NCBI RefSeq assembly: GCF_030548465.1
Contig: NZ_JAUOSF010000002.1
Span: 434,001-498,000, forward strand
DNA: 64,000 nucleotides
Origin: Tamlana sp. 2_MG-2023
GTDB lineage: Bacteria > Bacteroidota > Bacteroidia > Flavobacteriales > Flavobacteriaceae
Direction: 5' to 3'
Below are positions 1 through 64,000 of this stretch, piece by piece; positions within the stretch are counted from its first letter, which is position 1, and every line of letters begins with the position of its first letter. The notes under the pieces were generated by a model. That model saw nothing but the letters and a program-made list of their open reading frames with translations. It ran no database searches and was not told the origin of the DNA. A program made the translations under genes and the position numbers.

Positions 1-554
1 CTGGTTATATTGGAGAAGTAAGACATATTACCACACACTTAAGCAAGCCTCCAAGTGAAACTGATTTATCTAAATCATATAACTGGAGAACAGATGCCAA
101 AATTGCTCCTGCTGGTTATTTTGATGATTTAGCAAGTCATGAATTGGATTTATTTACGTTTTATTTTGGTAATATTACCGAAGCTCAAGGCATTAGCATC
201 AATCAGCAACATTTATATTCAGCGAAAGATGCGGTTACCGCGAGCTGGTTACATGAATCGGGGGTTACAGGCTCTGGAACTTGGAATTTTGGTTGCAATG
301 AGCACACTGATAAAGTTATGATATACGGCTCCAAAGGCACTATAAAATTTTCGGTGTTTCATGAAAACCCAATTATCCTAAAGTGTGAATCCATAAAGAA
401 GGAAGTTTTTATAGAAAACCCTAAACATATACAATACCCCCATGTTGAAAATATGATGTATTATTTTGAAGATCCGACGAAAACGCATCCATCAACAGGG
501 GAAACAGCCCTTCACACCAGTTGGGTTATGGATAAAATACTTGGTCGAATATAA
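1..554 (+). CDS. Gfo/Idh/MocA-family oxidoreductase, C-terminal part (cut by window edge)
   Basis: The reading frame is open from base 3 (GYIGEVRHITTHL…) to the TAA at 552–554, so only about the last 183 residues are present and the N-terminal NAD(P)-binding Rossmann half lies outside the window. The visible part matches the C-terminal alpha/beta domain of this family: a GYFDDLASHELDLF segment, where conserved D and H residues help form the sugar-binding site, and later a sheet-forming TGSGTWNFGC / VMIYGSKGTIKFSVF segment. Members are NAD(P)-dependent sugar or polyol dehydrogenases acting in the cytoplasm. The substrate cannot be told from this fragment. A strong terminator follows within 30 bases, so this is the last gene of its transcript. 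Confidence 0.85.
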   Translation, partial: GYIGEVRHITTHLSKPPSETDLSKSYNWRTDAKIAPAGYFDDLASHELDLFTFYFGNITEAQGISINQQHLYSAKDAVTASWLHESGVTGSGTWNFGCNEHTDKVMIYGSKGTIKFSVFHENPIILKCESIKKEVFIENPKHIQYPHVENMMYYFEDPTKTHPSTGETALHTSWVMDKILGRI

Positions 555-582
555 TAAGATTACCATTCTATTTAAATAATAA

Positions 583-615
583 AAAACCTCAATACCACAA
601 ATATTGAGGTTTTTC
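583..615 (+). terminator. Rho-independent terminator after the oxidoreductase
   Basis: Hairpin AAACCTCAATA / TATTGAGGTTT with a 7-base loop, followed by a short T run. It lies 29 bases after the stop codon. Confidence 0.85.
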
Positions 616-675
616 TATTAAATACAATTGAGATCAGTAACTAGTTACATACTTTTAAGATGAAATTTAACCGAA

Positions 676-744
676 TGTCAGGTCGAGCGCAATCGAGATC
701 CCATTTTTAACACCGAAAAGTTCTCGACTCCGCTCGAACTGTCA
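676..744. repeat. Imperfect inverted repeat in the 555–918 intergenic gap
   Basis: The arms 676–699 and 721–744 (right-arm core CTCGACTCCGCTCGAACTG) are complementary at about 19 of 24 positions around a 21-base loop. A related single arm recurs at 49272–49295. The word looks like the dispersed intergenic repeats common in Flavobacteriaceae genomes (from memory). The rest of the 364-base gap (745–918) is AT-rich and I see nothing else in it. Confidence 0.55.
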
Positions 745-918
745 ATAGTACTACATACAACATTCTCATTTTCAAATTTATATCGAGTTTAAAATTGTAA
801 GTATTTATCTATATGTTACTATAGTGTAATTTGATTAATTCTTTATTCAGAATGTTTTAATGACTTTTTCAAAATATTAAACTGTTTTTCTGTATTTTAA
901 TCCTTATAAGAATTCAAC

Positions 919-1866
919 ATGATTTATAGTAAAAAAGCAATTGTTTGGGATTTCTCGATTTTACAATTAACCGAAAACAAGTTCTGGTGTCGAGGTGTTG
1001 TTCTGAAGGGAAACAAACCATGGCAGAACAAAAAAAATAATACATTAAGAAATGCTTTAAGTGTACTTAAAACGTATTTCAGGCCAGTATACGCAAATCA
1101 AGAAATTAAAATTCATTTACAAGGAAAAACGATTACCACAGAAACCGATGCCCGAGGTCGATTTGAAATTATATTGGAAACTAATTCCTTAGAAGTTAAA
1201 ATCATGATGGATGATTCATACTTGAACATCGAAAATAATTATGTTACCACTTTTACTGCGCCTTCGGGATATTTAGACATAATTTCAGACATTGACGACA
1301 CTATTTTGGTATCTAATACTTCAAATTTATTTAAAAGAATTAAAACCTTATTGTTTTTTGTTCCCGAAAAAAGAGATGTCATCGTATTTACACAAAAGAT
1401 ATTTCAAGAATGGCAAGAAGTAAATCCGAGACTTTTTTATGTTTCGAAAAGTGAAAGTAATTTATACGGTATTTTAACAGCTTTTATAAAATATAATAGC
1501 CTACCGAAAGGTTTGTTAATATTAACGCCTTATTTAAATTTTACGCAATTAATTAAAGGGTATAAACCTGAAAATTTTAAACTTGATGCCGTTCGTTTTT
1601 TAATCAAGAATACCAGGAGTGAAAAATATGTTTTGGTGGGTGATGATAGTCAGAAAGATATGTTCATTTATACAATCATTGCCAATGAGTTTCCCGAATT
1701 AATTTTAAAAATTTATATTAGACAAACGGGTAAAAAAGTTAGTAAAAGTCAAAGTCGAATGTGGCAAAACCTAACAGCCACAGGGATTTCTGCTTCATAC
1801 TTTTTACCTGAACATGAAGATGCCGTTTTAGAAGAAATCAAGAAGTTAAAACTTAAATTAATATGA
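919..1866 (+). CDS. App1-type phosphatidate phosphatase family protein (DUF2183)
   Basis: 315 residues. The HAD-like nucleophile motif DIDDT is at residues 124–128 (context SDIDDTILVSNTSNLF), as in the catalytic domain of yeast App1, which removes phosphate from phosphatidate. The N-terminal 115 residues look like a beta-rich domain, also usual in the family (an EIKIHLQGKTITTETDARGRF stretch, like a transthyretin-type fold). VLVGDDSQKD near residue 240 fits the C-terminal HAD acidic motif. No signal peptide is visible. The stop codon overlaps the start of the lipid-kinase-like gene by 4 bases (ATGA), so the two are co-translated. Activity on phosphatidate is inferred from the family; the substrate could be another lipid phosphate. 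Confidence 0.8.
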   Translation: MIYSKKAIVWDFSILQLTENKFWCRGVVLKGNKPWQNKKNNTLRNALSVLKTYFRPVYANQEIKIHLQGKTITTETDARGRFEIILETNSLEVKIMMDDSYLNIENNYVTTFTAPSGYLDIISDIDDTILVSNTSNLFKRIKTLLFFVPEKRDVIVFTQKIFQEWQEVNPRLFYVSKSESNLYGILTAFIKYNSLPKGLLILTPYLNFTQLIKGYKPENFKLDAVRFLIKNTRSEKYVLVGDDSQKDMFIYTIIANEFPELILKIYIRQTGKKVSKSQSRMWQNLTATGISASYFLPEHEDAVLEEIKKLKLKLI

Positions 1867-2756
1867 GATTATTATTTGTAGTCAATCCGATTTCCGGAGG
1901 TGTAAACAAGGAGCCTTTTTTAAAAGAAGCAAAATCTATTTGCAAAAACTACGGACTTGAATTTAAAATTTTTACAACTACAGGGGTTAACGACAACGAA
2001 GAATTGAGTAAGGTTTTAAAGCGTTATCATCCAAATAAAGTTGTTTCGGTTGGTGGCGATGGCACAACACTGTTTACAGCTATTAATTTACTAAACACAG
2101 AAATTCCTATGGGAATTATTCCTTTAGGTTCTGCAAATGGCATGGCTGTTGAATTAGGTGTACCTCAAAAACCCATTGAAGCTTTTAAAGATATTATCAT
2201 GTCCAATATTATTGGTGATTTAGATTTGATTTGTGTGAACAAAAAGCATTATTGTATTCATATTGGCGATGTTGGAATTAATGCCACTATTGTTGATGGC
2301 TACGAAAAGGATGCAAATAGAGGCATGGCAACTTATGCAAAGTATTTTGTAGATGCATTAAGCAAAACAGAACCTTTTAAAATAGAAATTGAATGCAATA
2401 ATGAAGTGCAGCATTATGAAGGCGTTATGTTAGGAATTTGTAATGCAAGAAAGTATGGCACAGGCGTTCCTTTAAGTTTAGAAGGAAATCCAATGGATGG
2501 CCTGTTTGAAATTGTTATCATCGAAAAAATTAATGCCAACGTACTCATCAAAGCAGGGCTTTCTAGTTTTGATGAGAATTTTTTAGATAGCCAAAACCAG
2601 ACGCTTATTACGACATCAAAAGCTATAGTTCATTTTACTGAACCCCGATTACTTCAGTTAGATGGCGAAATTATCGGAGATTTTAAGACTTTAGAAATCA
2701 AAATGCTAAAAGGAGCCGTTAAACTAATAACAACTAAGTGCAATGTTTATTTATAG
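1863..2756 (+). CDS. Diacylglycerol kinase family lipid kinase (YegS/BmrU-like)
   Basis: 297 residues, the usual length for bacterial DagK/YegS proteins. It opens with LLFVVNPISGG, a typical first strand, and carries the nucleotide-binding motif GGDGT at residues 64–68, followed by IPLGSANGMAVELG, a version of the GTGNDFAR loop. LDGE in the C-terminal domain is also characteristic. Family members phosphorylate diacylglycerol or related lipids with ATP at the inner membrane face. Its ATG lies inside the stop codon of the App1-type phosphatase gene. The pair could therefore interconvert a lipid and its phosphate, or act on different lipids; the sequence does not decide. Confidence 0.85.
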   Translation: MRLLFVVNPISGGVNKEPFLKEAKSICKNYGLEFKIFTTTGVNDNEELSKVLKRYHPNKVVSVGGDGTTLFTAINLLNTEIPMGIIPLGSANGMAVELGVPQKPIEAFKDIIMSNIIGDLDLICVNKKHYCIHIGDVGINATIVDGYEKDANRGMATYAKYFVDALSKTEPFKIEIECNNEVQHYEGVMLGICNARKYGTGVPLSLEGNPMDGLFEIVIIEKINANVLIKAGLSSFDENFLDSQNQTLITTSKAIVHFTEPRLLQLDGEIIGDFKTLEIKMLKGAVKLITTKCNVYL

Positions 2757-2812
2757 TACTAGCCTTTGGTAAAATCAACTAAAATACCTGTAAATCTTTA
2801 AAAGTTTAGACA

Positions 2813-3544
2813 TTACTTTTTATTCTTTACATAAATCAATTTAAAACGCCCATTGGTTTGATCGCGTTGTTCTAACTCAAATTGATCTAAAGATTTAAAT
2901 AATGGTGTTAATTTTTCAAAACCAAAATTACGAGAATCGAAATTGGGTTGTTTTTTTATAATTAGCGACCCTACATCTCCTAAAAACGCCCAGCCATCAT
3001 CATCTGCAGAATCTTCAACAGTATTTTTCAGGAACTGAATAACCTTTGGTGTGATATTATATAAATTTTCTTTTGCTTTTGGAGCACCATCTGATGGTTT
3101 TTCAGAATCCTTCTTTAAAATTTCTAGGTAAATAAACTTATCACAAGCTACTATAAATGGATTTGGCGTTTTCTTCTCCCCCATCCCGTAAACAACCAAA
3201 CCGGCTTCACGTAAACGTGTCGCTAATTTAGTAAAGTCACTATCTGAAGATACCAAGCAAAAACCATTCACTTTTTCTGAATATAAAATATCCATGGCAT
3301 CAATAATCATCGCTGAATCTGTAGCATTTTTACCAGTGGTATAACCATATTGCTGAATTGGCGTAATAGCGTTTTCTAGAAGTATGTTTTTCCATTTAGC
3401 TAAATAAGGCTTGGTCCAGTCGCCGTAAATCCTTTTTAATGTTGGCGTGCCGTATTTAGCAATTTCCTCCATCATTTCAGAAATATACTTTGCGGGAATG
3501 TTATCACCATCAATTAAAACTGCAATTTTTGTGTCTTTTATCAT
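2813..3544 (-). CDS. NYN-domain (LabA/PIN-like) protein with C-terminal OST-HTH/LOTUS-like domain
   Basis: 243 residues. The N-terminal half is a NYN/LabA PIN-like domain: IAVLIDGDNIP (D12, D14, N15) at the start and VNGFCLVSSDSDFTKLATRL around residue 100, the acidic residues expected to bind Mg2+ at an RNase-type site. Residues about 155–240 (ITPKVIQFLKNTV…WAFLGDVGSLI…FDSRNFGFEKL) match an OST-HTH/LOTUS winged helix, an RNA-binding module often found with NYN domains. It is likely a cytoplasmic RNA-directed nuclease or RNA-binding protein; the target is unknown. The gene is monocistronic and convergent with the lipid kinase gene. Confidence 0.8.
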   Translation of the reverse strand: MIKDTKIAVLIDGDNIPAKYISEMMEEIAKYGTPTLKRIYGDWTKPYLAKWKNILLENAITPIQQYGYTTGKNATDSAMIIDAMDILYSEKVNGFCLVSSDSDFTKLATRLREAGLVVYGMGEKKTPNPFIVACDKFIYLEILKKDSEKPSDGAPKAKENLYNITPKVIQFLKNTVEDSADDDGWAFLGDVGSLIIKKQPNFDSRNFGFEKLTPLFKSLDQFELEQRDQTNGRFKLIYVKNKK

Positions 3545-3693
3545 AAGTTTTAAATATAAGTAAATTTGAAACCTTAATTAGGTTTTTGACTACTAATTTT
3601 TTTTAACTTTCATTTAAATGGTTTTAAATTAAAATATAAGTATTTTTATAGCTTATATTTTAAATAACCAAATTAAAAATCGTAATTGATACT

Positions 3694-6297
3694 ATGAGTT
3701 TACCCAAAAAATCATTCAGGTTTCTCTGTCTCTTATTTTTGTCAATCTTTATTTTTTCTTCTCAAAACGCTGAAGCACAAAGAAAAAACAGAAAAAACAA
3801 GAAAGATAAAACAGAGACTTCGGCTGAATCATCTGAAAAAAAATCCAAAGAAAAATCTATTACCGAATTAACCAAATCTAGTGAAAAATCTGAAGGTTTA
3901 TTTACCATTTATCAAGATTCAGTGAATGGAACAATAAAAATGTTGATTTCAGAAGATCAAATAGGTAAAGAATTTATTTATTTCAGTCAAATTTCTGATG
4001 GTGTAATGGATGCTGGCAGAATCAACAGAGGCTCTTACAGAGGGTCAAAAGTCTTTAAAATTGAAAAATATTTTGATAAAATTCAGTTTATAACACAGAA
4101 TACATCATTCTATTTTAATCCTGAAAGCCCTTTAGCAAAATCTGAAGGAGCCAACATAAGTCATGGAACAATGGCTAGTATTAAAATTGATAGCTATGAT
4201 AAAGATAGTGGACAATATTTAATTGATGTTAATGATTTGTTTTTAGATGAAACATTATCTCAAATTAAACCAGCAGCACGCCCTGGGCAATCTCCCACAG
4301 ATTTTAAGCTAGGCAAACTAAGCAAGGATAAAAGCAGAATAAATGCTATTAAAAATTATCCTGAAAACACTGATGTGGCCATTGAATATGTATATTCGTC
4401 ACCTTCTGTACTTAATAATGGTTCTGAGGCCGTGGCCGACGGAAGAAATGTGAGTATAAAAGTGCACCATAGTTTTATAGCTATGCCAAACAATACATAT
4501 CAGCCTCGTTTTGATGATCCTAGAGTTGGTTATTTTTTAACCGAAGTAAACGACCAAACAGCTACAAATTCTACGCCATATAGAGATTTAGTTCACAGGT
4601 GGAATTTACAAAAGAAAAATCCTGAATTAGAAATTTCTGAACCTGTTGAGCCTATCACTTGGTGGATTGAAAATTCAACACCATTAGAGTGGCGTGAAAC
4701 CATTAAAGCAGGTGTGTTAAAATGGAATGTTGCTTTTGAAAAAGCTGGCTTTAAAAATGCACTTGTAGTTAAAGTTCAACCTGATGATGCCGATTGGGAT
4801 GCTGGAGATATTAGATACAATGTTTTACGCTGGACGTCTTCTCCAAAACCTCCATTTGGTGGTTATGGCCCTAGTTTTGTCAACCCAAAAACAGGTCAAA
4901 TTTTAGGTGCGGATATCATGCTAGAATTTGTTCATTTTACAAATCGTGTATTTTACGATAAAGTATACAGTCTAGCTGCTTCGCAACAAGCTTATGATGG
5001 TAAAGCTTATAATTATGATGGAGATGAACATCATTCTTGTGCATTTTCAGATACGATGCATAATGATTTTATGTTTGCAAACGCTGTAGCTAGTGTTACT
5101 GGAGCTTCAGACTTAGAAATGGAAGGCATTAAAAAAGAATCAATGCTTGCGCTTATTATGCATGAAGTTGGTCATACTTTAGGCTTGAATCATAACATGA
5201 AAGCGAGTCAGTTGTTTTCGCCTGAAGAGCTTGCCAATCCCGAGTTTATTGAAGGAAAGTGTTTAACTGGATCTGTAATGGATTATGCGACTCTCAATAT
5301 TACTAAAGACCGTAGTAAGCAAGGGCAATATAGTGACGTTGCAGTTGGTCCTTATGATATTTGGGCTATTCAGTTTGGATATACACCTTTTAAAACAGGT
5401 AAAGAACGTCATGATTTATTAAGTCAGTCCACTAAACCAGAGCTTACTTTTGGAAATGATGCTGATGATATGCGTTCTCCTGGGAAAGCGATTGACCCTA
5501 GAGTTATGATTAATGACCAATCAAATGATGCTATAACATACTCAGTAGACCGCATTGAACTATGTAATGCATTGATGAAAAATGTAAAATCACAATTCAC
5601 CAATACCGATGAATCTTACCAAGAATTACGTCGTGTTTACTACCTATTAAGCAGTCAAAAAGCTGGAGCTGCAGGTGTTATTTCTAGATATATAGGTGGT
5701 GTTTATGTAGATCGTGCTATGGCAGGACAAGAAGGTGGTACTCAACCTTACACTCCAGTAAGTTTGGATGATCAAAAAAGAGCTATGAAGGCTTTAAATG
5801 ATTATGTATTCGCTCCAGATGCTTTTAACGCTCCCGATGACTTGTATAATTATTTAGCGATGCAACGTCGTGGATTTAATTTTAGAACGCCTGAAGACCC
5901 TAAAATACATGAACAAATCTTAACCTACCAAAAGAATGTATTAACACACTTATTGCATCCTAATACTTTACAGCGTATTTCCGATTCAGAATTATACGGT
6001 AATGAATATCATTTGTCAACCGAAATGAACGATCTAAATGATGCTATTTTTAAAGCTGATATTTCAGGTAACGTAAATTCATTTAGACAAAATTTACAAT
6101 TAGATTACACAAATATGCTCGTTGATATGTTGACGGGGAAAGACCGTAGTAAGTTTACAAATAATGCCAAATCGATGGCGTTATACAATTTGAAGAACAT
6201 TAGAAATTGGGCTACGCCTTCTGGCAATATAGCTTCAAAAGCGCACAAACAACATTTAAGAACCTTGATCGATAATGCAATTAAGGAAATAAAATAG
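3694..6297 (+). CDS. Secreted zinc-dependent metalloprotease (DUF5117/DUF5118-type, metzincin-like)
   Basis: 867 residues. An N-terminal signal peptide (FLCLLFLSIFIFSSQNAEA) is followed by a lysine-rich linker. The zinc motif HEVGHTLGLNH begins at residue 490 and has the extended HExxHxxGxxH metzincin form, with a downstream SVMDY Met-turn, so the enzyme should be active. The upstream region (about 60–300) matches DUF5118/DUF5117, the long N-terminal part of this Bacteroidota family. The natural substrate is unknown. A periplasmic or outer-membrane location is likely; I see no C-terminal T9SS sorting domain. The gene stands alone and ends at a perfect-palindrome terminator. Confidence 0.88.
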   Translation: MSLPKKSFRFLCLLFLSIFIFSSQNAEAQRKNRKNKKDKTETSAESSEKKSKEKSITELTKSSEKSEGLFTIYQDSVNGTIKMLISEDQIGKEFIYFSQISDGVMDAGRINRGSYRGSKVFKIEKYFDKIQFITQNTSFYFNPESPLAKSEGANISHGTMASIKIDSYDKDSGQYLIDVNDLFLDETLSQIKPAARPGQSPTDFKLGKLSKDKSRINAIKNYPENTDVAIEYVYSSPSVLNNGSEAVADGRNVSIKVHHSFIAMPNNTYQPRFDDPRVGYFLTEVNDQTATNSTPYRDLVHRWNLQKKNPELEISEPVEPITWWIENSTPLEWRETIKAGVLKWNVAFEKAGFKNALVVKVQPDDADWDAGDIRYNVLRWTSSPKPPFGGYGPSFVNPKTGQILGADIMLEFVHFTNRVFYDKVYSLAASQQAYDGKAYNYDGDEHHSCAFSDTMHNDFMFANAVASVTGASDLEMEGIKKESMLALIMHEVGHTLGLNHNMKASQLFSPEELANPEFIEGKCLTGSVMDYATLNITKDRSKQGQYSDVAVGPYDIWAIQFGYTPFKTGKERHDLLSQSTKPELTFGNDADDMRSPGKAIDPRVMINDQSNDAITYSVDRIELCNALMKNVKSQFTNTDESYQELRRVYYLLSSQKAGAAGVISRYIGGVYVDRAMAGQEGGTQPYTPVSLDDQKRAMKALNDYVFAPDAFNAPDDLYNYLAMQRRGFNFRTPEDPKIHEQILTYQKNVLTHLLHPNTLQRISDSELYGNEYHLSTEMNDLNDAIFKADISGNVNSFRQNLQLDYTNMLVDMLTGKDRSKFTNNAKSMALYNLKNIRNWATPSGNIASKAHKQHLRTLIDNAIKEIK

Positions 6298-6321
6298 ACG
6301 TTTTTTACATATAAAAAAATT

Positions 6322-6353
6322 AAAGCCAAGTTGATATCAACTTGGCTTTTAAA
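6322..6353. terminator. Bidirectional terminator between metalloprotease and acyltransferase genes
   Basis: A perfect 28-base palindrome (arm AAAGCCAAGTTGAT) with T runs at the right end and A runs at the left end. It can serve both the plus-strand protease gene and the minus-strand kdn/kds cluster. Confidence 0.85.
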
Positions 6354-6418
6354 TTAATTATATATTTTTTATAAAACTGATTTGAAACACATTATACTAC
6401 GCATCTTAAAGTTTAAGT

Positions 6419-6967
6419 TTAAGAATACTTGGAAACTTTACCTTTTACATTATCGAAAAAACTGTAAATATATTTAAAGTCTTCTTCTATATTATCTGTT
6501 GGATAGAAAGGTTCTGAAACCAAGTTTTGCTTATTTTCATAATCGAGAGTAAACATAATTATTGGAACATTCGCCTTTTTAGCTATGTAGTAAAAACCTG
6601 TTCTGAATTTTTCAACTTTTTGTCGTGTACCTTCAGGGGCTAATGCTATTCTAAACTCCTCTTTATCATCAAATAATTTAGCAATGGCATCAACTTTATT
6701 TTCGTTTTCTTGACGATTTATAGGACTACCACCAACAGCTCTCAAGAACCAACCTAATGGAAAAACAAAAAGTTCTTTTTTTGCAATAAAATTACTTTTA
6801 AGCTGTACAACTGCACGCATTAAAACACCAATATAAAAATCGTGCCAACTGGTGTGTGGTGCAGCTATAAGAATAGCTTTTTTAACTGTATTTTTAGAAA
6901 AGTTTGTATTACCTATAATGCGCCACCCTAACCATTTAATATAAATTAACTTAGCTAGACTTTGCAT
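6419..6967 (-). CDS. PlsC-like lysophospholipid acyltransferase
   Basis: 182 residues. The acyltransferase HX4D motif is present as HTSWHD (H38, D43), followed by a block with SPINR and then APEGTRQKVEKFRTGFYYIA, the EGTR acyl-acceptor motif. A hydrophobic N-terminus suggests membrane association. The family transfers fatty acids to lysophosphatidate-type acceptors. It is short compared with PlsC (about 240 residues) but like the compact 1-acylglycerol-3-phosphate acyltransferases of Flavobacteria. It lies only 4 bases downstream of the KdnB gene and is last in the LPS cluster, so an LPS-related acceptor is possible but unproven. Confidence 0.8.
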   Translation of the reverse strand: MQSLAKLIYIKWLGWRIIGNTNFSKNTVKKAILIAAPHTSWHDFYIGVLMRAVVQLKSNFIAKKELFVFPLGWFLRAVGGSPINRQENENKVDAIAKLFDDKEEFRIALAPEGTRQKVEKFRTGFYYIAKKANVPIIMFTLDYENKQNLVSEPFYPTDNIEEDFKYIYSFFDNVKGKVSKYS

Positions 6968-6971
6968 GGTA

Positions 6972-8060
6972 TTACATTTTTTGATAAAGTCCTTTTAATT
7001 TTTCTCTTGTGATGGTTTTTTGCCAGTTTTTACCAATCGCATTTTCCCAAAGTGGCTCAAGGCTTAAAGCAACATCAATCATAATATCGAACTCATCATT
7101 ACTTAATTGTGCACAAATACTTTGAGGTAACTCAATGTTATGCTTTATTTTCATTTCTTTAAATAAAGCGACACCTTCTGGGTAAAATTCCTCCAAATGA
7201 TCAAATACTACACAGTTTCCTAACCCATGTTTTGTTCCCAATAAATAAGATAAACCATAACTCATAGCGTGTGCAACACCTACTTGAGAATAAGCAATAC
7301 TCATTCCACCGTGCCAAGACGCCATCATTAATTTTTCTTGAGCTTCTACATCTGATAAATCAGCAAAATCACCTAGGAAAATTTCTTTACATAAATCCAA
7401 AGACTTCTCGCCATAACTTTGACTGAAAGAGTTTAAATAAGAGCCGTTTAATGATTCAATACAGTGAATATAACAATCCATTCCTGTATAAAACCATTGA
7501 TCTTTAGGAACTCCCTTTGTTAATTCTGAATCTAAAATAACTTGGTCAAATGGTGTGAAATCAGAATTTATACCTAACTTTTTCTCAGGACCGGTTAATA
7601 CAGTTGTTCTTGAAACCTCTGCTCCTGTACCTGATATAGTAGGAATGCCAACATGATATATGGCTGGGTTTTTAACCAAATCCCAACCTTGATAATCTTT
7701 AGCCTCACCTTCGTTAGAAAGCATAATAGAAACGGCTTTGGCTAAATCTAAAATTGAGCCTCCTCCTATTCCAATAATCCCTGAAGGACGTTCTTTTGTA
7801 TTTAAAATAATTTCTTCAACAAGCTCATCAACTTGAGTCGTTTTGGGTTCTTCTTTGGTAGAGATGAAAATAATTTTATCATCATAATATAATGATATCC
7901 TAGAAGTTAACTCTGTATTGTTTTTAAAAACATCATCTACCAGAAAAATAAAAGGAGCATTAACACTTAAGCGTTTAGGCGCTAAAATTTCATTTAACTG
8001 ATTAAAACTACCTCTACCAAAAACAACTCTTGGCACCATTGGAAAGTTCTTATAACTCAT
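6972..8060 (-). CDS. kdnB: 3-deoxy-alpha-D-manno-octulosonate 8-oxidase (KdnB), iron-containing alcohol dehydrogenase family
   Basis: 362 residues. The iron-ADH fold is shown by the dinucleotide-binding GGGS at 99–102 (GIGGGSILDLAKAVS), PTISGTGAE, and metal-ligand regions MDCYIHCIESL, SQVGVAHAMSYGLS and GTKHGLGNC. From memory the protein resembles Shewanella KdnB along its whole length, including the FGRGSF start, EEP.T.Q.D.L, YQGWDL and FYPEGVALF. KdnB oxidises C8 of Kdo so that the PLP enzyme KdnA can make 8-amino-Kdo. It shares a cluster with kdsB, which supports this over a generic alcohol dehydrogenase. No kdnA is present in the window. Confidence 0.82.
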   Translation of the reverse strand: MSYKNFPMVPRVVFGRGSFNQLNEILAPKRLSVNAPFIFLVDDVFKNNTELTSRISLYYDDKIIFISTKEEPKTTQVDELVEEIILNTKERPSGIIGIGGGSILDLAKAVSIMLSNEGEAKDYQGWDLVKNPAIYHVGIPTISGTGAEVSRTTVLTGPEKKLGINSDFTPFDQVILDSELTKGVPKDQWFYTGMDCYIHCIESLNGSYLNSFSQSYGEKSLDLCKEIFLGDFADLSDVEAQEKLMMASWHGGMSIAYSQVGVAHAMSYGLSYLLGTKHGLGNCVVFDHLEEFYPEGVALFKEMKIKHNIELPQSICAQLSNDEFDIMIDVALSLEPLWENAIGKNWQKTITREKLKGLYQKM

Positions 8061-8192
8061 TTAACACATTTGTTTTTAGAATTTTCAAAAATACTATTAA
8101 TTTACCTTTTATAGCTGTAATTCTTATCAAATTATTGGACTAATTTACCTGAAACAATCATTACTCCAATAATGGAACAGAAATCTATTAAG

Positions 8193-8894
8193 CTAATTTA
8201 AAATATTTAAAATTTCACTTATAGAATCTATAGTTTTATAAGTTTTACCGTTTGTTTCTTCTTCTTTAACTTCTTCATGCGCCCAGGTGGTATGAAATGG
8301 TACATGAATAGCATGAGCATTGATATTGACCAAAGGTAAAACATCCGATTTTAAAGAATTTCCAACCATTAAAAATTCGGTAGGATCAATCTTTAAATGC
8401 TTTAAGAGCTTTGAATAATTGTCTTCCTTTTTGTCACTTAATACTTCAATGTGATGAAAATATTTTGTTAATCCTGATTTCTCTAGTTTCTGCTCCTGGT
8501 CAAGTAAATCTCCCTTTGTTGCTAATATTAATCTGTATTTTTTTGATAATACCTCTAACACTTCTTCAACACCATCGAGTACTTCAACTGGCATGTTTAA
8601 CATGTTTTTACCAATATTTAGAATAGCTTCAATAGTTTTAGGTGAAACTGTTTTGTTTGATAGTTCTAAGGCACATTCTACCATCGATAAGGTAAAAGCT
8701 TTCACGCCATAACCATATAAAGGCAGGTTACCAATTTCCATTTTAAAAAGCTCTTGATCAATTTTATTAGGAGTTTCGTATTTTGATAGTAGCTTAGAGA
8801 ATTCTACTTCAGCGTCTCTAAAATACGTTTCATTTACCCATAGTGTATCATCGGCATCAAAGCCAATAACTTTTATGTTTTTGTAGTTTACCAT
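8193..8894 (-). CDS. HAD-family hydrolase
   Basis: 233 residues. HAD motif I is FDADDT (nucleophile D13, acid D15). Motif II is LATKGD, with the conserved threonine, and motif III/IV is near [16 protein letters not shown] helical cap lies between motifs I and II, as in subfamily I HADs. It overlaps kdsB by 7 bases, so it is translated with it and may act on a sugar phosphate in the Kdo branch. It is not the small KdsC type, which lacks such a cap. The exact substrate is not evident. Confidence 0.8.
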
Positions 8895-9613
8895 ATTTTT
8901 TTGGCGCGTTCTAAATCTTCCGGCGTATCAATTTCAACACCTTCGACATCTGTTTCTACCATTTTTATACGCTTACCATATTCTAAATATCTAATGCATT
9001 CTATTTTTTCCGAAGCTTCTAATGGCAACATAGGTAATTTATAGAAATCTAATATAGCCTCTTTCCTAAATGCGTAAACCCCCTTATGCTTGAAGTATTT
9101 TGCTCCAGCATCCTTATCTCTCAAATAAGGAATTGGGCTACGTGAAAAATATAAGGCAAAGTTAGATTTATCAACGATTACCTTTACGGTGTTCGGGTTC
9201 TTTATTTCATCCTCATTAGTTATATGCACCATTAACGAGGCCAGATCGATACTTTTATCCTTATCTTCTTTAAACACTTCAATAAGTTTACGAAGCGATT
9301 CTTTATCTGTAAAAGGCTCATCTCCTTGTACATTAATAACAATATCCACGTCCATAAACTCAACAGCTTCAGCAATTCTGTCGCTACCGCAATCGTGTTC
9401 CTTCTTACTCATTATGGCCTTTCCTCCATTATTAGTAATCTCTTGATAAATAATATCACTATCTGTTACAACAAACACGTCATCAAACAGTTGAGTCGCT
9501 ACAGTTGCTTCATAAGTTCTTAAAATAACTGTTTTACCTCCAAGGTCTTGCATGAGTTTTCCTGGGAAACGTGAAGCCGCATAGCGCGCCGGAATCATTG
9601 AAATTATTTTCAC
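8888..9613 (-). CDS. kdsB: 3-deoxy-manno-octulosonate cytidylyltransferase (CMP-Kdo synthetase)
   Basis: 241 residues, standard length. It begins [21 protein letters not shown], the nucleotide-binding signature, followed by [14 protein letters not shown] and [12 protein letters not shown] near the C-terminus, as in KdsB. It couples CTP and Kdo to make CMP-Kdo for lipid A–core assembly in the cytoplasm. The start codon is GTG at 9613; the conserved sequence begins only five residues later, so an ATG further in would remove part of the fold. It is the first gene of the kdsB–HAD–kdnB–acyltransferase cluster. If 8-amino-Kdo is made, this enzyme should use it as substrate. Confidence 0.93.
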
Positions 9614-9677
9614 AAGTTTAAATTTTAAATTGATTTATGGTCATTCAATTTCAGTTCAAAAGTACTTAATTTTAAAA

Positions 9678-11102
9678 CTATTCTTCAAAAAAATCATCTT
9701 TAAAACCAATTAAGTATAATTTTTCTTTAGCTCTGGTAACAGCGGTATAAAGCCAGCGTAAATAATCTTTATCAATACCATTTGGCAAATAAGGCTGTTC
9801 TACAAAAACAGTATCCCACTGCCCTCCTTGAGATTTATGACAAGTAATAGCATAAGAAAATTTTACTTGTAAAGCATTAAAATGTTTGCTCGCTTTAACT
9901 TTTAAAAACTTCTTGTAATTGCTGCCTTCGTTTTCAAAGTCCTTTAAAACCTCTTGATAGAGTCGGTTGGAACCCTCATAAGATAATGATGGCGTCTCAC
10001 CTTCAATAGTGTCTAAAAGTAGTACTGTTTCAAAGGGTTGCATGTTTGGATAATCAACCATTCTTATTTTCACTTCAGCAAAACGAAATCCGTATAAAGC
10101 CTGGATACTAAAGATTTCTAAAACTTCAATAATATCACCATTTGCTATAAAGCCTGCTTCAGTAGTAGGTTTTATCCAAAAATAATTATTTTTAACAACC
10201 ATTAAATAATCACCAGCAGATAATTCATTTTCATTAAAAAGAATGCGACTTCTTATTTGCTGATTATACAGGTTAGCACGTTTATTACTCCTTACAATAA
10301 TGGCGGTTTCTTCATTACCTAGTTCACTGTACGAATCATTAATGGCATCCATAATCTCATAACCATCTACAAGTCTAACAATATCTCTAAAAGGACCTAT
10401 TTCAAATTTAAAAGCATCAAAAAAAGAACTTGCCAAGGTTTCTCTCAAAACGGTGGCATTCATCAAAATTCCAGAATCTTGCTCTTGCCTTACCACTTCA
10501 TCTAATTCCATTCTAGTGACCTCTTTATTATAATTTAAACTTAATATGTTCTCGTCTAAAGCCGGGCTTAAATCTAATTTCACAGGTGGTAATTGCGCTG
10601 TATCTCCAATTAAAAGCAATTTACATTGGTGCCCAGAGTAAACATACTGCATTAAGTCATCTAATAAAGATCCGTTTTCCATAAATTTAGATTCTCCGGG
10701 CGTATCTGGAATCATGGAAGCTTCATCTACTATAAAAATGGTGTTTTTATGCTTATTTGGTTGTAAAACAAATTTTACGCCACCTCCTTTTTCTTTTTTC
10801 GGAAAATAGATTTTTTTATGAATTGTAAAGGCTTCTTTTCCTGAATAATTTGAAATCACTTTAGCCGCTCTACCTGTTGGTGCTAGTAGTACTGCGCTCT
10901 TTTTAGCTTTCCATAAATTGGATACAATAGCACCTACAATAGTTGTTTTTCCTGTTCCAGCGTAACCTTTTAACAAGTAAAGTGCATTTGGGGAATTATT
11001 AAAAATAAATTCTGATAATTGTTGAAGAACAATATTTTGTTTTATAGTGGGATTAAACGGAAACTGCTGTTTTATAAGCAGATAAAATTGAGAAGCATTC
11101 AT
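9678..11102 (-). CDS. RecD-like ATP-dependent DNA helicase (superfamily 1)
   Basis: 474 residues. Walker A GYAGTGKTT is at residues 46–54, motif Ia is LLAPTGRAAKVIS, Walker B is IFIVDEASM, and motif III is LLLIGDTAQLPPV. The C-terminal half carries SYAITCHKSQGGQWD and LYTAVTRAKEKLYLIG, motifs V and VI of RecD/UvrD-type helicases. It is shorter than RecD2 (about 700+ residues) and lacks its long N-terminal domain, like the compact AAA-containing helicases common in Flavobacteriia. A role in DNA repair or recombination is likely. It is probably monocistronic; the region upstream is divergent to the membrane protein gene. Confidence 0.85.
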   Translation of the reverse strand: MNASQFYLLIKQQFPFNPTIKQNIVLQQLSEFIFNNSPNALYLLKGYAGTGKTTIVGAIVSNLWKAKKSAVLLAPTGRAAKVISNYSGKEAFTIHKKIYFPKKEKGGGVKFVLQPNKHKNTIFIVDEASMIPDTPGESKFMENGSLLDDLMQYVYSGHQCKLLLIGDTAQLPPVKLDLSPALDENILSLNYNKEVTRMELDEVVRQEQDSGILMNATVLRETLASSFFDAFKFEIGPFRDIVRLVDGYEIMDAINDSYSELGNEETAIIVRSNKRANLYNQQIRSRILFNENELSAGDYLMVVKNNYFWIKPTTEAGFIANGDIIEVLEIFSIQALYGFRFAEVKIRMVDYPNMQPFETVLLLDTIEGETPSLSYEGSNRLYQEVLKDFENEGSNYKKFLKVKASKHFNALQVKFSYAITCHKSQGGQWDTVFVEQPYLPNGIDKDYLRWLYTAVTRAKEKLYLIGFKDDFFEE

Positions 11103-11183
11103 CTAAAGGGATCTGGGAAAATATTTTATTCAAAGATAGAAATGATTTTTACTCTCTTTGTTTTTACGGTTAAAAAAAAATTG

Positions 11184-11191
11184 TAGATTTG
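11184..11191 (+). promoter_or_regulatory. Candidate −7 box (TAGATTTG)
   Basis: Matches the Bacteroidota −7 consensus TAnnTTTG, 40 bases before the start at 11232. A TTG at 11158–11160 is 23 bases upstream, a little longer than usual spacing. Confidence 0.35.
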
Positions 11192-11231
11192 CTAAATACC
11201 TTAAAAATAATTTTTAATTAAAGAACATACT

Positions 11232-11969
11232 ATGTTAACATTTATTCTTATTGCAGTTGCTGTAATACTAGTTACAATTGGCTTGATTAAGTTAATTGAC
11301 AAAGTTATACCTCAAAAACTTAAACCTGTCTTAACTATTGCCCTTTGGATTTTAATTGGCTACCTAGGTTATTTAACATATATGTCTGTTTATGAGCCAA
11401 TTCAATTTAATAAAGTAAAAAATAAACGTTACGTACAAGTTATTGAAAGTTTAAAAGATATCAGAGACTCTCAACTTGCTCACAGACAAGTTACAGGTAA
11501 ATTTGCTGGAGATTTTGATCACTTAATAAGATTTATTGACACTGCAGAGTATACAATTACACAACGAAGAGACTCTACTATTCTTGATGAAGAAAAAACG
11601 AAATTATACGGCGTTGATTCATACAAAGAGATTGTAGTGATTGATACACTTGGTTTTGTTCCAGTTAAAGATTCTTTATTTAAATCTTCTAATAGATACA
11701 AAACAATGATGAATGTTCCTGTTGGGAAAGAAGGTGGTAAGTTTGATATGAAAGCTGGATTTATTGAGCAAAACGATATTAAAATTCCTGTTTTTGAAGC
11801 ATCTGTGAAAAAACGTGTTCTTTTATATGATCAAAGCAATGACCTTATTATCCAAGAAAACCAAGTAATTTCTGTTGACGGTGTTAACGGTGATGCTTTA
11901 AAAGTAGGTTCTATGGACGAGGTTAATACAACTGGAAACTGGCCTAAAACATATGGCGCAAACGAATAA
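11232..11969 (+). CDS. Conserved flavobacterial membrane protein, unknown function
   Basis: 245 residues. Two hydrophobic segments lie at the N-terminus (about residues 1–18, and 34–55 containing LTIALWILIGYLGYLTYMSV). The rest is a hydrophilic domain of mixed alpha/beta type with a charged helix (YVQVIESLKDIRDSQLAHRQVTG) after the second segment. I do not recognise an enzymatic motif. It overlaps the DUF3822 gene by 17 bases and is followed by rsmD, so the three form one operon. The domain could face the periplasm or the cytoplasm; the charge pattern is not decisive. Confidence 0.7.
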   Translation: MLTFILIAVAVILVTIGLIKLIDKVIPQKLKPVLTIALWILIGYLGYLTYMSVYEPIQFNKVKNKRYVQVIESLKDIRDSQLAHRQVTGKFAGDFDHLIRFIDTAEYTITQRRDSTILDEEKTKLYGVDSYKEIVVIDTLGFVPVKDSLFKSSNRYKTMMNVPVGKEGGKFDMKAGFIEQNDIKIPVFEASVKKRVLLYDQSNDLIIQENQVISVDGVNGDALKVGSMDEVNTTGNWPKTYGANE

Positions 11970-12774
11970 CAGTTCTAACGAACTAACAAATATAGAATTG
12001 TCCATTCAACTAAGTTTGAGTGGACTTTCTTTTTGTATATTAAATCGTAATTTAAATTCAATTATCAATTTGGGTGAGTTTCAGTTTGAAAAAAAACTGA
12101 ACCCTCTAGAATTATTGGATCGCTTAAAGGAATTATTTAATAATCAAAAGGCTTTATCTTACGACTTCTCTAAAGTTTCTGTAATACATGATAATGACTT
12201 ATCTGCTTTAGTGCCACAATCCTTATTTAGTGAAGATTGTTTAGCTGATTATTTAAAATTCAACTCTAAAATCCTAAAATCAGATTATATCACTTTTGAT
12301 ACTATTTCTGAAAATGATAGTGTAAATGTTTATGTGCCATACATCAACATAAACAATTTCATTTATGATAAATTTGGAGCATTTACCTTCAAGCATATTT
12401 CCACAGTTTTAATAGAAAATATACTTCAAATAGAAAAAAACAAGTTGAACACGCGAGTCTATATTCACGTGAGTACAGGTCATTTTGAAATTGTTGTCGT
12501 TGAAAATTCTAAATTAAAACTATATAACACCTTTACATACGGTTCTAAAGAAGATTTTATTTATTACATTCTATTTACTGCCGAACAATTAAATTTAAAC
12601 CCAGAAACGCTTAAATTAGTTTTCTTGGGTCAAATTGAAAAAGGAGATAAACTTTACGAAATAGCATATAAATATATTCGAAACATTAGTTTTGGAAGTA
12701 GAAATGATACATTTAAATTTGAAAAACAGCCTAAAACAGGGTATTCAAACTTCACTTTAATAAACAATTTTTAA
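11953..12774 (+). CDS. DUF3822 family protein
   Basis: 273 residues. The fold looks like a divergent actin/ASKHA-type protein: LSIQLSLSGLSFCILN at the start, a central HVSTGHFEIVVVENSKLKLYNTF segment and a C-terminal LVFLGQIEKGDKLYEI segment. This matches the Bacteroidota DUF3822 family, which in my recollection commonly precedes rsmD. Function is unknown. It overlaps its upstream neighbour by 17 bases and shares one base with rsmD (TAATG). Translational coupling to rsmD suggests co-regulation rather than a proven role in rRNA modification. Confidence 0.75.
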   Translation: MAQTNNSSNELTNIELSIQLSLSGLSFCILNRNLNSIINLGEFQFEKKLNPLELLDRLKELFNNQKALSYDFSKVSVIHDNDLSALVPQSLFSEDCLADYLKFNSKILKSDYITFDTISENDSVNVYVPYININNFIYDKFGAFTFKHISTVLIENILQIEKNKLNTRVYIHVSTGHFEIVVVENSKLKLYNTFTYGSKEDFIYYILFTAEQLNLNPETLKLVFLGQIEKGDKLYEIAYKYIRNISFGSRNDTFKFEKQPKTGYSNFTLINNF

Positions 12775-13319
12775 TGCGAATTATATCAGGATTATATAAA
12801 AGTAGAAAAATTATTGCTCCAAAAAACTTACCTGTGCGGCCAACAACCGATATGGCTAAGGAGTCTTTATTCAACATTATTAATAACTTGTATTATTTTG
12901 ATGCTATTTCTGTATTAGATCTATTCGCAGGTACGGGTAATATAAGCTACGAATTCGCTTCTAGAGGCACTGAAAACATAACTTGTGTTGATCAAGATTT
13001 TGGTTGTATTAAGTTTATTAACCAAACCGCAGAAGCATTTGATATGCCTATTCAAACGATTAAAAGTGACGTTTTTAAATTTCTTGAAAAGTCTAAAATT
13101 CAAGCAGATGTTATTTTCGCAGACCCTCCTTATGATTTTTCAGAAGAACAGTTCTCTAGAATTCCTAATTTAGTTTTTGAAAATGATTTACTGCTTGAAG
13201 ATGGTGTACTTATTGTAGAGCATTCTAAACATACAGACTTATCAAACGTAAGTAACTTCTCCTATTCTAAAAGTTATGGTGGAAATATGTTTAGCTTTTT
13301 TGAAATTCCTGAACAATAA
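12774..13319 (+). CDS. rsmD: 16S rRNA (guanine966-N2)-methyltransferase RsmD
   Basis: 181 residues, full length for RsmD. It begins MRIISGLYKSRKI and has VRPTTDMAKESLFNII, the family signature. The SAM-binding motif is DLFAGTGNIS at 49–58 and the catalytic motif is DPPY at 117–120. It methylates N2 of G966 in 16S rRNA in the assembled 30S particle. It is the last gene of its operon, with the start codon overlapping the upstream stop. Confidence 0.93.
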   Translation: MRIISGLYKSRKIIAPKNLPVRPTTDMAKESLFNIINNLYYFDAISVLDLFAGTGNISYEFASRGTENITCVDQDFGCIKFINQTAEAFDMPIQTIKSDVFKFLEKSKIQADVIFADPPYDFSEEQFSRIPNLVFENDLLLEDGVLIVEHSKHTDLSNVSNFSYSKSYGGNMFSFFEIPEQ

Positions 13320-13379
13320 ATTATTATACTTCGCTTTTTTTCAGTACATTAGAAGTGTTCCTAGGGTAAATTTATAGTG

Positions 13380-13447
13380 TATCACAAACAAAACTCATCA
13401 GACTTGATCATTTTTCAAGCATCAGTTTAAGTTTTTGTATTGTGATA
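13380..13447. repeat. Imperfect inverted repeat downstream of rsmD
   Basis: The outer arms TATCACAA / TTGTGATA, the adjoining ACAAAACT / AGTTTTTGT, and the inner ACTTGA / TCAAG are complementary across 68 bases. The element could fold as a long imperfect hairpin. It lacks a T run, so it is not a standard terminator, and may be a decayed mobile-repeat remnant. Confidence 0.4.
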
Positions 13448-13536
13448 AATGAGCACTAAACTAAAAAACCATTAAGCATATTAATGTGACTTTTTAAAGA
13501 TTATAATTATTAGTTAGTCACTAGTTTTTAAATGAT

Positions 13537-13566
13537 AAACCCTTCTTTAAATCAAAAGAAGGGTTT
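13537..13566 (-). terminator. Hairpin terminator for RNase P RNA (possibly bidirectional)
   Basis: Perfect 12-base arms AAACCCTTCTTT / AAAGAAGGGTTT with a 6-base loop, about 10 bases beyond the 3′ end of rnpB. T runs are modest on both sides; it could also end rsmD transcription coming from the left. Confidence 0.7.
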
Positions 13567-13574
13567 ATTTATTT

Positions 13575-13926
13575 GTAAGTAAATCTATAAGCCGAATCCT
13601 GTATGTTTAGTATTTAATTTAGATTACTCTAAAAATACTAAACACCCTTATCATTTATCTGAATGTATAGTTACCCATACACTTTAGCTGCCTACCCTCT
13701 AGCATCAAACGTGCCGCCTTCTCCCGATAGTTATCGGAACGCTAGTTTACATGACATTGCACCACATAGAGTTTACCTGGTTTCACTACAGCATTACCTG
13801 TACATACTTTCTGTTGCACTTTTCCTAATCTCACGACTGGTGGTCATTAACCACTATGTTGCACTATGGTGTTCGGACTTTCCTCTATTCATTTTCATGA
13901 ACAGCGATAAGGCGATTTACTTGCGC
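13575..13926 (-). ncRNA. rnpB: RNase P RNA (bacterial class A)
   Basis: On the minus strand the universally conserved blocks appear in order. A 5′ block contains GAGGAAAGTCCGAACACC (P4 5′ side with CR I), followed by GTGCAACAGAAAG. Later come AGGTAATGCTGTAGTGAAAC, then GAGGGTAGGC, and finally AGGATTCGGCTTATAG near the 3′ end (P4 3′ side). P1 is formed by AAGTAAATC at the 5′ end and GATTTACTT at the 3′ end. The ribozyme core matures tRNA 5′ ends. Odd point: the arm around 13717–13735 contains the palindrome CCGATAACTATCGG, nearly identical to the repeat core found near 35208. Ends are estimated from P1 pairing, within several bases. Confidence 0.95.
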
Positions 13927-13999
13927 GCAAAAGTACATAAATTGTTAATAACTCCTATTAAATTTTAGCTTATGAATTCAGTTTTAAGCATTGAATTTT

Positions 14000-14007
14000 T
14001 AACTTTG
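14000..14007 (+). promoter_or_regulatory. Candidate −7 box for dnaX (TAACTTTG)
   Basis: Exact match to TAnnTTTG, 18 bases before the dnaX start. No clear TTG is seen at −33. Confidence 0.4.
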
Positions 14008-14025
14008 TTCTTCTAAGATTTTTCA

Positions 14026-15741
14026 ATGGAACATTTTGTTGTATCGGCGCGTAAATACAGACCACAAACGTTTAAAGACGTTGTTGGTCAGCAAGCTATT
14101 ACAAATACTTTATTAAATGCCATTGAAAATAATCATTTAGCACAAGCCTTATTATTTACAGGGCCTCGTGGTGTTGGTAAAACAACTTGTGCCCGTATTT
14201 TGGCTAAAATGATTAATAGTGATGGAAAGGAAACTGGTGAAGAAGATTTTGCTTTTAATATTTTTGAATTGGATGCGGCTTCAAACAATTCGGTTGATGA
14301 TATTAGAAGTTTAACCGACCAAGTTCGCATTCCGCCACAAGTAGGTAAATATAAAGTCTATATTATTGATGAGGTGCATATGCTCTCGCAAGCGGCTTTT
14401 AATGCGTTCCTTAAAACATTAGAAGAACCACCTAAGCACTGTATTTTTATTTTAGCAACTACCGAAAAGCACAAAATAATCCCAACCATTTTATCTCGAT
14501 GTCAAATATTTGACTTCAAGCGTATTACAGTTAAAGATGCAAAAAATTATTTAAAATATATTGCTGAAGAACAAGGTATTACTGCTGAAGATGATGCCTT
14601 ACATATTATCGCCCAAAAAGCAGATGGCGCCATGCGTGATGCCCTTTCGATTTTTGACAGAGTAGTTAGTTTCTCTGGAAAAAACTTAACGCGACAAGCC
14701 GTTACAGAAAATTTAAACGTACTAGATTACGAAACATATTTTACGAGTACCGATTTAATTTTAGAAAATAAAATACCAGATTTACTATTACAATTTAACA
14801 ATACCCTTTCAAAAGGATTTGATGGACATCATTACATTGCTGGTTTAGCATCACACTTTAGAGATCTTTTAGTTAGCAAAAATCCAGAAACCATAGAATT
14901 GCTTGAAGTAGGAGATCAAACAAAAACAAAGTATTTGGAACAAGCTAAAAAAGCTTCCCAAGAGTTTTTAATGCAAGGAATTAATCTGGCAAACGATTGC
15001 GACCTCAAATACAAGACCAGTAAAAATCAACGACTTCTCGTCGAACTATGCCTCATGCAGCTTGCCTCTATCACTTTCGATGGAGAAAAAAAAAATGGTA
15101 AACATTACATAATACCTGCATCCTATTTTCAAAAGAAAGGCATCACTCCTATTCCTGTAAAAAAGGACATTGAAACTCCGAAAACTCAAACAACAGCAAC
15201 TCCTGCAAAGGATGCTAGTAAAAATCCAGCAGCTTCATTCCAAGTAAAAGAACCGCCTAAGGTCGTTTTAAAGCAAGAGACAAAACGAACTTCTGGACTC
15301 TCACTTAGTAGTATTAGAGCAAAAAAGGAACACCAAATCAAGCAAATGGAAGTGGTGGTTGATGAAGAAAACTTGCCAACCGAAGCATTTACTGAAGAGG
15401 CGTTTTTAAAGGTATGGCATGAATATATTGGAATATTAAGAAAAGAAGGTAAACACAATCTAGCTTCTATTTTAGCCATTGATACTCCAAAATTAAAAGG
15501 AACAACAGCACATTTAGAATTTCCTAATGCTACCAACAAAATAGAAGTTGAACGTCAGTCATACGGTCTTTTGCTTCATATTCGTCAATCTCTAAGTAAT
15601 TATGATATTTCGTTAGAGATCACGATCAATGAAGTCATGGAAAAACAATATGCTTATACCACAGTAGAAAAATTTGAAAAATTAAAGGAGAAAAACCCAA
15701 GTATTGACCTTTTACGAAAAACTTTTGATTTAGGTCTTTAA
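14026..15741 (+). CDS. dnaX: DNA polymerase III subunit gamma/tau
   Basis: 571 residues. AAA+ clamp-loader ATPase with Walker A GPRGVGKTT at 46–54, Walker B YIIDEVHML, the SRC motif LSRCQIFDFKRI, and sensor 2 GAMRDALSIFDR. It loads the beta clamp and bridges polymerase and helicase. In most bacteria a four-cysteine zinc module lies just after Walker A. Here the segment 58–82 (LAKMINSDGKETGEEDFAFNI) is shortened and contains no cysteine, as I recall for other Flavobacteriia. Residues about 370–450 are a low-complexity linker; the remainder should be the tau-like C-terminal domain. No slippery A-rich programmed frameshift site was evident at the domain border. It is followed 27 bases later by miaE. 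Confidence 0.95.
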   Translation: MEHFVVSARKYRPQTFKDVVGQQAITNTLLNAIENNHLAQALLFTGPRGVGKTTCARILAKMINSDGKETGEEDFAFNIFELDAASNNSVDDIRSLTDQVRIPPQVGKYKVYIIDEVHMLSQAAFNAFLKTLEEPPKHCIFILATTEKHKIIPTILSRCQIFDFKRITVKDAKNYLKYIAEEQGITAEDDALHIIAQKADGAMRDALSIFDRVVSFSGKNLTRQAVTENLNVLDYETYFTSTDLILENKIPDLLLQFNNTLSKGFDGHHYIAGLASHFRDLLVSKNPETIELLEVGDQTKTKYLEQAKKASQEFLMQGINLANDCDLKYKTSKNQRLLVELCLMQLASITFDGEKKNGKHYIIPASYFQKKGITPIPVKKDIETPKTQTTATPAKDASKNPAASFQVKEPPKVVLKQETKRTSGLSLSSIRAKKEHQIKQMEVVVDEENLPTEAFTEEAFLKVWHEYIGILRKEGKHNLASILAIDTPKLKGTTAHLEFPNATNKIEVERQSYGLLLHIRQSLSNYDISLEITINEVMEKQYAYTTVEKFEKLKEKNPSIDLLRKTFDLGL

Positions 15742-15768
15742 CCTCTTAATTTAATTTTAAAACATAAA

Positions 15769-16353
15769 ATGATGCTCGGACTAAAATTACCAACAGACCC
15801 TCGCTGGGTTAATATCGTAGAAAAAAACATTAAAGAAATTTTAACCGATCATGCATTTTGTGAACAGAAGGCAACGAGTACAGCTATTTCTTTAATTGTA
15901 AGTTTTCCTGAATATACCGATTTAGTACAAGAAATGACAGCTTTAGTAAAAGAAGAGATTAGTCATTTTAAAATGGTTCATGATAAAATCATTGAGCGCG
16001 GTTGGGTATTAGGGCGTGATAGACGTGATGATTATGTTATACAATTATTAAAATTTTTTCCTAAAGGAGGAAGCCGAACAACACAACTAACGCACAGACT
16101 GTTATACGCTGCACTAATTGAAGCTAGAAGCTGTGAACGTTTTAGATTGCTTTCCGAAGAATTAGAAGATCAAGAATTAGCAACTTTCTATAGAAATTTA
16201 ATGGTTAGTGAAGCCAATCATTACACCATGTTTTTAGGTTTTGCTAGAAAATATGGTGATAAAAAAGAAGTTGATGCCAAATGGCAAGATTTACTTGATT
16301 ATGAAGCTGAAATCATGAGTAACTTAGGAACTTCAGAATCAATACATGGTTAA
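15769..16353 (+). CDS. miaE: tRNA-(ms2io6A)-hydroxylase MiaE
   Basis: 194 residues, the usual length. The ferritin-like non-haem di-iron site is complete: E32 (CEQKA), E63xxH66 (EEISHF), E118 with E123 nearby (LIEARSCERF), and E148xxH151 (SEANHY). The enzyme hydroxylates the isopentenyl group of ms2i6A at position 37 of certain tRNAs using O2. The gene is probably co-transcribed with dnaX (27-base gap). It overlaps the convergent barrel gene by 4 bases at the stop codons. Confidence 0.93.
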   Translation: MMLGLKLPTDPRWVNIVEKNIKEILTDHAFCEQKATSTAISLIVSFPEYTDLVQEMTALVKEEISHFKMVHDKIIERGWVLGRDRRDDYVIQLLKFFPKGGSRTTQLTHRLLYAALIEARSCERFRLLSEELEDQELATFYRNLMVSEANHYTMFLGFARKYGDKKEVDAKWQDLLDYEAEIMSNLGTSESIHG

Positions 16354-16877
16354 AACTTGTAACCTACGCCTATCTGAAAATTATTATTTTTTGCATCAAC
16401 GCCTGAATCGTCATCAAAAACATTTATAAGACCGTTGGAGTGACGTACATCAACAAATAGCGCTTGATTAATTCGATATTCAGCTCCTATAATTGAAGAA
16501 AAGCCAAAGTTAGCAGCCATATCATCAACTTCATGGATTTTCAATCCAATCTGTGGTCCTAAGTTGACATGAAAATTTTTAAATAGTTTAATGCCAACTA
16601 AAATCGGCATTTGAATATAATCAAATTGTAATACGTCGGCTTTTGACCCTTCGTATGAAAATTGAATTTCAGGAATAAGTGATATGGTTTTGGATAAGCC
16701 TATATCTGCTAAAAAACCAATGTAAACACTATTTCTATGTTTGTTTCCTGCTGGAACTTCACTTTTAAAATCTAAGCTAGAAATATTCATACCTCCTCGA
16801 ACACCGTATTTTACATTTTGAGCATTCACATTCAGAGAAAACACTAAGATTACTGTTAATAAGTAAATATATTTCAT
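16350..16877 (-). CDS. Outer-membrane beta-barrel protein (PorT/OMP_b-brl type)
   Basis: 175 residues. A signal peptide (YIYLLTVILVFSLNVNAQ) is followed by KYGVRGGMNISSLDFKS, the opening typical of Bacteroidota PorT-family small barrels. It then alternates short hydrophobic strands and ends with FQIGVGYKF, a C-terminal aromatic residue as expected for barrel insertion. Cargo and function are not known. It is not PorT itself, which is longer. It is 33 bases downstream of the glycosyltransferase gene and may share its transcript. Confidence 0.8.
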   Translation of the reverse strand: MKYIYLLTVILVFSLNVNAQNVKYGVRGGMNISSLDFKSEVPAGNKHRNSVYIGFLADIGLSKTISLIPEIQFSYEGSKADVLQFDYIQMPILVGIKLFKNFHVNLGPQIGLKIHEVDDMAANFGFSSIIGAEYRINQALFVDVRHSNGLINVFDDDSGVDAKNNNFQIGVGYKF

Positions 16878-16909
16878 AATTAAAAGGTTATTGGGGTTGG
16901 TTAATTATT

Positions 16910-18010
16910 TTAATTCGAGAGTTCTTCAAACAATTTTTTCCACTTTGGAAATATAGATTCAGGCGATAATCTTAAAATATTTTTACGAGCTGCAGCTCCC
17001 ATATTTTTCCTAGTTGTAGGATTTTCAATGAGTTTAATCAATGATTGGGAAAAATTCTGAATATCATTGATTTCAACCAGATAGCCGTCTTCTCCATCTG
17101 TTATAAGTTCTTTTACACCACAAGGACAATTAAATGCCACTGCTGGAACACCACAGGCCATGGTTTCAATAAGAACTAATGGAAAACCCTCAAATCGAGA
17201 TGAAAGGGCATAAATGGAAGATTCTAAATATACACTCATGATGTCTGAAACAGGTTCATGAAAATTTATATATTCAGAAACACCATAATCTTCAGCCATA
17301 TTGATATACTTGGAATATTCATCTTTTTTTCCGTAAATATCTAGAGTCCAATCCTTATGAGTTTTAACCACTTCAGACCAACTTTTTATGAGAAAATCAA
17401 AGCCTTTTTGATGTGTATGACGTCCTACAGCTAATACCCGTTTATTTTCTAGTGACGCATAACTTTCAGGATAAAATATTAAGGGGTTACTAATAATTTC
17501 AATATTTTTTAAATATTTCCATTCTTCAATATGATCATCTGATAGTAAAACCACTTTATCATAACCTCTACCACCTTGATCTAGTAGAGCCTTTTTTACT
17601 TTATTAATAAACTGGGTTGGAATTGAATTTGAATTCTGAGTGTAGTTTACGCTTTTAGAGTTATGACGCTCATAAACATACTTAAATTTTTTACTTAAGA
17701 AATTAGGCATATAAAGCCCAGAAATATTATCGACTACTACGACTACAACATCAGGGATTTCATCTTCTAAAATCTTATTGACTTGTTTCATTTTTGAAAC
17801 ACCACCAATTAAAACATCTTTTCCTTTAGATAAATTGTATTTTTTAATAGCACTGTTGACATTAAAAAACGGCTTATCGCCTTCTTCTTCTAGGGCAATA
17901 ACAACAATGTCGTAATTATATTCTTTTATGAAATAATCAGTTTTTATTGCAATAATGCGCTCTTGCCCAGTCGTGCCATTCAATTGATTAACAATATATA
18001 ATAACTTCAT
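16910..18010 (-). CDS. GT4-family glycosyltransferase
   Basis: 366 residues, GT-B fold. The N-terminal domain begins LLYIVNQLNGTTGQERI, a glycine-containing acceptor-domain start. The C-terminal domain has LAVGRHTHQKGFDFLIKSW, DIYGKKDE and SSRFEGFPLVLIETMACGVPAVAF, the EX7E-type nucleotide-sugar site of GT4 enzymes. It probably transfers a hexose from a nucleotide sugar to a surface glycan at the inner face of the cytoplasmic membrane. The sugar and acceptor cannot be assigned. There are no other surface-glycan genes immediately beside it. Confidence 0.85.
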   Translation of the reverse strand: MKLLYIVNQLNGTTGQERIIAIKTDYFIKEYNYDIVVIALEEEGDKPFFNVNSAIKKYNLSKGKDVLIGGVSKMKQVNKILEDEIPDVVVVVVDNISGLYMPNFLSKKFKYVYERHNSKSVNYTQNSNSIPTQFINKVKKALLDQGGRGYDKVVLLSDDHIEEWKYLKNIEIISNPLIFYPESYASLENKRVLAVGRHTHQKGFDFLIKSWSEVVKTHKDWTLDIYGKKDEYSKYINMAEDYGVSEYINFHEPVSDIMSVYLESSIYALSSRFEGFPLVLIETMACGVPAVAFNCPCGVKELITDGEDGYLVEINDIQNFSQSLIKLIENPTTRKNMGAAARKNILRLSPESIFPKWKKLFEELSN

Positions 18011-18118
18011 CCTTTAGTAGTGTTTAAGCGATAGTTGGGGTATCGAATAATCTTAATAAAGACGAATATATATTATAATTATAAACACCTACAACAATAA
18101 AAGGTAAAGTGCAGAATT

Positions 18119-19024
18119 TTACTGTGTATTGCTAGAAACGGTGTCGTAATAAATACTTTTTATAACACCATCTGCTAGCCCAATTTTAGGAACATAGATA
18201 TTTTTAGCACCGCTCCACTTCATGGCAGATAAATAAATGCGCATCGCTGGAATAATTACGTCAGCACGATCTTGGTTAAGATCTAGCTCTGAAATTCGTT
18301 CTTCGTAAGAATAACTTTGAAGTGTATTATAATAGGAACTCATATAGAAATACGATAGTGGTTTTCCCATCGCTTTTCCTGAGATTTTAAATATTTTATT
18401 GATGTTTCCACCAGAACCAATAACAGATATTTTTTCGTAATCTAAAGCGTTTGACGCAATCCATTCACGAAGTTCCTGCCAGGCTTCGTTCTTAACCATA
18501 TCATTAAGAAGCCTAACGGTTCCTATTTTAAAAGATTTAGAAACAATAGACTTACCATGATCTATTACTGTAAATTCGGTACTACCTCCACCTACATCAA
18601 CATACAAATAGGTCTTATTAGGGTCGATATATTTATTTAAATCGGTAGCTGCTATTATTGCCGCTTCTTCTTCTCCTTCAATAACATCAATACTAATTCC
18701 AGCATGATCCAATACCAAATCAACAACTTGTTTACCGTTGGATGATTCTCGCATCGCCGATGTGGCACAAGCCTTATATTTTACAACCTTATGAGATTTC
18801 ATTAATAGTTTAAAGGCTAACATCGTGTCTAGAATACGCTGGGTATTCTCTTTAGATATTTTACCTTTTACAAAAACATCTGCACCTAAGCGAATTGGAA
18901 CTCGAACTAATGAGTTTTTCTTAAATTGTACAGGACGTCCCTTTTGTTCAATAATATTTGAAATAAGAAGACGTACTGCATTTGAACCAATATCTATGGC
19001 AGCATATTTTTTTAATGAAAGCAT
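18119..19024 (-). CDS. ppx: Ppx/GppA-family exopolyphosphatase
   Basis: 301 residues, like the short single-domain Ppx proteins. The ASKHA motifs are visible: DIGSNAVRLLI at 11–21, ACATSAMRESSNG, EGEEEAAI, YVDVGGGSTEF and VIGSGGNINKI. Enzymes of this family remove phosphate from polyphosphate or act on pppGpp. The gene starts one base after the ppk1 stop codon, so the pair makes and degrades polyphosphate from one transcript. That context favours Ppx over GppA. The C-terminal HD-type domain of long Ppx proteins is absent. Confidence 0.87.
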   Translation of the reverse strand: MLSLKKYAAIDIGSNAVRLLISNIIEQKGRPVQFKKNSLVRVPIRLGADVFVKGKISKENTQRILDTMLAFKLLMKSHKVVKYKACATSAMRESSNGKQVVDLVLDHAGISIDVIEGEEEAAIIAATDLNKYIDPNKTYLYVDVGGGSTEFTVIDHGKSIVSKSFKIGTVRLLNDMVKNEAWQELREWIASNALDYEKISVIGSGGNINKIFKISGKAMGKPLSYFYMSSYYNTLQSYSYEERISELDLNQDRADVIIPAMRIYLSAMKWSGAKNIYVPKIGLADGVIKSIYYDTVSSNTQ

Positions 19025-19025
19025 A

Positions 19026-21092
19026 TTAATTTTCTAATTTTTTAACATAATAATCGTAAAGCGCATACTGAGAACGAATTTTTTCATCATCATTTACGCG
19101 GTATTCATTTTCTTGTGAGTCATTTAATATTCTAGCCTTCACATTATCGTTCCAACAAATATTAAATGTTTCAATTATTTCTTGTTTGATGTCTTCATCG
19201 TAAATCGGACAGCTTACCTCAACTCTATTTTCAATATTTCTAGTCATCCAATCTGCAGAAGAAATATACACTTTTGGATTACCTTCATTTCCGAAAATAT
19301 AAACCCTAGAATGTTCTAAGAATTTATCCACCACACTTATAACTTCAATGTTCTCACTCATTCCAGGCACTCCAGGAATTAAACAGCATAAGCCTCTAAC
19401 AATCATCTGGATTTTAACGCCTGCACGACTAGCTTCATAAAGTTTATCTACCATATTGTAACTAGAAATACTGTTCATTTTTAGTCTAATAAGGCCTTCT
19501 TTACCCTGACGAACACTTTCAATTTCATGATCTATAAGTTTAAAAACTTCTCTTTTTGTGTAATGAGGAGATACAATAAGGTGCTTATATTTGTTAATCC
19601 TATAATTCGTTTTAAAGAAGCTGAAAATTTTGTCAACATCTTTTAAAATCTTTTGATTGGCTGTGAAAAGAGTATAATCCGTATAGATTTTAGCGGTAGA
19701 TTCATTAAAATTACCTGTGCTTATAAAACCATAACGACGTATTTTTTTCCCTTCTTCACGCTCGATAACACACATTTTACTATGTACTTTAAGCCCTGCT
19801 ACTCCAAATATTAGGTTTACACCTACCTCTTCCATTTGCTTGGCATAGTTTATATTAGCTTGCTCATCAAACCTTGCCCGAAGTTCTATGGAAACCGTAA
19901 CCGTTTTTCCGTTTATCGCTGCATTAATTAAAGAACTTGCAATATGTGATATTTCCGCTAAACGATATATCGTAATTTTTATAGTTTTTACTTTTGGATC
20001 TAAAGCAGCTTCCCTTAAAAATTTTACGACATATGAAAATGTTTGATATGGTGCATGCTGTAAATAATCCTTCTTTGCAATGGCTTTAAATATACTACTT
20101 TGTAGGCTTAATCCTTTTATAGGCAAGGCTTCAATTTTATCATACAAAAGATCTGTTCTTCCTAAACTTGGGAATCCCATATAGTCTCTTCTATTATGGT
20201 AACGTCCTCCAGGGATGATACTATCGGTGGCATCAATACCCATTTTAGACATCAAAAACTGTAAGGTATCTTTATGAATAGTTTTATCGTAAACAAATCT
20301 AACTGGTTCTCCTACTTCACGATGTTTAACACTATCGGATATTTTATCTATAAAACTTTTACTTAAATCACTTTCAAAATCTAACTCCCCATCTCGAGTT
20401 ATTTTAATCATATGTGCAGAAATACTTTTATAGTCAAAAATATTAAAGATATCACTCAAACAATGACGTAATAAATCATCTACAGCAATAATAAAGAACT
20501 TGTCATCCTGTTTTGGCAACACAACAAAACGATTTACCGCCTTCGGTATTTCGATTAAAGCAAATTGCTTTTTATCACCAGGCATTAACATTCTAACCGC
20601 CAAATAAGCACCACTATCTTTTAAATTAGGAAGTACAACCTCATCGTTAAGAATGATAGTAACCAAAGCTGGACTTACCTGTTTAAGGAAATATTCCTTA
20701 ATAAATTCATGCTGAGAATCGTCAATTTGAGTTTCATTTATAAGGTAGATATTTTCTTCTCTAAGCTTCTTCCCTATTTCATATAAAATATCTAAACTTT
20801 CACTTTGCTGACTAATTACAATTTGAGTAATAATTTCAAGCAACTCTTTTGCTCTAATACCGCCAAGTTCGTTTTTTGCACCTTTACCTGCTTCAACAAT
20901 ACGTTTAACGGTAGCATAACGTACTTTAAAGAATTCATCCAAATTGTTAGAAAAGATTCCTAAAAAGCGAAGTCTTTCAATTAAAGGCACAGCTTCATCT
21001 GCAGCTTCTTGCAATACTCTAGCGTTAAATTGTAACCAACTTATTTCTCTATTAATGTAACTATTATTTACAGAGGCTTCTGTTTTTGTCAT
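19026..21092 (-). CDS. ppk1: Polyphosphate kinase 1
   Basis: 688 residues, full length. The N domain begins YINREISWLQFNARVLQEA and ERLRFLGIFSNNLDEFFKVR, both invariant in PPK1. The catalytic histidine lies in LKVHSKMCVIERE (around residue 438), with the second PLD-like half containing STGNFNESTAKIYTDY and ADWMTRNIENRVEV. It polymerises ATP gamma-phosphates into polyphosphate. It is in an operon with ppx, and the SixA-like gene lies 139 bases upstream in the same direction. Confidence 0.95.
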   Translation of the reverse strand: MTKTEASVNNSYINREISWLQFNARVLQEAADEAVPLIERLRFLGIFSNNLDEFFKVRYATVKRIVEAGKGAKNELGGIRAKELLEIITQIVISQQSESLDILYEIGKKLREENIYLINETQIDDSQHEFIKEYFLKQVSPALVTIILNDEVVLPNLKDSGAYLAVRMLMPGDKKQFALIEIPKAVNRFVVLPKQDDKFFIIAVDDLLRHCLSDIFNIFDYKSISAHMIKITRDGELDFESDLSKSFIDKISDSVKHREVGEPVRFVYDKTIHKDTLQFLMSKMGIDATDSIIPGGRYHNRRDYMGFPSLGRTDLLYDKIEALPIKGLSLQSSIFKAIAKKDYLQHAPYQTFSYVVKFLREAALDPKVKTIKITIYRLAEISHIASSLINAAINGKTVTVSIELRARFDEQANINYAKQMEEVGVNLIFGVAGLKVHSKMCVIEREEGKKIRRYGFISTGNFNESTAKIYTDYTLFTANQKILKDVDKIFSFFKTNYRINKYKHLIVSPHYTKREVFKLIDHEIESVRQGKEGLIRLKMNSISSYNMVDKLYEASRAGVKIQMIVRGLCCLIPGVPGMSENIEVISVVDKFLEHSRVYIFGNEGNPKVYISSADWMTRNIENRVEVSCPIYDEDIKQEIIETFNICWNDNVKARILNDSQENEYRVNDDEKIRSQYALYDYYVKKLEN

Positions 21093-21231
21093 TCAGCATT
21101 GTTTTATATATCCTAAACAAATATATCGTATTTTGATGTAATAATGTTAACAAAAACACTTGGTAATTGGCAAAAATAGATGAGAATTAATGATAATTTA
21201 AGATTGGGACTTTATTATATTAATTAAGTAT

Positions 21232-21717
21232 TTACTTTAAATCACGAGGAAATAATGTTTTAACAGTTTTACCTTGCTCTATATCATTCCAGTGTAAAAC
21301 ATCAAATTGTATTTTAACAAAACCTGCAGTTGGTACATTATCAATTAAAAGATCGCCATACGTGTTTACGAAATCTGTAATAGCATGGTTATGTCCAAAA
21401 ATCATAAGGTCATCAATACCATCGTGACATGATTTTATAAAATCAATAAGATTGTATCCTGCAAAATCATATAAATCATAGTTATAACTAACAATGTTCT
21501 CATTAATTTTGAGGTTAGATAAAAAAATTTTAGCAGTGTCCTTAGCTCGTTTAGCATCACTACACACTAATTGATCGATTTTTATATACTCCTTAATAAG
21601 GTGTTTTGACACCAAATTAGCATCTTCTATACCTCTATTATTTAGTGGGCGTTCATGATCGATAACATTAAATTCCCAAGAGGATTTTGCATGTCTTACT
21701 AAAATTAAATTTTTCAT
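21232..21717 (-). CDS. SixA-like histidine phosphatase
   Basis: 161 residues, about the length of SixA. The phosphatase signature RHAKSSWE is at 8–15 (catalytic H9), with ERPLNNRG, SDAKRAKDTA and MIFGHNHAITDF providing the second histidine. SixA proteins remove phosphate from phosphohistidine in phosphorelay domains. The flavobacterial members have no proven target. It lies upstream of ppk1 in the same direction, which could suggest a link to phosphate metabolism, but the 139-base gap leaves this open. Confidence 0.8.
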   Translation of the reverse strand: MKNLILVRHAKSSWEFNVIDHERPLNNRGIEDANLVSKHLIKEYIKIDQLVCSDAKRAKDTAKIFLSNLKINENIVSYNYDLYDFAGYNLIDFIKSCHDGIDDLMIFGHNHAITDFVNTYGDLLIDNVPTAGFVKIQFDVLHWNDIEQGKTVKTLFPRDLK

Positions 21718-22165
21718 AAAATATTAAGAATTACGGTTATTGTGCTGATTGTGATATTTAACAATTCTACATTGTTAATCGGTAAATACTCACAAAACAA
21801 TAATAAAACTAACTCAAACACAAGATTTTTTCACAGAAATAAACTTAAGACGACAAATTACTAATAATTCCGTTTAACAACTTTTAACAAACTCTTAAAC
21901 GAATATTTAAGTGATTTAACATTTTTTTTTGAACTTCTTTAGGCATATAGCTTCATTTGTCACACCTACAAAGTACTAGCTTATGAACCCAAACCGAACC
22001 AAACCAACCGTAAACTATCATGCTATAGTTTCTCTTCCCTCTTTTTTTAACAATAAAATAATATCACGGTTTCTGCTTAATCGCTTTTTTCTATGTCTTG
22101 AAAAAACAGAAATAAGTATTAAAAGCTAACCTTATAAACTAATATAACCACTTTATTAATGCAAT
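21718..22165. other. 448-base divergent intergenic region, no gene seen
   Basis: AT-rich and without open frames or a tRNA. It separates the minus-strand polyphosphate genes from the plus-strand surface-protein operon and so should hold both promoters. A weak −7-like TTCATTTG near 21952 is not an exact consensus, so no promoter is called. Confidence 0.5.
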
Positions 22166-25100
22166 ATGAGAAATAATTACAATTGTATTTCGGTAGTCAA
22201 GATAAACAAAGCCTTTTTCATAGCCTTTTTTATTGCTATTCCTTTTTTAACTTTTGCTCAAATTGGTCAACAGGCAACTTCTATAAGAAAAGATGTTAAA
22301 TTTAATTGGGTAGAACCTTCTCAAGTCACAAATGAGTCGCCGGCAACCATTAAATCTATTGAAGTTGGTACCACACTTTATAATACATTTGTAGTTCCTT
22401 CAGGGTATTCTCTTGACAGAGTTGGACCAGATGGACATGGTAAAAATCAAATTGTTAAAAATAATGTTGGTACCCCTATACTTACAACGAGTTCAGATGC
22501 AACTTGGAATGATAAAGCTCTAGACGCCTATAGAGATAAAAATCTTAACCATTATTTTATATCGGACCTAAATGGTTATGTCTTTTGTAATTCGTTTAAT
22601 CTTGTTACTTCAGCTAGTAATAATGCCCAAAAACAATCACTTACTTATAGCCCAGCAATTCCATCAAATAACGGTGGTATTCTAGCAGTTACTGAAAGAG
22701 GTGGTAATAACTGTTTTTTTATTGAAGTTTATGGATACCCTGCTGGATCATCAGGAGGAACTGAAGTTAAACTTGGTGATACGTTTGTACGAAGTAAAGG
22801 AGATTATAGAAATTGTACAGGACCTTTTGAACCTAGATATGCCGAATCAGATTACTGGGGGTCAGGACGTTGTAATGGTAACGGACAGACTATTGCAATC
22901 GCCTTATTTTACCTGGACAAACTCGCTCCTACAGGCTCTTTAATAACACGAATTGAATTTACAGGAGCCTCTCGAGATCATGGTGATGGTAAGTTTTTTT
23001 TACTTCAAAAATATGCCGTAGATCAACAACTTATAGAATGTCTAGACAAAACATATAATGGTGATTTAAATGAGTTGAACAATGAGCCAAAAGGTTCAAC
23101 ATATTCTTTAATTTCTGGGCCAACGATTTCTGATGGTTCTACAGGACATAGTTTTACATTTAATCAAGACGGAACTTATAAATTTACGCCATCAAATAAT
23201 TTTACTGGAGACGTAGATTTCACATACCAATTATGCCTACCGTACCCTAACACCTCGGTATGTGACACAGGTGAAGTAAAATTAAGCTATGTAGCACTTC
23301 CTCCTACACCAACATACCAAGTAACTTGTAATAATTCAAATGGTTATAATCTAGAAATAATAAATGCTACTGGAGCAAATACTAATGATTATGAATACTC
23401 TATTGATGGTGGAGCCAATTATCAAACAGGAACCACTTTTAATAATTTAACTGTAGGAACTTATGTAATAAATATTAAAAGTCTAAGTACTAGTTGTGAC
23501 CTAGGCGGTGGAACAGTCACAGTAGTTATAGAAGATTTAGAACTAACTGGAACCAAAACTGATGTGACTTGCAAACAAGATACTTCAGGAGAAATTGATA
23601 TCACCGTTTCTGGCGGACTTCCAGCTTACACTTTTAAATGGACAGGGCCTAATAATTTTTCTGCAACTAGCGAAGATATTTCAAACCTAGCCATTGGAGA
23701 TTACCAAGTCACAGTAACAGATGCTAATGGTTGTGAAATAAAGGAGGATTTCAAAATTGAGGCTCCAGCAGATGTGACACTTCCAACCATAACATGTCCT
23801 ACGAATGTTACTATAACAACTGATGCAGGTTTGTGTACAGCCTCATCTGTAGATCTAGGTACACCAAGCACTAATGATAACTGCTTAGTTTTTAGTATAA
23901 CTAATGATGCTATCGAGCCATTTGCACTTGGAGATACAACAATAACTTGGACTGTAGAGGACAACTCAGGCAATAAAGCATCATGTATTCAAACTGTTAC
24001 AGTAGTAGATAAAACAGATCCAACTTGGACTAATGAACCAAAGGATGCAACAGTAGAATGTGATGGAACTTCTGATCCGAACGGTGCTTTTGCTGCATGG
24101 TTAGTTTCTTTCAGCGGAACAGATACTTGCGGAAATGCCACGGTAACAAATAACAGTTCAGGATTAAGTGATTTATGTGGTACTACAGGAACTGAAACGG
24201 TAACCTTTACACTCACCGATGAAAGTGGAAACAAAATCACCAAAGATGCTACATTTACTATTGAGGATAAAACAGATCCAACCTGGACTAATGAACCAAA
24301 GGATGCAACGGTAGAATGTGATGGCTCTGCTGATCCGAACGGTGCTTTTGCTGCATGGTTAACTTCTTTCAGCGGAACAGATACTTGCGGAAATGCTACG
24401 GTAACAAATAACAGTTCAGGACTAAGTGATCTTTGTGGCACCACAGGTACTGAAACAGTAACTTTTACATTAACTGATGACTGCGGAAACAAAATCACCA
24501 AAGATGCTACATTTACTATTGAAGATAAAACAGATCCAACTTGGACTAATGAACCAAAGGATGCAATAATAGAATGTGATGGAACTTCTGATCCGAACGG
24601 TGCTTTTGCTGCATGGTTAACTTCTTTCAGCGGAACAGATACTTGCGGAAATGCTACGGTAACAAATAATAGTTCAGGACTAAGTGATCTTTGTGGTGCT
24701 ACAGGTACTGAAACAGTAACTTTTACATTAACTGATGACTGCGGAAATACAATCACCAAAGATGCTACATTTACTATTGAAGATAAAACAGATCCAAATT
24801 GGACTATTGAACCAAAGGATGCAACAGTAGAATGTGATGGAACTTCTGATCCGAACGGCTCTTTTGCTGCATGGTTAACTTCTTTCAGCGGAACAGATAC
24901 TTGCGGAAATGCTACGGTAACAAATAATAGTTCAGGACTAAGTGATCTTTGTGGCGCTACAGGAACTGAAACAGTAACTTTTACATTAACTGATGATTGC
25001 GGAAACAAAATTACCAAAGATGCTACATTTACTATTGAGGATAAAACAGATCCAACTTGGACTAATGAACCAAAGGATGCAATAGTAGAATGTGATGGAA

Positions 25101-27907
25101 CTTCTGATCCGAACGGCTCTTTTGCTGCATGGTTAACTTCTTTCAGCGGAACAGATACTTGCGGAAATGCTACGGTAACAAATAATAGTTCAGGACTAAG
25201 TGATCTTTGTGGCGCTACAGGAACTGAAACAGTAACTTTTACATTAACTGATGACTGCGGAAACAAAATCACCAAAGATGCTACATTTACTATTGAAGAT
25301 ACAACAAGTCCTTTAATAGATAATACAAATACCTCTGACATTGAAATTATATGTGGAAAAGGTGATACTGAACAGCAAATTTTAGATTGGTTAGCTTCAA
25401 ATGCTGGAGCGACAGCTACAGACAATTGCAGTAAAATAAAATGGACTCACGATTATAGTGGTGATGTAAGTGTAAAATGTAAATTAGGCAAAGGCATTGT
25501 AGTCAATTTTACTGCCGAAGATGAATGTGGAAACACAAGTTCTACATCGGCAATTTATCATATTAAAGATCTAATTGCACCTACTATTGATACACCAGCT
25601 ACCGATTTAACAGTGGAATGTGATGGTAACGGAAATTTAGTTGATTTAAATAACTGGCTTACATCAAACGGAGGAGCTATTGCTACTGAGGATTGTTCAG
25701 TTATGACGTGGAGTAACGATTTTACCATGCTTTCTGATGAATGCGGTAAAACAGGTATGGCAACTGTAGCATTTACGGTAAAAGACGCTTGTGGAAATGA
25801 AACGACTTCTACAGCCACATTTAAAATTGAAGACACAAAAGTTCCAGCATTGCCTAGCACGCCTTCAGATGTTACTTATGAATGTATTGGTGATGTACCT
25901 GCCCCAGGAACTTTAACAACTACCGATAATTGTAGTGGGGATATTACAGTACTAGGTGTTGATAGTGTTAATGACACAGATCCGTTAAATATCATAATCA
26001 CTCGAAGTTGGACTTTTGTAGATGCCTGCTCAAATGCATCAACTACAGCACAGATTATCACCGTTAATGATACCATTGATCCTATACTAACTTTACCTCC
26101 TAATGTAACAGCTGAATGTAGTGATAATTTATCACCTGTAGCATTTGGTATCGCTACAGCAACTGATAATTGTGATCCTAATCCAATTATCACATATAAT
26201 GACGTTAGAACAGATGGTGCCTGCACTGGGACATTTACAATAACCCGTACTTGGACGGCGACTGACTTTACTGGAAATTCAGTATCTGCCGATCAGGAAA
26301 TTTCAACATCTGATACTACTGCTCCAGAATTCGATCAATCTATTTTACCTCCCGATATGGTTGTAGAATGTGATAACATCCCAACTGCGGAAATATTAAC
26401 AGCCACAGATAATTGCGGGCTTGCAACTGTTAAAATGAATGAGCGTAAAATTGATGGAAGTTGCCCTTCTAATTATATCATTCAGCGCACTTATACTGCT
26501 ACAGACGATTGCGGTGTTTCTAGAAGCCATATACAAACAATAACAGTTCAAGACACAAAAGCTCCAGAATTTGTAGAAGCTCTACCGTTGCAAGCCATAA
26601 CTGTAGAATGTGACGCTGTTCCATCTCCCGTAATTTTAACGGCTACTGATATTTGTGGAACAGCTTCAGTTACAGTTAGTGATATTAGAACAAATAACAG
26701 TTGTGAAAACAACTATACAATAGCGAGAACGTGGACAGCCAAAGATGAATGTGGGTTAACCACTACGCACACACAAATAATAACGGTTCAAGACACAACA
26801 GCACCACAATTTGTTGAGACTTTACCTGGCGATATTACTGTAGAATGTGATGCTATACCTGATGTTATTATTTTAACTGCAACTGATAATTGTGGAGACG
26901 CAACAGTGACCTACAATGATGTAAAAACCATTGGAAGTTGTATTAATAATTACACCATAGCGAGAACATATACAGCAACAGATGAATGTGGGTTAACAGC
27001 ATCACACACTCAAATAATAACGGTTCAAGATACAACAGCACCTGTGCCATCAACATCATTTACAACCACTTTGGATGTAAGTTGTACAAACGTTCCTGAA
27101 ATACCAAATATGACGTTTAATGATAATTGTAGCTCTAACATTATAATCGATTTTAATGAAACAAATTCATTTGATGAAAATGTATTTGTCGATTATCAAA
27201 TTGTAAGAACATGGACAGTAACCGATGAATGTAAAAATGAAGCTACATACACTCAAACTATTAATGTTAGGCTTGATGAAATATTTACCGAGTTTGTTGC
27301 TCCAGACACCTGCTTCAATAATGGTATTGTAGACCTCTTTAATTTCATGCCTAAAAGTATAAATACCAATGGAACCTGGGAAATTGTAGAGGGTCAATCT
27401 CCTGCTAGACTCGTTGGAAACATATTCAACCCTACCATGATAAGAATGAGTGAAGATTTTCGTCCAGGAACAGATGGTATTAACTATAGGTTTAGATACA
27501 CCACAACGGATAATGGTTGTATTAGCGTGAATGAAGTGGTTATGAATTTACATGCTGATTGTGTAGTTCTACCATGTGGTGAAGATGAAATCAAAATCTC
27601 CACAGCAATCACTCCTAATGGAGATGGTTATAATGATACTTTTGATATTAAGGGTATAGATTTATGTGGGTTTGTTGCTGAGGTTAAAATATTCAACAGA
27701 TGGGGCGCTTTAGTTTATGAATCTAAAAACTACACTCTAGGGAGTATAGAAACATCAGGAGTACAAGGTGATTGGAATGGTACTTCTCCTAATTCATCTC
27801 TAGGCTCCAACGGTATGTTACCTTCAGGAACTTATTATTACATCATTAATCTAAAAAATAGCGGGATAAGTCCTTTAACTGGACCTATTTATATCGGAAC
27901 CAAATAA
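22166..27907 (+). CDS. Giant T9SS-exported surface protein with HYR-like tandem repeats and type-B (CHU_C) sorting domain
   Basis: 1913 residues. A signal peptide (FFIAFFIAIPFLTFAQ, about 16–32) precedes a unique N-terminal region of about 260 residues. Residues about 465–533 match a SprB-type repeat (DVTCKQDTSGEIDITVSGG…GDYQVTVTDANGC). A HYR domain follows (about 534–614), then five almost identical 86-residue units (615–1044). Two diverged relatives and about six Ig/HYR-like units (TVECDAIP…TATDNCG) continue to about residue 1715. The last 115 residues (ISTAITPNGDGYNDTFDI…VKIFNRWG…PSGTYYYIINLK) are the gliding-motility-associated C-terminal domain, the type-B T9SS signal. It is likely an extracellular adhesin. 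It is first in an operon with PorP/SprF and an OmpA-like protein. Confidence 0.92.
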   Translation: MRNNYNCISVVKINKAFFIAFFIAIPFLTFAQIGQQATSIRKDVKFNWVEPSQVTNESPATIKSIEVGTTLYNTFVVPSGYSLDRVGPDGHGKNQIVKNNVGTPILTTSSDATWNDKALDAYRDKNLNHYFISDLNGYVFCNSFNLVTSASNNAQKQSLTYSPAIPSNNGGILAVTERGGNNCFFIEVYGYPAGSSGGTEVKLGDTFVRSKGDYRNCTGPFEPRYAESDYWGSGRCNGNGQTIAIALFYLDKLAPTGSLITRIEFTGASRDHGDGKFFLLQKYAVDQQLIECLDKTYNGDLNELNNEPKGSTYSLISGPTISDGSTGHSFTFNQDGTYKFTPSNNFTGDVDFTYQLCLPYPNTSVCDTGEVKLSYVALPPTPTYQVTCNNSNGYNLEIINATGANTNDYEYSIDGGANYQTGTTFNNLTVGTYVINIKSLSTSCDLGGGTVTVVIEDLELTGTKTDVTCKQDTSGEIDITVSGGLPAYTFKWTGPNNFSATSEDISNLAIGDYQVTVTDANGCEIKEDFKIEAPADVTLPTITCPTNVTITTDAGLCTASSVDLGTPSTNDNCLVFSITNDAIEPFALGDTTITWTVEDNSGNKASCIQTVTVVDKTDPTWTNEPKDATVECDGTSDPNGAFAAWLVSFSGTDTCGNATVTNNSSGLSDLCGTTGTETVTFTLTDESGNKITKDATFTIEDKTDPTWTNEPKDATVECDGSADPNGAFAAWLTSFSGTDTCGNATVTNNSSGLSDLCGTTGTETVTFTLTDDCGNKITKDATFTIEDKTDPTWTNEPKDAIIECDGTSDPNGAFAAWLTSFSGTDTCGNATVTNNSSGLSDLCGATGTETVTFTLTDDCGNTITKDATFTIEDKTDPNWTIEPKDATVECDGTSDPNGSFAAWLTSFSGTDTCGNATVTNNSSGLSDLCGATGTETVTFTLTDDCGNKITKDATFTIEDKTDPTWTNEPKDAIVECDGTSDPNGSFAAWLTSFSGTDTCGNATVTNNSSGLSDLCGATGTETVTFTLTDDCGNKITKDATFTIEDTTSPLIDNTNTSDIEIICGKGDTEQQILDWLASNAGATATDNCSKIKWTHDYSGDVSVKCKLGKGIVVNFTAEDECGNTSSTSAIYHIKDLIAPTIDTPATDLTVECDGNGNLVDLNNWLTSNGGAIATEDCSVMTWSNDFTMLSDECGKTGMATVAFTVKDACGNETTSTATFKIEDTKVPALPSTPSDVTYECIGDVPAPGTLTTTDNCSGDITVLGVDSVNDTDPLNIIITRSWTFVDACSNASTTAQIITVNDTIDPILTLPPNVTAECSDNLSPVAFGIATATDNCDPNPIITYNDVRTDGACTGTFTITRTWTATDFTGNSVSADQEISTSDTTAPEFDQSILPPDMVVECDNIPTAEILTATDNCGLATVKMNERKIDGSCPSNYIIQRTYTATDDCGVSRSHIQTITVQDTKAPEFVEALPLQAITVECDAVPSPVILTATDICGTASVTVSDIRTNNSCENNYTIARTWTAKDECGLTTTHTQIITVQDTTAPQFVETLPGDITVECDAIPDVIILTATDNCGDATVTYNDVKTIGSCINNYTIARTYTATDECGLTASHTQIITVQDTTAPVPSTSFTTTLDVSCTNVPEIPNMTFNDNCSSNIIIDFNETNSFDENVFVDYQIVRTWTVTDECKNEATYTQTINVRLDEIFTEFVAPDTCFNNGIVDLFNFMPKSINTNGTWEIVEGQSPARLVGNIFNPTMIRMSEDFRPGTDGINYRFRYTTTDNGCISVNEVVMNLHADCVVLPCGEDEIKISTAITPNGDGYNDTFDIKGIDLCGFVAEVKIFNRWGALVYESKNYTLGSIETSGVQGDWNGTSPNSSLGSNGMLPSGTYYYIINLKNSGISPLTGPIYIGTK
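24008..25297 (+). repeat. Five tandem 258-bp repeats inside the giant surface-protein gene
   Basis: Units start at 24008, 24266, 24524, 24782 and 25040 (each GAT of the motif DKTDPTWTNEPKDA). All are exactly 258 bp, 86 codons. Copies differ at only a handful of codons, and many synonymous positions are the same, indicating recent duplication or gene conversion. Each unit has two CDG/CGN-type cysteine pairs as in HYR-like folds. Confidence 0.95.
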
Positions 27908-27917
27908 AACCTAACCT

Positions 27918-28844
27918 ATGAAACTTTTAAAATATAACATATTAGCTATTGTCTTGTTAAGCTGTACGTTGGGAGTTGCACAACAGTTACCGCAATTTAC
28001 GCAGTATATGTACAACACCATCTCCATCAACCCCGCTTATGCTGGTAGTAGAGAAGCGTTAAGTATTGTTGGACTGCACAGAAGCCAATGGGTTGGTTTT
28101 AAAGGCGGACCAATAACACAAACATTATCTATAAATACACCGTTAAGAAACGACCGAATAGGTTTAGGCTTATCTTTTATGGAAGATGATTTAGGTCCGC
28201 AAAATTTCACATACCTATATGGCGATTTTTCATATTCAATTCCAACTGGTAAAAATGGAAAATTATCCTTTGGAGTTAAAGGTGGCTTTACACAATTTAG
28301 TTTTGACTCTAATTTCCGAGTAGATCCAGATAACCAAAACGACCCACTTATTTATGGTACAGAAGATAGATGGTCACCGAATATTGGTGCAGGTGTTTAT
28401 TGGAGTACAAATCGATTATATTTCGGATTATCTGCACCAAGAATATTGAATACCGATTTACATAAAGAAAATGGTTATGAAGCTCTTGAACGTATTAGTT
28501 ATTATTTTACAGGAGGTGTAGTTGTTGACATAAGCAAGCATTTCAAATTTAAACCAGCATTTCTAATAAAAGCAACTAATGGGGCTCCCTTGTCTTACGA
28601 TTTAACTGCTAATTTTTTATATAACGATAAATTCTGGTTAGGTGGTTCTTATAGGATTAACGAAGAAACTGCTGCCATTGGAGGCATTGTAGATTTTCAA
28701 ATATCTAGACAACTACGTATTGGATATGCCTATGAAAAACCAATTTCAGATATCGCAAGTTACACTACTGGAACTCATGAAATATTACTCATGTATGAAT
28801 TTAAATTTATGAGTACTAAACTAAAATCTCCTCGCTACTTCTAA
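27918..28844 (+). CDS. PorP/SprF family type IX secretion system membrane protein
   Basis: 308 residues. A signal peptide (LAIVLLSCTLGVAQ) is followed by LPQFTQYMYNTISINPAYAGSREALS, the diagnostic start of the PorP/SprF family. It then shows a barrel-like strand pattern ending in MYEFKF before a short tail. PorP/SprF proteins sit in the outer membrane and are needed for export or attachment of the type-B T9SS protein encoded beside them, as SprF is for SprB. It starts 10 bases after the giant gene and 11 bases before the OmpA-like gene, so all three are one operon. Confidence 0.93.
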   Translation: MKLLKYNILAIVLLSCTLGVAQQLPQFTQYMYNTISINPAYAGSREALSIVGLHRSQWVGFKGGPITQTLSINTPLRNDRIGLGLSFMEDDLGPQNFTYLYGDFSYSIPTGKNGKLSFGVKGGFTQFSFDSNFRVDPDNQNDPLIYGTEDRWSPNIGAGVYWSTNRLYFGLSAPRILNTDLHKENGYEALERISYYFTGGVVVDISKHFKFKPAFLIKATNGAPLSYDLTANFLYNDKFWLGGSYRINEETAAIGGIVDFQISRQLRIGYAYEKPISDIASYTTGTHEILLMYEFKFMSTKLKSPRYF

Positions 28845-28855
28845 CACTATCATCT

Positions 28856-30775
28856 ATGAAAAATATAAATAACATATTTCTTTGTATCGCTTTATTTTTA
28901 AGTTTTTCAGTGTTTGCACAACAAGGAAAACAAAAAAAAGCAGATACTTTATTCAATAAATTTTCATTTGTAAAGGCATCCAAAGTATACCAAGAACTTA
29001 TCCAAAACAACTATAACAAAGACTATGCTACGCGTAAGATAGCCGATTGCTATGCTTTATTAAGAGACCCTCGAAATGCCAACAGGTATTATAAAAGTGT
29101 TGTAAAACAAGAGAATGTCCCAGTTGAATATTACTATAAATATGCGCAATCGCTACGTGGTATGAAAAAATACAAGGAATCAGAGATTTGGTTGCAGCGC
29201 TACATAGATTCTGGAGGAGCTCCAGGCAATAATGATTTCACAAAAAACGTAAATTTTATAAGTAGCGTATTTGGTGCAAAACAACAGTATTTCTTAGATA
29301 AAGTAAGATTCAATTCAAAATATAGTGATTTCGGAGCTTTTGAGCATGATGGCCAAGTTTACTTTGCTTCTTCTAGAGACGAAGGTGTGACTACAAAAAG
29401 ACTTTATGGTTGGAACGAGCAACCTTTCCTCGACATTTATGTAGCAGAGGCAGGAACAAGAAAGAATGTAGATCACACAAATAAACTACCTGGATCTGTA
29501 AACTCCATTTATCATGATGGCCCTGTAACCATTACAAAAGACGGAAAAACCATGTATTTTTCTAGAAACAACTTTACCAAAGGGGTTGAAAAAAAGGATA
29601 GTAAGGGTTTAACCAATATGAAACTCTATAGAGCACACCTAGTTGATGGCTCATGGACTAACATTGAAGATTTACCTATTAATGGTGATGAATTTTCTAC
29701 GCAACACGCCGCGTTAAATAGTGATGATTCTAAATTATACTTTGCATCCGATAGACCTGGTACATATGGTGGCTCAGATATTTGGGTTGCAAATATCAAT
29801 GTAGACGGTAGTATTTCAGATGTCGAAAACATGGGAGATATTATTAATACAAAAAATGCTGAAGGTTTCCCGTTTATAAATGCTGAAGGCGTGTTATTCT
29901 TTTCTTCTGATGGCCATGTTGGTTTAGGTTTAATGGACATATTTGCAACAATTAAAGGTGATGATGAAGATTCAATCGTAGATATTATAAACTTAGGTGT
30001 TCCTATCAATTCGAGCACAGACGATTTTGCTTTCACTATGAACCCTGATGGTATAACAGGTTATTTTGCTTCTAACCGCCGTGGAGGTCGTGGCAGTGAT
30101 GACATCTATGCTTTTCACCGAGAACCTGTACTTCATGTTGAAGGTGTTGTAACAGATGCGATTAATATGACACCAATTGAGAATACTAAAATAACGCTGT
30201 ACGATGAAACCGATAATGAAATTGCCTTTATGTTCACAGATAAAAACGGGTATTATCAAATCAATATAGATAGAAATAAGAATTATAAAATAGTTGCTAG
30301 TCAGGATAAATACATAGAAGATTATAGAAACTTTACATCAAAAAATCTTCAAACTGAACTGATAACCATTAACACCAATTTATTATTAAACCCTATTCAT
30401 GATGTTGTTAAACTGGCAGAGTTAAATGATATCTACTTCGATTATGACAGTCATAATATTCGAGAAGACGCAGCATTAGAACTTGATAAAATTGTCAGTT
30501 TAATGAATTACGATTACCCTGAAATGGTTATAAAAATTGAATCACACACCGATTCAAGAGGAACATTAAGTTATAATGATAAATTATCCATAGACCGTGC
30601 TAATTCTACATACGAGTATTTAATTAATAAAGGCGTTAATCCTTCTAGAATTACGTCTCATGAAGGTTTTGGAGAACGTAAATTAACCAATGGTTGTGAA
30701 AATAGCACGAACTGTGAAGAAGCAGAGCACCAACTAAATAGACGTACTCATTTTATAGTCGTACAAATGGAATAA
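28856..30775 (+). CDS. OmpA-family protein with TPR-like, PD40-propeller and carboxypeptidase-regulatory-like domains
   Basis: 639 residues. A signal peptide (IFLCIALFLSFSVFAQ) is followed by a TPR-like helical region (about 25–125) and PD40/WD-type beta-propeller motifs (for example SDDSKLYFASDRPGTYGGSDIW and DGITGYFASNRRGGRGSDDIYAF) to about 415. A CarboxypepD-regulatory-like Ig fold (VEGVVTDAINMTPIENTKITLY, about 425–500) comes next. The last 115 residues are an OmpA peptidoglycan-binding domain (IYFDYDSHNI, IESHTDSRGT, LSIDRANSTYEYL). This architecture resembles PorE, the peptidoglycan-linked T9SS component. It probably anchors the export or adhesin complex to the cell wall. Confidence 0.9.
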   Translation: MKNINNIFLCIALFLSFSVFAQQGKQKKADTLFNKFSFVKASKVYQELIQNNYNKDYATRKIADCYALLRDPRNANRYYKSVVKQENVPVEYYYKYAQSLRGMKKYKESEIWLQRYIDSGGAPGNNDFTKNVNFISSVFGAKQQYFLDKVRFNSKYSDFGAFEHDGQVYFASSRDEGVTTKRLYGWNEQPFLDIYVAEAGTRKNVDHTNKLPGSVNSIYHDGPVTITKDGKTMYFSRNNFTKGVEKKDSKGLTNMKLYRAHLVDGSWTNIEDLPINGDEFSTQHAALNSDDSKLYFASDRPGTYGGSDIWVANINVDGSISDVENMGDIINTKNAEGFPFINAEGVLFFSSDGHVGLGLMDIFATIKGDDEDSIVDIINLGVPINSSTDDFAFTMNPDGITGYFASNRRGGRGSDDIYAFHREPVLHVEGVVTDAINMTPIENTKITLYDETDNEIAFMFTDKNGYYQINIDRNKNYKIVASQDKYIEDYRNFTSKNLQTELITINTNLLLNPIHDVVKLAELNDIYFDYDSHNIREDAALELDKIVSLMNYDYPEMVIKIESHTDSRGTLSYNDKLSIDRANSTYEYLINKGVNPSRITSHEGFGERKLTNGCENSTNCEEAEHQLNRRTHFIVVQME

Positions 30776-30796
30776 AAACCTTATTATATTTCAAAA

Positions 30797-30836
30797 CAAA
30801 GCCATCTACAACTTTAGATGGCTTTGTTTTTTTTTA
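30797..30836 (+). terminator. Terminator of the surface-protein operon
   Basis: Hairpin CAAAGCCATCT / AGATGGCTTTG followed by a long T run, 21 bases after the OmpA-like gene. It closes the three-gene operon and faces the convergent pdxH gene. Confidence 0.9.
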
Positions 30837-30852
30837 TAACTTTCTACTAAAA

Positions 30853-31500
30853 TCAAGGCGATAAGCGCTCAATTTTCCAATCGTAATCTTCTTGAAGCTT
30901 ATAACGAATACGGTCATGAAGTCGGTTTGGGCGTCCTTGCCAGAATTCAATTTCAACTGGCTTCACTATATAGCCACCCCAATAATCAGGTCGTACAACA
31001 TCCTTACCCTCATATTCGGTTTCTAATTCACGTAGTTTATTTTCTAGGAATTGTCTATTTTCAACCACCTCACTCTGATGTGAAACCAATGCACCTAATT
31101 GACTACCACGTGGCCTCGATTCAAAATAACCGTCACTTAAATTTTTTGCTATTTTTTCAGCCTTACCTTTAATAATGATTTGGCGTTCGGCACCATGCCA
31201 AAAGAAAGATAAACATACGTTAGGGTTGGCCTCAAGAGCTCTTCCTTTTTCGCTGTTATAATTCGTATAGAAGATAAAGCCCTCATAAGTATAGCGTTTA
31301 AGTAACACGACTCTACTCTTCGGGTAACCGTCTAACCCAATGGTTGAAACCGTCATCGCGTTAGTTTCATCTTCAATAAAGTATTGATCCACTTCGTGAA
31401 ACCATTTTTGAAATAATTCTAACGGGTTTTCTGGGACATCCCTTAAAAGCAGGGCTCCCCGCTCGTATGACTTTCTATATTTACCTAAATCCTTTTCCAT
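30853..31500 (-). CDS. pdxH: Pyridoxamine 5′-phosphate oxidase
   Basis: 215 residues, standard length. FMN-binding and substrate motifs are present: SRVVLLKRYTYEGFIFYTNY, SEKGRALEANP, FWHGAERQIIIKGKAEKI and SRPRGSQLGALVSHQS. The C-terminal hallmark FWQGRPNRLHDRI…DWKIERLSP is complete. It oxidises pyridoxamine or pyridoxine phosphate to pyridoxal phosphate with O2. It appears monocistronic and faces the surface-protein operon tail to tail. Confidence 0.95.
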   Translation of the reverse strand: MEKDLGKYRKSYERGALLLRDVPENPLELFQKWFHEVDQYFIEDETNAMTVSTIGLDGYPKSRVVLLKRYTYEGFIFYTNYNSEKGRALEANPNVCLSFFWHGAERQIIIKGKAEKIAKNLSDGYFESRPRGSQLGALVSHQSEVVENRQFLENKLRELETEYEGKDVVRPDYWGGYIVKPVEIEFWQGRPNRLHDRIRYKLQEDYDWKIERLSP

Positions 31501-31557
31501 AGATTACAAATTAACGAAAAATATATTTTTTTTATATGAAAATTTCAGTAAAGACCT

Positions 31558-31565
31558 TAAATTTG
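31558..31565 (+). promoter_or_regulatory. Candidate −7 box (TAAATTTG)
   Basis: Exact TAnnTTTG match 19 bases before the start of the small STAS-like gene. No TTG is evident at the −33 position. Confidence 0.35.
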
Positions 31566-31584
31566 CAAGTTATAAGAAACCATA

Positions 31585-31998
31585 ATGAAATTTGAGAATT
31601 CCCCTCTAAGTGAGAGATTTAGTTTTAGCAAACTTGAATTACCCTTTGGTAATTTTTTTCTATGTGAAAATTTTATTATTTCAGAAATTTATGAAGGTGT
31701 ACATTTTGATATGGATAAAATCATCTTTGCAGCTAAAGAAATTATTGCATTTTACGGCGAAGATGCAAAACTTGCTTACATATCTAATCGCACAAACTCC
31801 TATTCAACAGATCCTCAAGATTGGGCAAATATTACCGCGAATTCAAATCAATTAGTGGCGACAGCCATTGTTTCTTACAACCAAATGGGGCGTTTAAATG
31901 CCAATTTAGAAAAACATTTCTCTAAATTAGAAATGCACATTTGTTATTCTTTAGAAGAAGCTGTTACTTGGGTAAATAGTTTAAAAGTTTTAGCTTAA
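31585..31998 (+). CDS. Small STAS/SpoIIAA-like protein, unknown function
   Basis: 137 residues, no signal peptide or membrane segment. The pattern FFLCENFIISEIYEGVHFDMDKIIFAAKEII, then KLAYISNRTNSYS, VATAIVSYNQ and SLEEAVTWVNSL resembles single-domain STAS/SpoIIAA-like proteins of Flavobacteriaceae, which end in a helix with EEAxxW. The role is unknown; such folds often bind partners rather than catalyse. It overlaps rnz by 4 bases at the convergent stop codons. The assignment rests on pattern only. Confidence 0.6.
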   Translation: MKFENSPLSERFSFSKLELPFGNFFLCENFIISEIYEGVHFDMDKIIFAAKEIIAFYGEDAKLAYISNRTNSYSTDPQDWANITANSNQLVATAIVSYNQMGRLNANLEKHFSKLEMHICYSLEEAVTWVNSLKVLA

Positions 31999-32900
31999 AA
32001 CTCAAAAGTCTTTCCGTCTTCAGATAACTTTACATTGGCAAACACTTGTTTAGCTTCCTTTTTAAATACGTTTATATTATCGTATCTGGTTGAATAATGT
32101 CCTAGTATCAAAGTGCCTACATGTGCTTGTTTAGCTATTTGTGCCGCTTGTTTTGCTGTTGAATGCTTTGTTTTTGTTGCCAAGTGCTCATGCTGATCTA
32201 AAAACGTTGATTCATGGTATAAAACATCGGTATTTTCTATTATGGGTACGATGTCTTCCTTATACATCGTATCACTACAAAAGGCATAACTTAATGGTTT
32301 CGCTCCTGGTTTTGTTACCTTTTTATGATCAATTAAAACCCCATCCTCATTTTTTACGTCAAAACCTTGAACTAACTTTCTATAATAGGCAACGTCAATA
32401 TTAGCTTCTTCAGCGGCAGAAACATTTAACTTACGATCCCCTTCTTTTTCTTTGAACAAATAACCATTTGTATAAATGCGATGGTTTAGTGGAATCGTGT
32501 GCACCTCTACTTTATCATCCTCAAAAATCAATTCTGAATCTTTAGAAGTCAACTCATGAAAATATAGGTTATAATTCGTCCATGAATCTGCTAATTTCAT
32601 CTGAAGCACTACAATTTCCTTAATACCTTTCGGACCATAAATATGTAAATCTGTTTCGCGAGTAAGCAGTCTAAAGGTCGATATGAGACCAACCAAACCA
32701 AAAAAATGATCACCATGTAAGTGCGAAATAAAAACATGCTTTATGCGATTAAATTTAATTTTATGCTTGCGTAATTGCACCTGTGTACCTTCACCACAAT
32801 CTATTAGAAACATGTGATTGTTAATTTCTAAAACTTGAGAGGTGGTATTGTTTAAGGTACGTGGTGTAGCGCTATAGCAGCCTAATATTGATAATTTCAT
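31995..32900 (-). CDS. rnz: Ribonuclease Z
   Basis: 301 residues, typical of the short RNase Z form. The metallo-beta-lactamase motif is HLHGDH at 60–65 (ISHLHGDHFFGLVGL). It is preceded by LIDCGEGTQ and followed by FCSDTMY, LYHESTF and LILGHYSTRY, which supply the remaining zinc ligands. It cleaves the 3′ trailer of tRNA precursors. It is downstream of pyrR, pyrB and a small STAS-like gene on the same strand, 75 bases after the latter. Confidence 0.95.
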   Translation of the reverse strand: MKLSILGCYSATPRTLNNTTSQVLEINNHMFLIDCGEGTQVQLRKHKIKFNRIKHVFISHLHGDHFFGLVGLISTFRLLTRETDLHIYGPKGIKEIVVLQMKLADSWTNYNLYFHELTSKDSELIFEDDKVEVHTIPLNHRIYTNGYLFKEKEGDRKLNVSAAEEANIDVAYYRKLVQGFDVKNEDGVLIDHKKVTKPGAKPLSYAFCSDTMYKEDIVPIIENTDVLYHESTFLDQHEHLATKTKHSTAKQAAQIAKQAHVGTLILGHYSTRYDNINVFKKEAKQVFANVKLSEDGKTFEF

Positions 32901-32975
32901 TTAATCCCTTTTGGTTTGTATCCGGTCATGTAAAAGTGAAGTAAATTTTAAACGACAAATACGATAAGCATGAGG

Positions 32976-33308
32976 TTAGAACCCTAAATCACGTTCCATG
33001 TCTTCCATTTCAATAACATCATGAGCTTCTTGAAGTGTAGGCACTACAACAATCTCATCAGGAACCACGTCAAGGTCAATTTTGTTGGTCACGATAACAA
33101 AAGATTGCTTTGTGGCTCTATGTTTATTTGAAAGTTCTAAAAATTCAACAATATCTTCTTTTCCAAAAACCCCTAAAGTATTTAAAGCGACAATGATATT
33201 ATTGTTTTTAAATTTAGGATATAAAGCTTGAATCTTTTTTACTAGTTCTATAACAGTAACTTTTTCCTGAGTAATTATAGAAGTATTTCCATTTTGGTCT
33301 AAAATCAT
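32976..33308 (-). CDS. Small STAS-like protein between pyrB and rnz, unknown function
   Basis: 110 residues, cytoplasmic. Strand–helix pattern VTVIELVKKIQ, NNIIVALNTLG, SFVIVTNKIDLDVVPDEIVVVPTLQEAHDVIEMEDMERDLGF. The PTLQEAHDVIEMEDMERDLG ending is one I associate with a conserved flavobacterial family found beside rnz and sometimes mislabelled as ribonuclease Z. It has no metal-binding histidines and cannot be the nuclease. It starts 3 bases after the pyrB stop, so it is co-transcribed with pyrB. Function is unknown; a STAS-like fold is an inference. Confidence 0.65.
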   Translation of the reverse strand: MILDQNGNTSIITQEKVTVIELVKKIQALYPKFKNNNIIVALNTLGVFGKEDIVEFLELSNKHRATKQSFVIVTNKIDLDVVPDEIVVVPTLQEAHDVIEMEDMERDLGF

Positions 33309-33311
33309 AAT

Positions 33312-34241
33312 TTACTGTTTTATTTTTGATGCTAATAAATATATAACGGCCATTCTTACGGCAACGCCATTTTGAACTTGATCTAATATAATCGATTGTT
33401 TTGAATCGGCCACATCACTGGTAATCTCCACGCCTCTATTTATAGGTCCGGGATGCATGATGGTAATCTCCTTATCCAAAGAATCTAGTAAATCTTTGGT
33501 GACTCCAAACTGCTGAGTATACTCTCTAGTAGACGGGAAATAACTAATATCCATACGCTCATTTTGTACGCGTAACATATTAGCTACATCACACCAATTC
33601 AAAGCCTTACGCAAATTAGTTTCAACCTTTACTCCAAGTTCATGAATATACTTTGGAATCAATGTTTTTGGTCCGCAAACCATCACTTCAGCCCCTTGTA
33701 ATTGTAAGGCAAAAATGTTTGAAAGCGCTACTCTACTGTGTAAAATATCACCCACAATAACCACTTTTTTACCGCTAACATCACCTAATTTTTCACGTAT
33801 AGAATACGAATCTAAAAGGGCTTGTGTTGGGTGTTCATGTGCCCCATCACCAGCATTTACAATACTTGCTTTAACATGTTTTGAAAGGAAAACTCCAGCC
33901 CCAGGATTTGGGTGACGCATCACCACCATATCCACTTTCATTGATAAAATATTGTTTACCGTATCAATTAAAGTTTCACCTTTTTTCACAGAAGACTGCG
34001 CAGATGAAAAGTTAATCACATCGGCAGACAAACGTTTTTCAGCCAGTTCAAAAGACAGTTTTGTCCTGGTAGAATTTTCAAAAAACAGATTGGCAATAGT
34101 AATATCTCTAAGCGAAGGGACCTTTTTAATGGGTCTATTAATCACTTCTTTAAAATGATCGGCGGTTTCAAAAATAAGTTGAATATCTTGTTCGTTAAGA
34201 TATTTAATTCCTAATAAGTGATTTACACTTAATTCGCTCAT
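33312..34241 (-). CDS. pyrB: Aspartate carbamoyltransferase catalytic subunit
   Basis: 309 residues from the ATG at 34241; a TTG six bases earlier could also start it, but the ATG leaves the conserved N-terminus intact. The carbamoyl-phosphate motif STRTKLSFE is near 57–65, HPTQALLDSY follows, and the aspartate-domain motif HPGPINRGVEI is near the C-terminus. It catalyses the first committed step of pyrimidine synthesis. The gene follows pyrR by 72 bases. No pyrI regulatory-subunit gene is visible, consistent with control through PyrR. Confidence 0.95.
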   Translation of the reverse strand: MSELSVNHLLGIKYLNEQDIQLIFETADHFKEVINRPIKKVPSLRDITIANLFFENSTRTKLSFELAEKRLSADVINFSSAQSSVKKGETLIDTVNNILSMKVDMVVMRHPNPGAGVFLSKHVKASIVNAGDGAHEHPTQALLDSYSIREKLGDVSGKKVVIVGDILHSRVALSNIFALQLQGAEVMVCGPKTLIPKYIHELGVKVETNLRKALNWCDVANMLRVQNERMDISYFPSTREYTQQFGVTKDLLDSLDKEITIMHPGPINRGVEITSDVADSKQSIILDQVQNGVAVRMAVIYLLASKIKQ

Positions 34242-34313
34242 CGTCAAAGTTAAAAGTTGAAAGTTAGACTGCTACGCTTAGGTAGCTTAAGCCTTAACTT
34301 TAGTTATTTATAT

Positions 34314-34859
34314 TTATTGTTCAATTAAGTAAACGACATCTTCATCAGAATGATCATGCTCTTTCCAGTTTACTTTTACTTTTTCATTATTAATCACATC
34401 TACCTGGCGTCCACGATAATCTGGCTGAATTGGCAGATGTCTACTAAAACGGCGGTCAATAAGCGTTAAAAGCTCAATTTCATTAGGTCTTCCAAAAGAT
34501 TGAATAGCCGTTAAAGCCGCTCTAATACTTCTTCCGGTGTATAAAACATCATCAATAAAGACGATATTTTTATCTTCAACTAGAAAATTAATTTTTGTAC
34601 TATTGGCTTCAAGAGGTTTTTCGCCTCTTCTAAAATCATCTCTAAAAAAAGTGATATCTAAGTGTCCTAATTGAATGTTTTTAACCTTGTAATCATCTGT
34701 CAAAATTTTAGCCAATCTATCAGCTAAAAACACGCCACGCGGCTGTAAACCAATAAGAACCGTGTTAGAAAAATCGTGATGTTTTTCAATAAGTTGACAA
34801 GCCAATCGGTGAAGAATGATGTTTACCTCTTTTTCGTTAAGTAAAACTTTTTGACTCAT
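34314..34859 (-). CDS. pyrR: Bifunctional pyr operon regulator / uracil phosphoribosyltransferase PyrR
   Basis: 181 residues, full length. The PRPP-binding loop is present (VFIDDVLYTGRSIRAAL), with LIGLQPRGVFLADRL and LTLIDRRFSRHLPIQPDYRGRQVD, all typical of PyrR. In Gram-positive bacteria PyrR binds pyr mRNA to promote termination; it also has weak UPRTase activity. I chose ATG at 34859 because the longer frame would start with TTG at 34871 and adds only four residues. It heads the transcript pyrR–pyrB–small gene(–rnz). I saw no clear attenuator upstream. Confidence 0.93.
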   Translation of the reverse strand: MSQKVLLNEKEVNIILHRLACQLIEKHHDFSNTVLIGLQPRGVFLADRLAKILTDDYKVKNIQLGHLDITFFRDDFRRGEKPLEANSTKINFLVEDKNIVFIDDVLYTGRSIRAALTAIQSFGRPNEIELLTLIDRRFSRHLPIQPDYRGRQVDVINNEKVKVNWKEHDHSDEDVVYLIEQ

Positions 34860-34940
34860 ATTATTATCCAAAACCTAAGTTGGAGAACAAAGGTAAGGCA
34901 AAATATTAGAAGTTGAAACCAATCACGTTAAAGATTATTT

Positions 34941-35023
34941 GGGCGCATCCCAAAAGGGTCGGGCTATCCACTATATCTTTTTCTCGTACCTCAAAAAAGG
35001 ATGCCGCTGCTATCCCTTGCGCG
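34941..35023. other. Structured intergenic element of a type dispersed in Flavobacteriia
   Basis: The 83 bases begin GGGCGCATCCC, contain GGGTCGGGCTATCC and ATCTTTTT…AAAAAAGGAT, and end TCCCTTGCGC. The ends GCGCA / TGCGC pair, and ATCTTTTT pairs with AAAAAAGGAT in the middle. From memory, elements with the order GGGCG…GGGTCGGGCT…CTTTT…AAAAGGAT…CCGCT…ATCCCT…GCGC recur between genes in many Bacteroidota genomes. Function is unknown. It sits at the left edge of the accessory region, 35 bases before the first TIR element. Confidence 0.5.
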
Positions 35024-35057
35024 TATTCACGTTCCAAAATATAATATTCGTTTTAAT

Positions 35058-35288
35058 CCGATAGCGCGGACTTGTAGTCCGTGCCTAAATAAATAAGCTA
35101 CAACACTTATTTACAACAAATACCGTTCAAAGCTTAAAAGTATATATAGAACTATTAAATTCAACCGAAAAACTTTATATAGAAGTTAAATAAAAAAGCC
35201 TCTATATCCCGATAGCTATCGGAACTATAAAAGCTTTCTCATTTATTGCTTACTCTTATGGGCACTGACTACAAGTCCGCTCTATCGG
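35058..35288. mobile_element. MITE-like TIR element, copy 1 (231 bp, non-coding)
   Basis: The left end reads CCGATAGCGCGGACTTGTAG and the right end CTACAAGTCCGCTCTATCGG. The terminal inverted repeat is about 28 bp with 2 mismatches. The interior carries a weaker inverted repeat centred on CCCGATAGCTATCGG (35207–35221). There is no open frame of useful length, so it is non-autonomous. A 2-bp AT flanks both ends and may be a target-site duplication. The remaining gap (35289–35482) up to the ankyrin gene is AT-rich with nothing recognisable. Confidence 0.75.
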
Positions 35289-35482
35289 ATTTGTCTAAAT
35301 TATTTTTACTTACCCTAATACTTACTCAGTTCGCCATTAGTATTTAAACTAGCGTGAGAAAGGATACATAATATCCAGTAATTACACTTGTTCTCCATTT
35401 ATCATTTTTATTGTAAATAGAATACAATTTATTAAACTTTTAGTCTTTGTTTTGACCACCAAGTATTACCCGAATAGGTGTA

Positions 35483-37333
35483 TTAGTTGCTAAACAGTTT
35501 TATAATAGTTTCGTCATTAGAAGCAGTTGCTATATCACGAGCAGTCACGCCATCATTATCCTTGATATCAGGATTAGCTCCATACTTTAAAAGTTCTTCA
35601 ATAGCGCCTTTACTCCCTTTATCGGTAACGATGTGAAGTGGTGTCTTACCCATACTATCTGATATAGACGTATCTGCACCACCTTTTAGTAGCGCTTCTC
35701 TGGCCCAACTGTTTCCTTTTATGGACGCCTGCATAAGTGCAGTAACACCATCATTGTTTTTATGGTTAACTTCTATTCCAGCATCAATAATACGTTTTAT
35801 TCTACTATTCTCTTTGTCGTAAGCTTCAAGTGGGATAAGAAACCAGAGCAGGTTATTGCCACTATCATTAATATCATTAAGGCGATTCTCTTTAATTAGT
35901 TGGTCTAATGCTTCTTTAACCCCTAGAGCTGCAGCCATCTGAATCGGGGTAAACCCTTTTGAATATTCGGTTTCATCATTCATCTCAAAATGAATTTGAG
36001 CAAATGCAGGATAGGACTTACAGTAACTATTTGCCAGAGCATACTCCATTGGTGTTTCATCATATTTGCTCTTACGAGTGAATAACTCGGTATACTCTTT
36101 TAGAAGTAGAATATTTTCTGAGCTAATATCAGGATTCATTCTATTAATGATATTGTCACCTTTATTATTAATCAATGTAGGATCTGCACCAGCATTAATA
36201 AGCAGCGGTAGTAGTTTTTGGTTGTACTCATATGTTGCAAAGTGAAGCGGAGTATTACCCTCATTATCTTGTAAATTTATATTTTTAGTTGATTTTTCAA
36301 GAAGCGCTTCGAGTAGTTTTGGTTTACCTGCTTCAATGACTGCGTGAATTAGAGATCTTTTATTTTTAAAAACGGCATCGGGGTCAATCTCAATCAATTT
36401 CACCAGTGAATCAGAATCACCATTTTGTGCTGCTAATTGTAACTGCTCTGTTGTTATTTTGGCACCTGCTTTCAAGAGCGTTTTCATGGCAAACTCATTT
36501 TCATTTTCAAAAGTATAGTCAAGCATTGTCTTTCCCTTGCTATCTTTGAAATTGAGGTCTACTCCTGATTCTGCAGCCTTTTGTAGAACATATCCAAATC
36601 CTTTAATAGCGGCACAGTGAAAAGGACTTTCACCATTGTCCTCTTTAAGGTAGTCATATCCTGCTTCAATAAGTGGCTTGATACAATCTGCTTTACCTCC
36701 CTTTGTACAGTAGATGAGCGCACTAATATCCTTAGAAACCCTATGGTGTATATCTGCACCGTGTTTAATGAGTAGTTCCAGTATTTCGCCTTGATCATTT
36801 TTGATGGCATAGAACAATGGTGTGAACTTTGTTTCATCAATGTTATTTACATCAGCACCATTTGCAATTAATAGTTCTACAAGCTCTATCTTATTGTTTT
36901 CAATGGCCATGTTGAGTGCAACACTATCACGTGCTATTTTAGCATGTACATCTGCATTATTATCAATAAGACACTGAAGAACTTCTGGTGTTCCATTAGA
37001 AAAACAAGCGGTATGTATGGGCTGGTAGCCATCTTTAGATAGTGCGTGAATATCTGCGCCTCTCTCTAAAAGTAGTTTAACTGTTGAAAGGCGTGCATAG
37101 TTTACCGCCATATGAAGCGGACGAATACCTTCGTTAGATTTTGCATTAATATCCACAGCTTCGTCTAGAAGAAACGCAACTATTTCATTTTGACCTAACT
37201 GAGAGGCATAATGCAGTAAATGGGCTTTGTCTTCAAGTTTAGTATTAATGTCAAAAGCATTATTAATTTCTATTTTAAATTGTTCAAGGTTTCCATTTTC
37301 TATGAGTTCTTTTATTGTGGTATTATCAGTCAT
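35483..37333 (-). CDS. Ankyrin-repeat protein
   Basis: 616 residues from the ATG at 37333 (a GTG two codons earlier is possible). Almost the whole chain consists of about 17 ankyrin-type units of roughly 33 residues, such as EGIRPLHMAVNYARLSTVKLLLERG and EGNTPLHFATYEYNQKLLPLLINAGAD. There is no signal peptide, membrane segment or catalytic domain. Ankyrin stacks mediate protein binding. Beside a SMI1/KNR4-like protein and between repeat elements it fits the pattern of acquired accessory or immunity-type genes, but no toxin is visible. The 289-base gap after it shows no gene. Confidence 0.88.
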   Translation of the reverse strand: MTDNTTIKELIENGNLEQFKIEINNAFDINTKLEDKAHLLHYASQLGQNEIVAFLLDEAVDINAKSNEGIRPLHMAVNYARLSTVKLLLERGADIHALSKDGYQPIHTACFSNGTPEVLQCLIDNNADVHAKIARDSVALNMAIENNKIELVELLIANGADVNNIDETKFTPLFYAIKNDQGEILELLIKHGADIHHRVSKDISALIYCTKGGKADCIKPLIEAGYDYLKEDNGESPFHCAAIKGFGYVLQKAAESGVDLNFKDSKGKTMLDYTFENENEFAMKTLLKAGAKITTEQLQLAAQNGDSDSLVKLIEIDPDAVFKNKRSLIHAVIEAGKPKLLEALLEKSTKNINLQDNEGNTPLHFATYEYNQKLLPLLINAGADPTLINNKGDNIINRMNPDISSENILLLKEYTELFTRKSKYDETPMEYALANSYCKSYPAFAQIHFEMNDETEYSKGFTPIQMAAALGVKEALDQLIKENRLNDINDSGNNLLWFLIPLEAYDKENSRIKRIIDAGIEVNHKNNDGVTALMQASIKGNSWAREALLKGGADTSISDSMGKTPLHIVTDKGSKGAIEELLKYGANPDIKDNDGVTARDIATASNDETIIKLFSN

Positions 37334-37622
37334 ATTCACTATTTATTCTTAGTACATTATATGGTCAATATTTGCGTAAGCCTTACTACAAGCAACTCGC
37401 TCTATTTTTGTAACCATTCCGCATAGCTTACAAAAATTTGATTTATAATTTCAAGTGAAAAATGTGGGGACATAGGACCTTTAGTGTTATTCATGCTTTT
37501 CTAGATTTTTTTATTTATGTAATGCCGTCTACATCTGCGATTTCACTTGTTGTAACGGCATAGCTTCTTTATTGTCAAACTACTGTTTTTCGTTTATAAA
37601 ACCTAAAACGAGTAGCTTTCCC

Positions 37623-39138
37623 TTAAACCACATCCTCAATTTTAAGTTCAACGGCTCCACAGGTATAACCAACTAAGAGTGTGGTGTCATCGATAAACTC
37701 AATAGAGTATCCACTCATCGAACCATTTTGTTTACCTTTTAGAGGTAGACGACATAATAACGCCCCCTCAATACCAACAATATCAACACAGGACGTATCT
37801 CGAAGAATCGCCACCAGAGTATTGTCACTTGAAATCGCTACAGCGAATGCTCTTTCATTAGAAAGCTTTTGTAGCTGCTCACCCTGATTGTTAAAAAGTA
37901 ACGTGTTCGTGTTACTTAGCACGACGAGCTCCTTGTTTTTACTTATTGCACCACTAAGCACCCCGTTATTATCAGGTAGTGGAAATTTGTGTACCGTTTT
38001 TTTGAGTAGAAGGCACAATACTTTTAACTTTTTCGTTACTAATTAGTAATTCATGATCATTTAATGGTTCGAGTACAGTTACCCAACTACGCTTCTTCTT
38101 TTTATACACTTTAGAAAATTGAAGTGTTCCAGCTTCACAGCTATGCGCCGATATTTTGCCGAAACTTCCAGAGAATAGCGTATGGCCATCTTGAGAGAAA
38201 GATAGCGATTTTAACGAGTATATCATGTGGTTGTGCCCACTAGATTCACCGATGGTATGTTTGGTTGCTTCATCAACCAAAGCTTCAGGTTCTATCTTAT
38301 CATCATCACCATAAAACACCCATTTCACGGCATTGGTTTTCATGTCTATAACGGTAATTTTGCTGTAATTATCTCCAAAAGCAAAATAGGATCCACAGGA
38401 AGAAAATGCCGTAGGGAATATCCGGTATCCGCTGTAAAACTCTTTTATCGTTTCTCCTTCTGTAGTCGTTAAGCGAACTGAATCGGCATTTATACCAGGC
38501 ATGGCAAACATTTTACCATCTGAAGAGGTATTAATTTGAGCGACGCTGTCTCTAGCTTTTTCAAAGCTTATAAATTCTTTTGATTTGACCAGTTTTATAC
38601 TGGACTCGAACGGAAGTGATGCGCGTATTTCATCAAGTTCTAAATATAATAATTCAGCCAATTCGTAGAGGTAACTTACGCCAGTGTCTGCGTACTTAGC
38701 ACGTTGTTCACTTCCTCCTTCATGACTAATGTAGCATAGTTCATTGTCACTATTGTAATAGTACCAATTGTCATATTCTTGTATGGGTGCAAATGCGCGT
38801 TTAGCTTCTGGGAATTCAGAATGAACTTGAAAGGCACCAAAATGCAGACCCAAATCATCTTCTTCAGGAAACGAAAGTCCACTAAAAGCAGCTGACAATT
38901 CTTGGTATCGCTTAGGTTGTTTTGTATAGGAGTCACTCTCTTTCGGAGGATATATATATAGGCTATCTCCACTTTCCATCCTTACAACGAGAGTGCTTTC
39001 TTCCATTGAAAAACTTTGAGCGCCTTCCGTTATTACTTTTAATACGGCCTCACTTTCAATGTCTACAGCTAAAACTTTTAGTAGTTCGTAGAACGCTTCA
39101 TTTGGTGAATCACTTTCGCAAATAGTGTTGAAGTTCAT
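37623..39138 (-). pseudogene. WD40-repeat-like protein gene split by a one-base frameshift
   Basis: Two overlapping minus-strand frames make one protein of about 505 residues. The first (ATG at 39138) runs to LLISNEKVKSIVPSTQK and then leaves frame. The second resumes as KKTVHKFPLPDNNGVLSGAIS and continues to the stop at 37623. The break lies in an A7 run at 37997–38003 (minus strand); six A would restore one frame. The C-terminal two thirds show WD40/beta-propeller strands (SLSFSQDGHTLFSGSFGKIS, VAISSDNTLVAILRD). The N-terminal 170 residues (FAPIQEYDNWYYYNSDNELCYIS) are unassigned and faintly SMI1/KNR4-like. It may be a true pseudogene, a phase-variable gene or a sequencing error. Confidence 0.75.
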
Positions 39139-39272
39139 TGTTTTTTTATTTTGAATTAATACTCTAAATATTTTTATTAAAATGAATTGATTTTTTCACC
39201 AATTTTATATGATGATCTTTTCTTTTTTGATAGGAAGCCATCACTAAGTTCATGATATTACTTTTTTCTATT

Positions 39273-39887
39273 TTAACCCCATCCATAATCTGTATCGCCA
39301 AATACAAATTCTTTCATTAATCTTATAAAAAGCCCTCCTGTACCGAAAGCTATTTTATTTTGTTCTGGAAAATCATCATTATCTTCAACTGCTAATCCGT
39401 GATCTGCTATTATAATGACAGGCTCTCCTAAAGCATTTTTTCTTTGGTGATCCCAAATAATCCAATTCTGACCAGCTTCGCAAAATCCTTGGTGTATTTC
39501 CTCATCGCCTTCAAGTTCTTCTAACATAAATTCAGACGAAGGGCCTTCACCATCATATCCATAAAAATCTATAGCATCGGGCACGCCATCTCCAAACATT
39601 ATGGTATTATGCATTTTAACCACTGTCATATAAGATTCTGGAACTGGAAGATTAGCATCTTGAAAATCATCTGTGTAAGGCGCTCCAAAAGTTATAGAAG
39701 CTTCGTCTTCATCATAATTTTCAAAATAAACCTTTAGTTCATCTTCATAGGTCACATTAATAATTTTAGTAGAAATTTCTTCTAGCATTTCAACACAGGA
39801 AGGTGTTAAAGCCCAAGGTTTAAAATAGGCTACAAATGCATTTGCTAACTCTTCTCCTTCTAATGAAGCTAATTCTTTTGGTGTCAT
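39273..39887 (-). CDS. SMI1/KNR4 (SUKH)-like protein
   Basis: 204 residues, acidic, no signal peptide. The central segment LPVPESYMTVVKMHNTIMFGDGVPDAIDFYGYDGEG, with later EIHQGFCEAGQNWIIWDH and PVIIIADHGLAVEDN…FGTGGLFIRLMKEFVFG, follows the SMI1/KNR4 fold order (helix, xPxxY…N-G turn, then strands). SUKH proteins are common immunity proteins against contact-dependent toxins. It lies upstream of the WD40-like gene (134-base gap) and the ankyrin gene in the same direction. The family call is tentative because the classical signature is weak. Confidence 0.5.
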   Translation of the reverse strand: MTPKELASLEGEELANAFVAYFKPWALTPSCVEMLEEISTKIINVTYEDELKVYFENYDEDEASITFGAPYTDDFQDANLPVPESYMTVVKMHNTIMFGDGVPDAIDFYGYDGEGPSSEFMLEELEGDEEIHQGFCEAGQNWIIWDHQRKNALGEPVIIIADHGLAVEDNDDFPEQNKIAFGTGGLFIRLMKEFVFGDTDYGWG

Positions 39888-39931
39888 AGTCTTTTAGGTT
39901 TAATATTTAAGGTATACAAATATCTTATTTC

Positions 39932-40102
39932 TTAGCTCCCTTTTTCACCCTGTTTTCCGTGAAAACTTGCTAAATATTCCATAAAACTATAAGCCATGTG
40001 CTTGTGTTCCGCTTGAGATTGGTATAATTTTACAGGTAACTGGCGGAAGTTATTGCTTCCGTTTACTCGCTTTTGCAATCGGATTAAATTTGGGGCATAG
40101 TG
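39932..40102 (-). other. Short open frame, possible C-terminal gene remnant
   Basis: Minus-strand frame without a convincing start, ending at 39932. It translates FRQLPVKLYQSQAEHKHMAY and then SFMEYLASFHGKQGEKGS before the stop. The amphipathic pattern looks coding, but no family is recognised. It overlaps the end of the TfoX-like remnant in another frame. It is listed because it lies in the otherwise gene-poor stretch 39888–40276. Confidence 0.2.
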
Positions 40103-40214
40103 TCATCCACTACGTTAAATCGTCATGAGAATCAAAACCTTCAGGTGTTATAAAAATATAGCCTTTCATAAGCCTTCCTGTAAAGTCCATGGGCAAGCAA
40201 TATTTCCTTTTCAT
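40050..40214 (-). pseudogene. TfoX/Sxy N-terminal-domain gene remnant
   Basis: Read on the minus strand from 40214, the frame gives CLPMDFTGRLMKGYIFITPE, then GFDSHDDLT, an in-frame TAG at 40110–40112, then WMTLCPKFNPIAKASKRKQ and a TAA at 40050. This is the C-terminal half of the TfoX N-domain, where family members read MDFTGRPMKGYVF…DEDL.YW..L.LDFNPLAKASKKK. A further stretch in another frame up to about 40270 (IGTHI…ALTE) may be the preceding part. The 5′ portion is missing where the TIR element begins at 40277. The gene is therefore truncated, stop-interrupted and probably frameshifted. Confidence 0.7.
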
Positions 40215-40276
40215 GAATTGGGTTTAAAATTTCAGTTAACGCTCTTTTTATCAAAGACGTTTTGCCTATATGGGTT

Positions 40277-40539
40277 CCGATAGCGCGGACTTGTAGTCCG
40301 TGCCTAAATAAATACGCCACAACACTCATTTACAATAAATGGCCTTCAAAGCTTAATAATAAATACAGAACTATTAAATTTAACTGAAAAACTCTTTCCT
40401 TTTTTTAAACTTCCTGATGACTATAGACGTTAAACGTTAAATTAGAAAGCCTTTACAGTCCCGATTGCTATCGGGACTGTAAAGGCTTTCTAATTTATTG
40501 CTTACTCTTGTGGACACGGATTAAAAGTCTGCGCTATCA
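40277..40539. mobile_element. MITE-like TIR element, copy 2 (263 bp, non-coding)
   Basis: Same orientation as copy 1; the first 38 bases (40277–40314) are identical to 35058–35095. The right end is more diverged (GTCTGCGCTATCA). The centre holds a perfect 27-bp stem (40439–40465 with 40470–40496) around CCCGATTGCTATCGGG, which copy 1 has only in decayed form. It interrupts the TfoX-like remnant on its left and runs into the 47-bp repeat on its right. Confidence 0.75.
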
Positions 40540-40572
40540 ATGTTTATTTTTATTGTTGTCCGCGCTATCGGG
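40526..40572. repeat. 47-bp direct repeat, left copy, beside the toxin stop
   Basis: Matches 41152–41198 at 42 of 47 positions. It consists of two GCGCTATC words, the same end sequence as the TIR element, separated by TTTTTATTGTTGT. It ends one base before the toxin stop codon. Confidence 0.8.
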
Positions 40573-40573
40573 G

Positions 40574-40867
40574 TTAATGATCTAAAGGTTCTCTTTTTGT
40601 GTGACGAACTCGTAATATCCTAATTTCATATTTTGTTATTTGATAAGTAATTCGGTAACTATAAACTTCAAAAGCTCTAATTGTGCCATCGTTATTTTTA
40701 CGATACTTATCTAATGCATAAATCTCTGGATTGTATTTTAAGTTTTCTGCTTTGTCGAAGATTTCTTCACGTACTTTTATAGCAGATTGTAAAGATTCTT
40801 TTTTAATGTAGTTATACGCTTTATTCAATTGTTTTAAAGCTAGCTTTCCCCAAATAACTTCTACCAT
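40574..40867 (-). CDS. ParE/RelE-type toxin of a type II toxin–antitoxin system
   Basis: 97 residues, the usual size. The pattern VEVIWGKLALKQLNKAYNYI at the start, REEIFDKAENLKYNPEIYALDKYR in the middle, and RAFEVYSYRITYQITKYEIRILRVRHTKREP at the end is that of the ParE/RelE superfamily as found in Bacteroidota. ParE poisons gyrase while RelE cuts mRNA; the sequence here does not decide, though RVRHTKREP is more ParE-like. The gene overlaps its antitoxin by 7 bases, the antitoxin being translated first. The cassette is bracketed by 47-bp direct repeats. Confidence 0.85.
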   Translation of the reverse strand: MVEVIWGKLALKQLNKAYNYIKKESLQSAIKVREEIFDKAENLKYNPEIYALDKYRKNNDGTIRAFEVYSYRITYQITKYEIRILRVRHTKREPLDH

Positions 40868-41082
40868 TGATTAGCTATTTTTCTAGCTTCTTCTTGCGTA
40901 TAAAAATTACCGTTGTCAATTTCTTCATTAGCTTCATCAATTTCTTTATTATATTGCTCGATACTAATTCTTTCAAATTCTTCCGTTTCCTTATTTAGAA
41001 TTGTTTCTAACTTTGTGAAAAGTGTTTCGTTTACAGAAAACAACTTTTGTATAAACTCGTATTTTCTTGCTTCTAAATCCAT
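40861..41082 (-). CDS. Antitoxin partner of the ParE/RelE-type toxin
   Basis: 73 residues from the ATG at 41082 (MDLEARKYEFIQKLFSVNET…). An upstream ATG at 41166 would add 28 residues but would read into the 47-bp direct repeat, so I prefer the shorter form. The protein is helical and acidic and ends YTQEEARKIANQW, typical of small antitoxins paired with ParE/RelE toxins in Bacteroidota. It should neutralise the toxin and may repress the pair's promoter, which would lie in the 70 bases between 41083 and the repeat. Confidence 0.75.
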   Translation of the reverse strand: MDLEARKYEFIQKLFSVNETLFTKLETILNKETEEFERISIEQYNKEIDEANEEIDNGNFYTQEEARKIANQW

Positions 41083-41151
41083 GTTTTCTATATCTTTATT
41101 ATAACAAAGATACAATTTCTGCTGTATATTTTTAAGTCTACTATTTGAGAC

Positions 41152-41198
41152 AGTCAGCGCTATCAACGTTTCTTTTTATTGTTGTTTGCGCTATCGGG
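41152..41198. repeat. 47-bp direct repeat, right copy
   Basis: Same orientation as 40526–40572, with five mismatches. It lies 70 bases upstream of the antitoxin start, so the toxin–antitoxin pair is exactly framed. Beyond it the rpsA terminator begins within 40 bases. Confidence 0.8.
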
Positions 41199-41237
41199 TA
41201 ATCAAACAGCTAGAAAACGCTATAATTCACTTTAGTG

Positions 41238-41273
41238 CACAAAAAAAGCCTCTCGGAAATTGAGAGGCTTTAG
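41238..41273 (-). terminator. Terminator of rpsA
   Basis: On the minus strand AAAGCCTCTC / GAGAGGCTTT with a 7-base loop, followed by seven T. It lies 52 bases beyond the rpsA stop codon. Confidence 0.9.
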
Positions 41274-41325
41274 ATTATTATTGGATTTCTGTCTTCACGG
41301 AAATGAGAAACTAATTAGTATCTAA

Positions 41326-43152
41326 TTAAGATTTCCCGTCCATTTTATCTTTAAGCGCTTGTAGAGCGTCATTAGCATCACCTAAAGTTGGTTTTGCTTC
41401 TGCAGCAGCACTAGCAGCTTTCTTAACAGCAGCTTTTACGTTTGCAACTTCTTCAGCTTTAAAAATAGCTGTATGAGACGCTACGACACGTTTAAACTCT
41501 TTGTTAAATTCAATAATTTTGAATTCAGCAGACTCCCCTTTCTTAACTTTGCTACCGTCTTCTTTCTCTAAGTGACGAGAAGGTACAAATGCAACGATAT
41601 CTTCGTTAAATTCGATTGTAGCTCCTTTGTCAACGATTTCAGAAATTTCAGCAGTATGCGTAGTTCCTAAAGCGAATTCAGTTTCATACTTATCCCAAGG
41701 ATTAGCAGTAGTTTGTTTGTGACCTAAAGATAATTTACGTCCTTCAACATCTAATTCTAATACCACAACATCTAATTTGTCACCAACAGCGCAGAATTCA
41801 GATGGGTGCTTGATTTTCTTAGTCCAAGATAAATCAGAGATATAAATTAATCCGTCGATTCCTTCTTCTAATTCAACAAAAACACCAAAGTTTGTAAAGT
41901 TACGAACCACACCAGTGTGCTTAGAACCTACAGGGTATTTTCCAGTGATATCTGTCCATGGATCAGCAGATAATTGCTTGATACCAAGTGACATTTTACG
42001 ATCTTCTCTATCTAAAGTTAAGATAACTGCTTCAACTTCATCTCCTACAGATACGAAATCTTGAGCAGAACGTAAGTGTGTAGACCATGACATTTCAGAA
42101 ACGTGAATTAATCCTTCAACACCATCAGCAACTTCGATAAATGCACCGTAATCAGCGATTACAACAACTTTACCTTTTACTTTGTCACCAACTTTAACCT
42201 CTTCAGCTAAAGCTTCCCAAGGGTGTTTAGATAATTGTTTAAGACCTAATTGGATTCTTGATTTGTTTTCATCAAAATCAAGGATTACAACGTTTAATTT
42301 TTGATCTAACTCAACAATCTCGTTAGGGTGGTTAATTCTAGACCAAGATAAATCAGTAATGTGGATTAAACCATCAACACCACCAAGATCGATAAATACA
42401 CCGTAAGAAGTAATGTTTTTAACAACACCTTCTAATACTTGACCTTTTTCTAATTGACCAATAATTTCTTTCTTTTGTTCTTCAATATCAGCCTCAATAA
42501 GTGCTTTATGAGAAACAACAACGTTTTTAAATTCGTGGTTGATTTTCACAACTTTGAATTCCATTGTTTTATTTACGTACTGATCGTAATCTCTAATTGG
42601 TTTAACATCAATTTGAGAACCTGGTAAGAATGCTTCAATTCCGAAAACATCTACAATCATACCACCTTTAGTTCTGCATTTTACAAAACCGTTAACGATT
42701 TCACCAGTATCATGTGCGTTATTTACGCGATCCCATGCTTTGATTACACGTGCTTTTCTGTGAGATAATACTAATTGACCAGTTGCGTCTTCACGAACAT
42801 CAATTAAAACCTCTACTTTGTCACCAACAGCTAATCCTGGGTTGTAACGAAATTCGTTTAACGAAATTACACCTTCAGATTTTGCGTTAATGTCAATAAT
42901 AGCATCACGATCTGTAATATGCACTACAGTTCCTTCTACAACTTCGTCATCTAAAGTGTCAACGAAATTTTCTGCTACTAATTTTTCAAATTCTTTTAAT
43001 TGTAAATCATCAACTTCATCAATACCTTCTTGGTAATTGTGCCAGTTAAAGTCTGCTAAGAATTTTTCAGGATTTGCTTTTGCTTCAGATACAACTGGAG
43101 CACTTTTTGCTTCAGTTGCCTCAACTTCAGCTTGTTTTGCGTTTTCCGCCAT
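41326..43152 (-). CDS. rpsA: 30S ribosomal protein S1
   Basis: 608 residues with six S1 RNA-binding domains: domain 1 starts near EGTVVHITDRDAIIDINAKSE, the third to fifth are canonical (GVVKNITSYGVFIDLGGVDG; GKVVVIADYGAFIEVADGVEG; GVVRNFTNFGVFVELEEGIDG) and the last, AEISEIVDKGATIEFNEDIV, is diverged. An N-terminal alanine/glutamate-rich extension of about 30 residues and a C-terminal AAVKKAASAAAEAKP tail are lineage features. S1 helps the 30S subunit bind structured mRNAs, important in Bacteroidota where Shine-Dalgarno sequences are rare. The gene is monocistronic with its own leader and terminator. Confidence 0.96.
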   Translation of the reverse strand: MAENAKQAEVEATEAKSAPVVSEAKANPEKFLADFNWHNYQEGIDEVDDLQLKEFEKLVAENFVDTLDDEVVEGTVVHITDRDAIIDINAKSEGVISLNEFRYNPGLAVGDKVEVLIDVREDATGQLVLSHRKARVIKAWDRVNNAHDTGEIVNGFVKCRTKGGMIVDVFGIEAFLPGSQIDVKPIRDYDQYVNKTMEFKVVKINHEFKNVVVSHKALIEADIEEQKKEIIGQLEKGQVLEGVVKNITSYGVFIDLGGVDGLIHITDLSWSRINHPNEIVELDQKLNVVILDFDENKSRIQLGLKQLSKHPWEALAEEVKVGDKVKGKVVVIADYGAFIEVADGVEGLIHVSEMSWSTHLRSAQDFVSVGDEVEAVILTLDREDRKMSLGIKQLSADPWTDITGKYPVGSKHTGVVRNFTNFGVFVELEEGIDGLIYISDLSWTKKIKHPSEFCAVGDKLDVVVLELDVEGRKLSLGHKQTTANPWDKYETEFALGTTHTAEISEIVDKGATIEFNEDIVAFVPSRHLEKEDGSKVKKGESAEFKIIEFNKEFKRVVASHTAIFKAEEVANVKAAVKKAASAAAEAKPTLGDANDALQALKDKMDGKS

Positions 43153-43165
43153 TTTAATAAGTGAT

Positions 43166-43317
43166 AATGTAATGTTGTGTTTTACAACTTATTACATTAT
43201 ATTTTGTATTCTGTATGCTTTGGAAGATTTAAGCGATTAACACACAGAAGTGTTATATAATTTTTAGTTTCATTCCTTTTATCTTTCCAACGACTCGCTA
43301 AAAGGAGTGCAAAAATA
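43166..43317 (-). promoter_or_regulatory. Structured rpsA 5′ leader with candidate −7 box
   Basis: A minus-strand TATTTTTG (43310–43317) matches TAnnTTTG and implies a leader of about 150 nt. The leader contains two possible hairpins: CCTTTTA / TAAAAGG near its 5′ end, and a stem AATGTAA…GTTGT / ACAAC…TTACATT at 43166–43198, ending only 13 bases before the start codon. The second could occlude initiation. Autoregulation by S1 is known in other bacteria; here it is inferred. The rest of the gap, 43318–43635, shows nothing recognisable. Confidence 0.45.
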
Positions 43318-43635
43318 CATAATATTGAGATAATTACCTAGAAATGATAAAATAATTTTAACTAACTGAAATTGAGTTGATTCATAATCTGTTTGAAAGA
43401 AAACAGTTACCGTCAAAATATAGCGTAATTCCAGTTAATTAGAACTAAAAGGAAAGTAGTTTAATCTTCTTTGAAAAATTAGAATAACATAAGTTATCAA
43501 TCTTGATGATCCACTTTTCTAATTCTTTAAGAACCTGCTCAATACAATTTCAGTAAAATTGTTATTCTTTTTATCTGAATATTTTCTTATCTTGTTAAGG
43601 TTGAAAAATAACAATAACCCTTATATTAATTAATT

Positions 43636-44016
43636 ATGACATCAAAAGAAAAATATCAACCCGTACTAGATTTAGGCGAAAAATTAGAAATTAAAAATGG
43701 AGAAGTTGCAGAAGCTGACGGCGTTTTAAAAGTAAAAGGTCAAGCCAAAACCCAATATGAGAAAAATATTTTATGGGATAAAATTAAAGAAATTGGTGGT
43801 GAAAATCCAGCAGACATTAAAGCTAATATTACCGTTGCTGATACGACTGTTTACCACAGACATACCGTTAAAAGTGGTGAAACTTTAGGTAAAATTGCTA
43901 AACAATATTATGATAACGCTTCAAAGTATCAAGATATCTTTAAAGCTAACTCTGATATTCTTAAAAACCCTGATTTAATTCACCCAGGGCAAGAGCTTAT
44001 CATTCCAAATATATAG
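43636..44016 (+). CDS. LysM-domain protein (YgaU/Kbp-like)
   Basis: 126 residues. Residues about 75–125 are a LysM domain (YHRHTVKSGETLGKIAKQYY…PDLIHPGQELIIPN). The N-terminal 70 residues resemble a BON-like domain (LEIKNGEVAEADGVLKVKGQAKTQ, with the ADGVLxVxGxA pattern). This architecture equals E. coli YgaU/Kbp, which binds potassium. No signal peptide is visible, so it is probably cytoplasmic like Kbp despite the LysM name. Monocistronic with its own terminator. Confidence 0.87.
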   Translation: MTSKEKYQPVLDLGEKLEIKNGEVAEADGVLKVKGQAKTQYEKNILWDKIKEIGGENPADIKANITVADTTVYHRHTVKSGETLGKIAKQYYDNASKYQDIFKANSDILKNPDLIHPGQELIIPNI

Positions 44017-44040
44017 GTTAATCCCTCCTATTAAATTATA

Positions 44041-44073
44041 AAAGACGAATCTTAATTGGTTCGTCTTTTTTTT
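44041..44073 (+). terminator. Terminator of the LysM gene
   Basis: Hairpin AAAGACGAA / TTCGTCTTT followed by a run of T, 25 bases after the stop codon. Confidence 0.88.
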
Positions 44074-44430
44074 GTTATCTCGTAGAGGTTAAAATTTAGT
44101 CTCAGGAGTTCAGTATTTCAATTCGACAAACTAACTTTTAATTAAAAGTGAATAGTGAAAAATTAAAAGTGAAAAATTTGACGGGAGACCGAAGACAGGA
44201 GACGGAAGACGGAAGTTGTCGTTCCTGACGAAAGGTGGAATCGTTTAAATTGAAAACGGTTTAAGTATATTAAATATTAAAAGTTCACTTACTATTACAC
44301 GATTCAACAAATAAACGTATAAATCGTTATGCAATTAAAAGTGAATAGTTGAAAATTGTCACTTTATATATGGAAATTCAATTTTTTCTCTGTGCGACTC
44401 TGTGTTTCTCTGCGAACCTCAGTGTAATAA
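44074..44430. repeat. Intergenic gap with low-complexity and dispersed repeat words
   Basis: No gene in this 357-base gap. It holds a purine-rich tandem-like run (GGAGACCGAAGACAGGAGAC and continuing, about 44181–44214) and the words AAAAGTGAATAGTGAAAAAT and AAAAGTGAAAAAT. A related word recurs on the opposite strand near 49331 (TTTTTCACTTTTCATTATTC). The CTCTGTG…CTCTGTGTTTCTCTGCG segment near 44391–44415 is related in inverse sense to 49020–49060. Confidence 0.5.
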
Positions 44431-45114
44431 CTACAACTTATCACCTACCAATCCCAAAATTTTCTCAAACTGTTCCTCACGAGATAAATCTGAATTATCA
44501 AACTCGATAGCATCATCGGCCATAACTAGAGGAGAATCATCACGTGTGGTATCTAGGTGATCGCGGTCTTGAACGTTTTTTAGGACGGCTTCATAATCAA
44601 CAGCATCTCCTTTTTCAACCAGTTCATCATAACGTCTTTGCGCTCTTTTTTCCGCGGAAGCGGTCATAAATAATTTCAGTTCGGCGTTAGGAAAAACAAC
44701 GGTTCCAATATCACGACCATCCATAACAACACCTTTGTTTTCGCCAAGTTTCTGCTGTTGCTCCACCAGTTTTTTACGAACCTGTGAAACTGAAGCCACT
44801 GTACTCACAAAGTTTGAAACTTCAAGTGTTCTAATTTCTTTTTCAATATTAACACCGTTTAAATACACTTCAGCAAAACCCAAAGCCTCGTTAAATTTAA
44901 ATGCGATATCGATATTTGATAATTGAGAAATCAATTCTTCTACTTTAAAATCCCTCTCATTTATTAAACCTTTTTGCATGGCATAATAGGCTACAGCACG
45001 ATACATCGCACCAGTATCTACATACACGTAACCCAAATGTTTTGCTAATTGTTTAGCGACCGTACTTTTTCCTGTTGACGAAAACCCATCGATGGCAATG
45101 GTGATTTTTTTCAT
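44431..45114 (-). CDS. cmk: Cytidylate kinase
   Basis: 227 residues, standard length. The P-loop variant GFSSTGKST is at 10–18, followed by YVDTGAMYRAVAYYA, the nucleotide-binding region VVMDGRDIGTVVFPNAELKLFMTASAEKRAQRRY and a C-terminal LxREEQF segment. It phosphorylates CMP and dCMP with ATP. It is downstream of porQ and lon on the same strand, an order I recall as usual in Flavobacteriaceae. Confidence 0.95.
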   Translation of the reverse strand: MKKITIAIDGFSSTGKSTVAKQLAKHLGYVYVDTGAMYRAVAYYAMQKGLINERDFKVEELISQLSNIDIAFKFNEALGFAEVYLNGVNIEKEIRTLEVSNFVSTVASVSQVRKKLVEQQQKLGENKGVVMDGRDIGTVVFPNAELKLFMTASAEKRAQRRYDELVEKGDAVDYEAVLKNVQDRDHLDTTRDDSPLVMADDAIEFDNSDLSREEQFEKILGLVGDKL

Positions 45115-45246
45115 TGTAATTAATTAGGCTGCAAAATTAGGTAAAGAGGCAGAAGCAGGAAAGTTTTTTTTAATTTATTGAAAATCTAAAAACCGTTATT
45201 AAAAAATAGATTCCTCACAGCATCGGAATTTTAAAAACTTCAATCA

Positions 45247-46263
45247 TTACAAAGCAATCTGTAATCCGAAGAAGTTGGCATTGGCAGCACTAGTATATTT
45301 GGCATACGTATAGCTAAAGCGCATTTTATTCATTTTAATAGAAAGTCCTGCTGAAATTCCAGAAAAGTTACGCTGATCTACAATTCTTAAATCCTCTCCC
45401 CTTCTGAAATTATAACCTAAACGTACATTAAAGCCTTTATCCGGAAAGAATTCGGCTCCAACAATAGTGTGTCTAATCACTTGCCCTAAAAAACCAATGC
45501 TTTCTTCAGTTTGGTTACCTTCTAAATCACTACTAGTTCGTGCTGGATTTGGTCTTGCTATAGGCCATTCTTGTAAGTTTTCTAAAGTAACATGCCAACG
45601 TATTGGCACATTATCTAGTTTTTGAGATACCCCTAAGGCCACTTCAAACGGTAATTTCTCATGAATATCGGCATAGGTTGTAATTTGAGTACCTATATTC
45701 CTAACAACTAAAGCTGCATTCAAGTCTAAACGCTCGTTAATATAGATTAAACCTAAATCTACCGCCACCCCAAATGAATTATACTGTTCTAATTTAGATG
45801 AAATAAACTTAGCATTAGTTCCGAAGTAAAAGTCTGAATATCCTAATTGTAATGCATAACCCAAGGAAAGAGAGGCTTCACTACCTGAAAATTCTCCTGT
45901 AGCATTACCATCTTCGTCGTAACCATCAAAAGAACCATAATTAATATAGTTCACACCAGCATGAAATGTTTGCACATGTCTATCGTAAGTATACGCGTAA
46001 GCTGCCGTTCCGTAACTAATTCCTCCTAAATAACTGGTGTAATTCACAGCCAACTGATTATCCATTTCCACGTTAATGGTTGCCGGATTAAATAAAGCTT
46101 GTGTAACATCGTAATCTACATTAGTAAGCACTTTACCTCCTAAGGCTGCTTGTCGTGGGGAAGAAACTAAGTTCAAAAATTGGTATGTGCTCTCTCCTCC
46201 AACTTGAGCAGTTGCGAAAGCACCAATTAATAAACAAAAAAAGAGGTTAATTTTTTTCAGCAT
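45247..46263 (-). CDS. porQ: Type IX secretion system protein PorQ
   Basis: 338 residues. A signal peptide (INLFFCLLIGAFATAQ) precedes GGESTYQFLNLVSSPRQAALGGK, the characteristic PorQ opening, followed by NPATINVEMDNQLAVNYTSYLGG and repeated beta-hairpins of an outer-membrane barrel. It ends FFGLQIAL. In Porphyromonas PorQ belongs to the outer-membrane attachment complex of T9SS together with PorU, PorV and PorZ. The rest of that complex is not in the window. It lies between lon and cmk on the same strand. Confidence 0.9.
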   Translation of the reverse strand: MLKKINLFFCLLIGAFATAQVGGESTYQFLNLVSSPRQAALGGKVLTNVDYDVTQALFNPATINVEMDNQLAVNYTSYLGGISYGTAAYAYTYDRHVQTFHAGVNYINYGSFDGYDEDGNATGEFSGSEASLSLGYALQLGYSDFYFGTNAKFISSKLEQYNSFGVAVDLGLIYINERLDLNAALVVRNIGTQITTYADIHEKLPFEVALGVSQKLDNVPIRWHVTLENLQEWPIARPNPARTSSDLEGNQTEESIGFLGQVIRHTIVGAEFFPDKGFNVRLGYNFRRGEDLRIVDQRNFSGISAGLSIKMNKMRFSYTYAKYTSAANANFFGLQIAL

Positions 46264-46327
46264 ATTTACGACACAAAGTAAGTAAATCTATCTTAAAACG
46301 ACAGCATGTATTTTTTATTTTAAATCA

Positions 46328-46358
46328 TAAAAAAACCTCGACGTAGACCGAGGTTTAA
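46328..46358 (-). terminator. Terminator of lon
   Basis: Minus strand AAACCTCG / CGAGGTTT with an 8-base loop, followed by T7. It lies 22 bases after the lon stop, separating lon from porQ. Confidence 0.88.
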
Positions 46359-46379
46359 ATTTGTTATGAAATTAAATAC

Positions 46380-48830
46380 TTATAATTTCTTTGCGTTTTT
46401 TACTTTTTGATTGGTAACTGCTATATCGATAACGTCACTCATATCTGATACATAATGAAAAGTTAAACCTTTTAAGTATTCTTGTTTGATTTCTTCAATA
46501 TCACGTCTGTTTTCCTCGCAAAGTAGAATTTCCTTGATTCTCGCACGTTTTGCTGCTAAAATCTTTTCTTTTATACCGCCTACAGGAAGCACTTTTCCAC
46601 GAAGTGTAATTTCTCCAGTCATGGCTAAATTATTCTTCACTTTCTTTTGTGTGAATAATGACACTAAGGATGTTAACATCGTAACACCTGCACTTGGCCC
46701 ATCTTTTGGCGTCGCACCTTCTGGAACGTGTATGTGTACATTATATTTATCGAAAATAGAAGCATCAATACCAAAACTGTCGGCGTTAGATTTAATGTAT
46801 TCCATCGCAATGGTAGCCGATTCTTTCATTACTTTACCTAAGTTACCAGTAATGGTCATCGAACCTTTACCTTTAGATAGAATAGACTCAATGAATAAAA
46901 TATCACCACCAACACGTGTCCAAGCTAACCCTGTAACTACACCAGCCACATTATTATTTTCATACTTATCGCGCTCCATTTTTGGTCCGCCAAGTACTTC
47001 AATAATATCTTCATTTGTAACTTTAATATTGTACTCCTCTTCCATGGCTATGTTTTTAGCTGCAAAACGCACCATTTTAGCCACTTGTTTTTCTAAACCA
47101 CGAACACCAGATTCTCTAGTGTAACCTTCAACAATTTTTTCTAATTGAGGTTTACCAATTTTTAAATGCTTATCTGTTAAACCGTGTTCTTTTAATTGCT
47201 TCGGAAGTAAATGACGTTTAGCGATTTCAACCTTTTCTTCAATGGTGTATCCAGTAACATTAATGATCTCCATACGGTCTAATAAGGCTGGCTGAATGGT
47301 AGACAAGCTATTTGATGTTGCAATAAACATCACTTTAGATAAATCGTAACCCATTTCCAAGAAATTGTCGTAAAATTCACTGTTTTGCTCAGGATCTAAA
47401 ACTTCTAGCATCGCTGAAGAAGGATCACCTTGATGAGAATTTGACAATTTATCTATTTCATCTAAAACAAATACTGGATTTGATGTCCCTGCTTTCTTTA
47501 AACTCTGAATAATACGTCCTGGCATGGCGCCAATGTATGTTTTTCTATGTCCGCGAATCTCAGCTTCATCACGTAAACCACCTAATGAAATTCTAACATA
47601 TTCACGCCCTAAAGCTTCAGCAATAGATTTGCCTAAAGATGTTTTACCAACACCTGGAGGTCCATAAAGACATAAAATCGGTGATTTCATATCGTTACGT
47701 AACTTTAAAACCGCTAAATATTCAATAATTCTACGTTTTACATCTTCTAAACCAAAATGGTCACGATTTAAAACTTTCATAGCACGTTTTAAATCGAATT
47801 TATCTTTAGAAAATTCATTCCAAGGTAAATCTAAAAACAGTTCTAGGTAGTTACGCTGAATAGAGTATTCGGCAACTTGCGGATTCATACGTTGCATTTT
47901 AGCAATTTCCTTTTCAAAATGCTTTGCCACTTTTTCGTCCCATTGCTTGTTTTTAGCCTTAGCCTTCATCTCTTCAATTTCCTCATCATGACTTACGCCA
48001 CCCAATTCTTCTTGAATGGTTTTCATCTGCTGATGCAAGAAATATTCACGCTGCTGCTGACTCATGTCCATTTGAACCTTAGACTGAATATCATTCTTAA
48101 GTTCTAATTTCTGAAACTCAACATTCATGTATTTCAGCGTCGCTAAAGCACGCGCTTTAAGATCGTTAATCTCTAAAAGCTCTTGTTTTTCTGCAACTGA
48201 AAGGTTCATGTTTGAAGACACAAAATTCACCAAAAACGAATTGCTTTCAATGTTTTTTATGGCAAAAGAAGCCTCACTAGGAATATTAGGATTCTCCTTG
48301 ATGATTTCTAAAGCTAAATCTTTAATAGAATCTATAATCGCTGAAAACTCCTTGTTTTTTAAAGCAGGCTTCGCTTCAGCAAGATCTCTAATGGTAGCCG
48401 TCATGTATGGTTCTTCCGTAAGAACTTCTGCAACTTTAAAGCGCTTTTTACCTTGAATAATAACGGTAACGTTACCGTCAGGCATTTTTAAAACACGTAA
48501 AATTTTGGCGACTGTACCTGTTTCATGGATTTCTTTAGCTGAAGGATCTTCAACCGATTCATCCTTTTGAGCCACTACACCAATCACTTTTCCGCCTTTG
48601 TTGGCATCGTTAATTAGCTTTATAGATTTATCTCTTCCAGCGGTAATAGGAATCACGACACCTGGAAACAAAACTGTATTTCTTAAAGAAAGTATAGGTA
48701 AAGTTTCTGGCAACTCTTCGTTGTTGATCGCTTCTTCATCTTCAGGTGTCATTAATGGTATCAATTCTGAGTTTTCATCAAATTCCTGTAATGACAAACT
48801 GTCAAGGGTCATAAAATTAGATTTCTTCAT
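46380..48830 (-). CDS. lon: Lon protease (endopeptidase La)
   Basis: 816 residues, full-length LonA. The LON substrate-binding domain begins [20 protein letters not shown] coiled-coil region follows, then the AAA+ module with Walker [14 protein letters not shown] and Walker [11 protein letters not shown]. The protease domain has the catalytic serine in [11 protein letters not shown] (about residue 710) and the lysine in [13 protein letters not shown] (about 753). It degrades misfolded and regulatory proteins in the cytoplasm using ATP. It has its own terminator. Confidence 0.97.
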
Positions 48831-48993
48831 ATATATAATTAGGTCAATCTGTCATTAAAACAGAATTGATCATTTTTTTAATTTTAAACTTAAAAGCTTA
48901 TTTACTTGGAAATCAACAGTATTAATAGAGATATCGATATCCAATATTACTATAAATTCAATACTTATGCCATACTTTTAAAATAGCTTTATA

Positions 48994-49295
48994 GTTTTTG
49001 GTTGCTTACTCTTGCGGGGTGATTACACAGAGCTACACTGAGATTTCACAGAGACTCACAGAGGTTTTTAGACACGAATTACACTAATTATCACGAATAT
49101 TATGCGTTTTACATCTTTGCGAGAAATCAATTTAGTTGGTTGTTTATAGTTATTAGTTGATGGTTGCTTACTCTTGCGGGGTGATTACACAGAGAGACGC
49201 TGAGATTACGCAGAGACTCACAGCGTTTTTTGGACACGGATTTCACTGATTTGCACAGATTAAAAATTAGGTTTCGACTGCGCTCAACCCGACAG
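48994..49295. repeat. Repeat-rich intergenic region between lon and the rhomboid gene
   Basis: The 33-base word starting GGTTGCTTACTCTTGCGGGG occurs exactly at 49000–49032 and 49162–49194, each followed by CACAGAG-type runs (ACACTGAGATTTCACAGAGA; GACGCTGAGATTACGCAGAG). 49272–49295 (TTTCGACTGCGCTCAACCCG…) resembles the inverted-repeat arm at 721–744. No gene is present in the 535-base gap 48831–49365. Confidence 0.75.
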
Positions 49296-49365
49296 ACTAA
49301 ATTCCCTAAATAGCGTTGACCATTTTTAATTTTTCACTTTTCATTATTCACTATTAATTATTTAG

Positions 49366-50016
49366 CTAAATCTTCCCCATTTTCTTTAATACAAACAATA
49401 AAACAATAGGAAGCGCCAGTAAACCAATCATTAAAATATTAGTTTGAAATAACCATGGGGCTAAAAACAAAGTGATTAAATAACCGCCAACAGCACCACC
49501 AAAATGGGCATCATGACCAATATTACCAATTTTATTTTTCATCCCGTAAATAGAATACAATAAATACCCTATTCCGAAAAGGTAAGCAGGTATCGCTATT
49601 GGAATAAAGAAAAACATTAATTTCATTCCTGGCTGAAGTAATATGGCCGAATAAATAATTCCTGAAACTGCTCCACTTGCGCCAACAGCACTGTATTGGT
49701 ATTCATTTTTATGAAAATAATAGGACAATAAATTACCTAAAAGTAAACTTCCCACATATATAATAATAAACTGCAGCGGGTTTAGCAGGTTTATAACGAC
49801 ATCTGCAAAAAAGTAAAGCGATAACATGTTGAAAAGTAAATGCTGCGTATCGGCATGTAGAAATCCTGAACTAAACATTCTAATCTTTTCACCACGCTGA
49901 ATAGCACCGATATTAAATTTATATTTTTCAAAAAAACTAAAGTCCCCAAAACCTTTATAAGATATAATGACATTGGCTGCTATAATGATAATGGTTACTG
50001 GATTTAAATTGTCCAT
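49366..50016 (-). CDS. Rhomboid family intramembrane serine protease
   Basis: 216 residues with about six hydrophobic segments. The catalytic serine is in GASG (S114, context SAVGASGAVSG) and the catalytic histidine is H171 (GHDAHFGGAVGGYL). HLLFNMLSLYFF at 59–70 is the conserved oxyanion-side HxxxN helix. Rhomboids cut transmembrane proteins within the membrane; the substrate is unknown. It is divergent to the LpxL-like gene. Confidence 0.92.
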   Translation of the reverse strand: MDNLNPVTIIIIAANVIISYKGFGDFSFFEKYKFNIGAIQRGEKIRMFSSGFLHADTQHLLFNMLSLYFFADVVINLLNPLQFIIIYVGSLLLGNLLSYYFHKNEYQYSAVGASGAVSGIIYSAILLQPGMKLMFFFIPIAIPAYLFGIGYLLYSIYGMKNKIGNIGHDAHFGGAVGGYLITLFLAPWLFQTNILMIGLLALPIVLLFVLKKMGKI

Positions 50017-50047
50017 AAAGGATTTAAAGATTAAAGTGTATTTAACA

Positions 50048-50055
50048 TATATTTG
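50048..50055 (+). promoter_or_regulatory. Candidate −7 box (TATATTTG)
   Basis: Exact TAnnTTTG match 24 bases before the LpxL-like start. No TTG at −33 is seen. Confidence 0.35.
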
Positions 50056-50079
50056 CGGTTACAAATCTAAAATTAATTA

Positions 50080-50961
50080 ATGCATTTTCTAGCTTATATT
50101 ATTGTTTATCCGATTTTGTGGTTAATTTCCATTCTACCTTTTAGATTATTATACTTAATTTCCGATGGTGTTTACATATTACTCTATCATATTATTGGTT
50201 ATCGAAAAAAGGTAGTGACCGAAAACTTAAAACTTGTTTTCCCAGACAAACCTGAGGATGAAATTTTAGCCATTAGGAAAAAATTCTACAAGCATTTGTG
50301 CGATATGTTTCTTGAAATGGCAAAAACCATGTCTATTTCTAAAGCGTCCTTAGAAAAACGATTTGTTTTAAAGAATCCAGAAGCTATAAATAGATTTGAA
50401 GAAGTGAATAAAAGTGTCTTATTAATGTATGGACACTATGCGAGTTGGGAATGGTCTTCACAGCTTCAAAACTTGACTGATTTTCCTGGTTTTGCTGTTT
50501 ATAAAAAGTTAGCCAATAAATATTTTGATAAAATGGTTCGTGATATCCGTTCAAAATTCAATACCTCTTTAATTAGCACTAGAGAAACTGTTGGTGCTAT
50601 TACTCAGAGTGAAAGAAATGGGGTGAAAAGTGTTATTGCATTTTTAAGCGACCAATCTCCACGACTATCTAAAGAAGTGTATTGGAATGAGTTTATGGGG
50701 ATTGAAGTTCCTTGTTTTACTGGCGCCGAACGTTTAGCCAAGAAATTAGATTTAGCCATAGCCTATTTGAAAATTACCAAAGTGAAACGTGGGCATTATG
50801 AAGCTGAAATTATGATGCTTTCAGAAAATCCAAAAGAATCTCCTGATTACGAATTAACCGATATGTTTCTTCGAGAAGTTGAAAAACAAATTTATGAAGC
50901 TCCAGAATTTTATTTTTGGACTCACAAACGCTGGAAGCATCGGAATAAAAAAGCGGAATAA
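50080..50961 (+). CDS. LpxL/HtrB-like lipid A acyltransferase
   Basis: 293 residues. An N-terminal hydrophobic anchor (IIVYPILWLISILPFRLLYLI) precedes the acyltransferase motif HYASWE (H119, E124; HX4E) in LLMYGHYASWEWSS, and a later FLSDQSPR matches the family's second block. The family adds secondary acyl chains to Kdo-lipid A at the inner membrane. The window also carries kdsB and kdnB for the Kdo part, but far away. It appears monocistronic with a strong terminator. Confidence 0.9.
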   Translation: MHFLAYIIVYPILWLISILPFRLLYLISDGVYILLYHIIGYRKKVVTENLKLVFPDKPEDEILAIRKKFYKHLCDMFLEMAKTMSISKASLEKRFVLKNPEAINRFEEVNKSVLLMYGHYASWEWSSQLQNLTDFPGFAVYKKLANKYFDKMVRDIRSKFNTSLISTRETVGAITQSERNGVKSVIAFLSDQSPRLSKEVYWNEFMGIEVPCFTGAERLAKKLDLAIAYLKITKVKRGHYEAEIMMLSENPKESPDYELTDMFLREVEKQIYEAPEFYFWTHKRWKHRNKKAE

Positions 50962-50969
50962 GGAAAACT

Positions 50970-51006
50970 AAAAAGGGATGAAATTATTAAATTTCATCCC
51001 TTTTTT
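50970..51006. terminator. Terminator after the LpxL-like gene
   Basis: Hairpin AAAGGGATGAAAT / ATTTCATCCCTTT with a short loop and T run. A second palindrome, GCTTCTTAAAGAAGC at 51050–51064, lies just downstream of glmM and may serve the opposite strand. Confidence 0.9.
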
Positions 51007-51077
51007 ATGCTATTTAAAACAACAAATATACTTGTCTCCAATCGAAGCCGCTTCTTAAAGAAGCTTTACGCTCCTAG

Positions 51078-52469
51078 CTACAAAGTCTTTGCAATCTCAC
51101 CCAATTCAGCAATAAATTTATCACCTAAATGATCAGCTTCTTCTTGAGATTTAGCTTCAGTATAAATTCTAATGATTGGTTCAGTATTACTTTTTCTTAA
51201 ATGTGCCCAGCTTTCAGCAAAATCAATTTTAACCCCATCAATAGTAGTTAATTGTTCGTTTTTATAACGCGATTCTATTTCCTTCAAAATGCCGTCAACG
51301 TCTAAACCTGGAGTTAATTCAATTTTTTTCTTACCCATAAAATAACTTGGGTATGTTTTTCTTAGCTCACTAACGGTCATTTCTTTATCGGCTAACAAAC
51401 TTAAAAATAAAGCGACACCAACAAGGGCATCACGACCATAGTGTGAATCTGGATAGATGATACCTCCGTTACCTTCACCACCGATAACAACCTTATTTTT
51501 TTTCATTAAATTCACTACGTTCACCTCGCCTACTGCACTAGCTTCATACATTCCACCATGCTTTTCGGTCACATCTCTAAGTGCTCTTGTAGAACTCATG
51601 TTACTAACTGTATTTCCAGGTGTTCTACTTAAAACATAATCAGCGCAAGCTACCAAAGTATATTCTTCACCAAACATCTCACCGTTTTCATCCATAAAAG
51701 CTAAACGATCTACATCTGGGTCCACTACAATTCCGAAATCGGCATTGTGCTTCTTAACGGCATCCGACAAATCGGTTAAATGCTCTTTTAAAGGCTCTGG
51801 GTTATGTGGAAATTCCCCATTAGGCTCACAGTATAGCTTTACTACTTCAACACCTAAACGCTCTAATAATAAAGGAATAGCGATGCCGCCTGTAGAATTC
51901 ACACCATCAACAACCACTTTAAAGCTCTGCTCTTCAATGGCTCCAACCGTTACTAAATCTAAATCTAGCACTTCAATAATATGTAAGTCGATATAGGCTT
52001 TATTCTTTGTTATTTTCCCTAAACGATCAACATCGGTAAAGCTCATTTTGTCACTTTCAGCAATATCTAAAATTTTTGCACCTTCTACAGCATCTAAAAA
52101 TTCCCCTTTCGCATTTAAAAGTTTTAATGCATTCCATTGTTTTGGATTGTGACTAGCAGTTAAAATAATGCCGCCATCAGCATGTTCCATAGGCACAGCG
52201 ACTTCAACAGTAGGTGTTGTTGAAAGCCCTACATCAACCACATCAATTCCTAACCCAACGAGCGTGTTCATAACTAAATTCTGAATCATTTTTCCAGAAA
52301 TACGAGCATCACGGCCTACTACAACCTTGTGTTTTTCCTTGTTTCTTTGCTGTTTCAGCCATGTACCGTAAGCTGAAGCAAATTTTACAGCGTCAATTGG
52401 AGTTAAGTTTTCTCCAACCAAACCACCAATAGTTCCTCTAATTCCTGAAATTGATTTTATAAGTGTCAT
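51078..52469 (-). CDS. glmM: Phosphoglucosamine mutase
   Basis: 463 residues from the ATG at 52469; the longer frame from 52505 adds 12 hydrophobic residues not found in the family. It begins SISGIRGTIGG. The phosphoserine loop TASHNP (serine near 106) lies in GGIILTASHNPKQWNALKL. The metal-binding DPDVDRL and the sugar-binding GEGNGGIIYPD follow, with a C-terminal RKSNTEPIIRIYTEA phosphate-binding loop. It converts glucosamine-6-phosphate to glucosamine-1-phosphate for peptidoglycan and LPS synthesis. Confidence 0.93.
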   Translation of the reverse strand: MTLIKSISGIRGTIGGLVGENLTPIDAVKFASAYGTWLKQQRNKEKHKVVVGRDARISGKMIQNLVMNTLVGLGIDVVDVGLSTTPTVEVAVPMEHADGGIILTASHNPKQWNALKLLNAKGEFLDAVEGAKILDIAESDKMSFTDVDRLGKITKNKAYIDLHIIEVLDLDLVTVGAIEEQSFKVVVDGVNSTGGIAIPLLLERLGVEVVKLYCEPNGEFPHNPEPLKEHLTDLSDAVKKHNADFGIVVDPDVDRLAFMDENGEMFGEEYTLVACADYVLSRTPGNTVSNMSSTRALRDVTEKHGGMYEASAVGEVNVVNLMKKNKVVIGGEGNGGIIYPDSHYGRDALVGVALFLSLLADKEMTVSELRKTYPSYFMGKKKIELTPGLDVDGILKEIESRYKNEQLTTIDGVKIDFAESWAHLRKSNTEPIIRIYTEAKSQEEADHLGDKFIAELGEIAKTL

Positions 52470-52493
52470 AGTTATTTTTAAAAAATTGATGAA

Positions 52494-52501
52494 CAAATAT
52501 A
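52494..52501 (-). promoter_or_regulatory. Candidate −7 box for glmM (TATATTTG on minus)
   Basis: Exact TAnnTTTG match on the minus strand, 24 bases before the chosen glmM ATG. This supports the shorter start, since the 52505 start would be upstream of it. Confidence 0.4.
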
Positions 52502-52548
52502 GCATTTCAAAGTCGGAATACTAAAAAGGGAATTCGTAAATTTCACAA

Positions 52549-53148
52549 ATGAATTATTTAGCCCACATCTATCTTTCTGGTGACTACGAACTGGTTACTA
52601 TTGGAAACTTTATTGCCGATGGTATTAAAGGAAAAAAGTATCTAAAATTCCCTAAAGATATCCAGATTGGGATTCTCTTGCACAGACATATTGATACGTT
52701 TACAGATGCTCATAAAACGGTACGATTGAGCACTAAAAGGCTTCATCATAAATACGGGCATTACTCAGGTATTATAGTCGATATATTATATGATCATTTT
52801 TTGGCTAAAAACTGGAGTAAATATTCAGATATTCCATTGGAAATTTACACGGAAACTTTTTACAATTCACTGGAAGCTCATTACGATTTGTTACCATTAA
52901 ACATTCAAAAACTATTACCGTATATGCTTGCCGATAATTGGTTATTGAGTTATGCTTCTATTGAAGGGATTTCACGTGTTTTAGATGGTATGAACCGACG
53001 TACTAAAAACCGTTCTAGTATGAATGAAGCCGTGCATGAGCTTCAAGAATTTTATGAAGAGTTTGAAACAGAGTTTTCGAACTTTTTTGATGAACTCATT
53101 GACACTTCAGCAGAAAAACTAACTGAGCTCCATGCGCTTTATTACTAA
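52549..53148 (+). CDS. AcpH-like acyl carrier protein phosphodiesterase (DUF479)
   Basis: 199 residues, the AcpH length. The opening MNYLAHIYLSGDYELVTIGNFIADGIKG, then GILLHRHIDTFTDAH and SGIIVDILYDHFLAKNW, give the family's H/D metal-binding set in an HD-like helical fold. AcpH removes the 4′-phosphopantetheine group from ACP. Flavobacterial members are usually annotated so by homology; activity is not shown. It is divergent to glmM with 79 bases between the start codons. Confidence 0.85.
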   Translation: MNYLAHIYLSGDYELVTIGNFIADGIKGKKYLKFPKDIQIGILLHRHIDTFTDAHKTVRLSTKRLHHKYGHYSGIIVDILYDHFLAKNWSKYSDIPLEIYTETFYNSLEAHYDLLPLNIQKLLPYMLADNWLLSYASIEGISRVLDGMNRRTKNRSSMNEAVHELQEFYEEFETEFSNFFDELIDTSAEKLTELHALYY

Positions 53149-53328
53149 AAGTTTTCTATTTACAGGACTAATTGAGGTTGAAAATTTACAGATTTCGACA
53201 GACTACTAGTTTCAACGGATTATTTGTAAAGGCTATTGCAGCTTGTCGGTTTTCTTTTGTTTTCTTTTTTTAAGAGCCTGATATTTTATAATTTAGAAGT
53301 ATCTCTAACGCGTACCATCCCTTAATCT

Positions 53329-54048
53329 ATGCCTAAAAAATCTAAGAAAATAGTCAAAATTATAGCCGGAGTCATTATCTTTTTTACACTGCCTAGTTTG
53401 CTTTTTTTTGGTTTTGTATACTTTAAATACAATGAAGATTTACCCACAGGAGTTCAAGGTGAAGCCGCAGATCAACTGGCATATAAAATGTTAGATGCCT
53501 TGAATTACCAAGCCTATAAAAACACAACTTATATTGAATGGACTTTTAAAAAACGTCACCATTATAAATGGGATAAAAGCACAAACATTTGCGAAGTATT
53601 TTGGAAATCCTATCGCGTCGTTTTAGATTTAAATAATAACGACAACACAAAGGTTTATATTCAAAACTTCATACATACAGGTGAATTAGCGCCAGATCTT
53701 ATTGAAACAGCCATAAAATACTTTAATAACGATTCTTTTTGGCTGGTAGCACCGTATAAAGTATTTGATAAAGGTGTTGAACGCCGATTAGTTAAAACAA
53801 ATAATAAAGAAGCCCTTTTAGTTACTTATACTTCTGGTGGTTCAACGCCTGGCGATTCTTATTTATGGTTGTTAGACAACAATTACAAACCGAAATCCTT
53901 TAAAATGTGGACGACCTTATTACCCATTGATGGCTTGGAAGCTTCTTGGGAACATTGGACCACTACCGAAACAGGCGCTCAACTTCCAGAGTTTCACAAG
54001 TTGATGTTTCTAGGTTTGGAAATCACCGATATTAAAGGGTACAATTAA
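53329..54048 (+). CDS. Conserved flavobacterial membrane-anchored protein, unknown function
   Basis: 239 residues. An N-terminal KKSKKIVKIIAGVIIFFTLPSLLFFGFVY segment is a signal anchor or a signal peptide with poor cleavage site. The remainder is a soluble beta-rich domain rich in W, Y and K (TYIEWTFKKRHHYKWDKSTN, LVTYTSGGSTPGDSYLWLLDNNYKPKSFKMW). This pattern resembles outer-membrane lipoprotein-sorting-like folds (LolA/LolB-type), but no family is certain. It is monocistronic, after a 180-base gap. Confidence 0.6.
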   Translation: MPKKSKKIVKIIAGVIIFFTLPSLLFFGFVYFKYNEDLPTGVQGEAADQLAYKMLDALNYQAYKNTTYIEWTFKKRHHYKWDKSTNICEVFWKSYRVVLDLNNNDNTKVYIQNFIHTGELAPDLIETAIKYFNNDSFWLVAPYKVFDKGVERRLVKTNNKEALLVTYTSGGSTPGDSYLWLLDNNYKPKSFKMWTTLLPIDGLEASWEHWTTTETGAQLPEFHKLMFLGLEITDIKGYN

Positions 54049-54387
54049 CACCTCTCTTACCAAAATTAAAACCTGTGTATTTCAACGGATGCGACAAGTG
54101 TTAAAGTTAGTTAAAACTACAACATTTCGCTCTTATATATCAACCCTATATTTTAATACCCTAGTAAATGGGTATGGTTGAAATTTTGCCCTGACCCCAT
54201 CCTAATTTCATAGCTCATAACCACAAACGCATCATAGAGATTCACTGTACCCCAAAATTAATATGGGTTAACATTTTAATGCAGTTTTTTAACTTTTGTT
54301 AAGGCCTTCTAAAGAGGCTTTTCTACTATGTTTTACTTCATTAATTTTAATCCAGAATTAATAAATAAACCTTTAAAACACGATATT
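54049..54387. other. 339-base intergenic region, nothing definite
   Basis: No gene or clear hairpin with a T run. TAACTTTTG near 54290 is one base longer than the −7 consensus. The small secreted-protein gene that follows has its ATG at 54388. Confidence 0.4.
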
Positions 54388-54753
54388 ATGAAAAATCTTT
54401 CTTTCTTATTTTTTTTAGCTTTTGGAGTTGCTTTTGCAAATAATACAAACCCTACAACTCAGAACGAAGTAAAAGTTGGTGACGAGTTAGTAATTAACAA
54501 ACAAAATGCAGATAAATTTAATCATGTAGATTTTCCAAGGCTAAATTTTATTGTAAAACGTGGTGGAATTGCAAACTACAATAGTGTTGACGGACATGTA
54601 GTTCTTGTAAAAAATGTTGAAACTAACGCGAATGGTGAAACTAAAGTTACTTTAGAAAGTAAAAATGGTAAAAAGTTTTTCGGATTTTTAAATTCAGTAG
54701 ATGCAGATTACAACAAAGCTCTAAACGCTGGTGAGTTATCTGTAATAAAATAA
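54388..54753 (+). CDS. Small secreted protein, unknown function
   Basis: 121 residues. I start it at ATG 54388, because NLSFLFFLAFGVAFANNTNP is then a clean signal peptide with an A-x-A-type cleavage site; the longer frame adds 20 residues in front of it. The mature part of about 100 residues is beta-rich (VKVGDELVINKQNADKFNHV, VDGHVVLVKNVETNANGE, TKVTLESKNGKKFFGFLN), suggesting a small sandwich or barrel. No enzymatic motif is seen. It ends before a strong bidirectional terminator. Confidence 0.65.
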   Translation: MKNLSFLFFLAFGVAFANNTNPTTQNEVKVGDELVINKQNADKFNHVDFPRLNFIVKRGGIANYNSVDGHVVLVKNVETNANGETKVTLESKNGKKFFGFLNSVDADYNKALNAGELSVIK

Positions 54754-54813
54754 ATAATTAAAAAGTTTTCACATTATAAGAATTAGTCCTCATTATATTC
54801 CATAAAAACTTTC

Positions 54814-54852
54814 AAAGGATTACCTTACTAAAAATAAGGTAATCCTTTTTTT
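54814..54852. terminator. Bidirectional terminator between convergent small genes
   Basis: Hairpin AAAGGATTACCTTA / TAAGGTAATCCTTT with a 6-base loop and T run, between the secreted protein gene and the minus-strand CarD/KOW-like gene. Confidence 0.88.
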
Positions 54853-54859
54853 ATGACAC

Positions 54860-55384
54860 CTATTTTCCACGCTGCCCGACAAACTTATGGTTATCAGATT
54901 TAAACAATACGTTAAAACTGGTTAAACTCCCATAAATTCTAGTAATATATTGCTGTAAATCAACCTTGTTTTGCTCATCTAAATCACTCGCATTAATACG
55001 CTGCTCCATAACACGCAAGCGATCTCTCACCATTATAATTTTATTAAAAAATTTATCAATTGGCAGCTCATAAGCCTTTAAATTACCATCGGCAGGTTCA
55101 AGAATTAACTTTCCACCCTTGTATTTATCGGCAATTGGTACAATTTCACTAACATCACTCCATTTTTTCAAGATACGTACCAAACGACTTTCCACTTCCG
55201 AAAAGCTTATAGTATCCACATCGCCATCTGCTGCTTCAATAACTTCAAAAGTGCTATCAATAGCAATGGTTTCCAATCCGTTTTCAATAAAAGTGACCCA
55301 GTAATATTCCGATGTTACGTTTGTAACGACACCTTTTCCAAATTCTGGATGATTTATTCGTGATCCTATTCCTAGTATTTTCAT
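54860..55384 (-). CDS. Conserved protein with CarD/KOW-like N-terminus, unknown function
   Basis: 174 residues. ILGIGSRINHPEFGKGVVTNVTSEYYWVTF at the start follows the GxxVxHPxFGxGxV pattern of CarD/UvrD-C-terminal Tudor-like domains, which often bind RNA polymerase or nucleic acid. The remaining 125 residues are helical (SFSEVESRLVRILKKWSDV, KIIMVRDRLRVMEQRINASD), without recognisable motif. A nucleic-acid or RNAP partner is inferred only from the N-terminus. It is divergent to uvrA, so a repair link is possible but speculative. Confidence 0.6.
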   Translation of the reverse strand: MKILGIGSRINHPEFGKGVVTNVTSEYYWVTFIENGLETIAIDSTFEVIEAADGDVDTISFSEVESRLVRILKKWSDVSEIVPIADKYKGGKLILEPADGNLKAYELPIDKFFNKIIMVRDRLRVMEQRINASDLDEQNKVDLQQYITRIYGSLTSFNVLFKSDNHKFVGQRGK

Positions 55385-55541
55385 ATGTTATGATTGTGTT
55401 TTAGTGTTCTAAATTTAACTTCATAAATATACTTCCTTCAGAAATAATTATATAAAAATTCAGAAGAAATTCTATGCTTAAATTCAATAACGCTTCCGCG
55501 GAAGCGCATAAAACTTCACAAGATTTTAACAACTAAAATTG

Positions 55542-55549
55542 TACCTTTG
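55542..55549 (+). promoter_or_regulatory. Candidate −7 box for uvrA (TACCTTTG)
   Basis: Exact TAnnTTTG match 16 bases before the ATG at 55565. It overlaps the extra codons of the longer uvrA frame, supporting the shorter start. The palindrome CGCTTCCGCGGAAGCG lies upstream at 55491–55506. Confidence 0.4.
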
Positions 55550-55564
55550 CACTTTTGCAAATTT

Positions 55565-58396
55565 ATGAGTCAATTCAACGAATTTATTGAAGTTAAGGGC
55601 GCTAGGGTACACAATCTTAAAAATATAGATGTTTCCATTCCGCGAGAAAAACTTGTTGTGATCACAGGTTTATCAGGTAGTGGAAAATCTTCTTTAGCCT
55701 TTGACACCATTTATGCTGAAGGTCAGCGCCGATATATTGAAACTTTTTCGGCTTATGCACGTCAGTTTTTAGGCGGATTAGAACGTCCTGATGTTGATAA
55801 AATTGACGGTCTCTCCCCTGTTATTGCTATAGAACAAAAAACCACTAGTAAATCGCCACGCTCAACCGTAGGAACTATAACAGAGATTTACGACTTTATG
55901 CGTTTGCTTTTTGCACGAGCCAGTGATGCCTATAGCTTCAATACCGGCGATAAAATGGTGAGCTATAGCGATGAGCAAATTAAAGACCTTATTTCTAGCG
56001 ATTTTAAAGGAAAACGCATTAATGTTTTGGCGCCTGTGGTACGTTCCAGAAAAGGACATTACCGCGAATTATTTGAGCAAATTGGAAAACAAGGTTTTGT
56101 AAAAGTTCGAACCGATGGTGAAATTCGCGATATCACCAAAGGCTTGAAATTGGATCGTTACAAAAACCACGATATAGAAATTGTTATAGACCGTTTGGTT
56201 ATTGACGATTCGGTAGATAATGATAAACGCCTTTCTGAAACCATAAACACCGCCATGTATCATGGTGAAGATGTGCTTATGGTTATCGATCAAGACACTC
56301 AAGAAGCCCGTTATTTTAGTCGGAATTTAATGTGCCCGAGTTCTGGTATTTCATATCCAAATCCAGAGCCGAATAACTTTTCATTCAATTCCCCAAAAGG
56401 CGCTTGTGATAATTGCAATGGCATCGGAAACTTGTATCAAGTTAATAAAGATAAAATTGTTCCAGACGATACTATTTCTATAAAAGCTGGCGCATTAGCA
56501 CCACATGGTCCAGAAAAAAACAGCTGGATTTTCAAGCAGTTTGAGACGATTGCACAGCGATTTAATTTCAGCTTAACAGATGCGTATAAAGACATTCCTG
56601 AAGCAGCCAAAAACATGATTCTTTACGGTGGCAATGAAAAATTCTCTATTGAAAGTAAAACCTTAGGTGTTACTCGCGATTATAAAATCGATTTTGAGGG
56701 CGTTTCTAATTTCATTGAAAACCAATACAACACGGCAGAATCGACCTCATTAAAACGTTGGGCTAAAGATTTCATGGATAAAGTTACTTGTCCTGTTTGT
56801 GAAGGTTCTCGATTGAAAAAAGAATCACTTTATTTCAAAATAAACGATAAAAATATTGCTGAACTCGCCAATACCGATATCGTTGAATTAGCAAAATGGT
56901 TCAGTGATTTAGACAAGCATCTTTCAGAAAAACAATTAAAAATTGCTGAAGAAGTTATAAAAGAAATTAAATCCAGATTACAGTTTTTATTAGATGTTGG
57001 TTTAGATTATTTATCACTCAATAGAAGCTCAAAATCCTTATCTGGTGGAGAAGCGCAACGTATTCGATTAGCCACTCAAATTGGTTCACAATTGGTTGGT
57101 GTGCTGTATATTCTTGATGAACCAAGTATTGGATTGCATCAGCGTGACAACGAAAAATTAATAAATTCCTTGGTAGCTTTACGAGATATAGGAAACTCTG
57201 TTATTGTTGTTGAACACGATAAAGACATGATTGAGCGTGCCGATTATGTTATTGATATTGGTCCTAAAGCAGGAAAACACGGTGGTGAAATTATAAGTAT
57301 TGGAACTCCAGAGGAATTATTAACACATAATACGCTTACAGCAGATTATTTAAACGGTAATAAAGAAATTGAAATTCCTAAAACACACCGTGAAGGCAAT
57401 GGAAACTTTATTGAGTTGAAAGGCTGTACAGGAAATAACTTAAAAAACGTTTCAGTAAAATTTCCGTTAGGAAAAATGATAGGCGTTACCGGTGTTTCAG
57501 GAAGTGGAAAATCTACTTTAATTAACGAAACCCTCTACCCTATTTTGAACGCGTATTACTTTAATGGCGTAAAAAAACCAATGCCTTATAAAAGCATTAA
57601 AGGTTTAGAACATATCGATAAGGTTATTGATATTAATCAATCGCCCATTGGTAGAACTCCTAGAAGTAATCCTGCCACATACACAGGCACTTTTAGTGAA
57701 ATAAGAGCCTTGTTCGCTAAAATTCCAGAGGCCATGATTCGTGGTTATAAAGCAGGACGTTTTAGTTTTAACGTGAAAGGCGGACGCTGTGAAACCTGCC
57801 AAGGTGGTGGTTTACGTGTTATTGAAATGAATTTCCTTCCAGATGTTTATGTGGAATGTGAAACTTGCCAAGGCAAACGTTTTAACCGTGAAACTTTAGA
57901 AATTCGATACAAAGGAAAAAGCATTAGTGATGTTTTGAATATGACCATGAATGAAGCAGTAGACTTCTTTGAGCACATTCCTAAAATTCATAAAAAACTA
58001 AAAACAATAAAAGATGTTGGTTTAGGCTATATCACGCTAGGGCAACAAAGTACAACACTTTCTGGTGGTGAAGCGCAGCGTATTAAGTTAGCTTCTGAGC
58101 TTTCAAAACGAGATACAGGTAACACTTTTTATATTTTAGATGAACCCACTACAGGCTTGCACTTTGAAGATATTCGCGTGCTCATGATTGTTTTAAACAA
58201 ATTAGCCGACAAAGGTAATACCGTATTAATTATTGAACACAACTTAGATGTTATTAAAACCGTTGACCATATAATTGATATTGGTTACGAAGGCGGAAAA
58301 GGCGGCGGAAAAGTAATTGTGGAAGGCACACCCGAAGAAGTTGCTAAACATAAAAAAAGTCATACCGCTAAATTTTTAAAAAAAGAATTACATTAG
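55565..58396 (+). CDS. uvrA: Excinuclease ABC subunit UvrA
   Basis: 943 residues from ATG 55565. It has two ABC ATPase halves: Walker A ITGLSGSGKSSLAFDT (first) and VTGVSGSGKSTLINET (second), with two LSGGEAQRI(R/K)LA signatures and ILDEPS/ILDEPT Walker B motifs. The second zinc module is intact (CETCQGGGLR … CETCQGKRF), and CPVCEGSRL is present in the insertion. The first zinc module reads CPSSG … CDNC, so one cysteine is replaced by serine (near residue 260). UvrA scans DNA for lesions in nucleotide excision repair. Confidence 0.96.
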   Translation: MSQFNEFIEVKGARVHNLKNIDVSIPREKLVVITGLSGSGKSSLAFDTIYAEGQRRYIETFSAYARQFLGGLERPDVDKIDGLSPVIAIEQKTTSKSPRSTVGTITEIYDFMRLLFARASDAYSFNTGDKMVSYSDEQIKDLISSDFKGKRINVLAPVVRSRKGHYRELFEQIGKQGFVKVRTDGEIRDITKGLKLDRYKNHDIEIVIDRLVIDDSVDNDKRLSETINTAMYHGEDVLMVIDQDTQEARYFSRNLMCPSSGISYPNPEPNNFSFNSPKGACDNCNGIGNLYQVNKDKIVPDDTISIKAGALAPHGPEKNSWIFKQFETIAQRFNFSLTDAYKDIPEAAKNMILYGGNEKFSIESKTLGVTRDYKIDFEGVSNFIENQYNTAESTSLKRWAKDFMDKVTCPVCEGSRLKKESLYFKINDKNIAELANTDIVELAKWFSDLDKHLSEKQLKIAEEVIKEIKSRLQFLLDVGLDYLSLNRSSKSLSGGEAQRIRLATQIGSQLVGVLYILDEPSIGLHQRDNEKLINSLVALRDIGNSVIVVEHDKDMIERADYVIDIGPKAGKHGGEIISIGTPEELLTHNTLTADYLNGNKEIEIPKTHREGNGNFIELKGCTGNNLKNVSVKFPLGKMIGVTGVSGSGKSTLINETLYPILNAYYFNGVKKPMPYKSIKGLEHIDKVIDINQSPIGRTPRSNPATYTGTFSEIRALFAKIPEAMIRGYKAGRFSFNVKGGRCETCQGGGLRVIEMNFLPDVYVECETCQGKRFNRETLEIRYKGKSISDVLNMTMNEAVDFFEHIPKIHKKLKTIKDVGLGYITLGQQSTTLSGGEAQRIKLASELSKRDTGNTFYILDEPTTGLHFEDIRVLMIVLNKLADKGNTVLIIEHNLDVIKTVDHIIDIGYEGGKGGGKVIVEGTPEEVAKHKKSHTAKFLKKELH

Positions 58397-58467
58397 TCCA
58401 GTAATACTTGTTACCATGAACTGGTTTCAGGCTCACAAGTAAAAAATATTAAAAATATAAAAACAAT

Positions 58468-59157
58468 ATGAGAGCAGAAAAACACCCAAAAGGCTGGAAT
58501 GAAATTAAAACAAACGATTCTTGGGCCATTTTTAAAATTATGGGTGAATTTGTTAGTGGTTTTGAAAAAATGAGCAAAATTGGTCCTTGTGTATCTATTT
58601 TTGGCTCCGCAAGAACAAAACCCGATCATAAATATTACAAATTAGCCGAAAATGTGGCTAAAAAAATTGTTGAAGGTGGTTATGGTGTCATCACAGGTGG
58701 TGGTCCCGGTATCATGGAAGCTGGAAATAAAGGAGCGCATTTAGCTGGCGGAACTTCCGTAGGACTTAATATCGAATTGCCTTTTGAGCAACATGACAAT
58801 CCTTATATTGATGCTGATAAAAATTTAGATTTCGATTACTTTTTTGTTCGTAAAGTGATGTTTGTAAAATATTCACAAGGTTTCGTAGTGATGCCTGGAG
58901 GTTTTGGAACATTAGATGAACTTTTTGAAGCCATAACATTGATACAAACCCATAAAATTGGAAAATTCCCTATAATCCTTGTCGGAAGAGCGTTTTGGGC
59001 AGGTTTATTTGAGTGGATTAAAAATACACTATTAGAAACCGATGCTACAATTAGTGCCAAAGATTTAGATCTTATTCATTTGGTAGACACGGAAGATGAA
59101 GTCATTGATATTCTTGATGAATTCTATAAGAGCTCAGATTTAAGTCCGAATTTCTAA
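58468..59157 (+). CDS. LOG-family (TIGR00730) Rossmann-fold protein
   Basis: 229 residues. Family motifs: SIFGSARTKPDHKYY, GYGVITGGGPGIMEAGNKGAH and VVMPGGFGTLDELFEAIT; PGGFGTLDE is the nucleotide-binding and catalytic motif. Some LOG proteins cleave cytokinin-riboside monophosphates, others nucleoside monophosphates such as AMP. The natural substrate in Flavobacteria is unclear. It is 71 bases downstream of uvrA on the same strand and 55 bases before the M1-like gene. Confidence 0.88.
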   Translation: MRAEKHPKGWNEIKTNDSWAIFKIMGEFVSGFEKMSKIGPCVSIFGSARTKPDHKYYKLAENVAKKIVEGGYGVITGGGPGIMEAGNKGAHLAGGTSVGLNIELPFEQHDNPYIDADKNLDFDYFFVRKVMFVKYSQGFVVMPGGFGTLDELFEAITLIQTHKIGKFPIILVGRAFWAGLFEWIKNTLLETDATISAKDLDLIHLVDTEDEVIDILDEFYKSSDLSPNF

Positions 59158-59212
59158 AGCCTAAAATCTTTAAGTATTTCAATCATAATCCATTAACCTA
59201 AATCATTAATCG

Positions 59213-62044
59213 TTGAGACTACGTTTTTACAATTGTTTTCTTTTCTTTTTCATTAGCCTGCTAGGTTTTAGTCAAAATAAAATTGACTTAAAAGCAGTTT
59301 TTGACGTGGAAAACAAACAGATAAAAATATCTCAAACTATTATTTATCATAATAATACAAATAATGAATTAGATCTTATTTATTTAAACGATTGGAACAA
59401 CAGTTACTCCTCAAAAAACACACCTTTAGCTCAACGTTTGGCAGAAGAATATAAAGACGAATTTCAACTCGTTAAAGATGAAGATCGTGGTTTTTCAGAT
59501 ATTAATTATATCAAACAGAATGGGCAGCTTTTAGAGTATGAAATACTAAAAGACCAGCAAGACGTTATTAAAGTTTATTTAAAAGAAGCTTTAAAGCCTA
59601 ACGCATCTTATGAATTGGAGCTCGATTATATTGTTAAAATCCCACATGCAAGTTTCACCCGTTATGGTATTAATGACTATGGTAATATCAGCCTTAGGTA
59701 TTGGTACATTACACCAACGGTTTATGATGGCCAATGGCAATATTATAGCAACAAAAACTTAGACGACCTATTCATCCCTAAAGCGGATGTTACATTAGAA
59801 ATTGAATATCCAAACACCTACGATTTAACTTCAGATTTAAATTTAGACAAACTAACAAAAACATCTGAAAATGAAATAATTGCATTAAAAGGAAAACACC
59901 GAAACTCTAACAAATTATTTCTTCAAAAGGACTCCGATTTTGACACCATACAAGCTGATGATTTATCAATCATTTCGAATATTGATGGTAAAGGTGTTGA
60001 GATTATAGATCAAGTAATAATCACTGAACGTATTGCTAAATTTATAACTGAAAACTTTGGTGAATACCCACATGAGCGCCTTTTACTAACTCAAATTGAT
60101 TATGATAAAGATCCCATTTACGGATTAAATTTCTTACCAAAATTCATAAAAACACACCCTTTAAGTTTTGAATATGAACTAAAAATCCTAAAAATTGCCC
60201 TTTACAATTATTTAGAAAATACTTTATTACTTAACCCTAGAAAAGAGCAGTGGTTAATTGATGGTATACAAATTTACTACATGATGCAGTATGTAGATAA
60301 GTACTATCCTGACATGAAGTTTCTTGGTTCAATTTCCGATTTCTGGGCAGCAAGACCCTTTCATGCATCAGACATGATGTATAACGACAAATACATTCTA
60401 GCCTATATGATTATGGCTAGAACCAATAGAGATCAACCACTAACTATGGCCAAGGACTCGCTTTTAAAGTATAATAAAAATATAGCCAACAAGTACAAAG
60501 CAGGTGTTGGATTACAATATTTAGATGACTTTACAGACCACACCATGGTTGAAAGTAGCATCGAGTCTTTTGTGAAAGAATCTAAGTTAAAAAACACCTC
60601 GATTACCGAATTTGAAAATTATTTAAAGTCACAAACAGATAAAAACATCGATTGGTTTTTTAGTGATTATTTAGCGACTCGAAAAGTTATTGACTATAAA
60701 ATTAAAAAAGTTAGTAAAACGGAAGATTCCATAACTTTAACCATTAAAAATAAGGGTAAAAATAACATGCCTGTGTCATTATACACCCTTAAAAACGACA
60801 GTGTTGTGGCTAAGCAATGGGTTGAAGACATTCCCGAGTACAAAACCATTACTATACCAAGGAATGAAGGTGATAAATTAGTTTTAAATTATGAAAACTC
60901 CATTCCAGAATTCAACTTAAGGGACAACTGGAAATCATTAAAAGGCGCTTTTTCAAACAATAAACCTTTACAAGTACGACTATTTAAAGATCTTGAAGAC
61001 CCTAATTATAGTCAGGTATTTATCATGCCTATTTTAGAATTTAATAATATTTATGATGGTATTAATTTAGGATTAAAAGCATACAACAAAACCATATTAC
61101 GACGTATGTTTTACTACAAAATAGCGCCACAATATTCCTTCGGCTCCAATGCCGTAACAGGCTCGCTTACGGTTTCAAAAACGCATAATATTCAAGATCG
61201 TAATTTATTCTACCTTAATTATGGTTTTTCAGGATCGTACAAATCTTATGCAGAAGATTTGTTCGTTAGACGATTAACGCCATCTTTCTCTTTGCTTTAC
61301 AGAGACAACGAAGACTTTCGCTCTAATAAAAGAGGCGCATTATATACGAGGTTTATTGATATTCATAGAGATGAAGATGAGCGAAACCTCGTAACAAGTG
61401 ACGAGCCTAATTACTCCCTTTTTAATACCCGTTTTGTCTATTCAAACGATAACCTAATTAACTTTTATAAGTGGTATGTCGATCTTCAGTTTAGTAAAGA
61501 ATTTAGTAAGGTGTCCTTAAATTATGAATACCGACATTTATTCGAAAACAACCGTCAGATTAACGTTAGGGCCTTTGCCGGAACGTTTTTACGGAATGAC
61601 AACGACCCTACTTCAGATTACTTCAGCTTTGCTTTAAACCGCCCAACCGATTATTTATTTGATTATAATTATCTGGGAAGGTCTGAAACTACTGGGATAT
61701 TTAGTCAGCAATACATTCCTGCTGAAGGTGGATTTAAATCTAAATTAGAACCTGCTTTTGCCAATCAATGGATTACAACGTTAAACGCAAGTACTACATT
61801 ATGGCGTTATATTTTACTTTATGGAGATGTTGGTTTGGTTAAAAATAGATATGAAGATCCTAAGTTTGTTTACGGCACAGGTGTACGTGTAAATTTAGTC
61901 ACAGATTATTTCGAATTATATTTTCCAATCTACTCTAATTTAGGATGGGAAGTCTCTCAACCTAATTACGCTGAGCATATTAGGTTTATATTTACCATAG
62001 ACCCCCAATCGTTACTCGGATTATTCAGAAGACGCTGGTTTTAA
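59213..62044 (+). CDS. M1-like metallopeptidase homologue without zinc motif, fused to an outer-membrane barrel-like domain
   Basis: 943 residues with a TTG start at 59213; an in-frame stop lies two codons upstream, and the signal peptide (FYNCFLFFFISLLGFSQ) follows directly. Residues about 20–230 match the M1 N-terminal beta domain. The expected HExxH region reads LKIALYNYLENTLLLNPRKE, with no HExxH anywhere in the protein. WLIDGIQIYY occupies the place of the usual W-N-E-G block, with the glutamate replaced. The enzyme is therefore probably not an active zinc peptidase. From about residue 600 (NNIYDGINLGLKAYNK) to the final RRRWF the sequence has alternating strands typical of an outer-membrane barrel. 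Likely an outer-membrane pseudo-enzyme, role unknown. Confidence 0.75.
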   Translation: MRLRFYNCFLFFFISLLGFSQNKIDLKAVFDVENKQIKISQTIIYHNNTNNELDLIYLNDWNNSYSSKNTPLAQRLAEEYKDEFQLVKDEDRGFSDINYIKQNGQLLEYEILKDQQDVIKVYLKEALKPNASYELELDYIVKIPHASFTRYGINDYGNISLRYWYITPTVYDGQWQYYSNKNLDDLFIPKADVTLEIEYPNTYDLTSDLNLDKLTKTSENEIIALKGKHRNSNKLFLQKDSDFDTIQADDLSIISNIDGKGVEIIDQVIITERIAKFITENFGEYPHERLLLTQIDYDKDPIYGLNFLPKFIKTHPLSFEYELKILKIALYNYLENTLLLNPRKEQWLIDGIQIYYMMQYVDKYYPDMKFLGSISDFWAARPFHASDMMYNDKYILAYMIMARTNRDQPLTMAKDSLLKYNKNIANKYKAGVGLQYLDDFTDHTMVESSIESFVKESKLKNTSITEFENYLKSQTDKNIDWFFSDYLATRKVIDYKIKKVSKTEDSITLTIKNKGKNNMPVSLYTLKNDSVVAKQWVEDIPEYKTITIPRNEGDKLVLNYENSIPEFNLRDNWKSLKGAFSNNKPLQVRLFKDLEDPNYSQVFIMPILEFNNIYDGINLGLKAYNKTILRRMFYYKIAPQYSFGSNAVTGSLTVSKTHNIQDRNLFYLNYGFSGSYKSYAEDLFVRRLTPSFSLLYRDNEDFRSNKRGALYTRFIDIHRDEDERNLVTSDEPNYSLFNTRFVYSNDNLINFYKWYVDLQFSKEFSKVSLNYEYRHLFENNRQINVRAFAGTFLRNDNDPTSDYFSFALNRPTDYLFDYNYLGRSETTGIFSQQYIPAEGGFKSKLEPAFANQWITTLNASTTLWRYILLYGDVGLVKNRYEDPKFVYGTGVRVNLVTDYFELYFPIYSNLGWEVSQPNYAEHIRFIFTIDPQSLLGLFRRRWF

Positions 62045-62161
62045 TTCTCAAATATTAAAACATTATCAGTAAAAAGATGTTTTTTATCAATTAATTCTAA
62101 TAAAAACATCACAAAAGTGATCTCTATTAAATTATTCACAACAACTTAAGCTATTATAAAA

Positions 62162-62192
62162 TTGCAAAAAAGCTAAAAATTAACTACTTTTG
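62162..62192 (+). promoter_or_regulatory. Candidate promoter of the E1 gene (TTG – 20 bases – TACTTTTG)
   Basis: TTG at 62162–62164 and TACTTTTG at 62185–62192 match the Bacteroidota −33/−7 pair with 20 bases between them, 17 bases before the start codon. It is the best promoter match I found in the window. Confidence 0.55.
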
Positions 62193-62209
62193 CCGCAACT
62201 GAAAAATTC

Positions 62210-64000
62210 ATGGCTTCTATGCAAACCTTATCCGATTTGAATAATAATCTATCATTCGAAGATTTTAAAACTGAAGTACTAAATGATTATAGAACGGCCG
62301 TAATAAGCCGGGAATGTAGCCTACTTGGTAGACGTGAAGTTTTAACAGGTAAGGCCAAATTCGGGATTTTCGGTGACGGTAAAGAAGTACCGCAATTAGC
62401 TATGGCTAAAGCTTTTCAAAAAGGCGATTGGCGTTCTGGATATTACAGAGACCAAACCTTTATGATGGCCATTGGAGCACTTACTCCAGAACAATTTTTT
62501 TCAGGATTATACGCCAACACCAATTTAGAATTAGAACCTATGTCTGCCGGACGCCAAATGGGTGGTCATTTTGTAACACATAGTTTAAATGAAAACGGAA
62601 GTTGGAAAAACTTAAAAGAACAATATAATTCTAGTGCCGATATTTCACCAACCGCAGGGCAAATGCCTCGTTTATTGGGTTTAGCACAAGCTTCAAAAAT
62701 ATTTAGAAATGTAAAAGGCATTAACGCCACTAATTTTTCTAATGCTGGTAATGAAGTCGCTTGGGGAACTATTGGAAACGCAAGTACAAGTGAAGGCTTG
62801 TTTTTTGAAACCATAAATGCTGCAGGTGTACTTCAAGTACCTATGGTAATTAGTATTTGGGATGATGAGTATGGTATTTCGGTACACGCTAGACACCAAA
62901 CGACTAAAGAAAATATCTCTGAAATTTTAAAAGGATTTCAACGTGATAATGATAATAAAGGTTTTGAAATTTTACGTGTTAAAGGCTGGGATTATGCCAA
63001 TTTGATGGAAACCTACCAAGAAGCGAGTAAAATAGCAAGAGAGGAACATGTTCCTGTATTAATTCATGTTACCGAGTTAACACAGCCCCAAGGCCACTCT
63101 ACTTCAGGCTCGCATGAACGTTATAAAAATGCCGATCGTTTAGAGTGGGAATCAGACAATGATTGTAATGTAAAATTTAGAGCTTGGGTTATAGAAAGTG
63201 GTATTGCCACGAACGAAAGCTTAATTGAAATTGAACGTGCAGCGAAACGTGATGTGCGTGAAGCTAAAAAGAATGCATGGAACACTTTTTTAAGACCTAT
63301 TTCAAGAGAACAACAGGAATTAATCGCTTTATTAAAACCGATTGCAAAACAAAGTGTTAATGGTGTTTTTATATCTAAAATCATTGAAACCTTAACGCAT
63401 ATTGACGAGCCAACACGAAAAGATTTACTCTCAAATGCTAGGCGTGTATTGAGGTATTTAGTTTCTGAAACTTTTGAAGAAAAACGTAAACTTCAAGTTT
63501 GGATTGATACCCTTTTTCAAAACACACAACCACGTTTTAGTTCACATTTATATTCTCAAACACAAGGATCAAATACGCGTATAAACGAAGTAAAACCTGC
63601 CTTTGATGATGGTGCTGAAATGGTAGATGCTCGTATTATTTTACGTGATAATTTTGATGCCATTTTTGAAAACTATCCTGAATCTTTAATTTTTGGTGAA
63701 GACACTGGAAATATTGGTGATGTAAATCAAGGTTTAGAAGGTTTACAAGCTAAGTACGGTGAACTTCGTGTGGCTGATACAGGAATACGTGAAGCCACCA
63801 TTTTAGGGCAAGGTATTGGTATGGCCTTACGTGGATTAAGACCTATTGCCGAGATTCAATATTTAGACTATATCTTGTATGCATTACAAATTATTAGTGA
63901 CGATTTAGCTACCACACATTATAGAACAAAAGGAAAGCAAAAAGCACCGTTAATTATAAGAACTCGTGGGCATCGTTTAGAAGGCATTTGGCATTCTGGT
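62210..64000 (+). CDS. 2-oxoacid (branched-chain) dehydrogenase E1, fused alpha and beta subunits, 3′ end cut by window
   Basis: The frame is open from the ATG at 62210 to the window end (597 codons so far). The alpha part shows the thiamine-diphosphate region GNASTSEGLFFETINAAG and the SHERYKNADRLEW loop region. The beta part starts near residue 470 (AEMVDARIILRDNFDAIFEN, then FGEDTGNIGDVNQG, GIREATILGQGIGMALRGLRPIAEIQYLDYI). The alpha–beta fusion in one chain is typical of Bacteroidota 2-oxoisovalerate-type E1 enzymes. It decarboxylates branched-chain 2-oxoacids and hands the acyl group to E2, supplying iso-fatty-acid primers. E2 and E3 are not in the window. Confidence 0.9.
   Translation, partial: MASMQTLSDLNNNLSFEDFKTEVLNDYRTAVISRECSLLGRREVLTGKAKFGIFGDGKEVPQLAMAKAFQKGDWRSGYYRDQTFMMAIGALTPEQFFSGLYANTNLELEPMSAGRQMGGHFVTHSLNENGSWKNLKEQYNSSADISPTAGQMPRLLGLAQASKIFRNVKGINATNFSNAGNEVAWGTIGNASTSEGLFFETINAAGVLQVPMVISIWDDEYGISVHARHQTTKENISEILKGFQRDNDNKGFEILRVKGWDYANLMETYQEASKIAREEHVPVLIHVTELTQPQGHSTSGSHERYKNADRLEWESDNDCNVKFRAWVIESGIATNESLIEIERAAKRDVREAKKNAWNTFLRPISREQQELIALLKPIAKQSVNGVFISKIIETLTHIDEPTRKDLLSNARRVLRYLVSETFEEKRKLQVWIDTLFQNTQPRFSSHLYSQTQGSNTRINEVKPAFDDGAEMVDARIILRDNFDAIFENYPESLIFGEDTGNIGDVNQGLEGLQAKYGELRVADTGIREATILGQGIGMALRGLRPIAEIQYLDYILYALQIISDDLATTHYRTKGKQKAPLIIRTRGHRLEGIWHSG

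Follow-up and report, generated by a model that had tools for sequence, protein, structure and literature searches.

Among described proteins, the M1 metallopeptidases (ERAP1, IRAP, tricorn F3 and LTA4 hydrolase; PF01433) come closest to the N-terminal part of the protein analysed here: both have the same beta and helical domains (Z 20-22), but our protein lacks HExxH, the third Glu and GxMEN, falls below Pfam detection and has a C-terminal barrel added. An M1 fold without peptidase function presumably has a parallel in TAF2 of TFIID, which is, however, a eukaryotic transcription factor without a barrel. For the barrel, the best Foldseek and profile matches are to the Omp85/TpsB superfamily (Sam50, TamA, BamA and FhaC; PF01103), whose barrels carry a VRGF/Y motif in loop L6; our protein has a conserved segment in the place of L6, but lacks POTRA domains, VRGF/Y and a PF01103 score. 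Ten Omp85 subfamilies, some of them without POTRA and one ('Metallo') with PF00149, are described in the portion of Heinz and Lithgow (2014, PMC4104836) available to us, and no M1 domain is among the subfamilies described there.

In the Flavobacteriaceae, the F. psychrophilum elastase FP0506 (PMC6414381) also belongs to the gluzincin clan; set beside our protein by description, it differs in that the accessible part of that paper reports elastase activity and places it at the surface as a lipoprotein. The folds described in the available text on the BAM complex of F. johnsoniae (PMC12611786; BamG, BamH, BamM and BamP) differ, by description, from the M1-barrel arrangement; no M1-like subunit is named in that text, and the word 'peptidase' is absent from its main text. 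BamM, as a possibly M1-like subunit, was considered as a candidate identity and dropped, since that text describes it as having a PPI-fold domain and another domain whose ions were assigned as calcium. The literature search returned nothing on our protein, and the part of a review (PMC13067283) available to us has nothing on an M1 domain.

The window (the whole stretch of 64,000 nucleotides that was analysed, from Tamlana sp. 2_MG-2023) encodes this protein near its end, and the features of the gene are collected in Table 1. The mature protein, as judged by eye, begins at about Gln21.

Table 1. Features of the M1-barrel gene and its upstream neighbour (window positions)
Feature	Position	Strand	Basis
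Upstream gene, LOG-like	58468..59157	+	family of 77 counted members in fetched loci
Whole gene: zinc-free M1-like domain plus outer-membrane barrel, 943 aa	59213..62044	+	ORF, relatives, AlphaFold2 model
TTG start codon	59213..59215	+	start-codon comparison across loci
Signal peptide, residues 1-20	59213..59272	+	by eye; modelled helix 2-16; Q21 conserved
M1 N-terminal beta domain, residues 21-255 (border by eye)	59273..59977	+	AlphaFold2, Foldseek, VIA
M1 catalytic-type helical domain, residues 256-490 (borders by eye), metal site lost	59978..60682	+	alignment, AlphaFold2, VIA
Former GxMEN strand, residues 301-309, here PIYGLNFLP	60113..60139	+	alignment
Former HExxH, residues 327-331, here KIALY	60191..60205	+	alignment
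Former third zinc ligand Glu, here Asp350	60260..60262	+	80-row alignment
Beta module joining M1 domain to barrel, residues 491-559 (borders by eye)	60683..60889	+	AlphaFold2 models
Barrel strands 1-11, residues 600-795	61010..61597	+	AlphaFold2 models
Strongly conserved segment, residues 804-850 (LGRSExxGIFSQQ...AEGGFK), placed like Omp85 loop L6, without VRGF/Y	61622..61762	+	conservation; pLDDT <50 at 807-849
Last barrel strands, residues 851-930; three modelled with fair confidence, rest inferred	61763..62002	+	AlphaFold2 models
C-terminal tail, residues 931-943, aromatic end	62003..62041	+	near-locus comparison
Stop codon TAA	62042-62044	+	sequence

The M1 relationship, which the earlier note had proposed, is borne out by structure prediction. 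The full-length AlphaFold2 model, computed with the window protein aligned to 79 near loci, has a mean pLDDT of 79.7 and a pTM of 0.81; the best 50 Foldseek matches listed for it all carry titles of M1 aminopeptidases (best E 3.8e-17), and VIA superposes model residues 21-601 on ERAP1 with a Z of 22.4 (463 residues at 3.4 A) and on LTA4 hydrolase with a Z of about 21. The window protein sequence has no significant match in Pfam, NCBIfam or the PDB, with the gathering score of PF01433 not reached in the Pfam scan, and an 80-row profile found no chain in the PDB. A plain protein search with the window protein reaches an ordinary M1 enzyme of 626 residues (HELAH) at 6.6e-11.

The zinc site is lost. 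As had been claimed beforehand, no HExxH occurs anywhere in the 943 residues, and the question whether flavobacterial orthologues share this absence is answered by the near loci, none of which (0/80, including two contig-end-cut loci that contain the site) has the motif. The suggestion that ALYNYLEN stands in its place holds as to the loss and is corrected as to the position, since the old site, KIALY, starts two residues earlier. Lys occupies the position of the first zinc His in all 80 rows, Trp347 is likewise invariant, and position 350 is Asp in 77 rows and Glu in three; position 331, the second ligand, is not conserved and is His in only 23 of 80. The former GxMEN strand reads PxYGLNxLP in near relatives and usually GGMEYP in zinc-bearing ones. 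Other metal ligands at the active site are thus not indicated, as judged from sequence alone, the first position being always Lys and the second unconserved, and the Lys327-Asp350 pair may substitute for the metal. A non-catalytic role, as the earlier note had suggested, is likely.

The near loci (n=80) belong mostly to Flavobacteriaceae by title, with some metagenome-assembled genomes named only as Flavobacteriales, Bacteroidia or Bacteroidetes. Of 296 genomes sampled across the phylum, 138 gave a match at E <= 0.001, in many cases through an ordinary M1 enzyme; among the genomes listed, all 30 of the window's family (f1) match at 8.8e-131 or better, and the non-matching genomes listed first come from more distant groups. 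In an order sample of 148 genomes, 77 matched at 1e-20, and every f1 genome among the 21 listed had a single match at that level. From the phylum-sample matches 37 loci were fetched, and the order-sample matches in G265, G351, G364 and G388 were left out. One f1 genome (G257) carries the gene in two pieces on contigs C6 and C12 (L114), with a TAG inside one piece, and we read this as a broken copy or an assembly fault.

The zinc site distinguishes two sets among 109 full-length rows: 31 have it, and 78 have no HExxH anywhere. These counts omit a copy of the window protein itself (L085), a repeat (L160), pieces (L114 and L127), other M1 proteins (L136, L142, L143, L144 and L146), proteins shorter than 880 residues, including canonical M1 enzymes, and 70 of the 80 near loci. 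The zinc-bearing group was defined by HE[VIL]GH, and the sole independent count is therefore the third-ligand Glu at position 350, present in 31 of 31; the Met of GGMEYP is present in 30 of 31. Among the fetched rows of the order, families f53, f54, f59 and f62 and two of three f63 rows keep the site, and f1, f2, f51, f52, f60, f61, one f63 row and f55, except for an extra copy (L168), have lost it. Genome G376 of f55 has both a zinc-free (L167) and a zinc-bearing (L168) protein, a pair that could be due to paralogy, transfer or contamination. The f63 family mixes the forms, with L182 and L183 (G358 and G365) beside L153 (G339); L153 groups with window-family forms on both trees described below, which suggests transfer or a binning error.

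The zinc-bearing proteins of other Bacteroidota (for example L161, L120 and L122) have the length and architecture of the window protein and are homologous to it over both M1 domain and barrel but, unlike it, keep HE[VIL]GH and the third Glu; no description of such proteins was found in the open-licence literature. They are about 930-1055 residues long, and most align to window residues 896-942, with a few local matches ending earlier, for example at 679 or 852. All nine scanned pass the PF01433 cut-off, and six gave NCBIfam matches to aminopeptidase N or LTA4 hydrolase that lie far under the cut-offs. The barrels of the nine (L120, L122, L125, L128 and similar) have no Pfam match.

These relatives also bear on the order of events. 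The earlier note had the protein lose its zinc site and gain a barrel, and a gain in the zinc-free line is not borne out: zinc-bearing relatives are full-length, with matches reaching residues 896-942, and the M1-plus-barrel arrangement is therefore older than the loss of zinc. Trees were built without the zinc-site columns. A quick tree of 86 rows that included the long row L189 gave the zinc-free group a support of 49; on a thinned tree of 42 rows, built by a careful method with L189 omitted and a column-occupancy threshold of 60 rather than 50 percent, the zinc-free rows form one side of a branch with support 100/100. On both trees the zinc-free state needs one change, which is what would be expected had zinc been lost once, in one ancestor within the window's order. 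On the 42-row tree the zinc-bearing protein L161 (G298, f53) adjoins the dividing branch, and its C-terminal tail, LKRGFY, is of the zinc-free type.

A simple dN/dS calculation on ten pairs, with synonymous change saturated in several of them and ranges covering computable values only, put the M1 beta domain at 0.03-0.13 and the helical domain at 0.03-0.10. Values for the two former site helices were 0.01-0.22, those for the beta module 0.02-0.10 and those for the barrel 0.01-0.09. The lowest values (0.00-0.06) are those of segment 804-850, and the signal peptide (20 codons) is far less constrained, at 0.19-2.4. Selection on the gene, as estimated from these pairs, is purifying.

The C-terminal barrel that had been proposed from the letters is present in the models, with long strands at 600-795 and 851-893 and VIA Z scores of 13-15 to outer-membrane barrels; together with the signal peptide recognised by eye, it marks an outer-membrane beta-barrel protein. 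Omp85 barrels have 16 strands; here eleven precede the conserved segment, three to four are modelled after it, and more are inferred. The pLDDT is below 50 at 807-849 and 895-943 of the full-length model, and the last strands are therefore blurred. Modelled alone, residues 490-943 reach a pLDDT of 70.6 and a pTM of 0.62. The proposed aromatic ending is there, as W-F or W-Y in 80 of 80 near loci, but it is not plainly a strand-terminal signal, as it follows a short tail after the last strand; further relatives end differently (RKWL, RGFL or RGLL).

Of the barrels compared, those of the Omp85 type probably come closest, though remotely. With residues 490-943 as query, 49 of the best 50 Foldseek matches listed are Omp85/TpsB proteins by title (Sam50, with the best E of 2.5e-6, TamA, BamA and FhaC), the remaining one being a chain of an LptD complex, and TM-scores on the query are low (0.23-0.41). 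In profile comparisons by hhalign against 31 Omp85 sequences from Bacteroidota genomes, a 41-row barrel profile gave the best result (Prob 54.7, P 1.2e-4), aligned over the region of the conserved segment and the surrounding strands; Prob was 10-55 in 11 of 12 forward runs and 0.9 in the other, below the usual confident range. The controls, run with four forward profiles, reached at most 5.4 for FadL (14 sequences), 1.2 for PorP (20) and 2.4 for TonB receptors (25), all sets smaller than the Omp85 one, and at most 1.4 for reversed targets; a reversed query against reversed Omp85 gave 28.1, like the forward pair, as expected.

VIA, by contrast, ties Sam50 (Z 15.1) with the TonB receptor PirA (14.6) and the porin MOMP (14.5). 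At the gathering score, the Pfam scan found no PF01103 match in the window protein or nine relatives and no POTRA in the window protein, where the M1 fold occupies the place before the barrel; instead of VRGF/Y, the segment in the L6 position carries GRSxxxG...Q...GGFK. With Prob below the confident range, a tie in VIA, and PF01103 and VRGF/Y absent, we call the barrel Omp85-like without assigning it to the superfamily: it probably resembles Omp85 more than the other barrels tested, at a remote distance. A search of its own genome with the barrel profile matched only the gene itself, so that no paralogue bridges it to Omp85.

The TTG start, which had been remarked on as unusual, is real and conserved. 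Of 78 loci, 77 have TTG at this in-frame position and one has GTG; within the span searched (19 to 28 codons before the anchor, with L024 and L067 omitted as contig-end cuts) TTG is the sole type of start codon in 69 of 78, and an extra ATG occurs there in eight. The TTG-only share of this gene family (67 of 78) is the highest of the 33 families compared in the fetched loci, and no other family with at least 20 members exceeds 18 of 73. An ATG is within reach in 77 of 77 members of the upstream family, which we take to be LOG-like proteins of the lysine-decarboxylase type, and in 76 of 77 of the downstream family. The control with uvrA (n=73) gave 32 ATG, 18 TTG-only and 23 without a start, and this start-codon control is hence noisy. 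The upstream ORF runs four bases into the gene (TTGA) in 21 of 78 loci, and the conserved TTG and the overlap may point to weak or coupled translation. TTG was also considered as a marker of the zinc-free state and rejected, as several zinc-free rows have ATG (much of f55 and part of f2); because it prevails in the window's family and not in all zinc-free groups, it belongs to expression rather than to zinc loss. The neighbourhood of the gene holds no telling partner gene. Elsewhere in the window, at 27978-28796, lies a gene for an outer-membrane protein of the PorP/SprF family, which is linked to type IX secretion and gliding.

A conserved cleft without metal, a strictly conserved barrel segment and family-wide presence together suggest a binding domain that serves the barrel, and, given the resemblance to Omp85, a first guess at its role is that outer-membrane proteins are assembled or exported with its help. 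We therefore favour, tentatively and with a little less than even confidence, a core outer-membrane pseudo-peptidase whose M1 domain would be a periplasmic, non-catalytic binder on an Omp85-like barrel, acting in the assembly or passage of outer-membrane or surface proteins. The signal peptide would export the chain and the C-terminal barrel would insert into the outer membrane, with the M1-fold domain hanging into the periplasm from its N-terminal end, the place of POTRA in Omp85 proteins. Its ancestor would have been a zinc M1 peptidase fused to a barrel; once the ligands were lost, in a single ancestor of the window's order, the cleft with Lys327 and Asp350 at two of the ligand positions may have been kept as a binding surface. 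Most likely the domain would bind peptide segments or a partner protein, to be held or presented at the barrel while outer-membrane or surface proteins are assembled or passed on. That the family is an undescribed subfamily of Omp85 type, in which M1 replaces POTRA and a peptidase that died once in the order became the receiving domain of an assembly or export device, as a core gene of Flavobacteriaceae, is possible but, in our estimate, rather unlikely.

The same observations can be read otherwise. The barrel could be an anchor or a pore of another kind, with the dead M1 domain as a docking scaffold for envelope proteins; the VIA ties with TonB receptors and porins, the missing PF01103 match, the low TM-scores and an hhalign Prob of at most 55 all agree with this, but Foldseek and the profile comparison both single out Omp85, and it would be unusual for a mere anchor to be most constrained between strands 11 and 12, so that we consider this reading doubtful. 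Domains N-terminal to Omp85 barrels are normally periplasmic and no linker or cleavage signature is recognisable by eye, both of which count against a surface receptor or adhesin whose M1 domain is carried out of the cell in the manner of an autotransporter passenger. This improbable placement has a precedent in PlpD-type Omp85 proteins, whose patatin domain is reported, in the available part of PMC4104836, to be released outside. A surviving enzyme, working through other residues or another metal, would account for the conservation still seen in the old substrate strand and elsewhere in the cleft (PxYGLNxLP, Lys327 and Asp350), but by sequence neither zinc His remains in the window protein, nor does the catalytic or the third Glu, and with His at position 331 in a minority of rows we give it little credence. 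The lost active site and the split G257 gene with its TAG might even suggest a gene on its way out, a reading to which an uninterrupted frame in all 80 near loci (two contig-end-cut), low dN/dS and retention in every window-family genome among those listed leave practically no room.

The pseudo-peptidase reading, if correct, concerns outer-membrane assembly and export in Bacteroidota, which are unusual and have begun to be understood only recently. The protein occurs in 30 of 30 genomes of its family among those listed, and has no family model. What was once an enzyme seems to have become a non-enzyme, in a single event, and to have been under strong selection thereafter. The zinc-bearing relatives provide a natural before-and-after comparison, in which the old activity and the new role are both directly testable, and L161 is a good before-state for experiments. 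That the sampled family members keep both the zinc-free M1 domain and the barrel suggests that a broken enzyme has found lasting use as a non-cutting component of the outer membrane.
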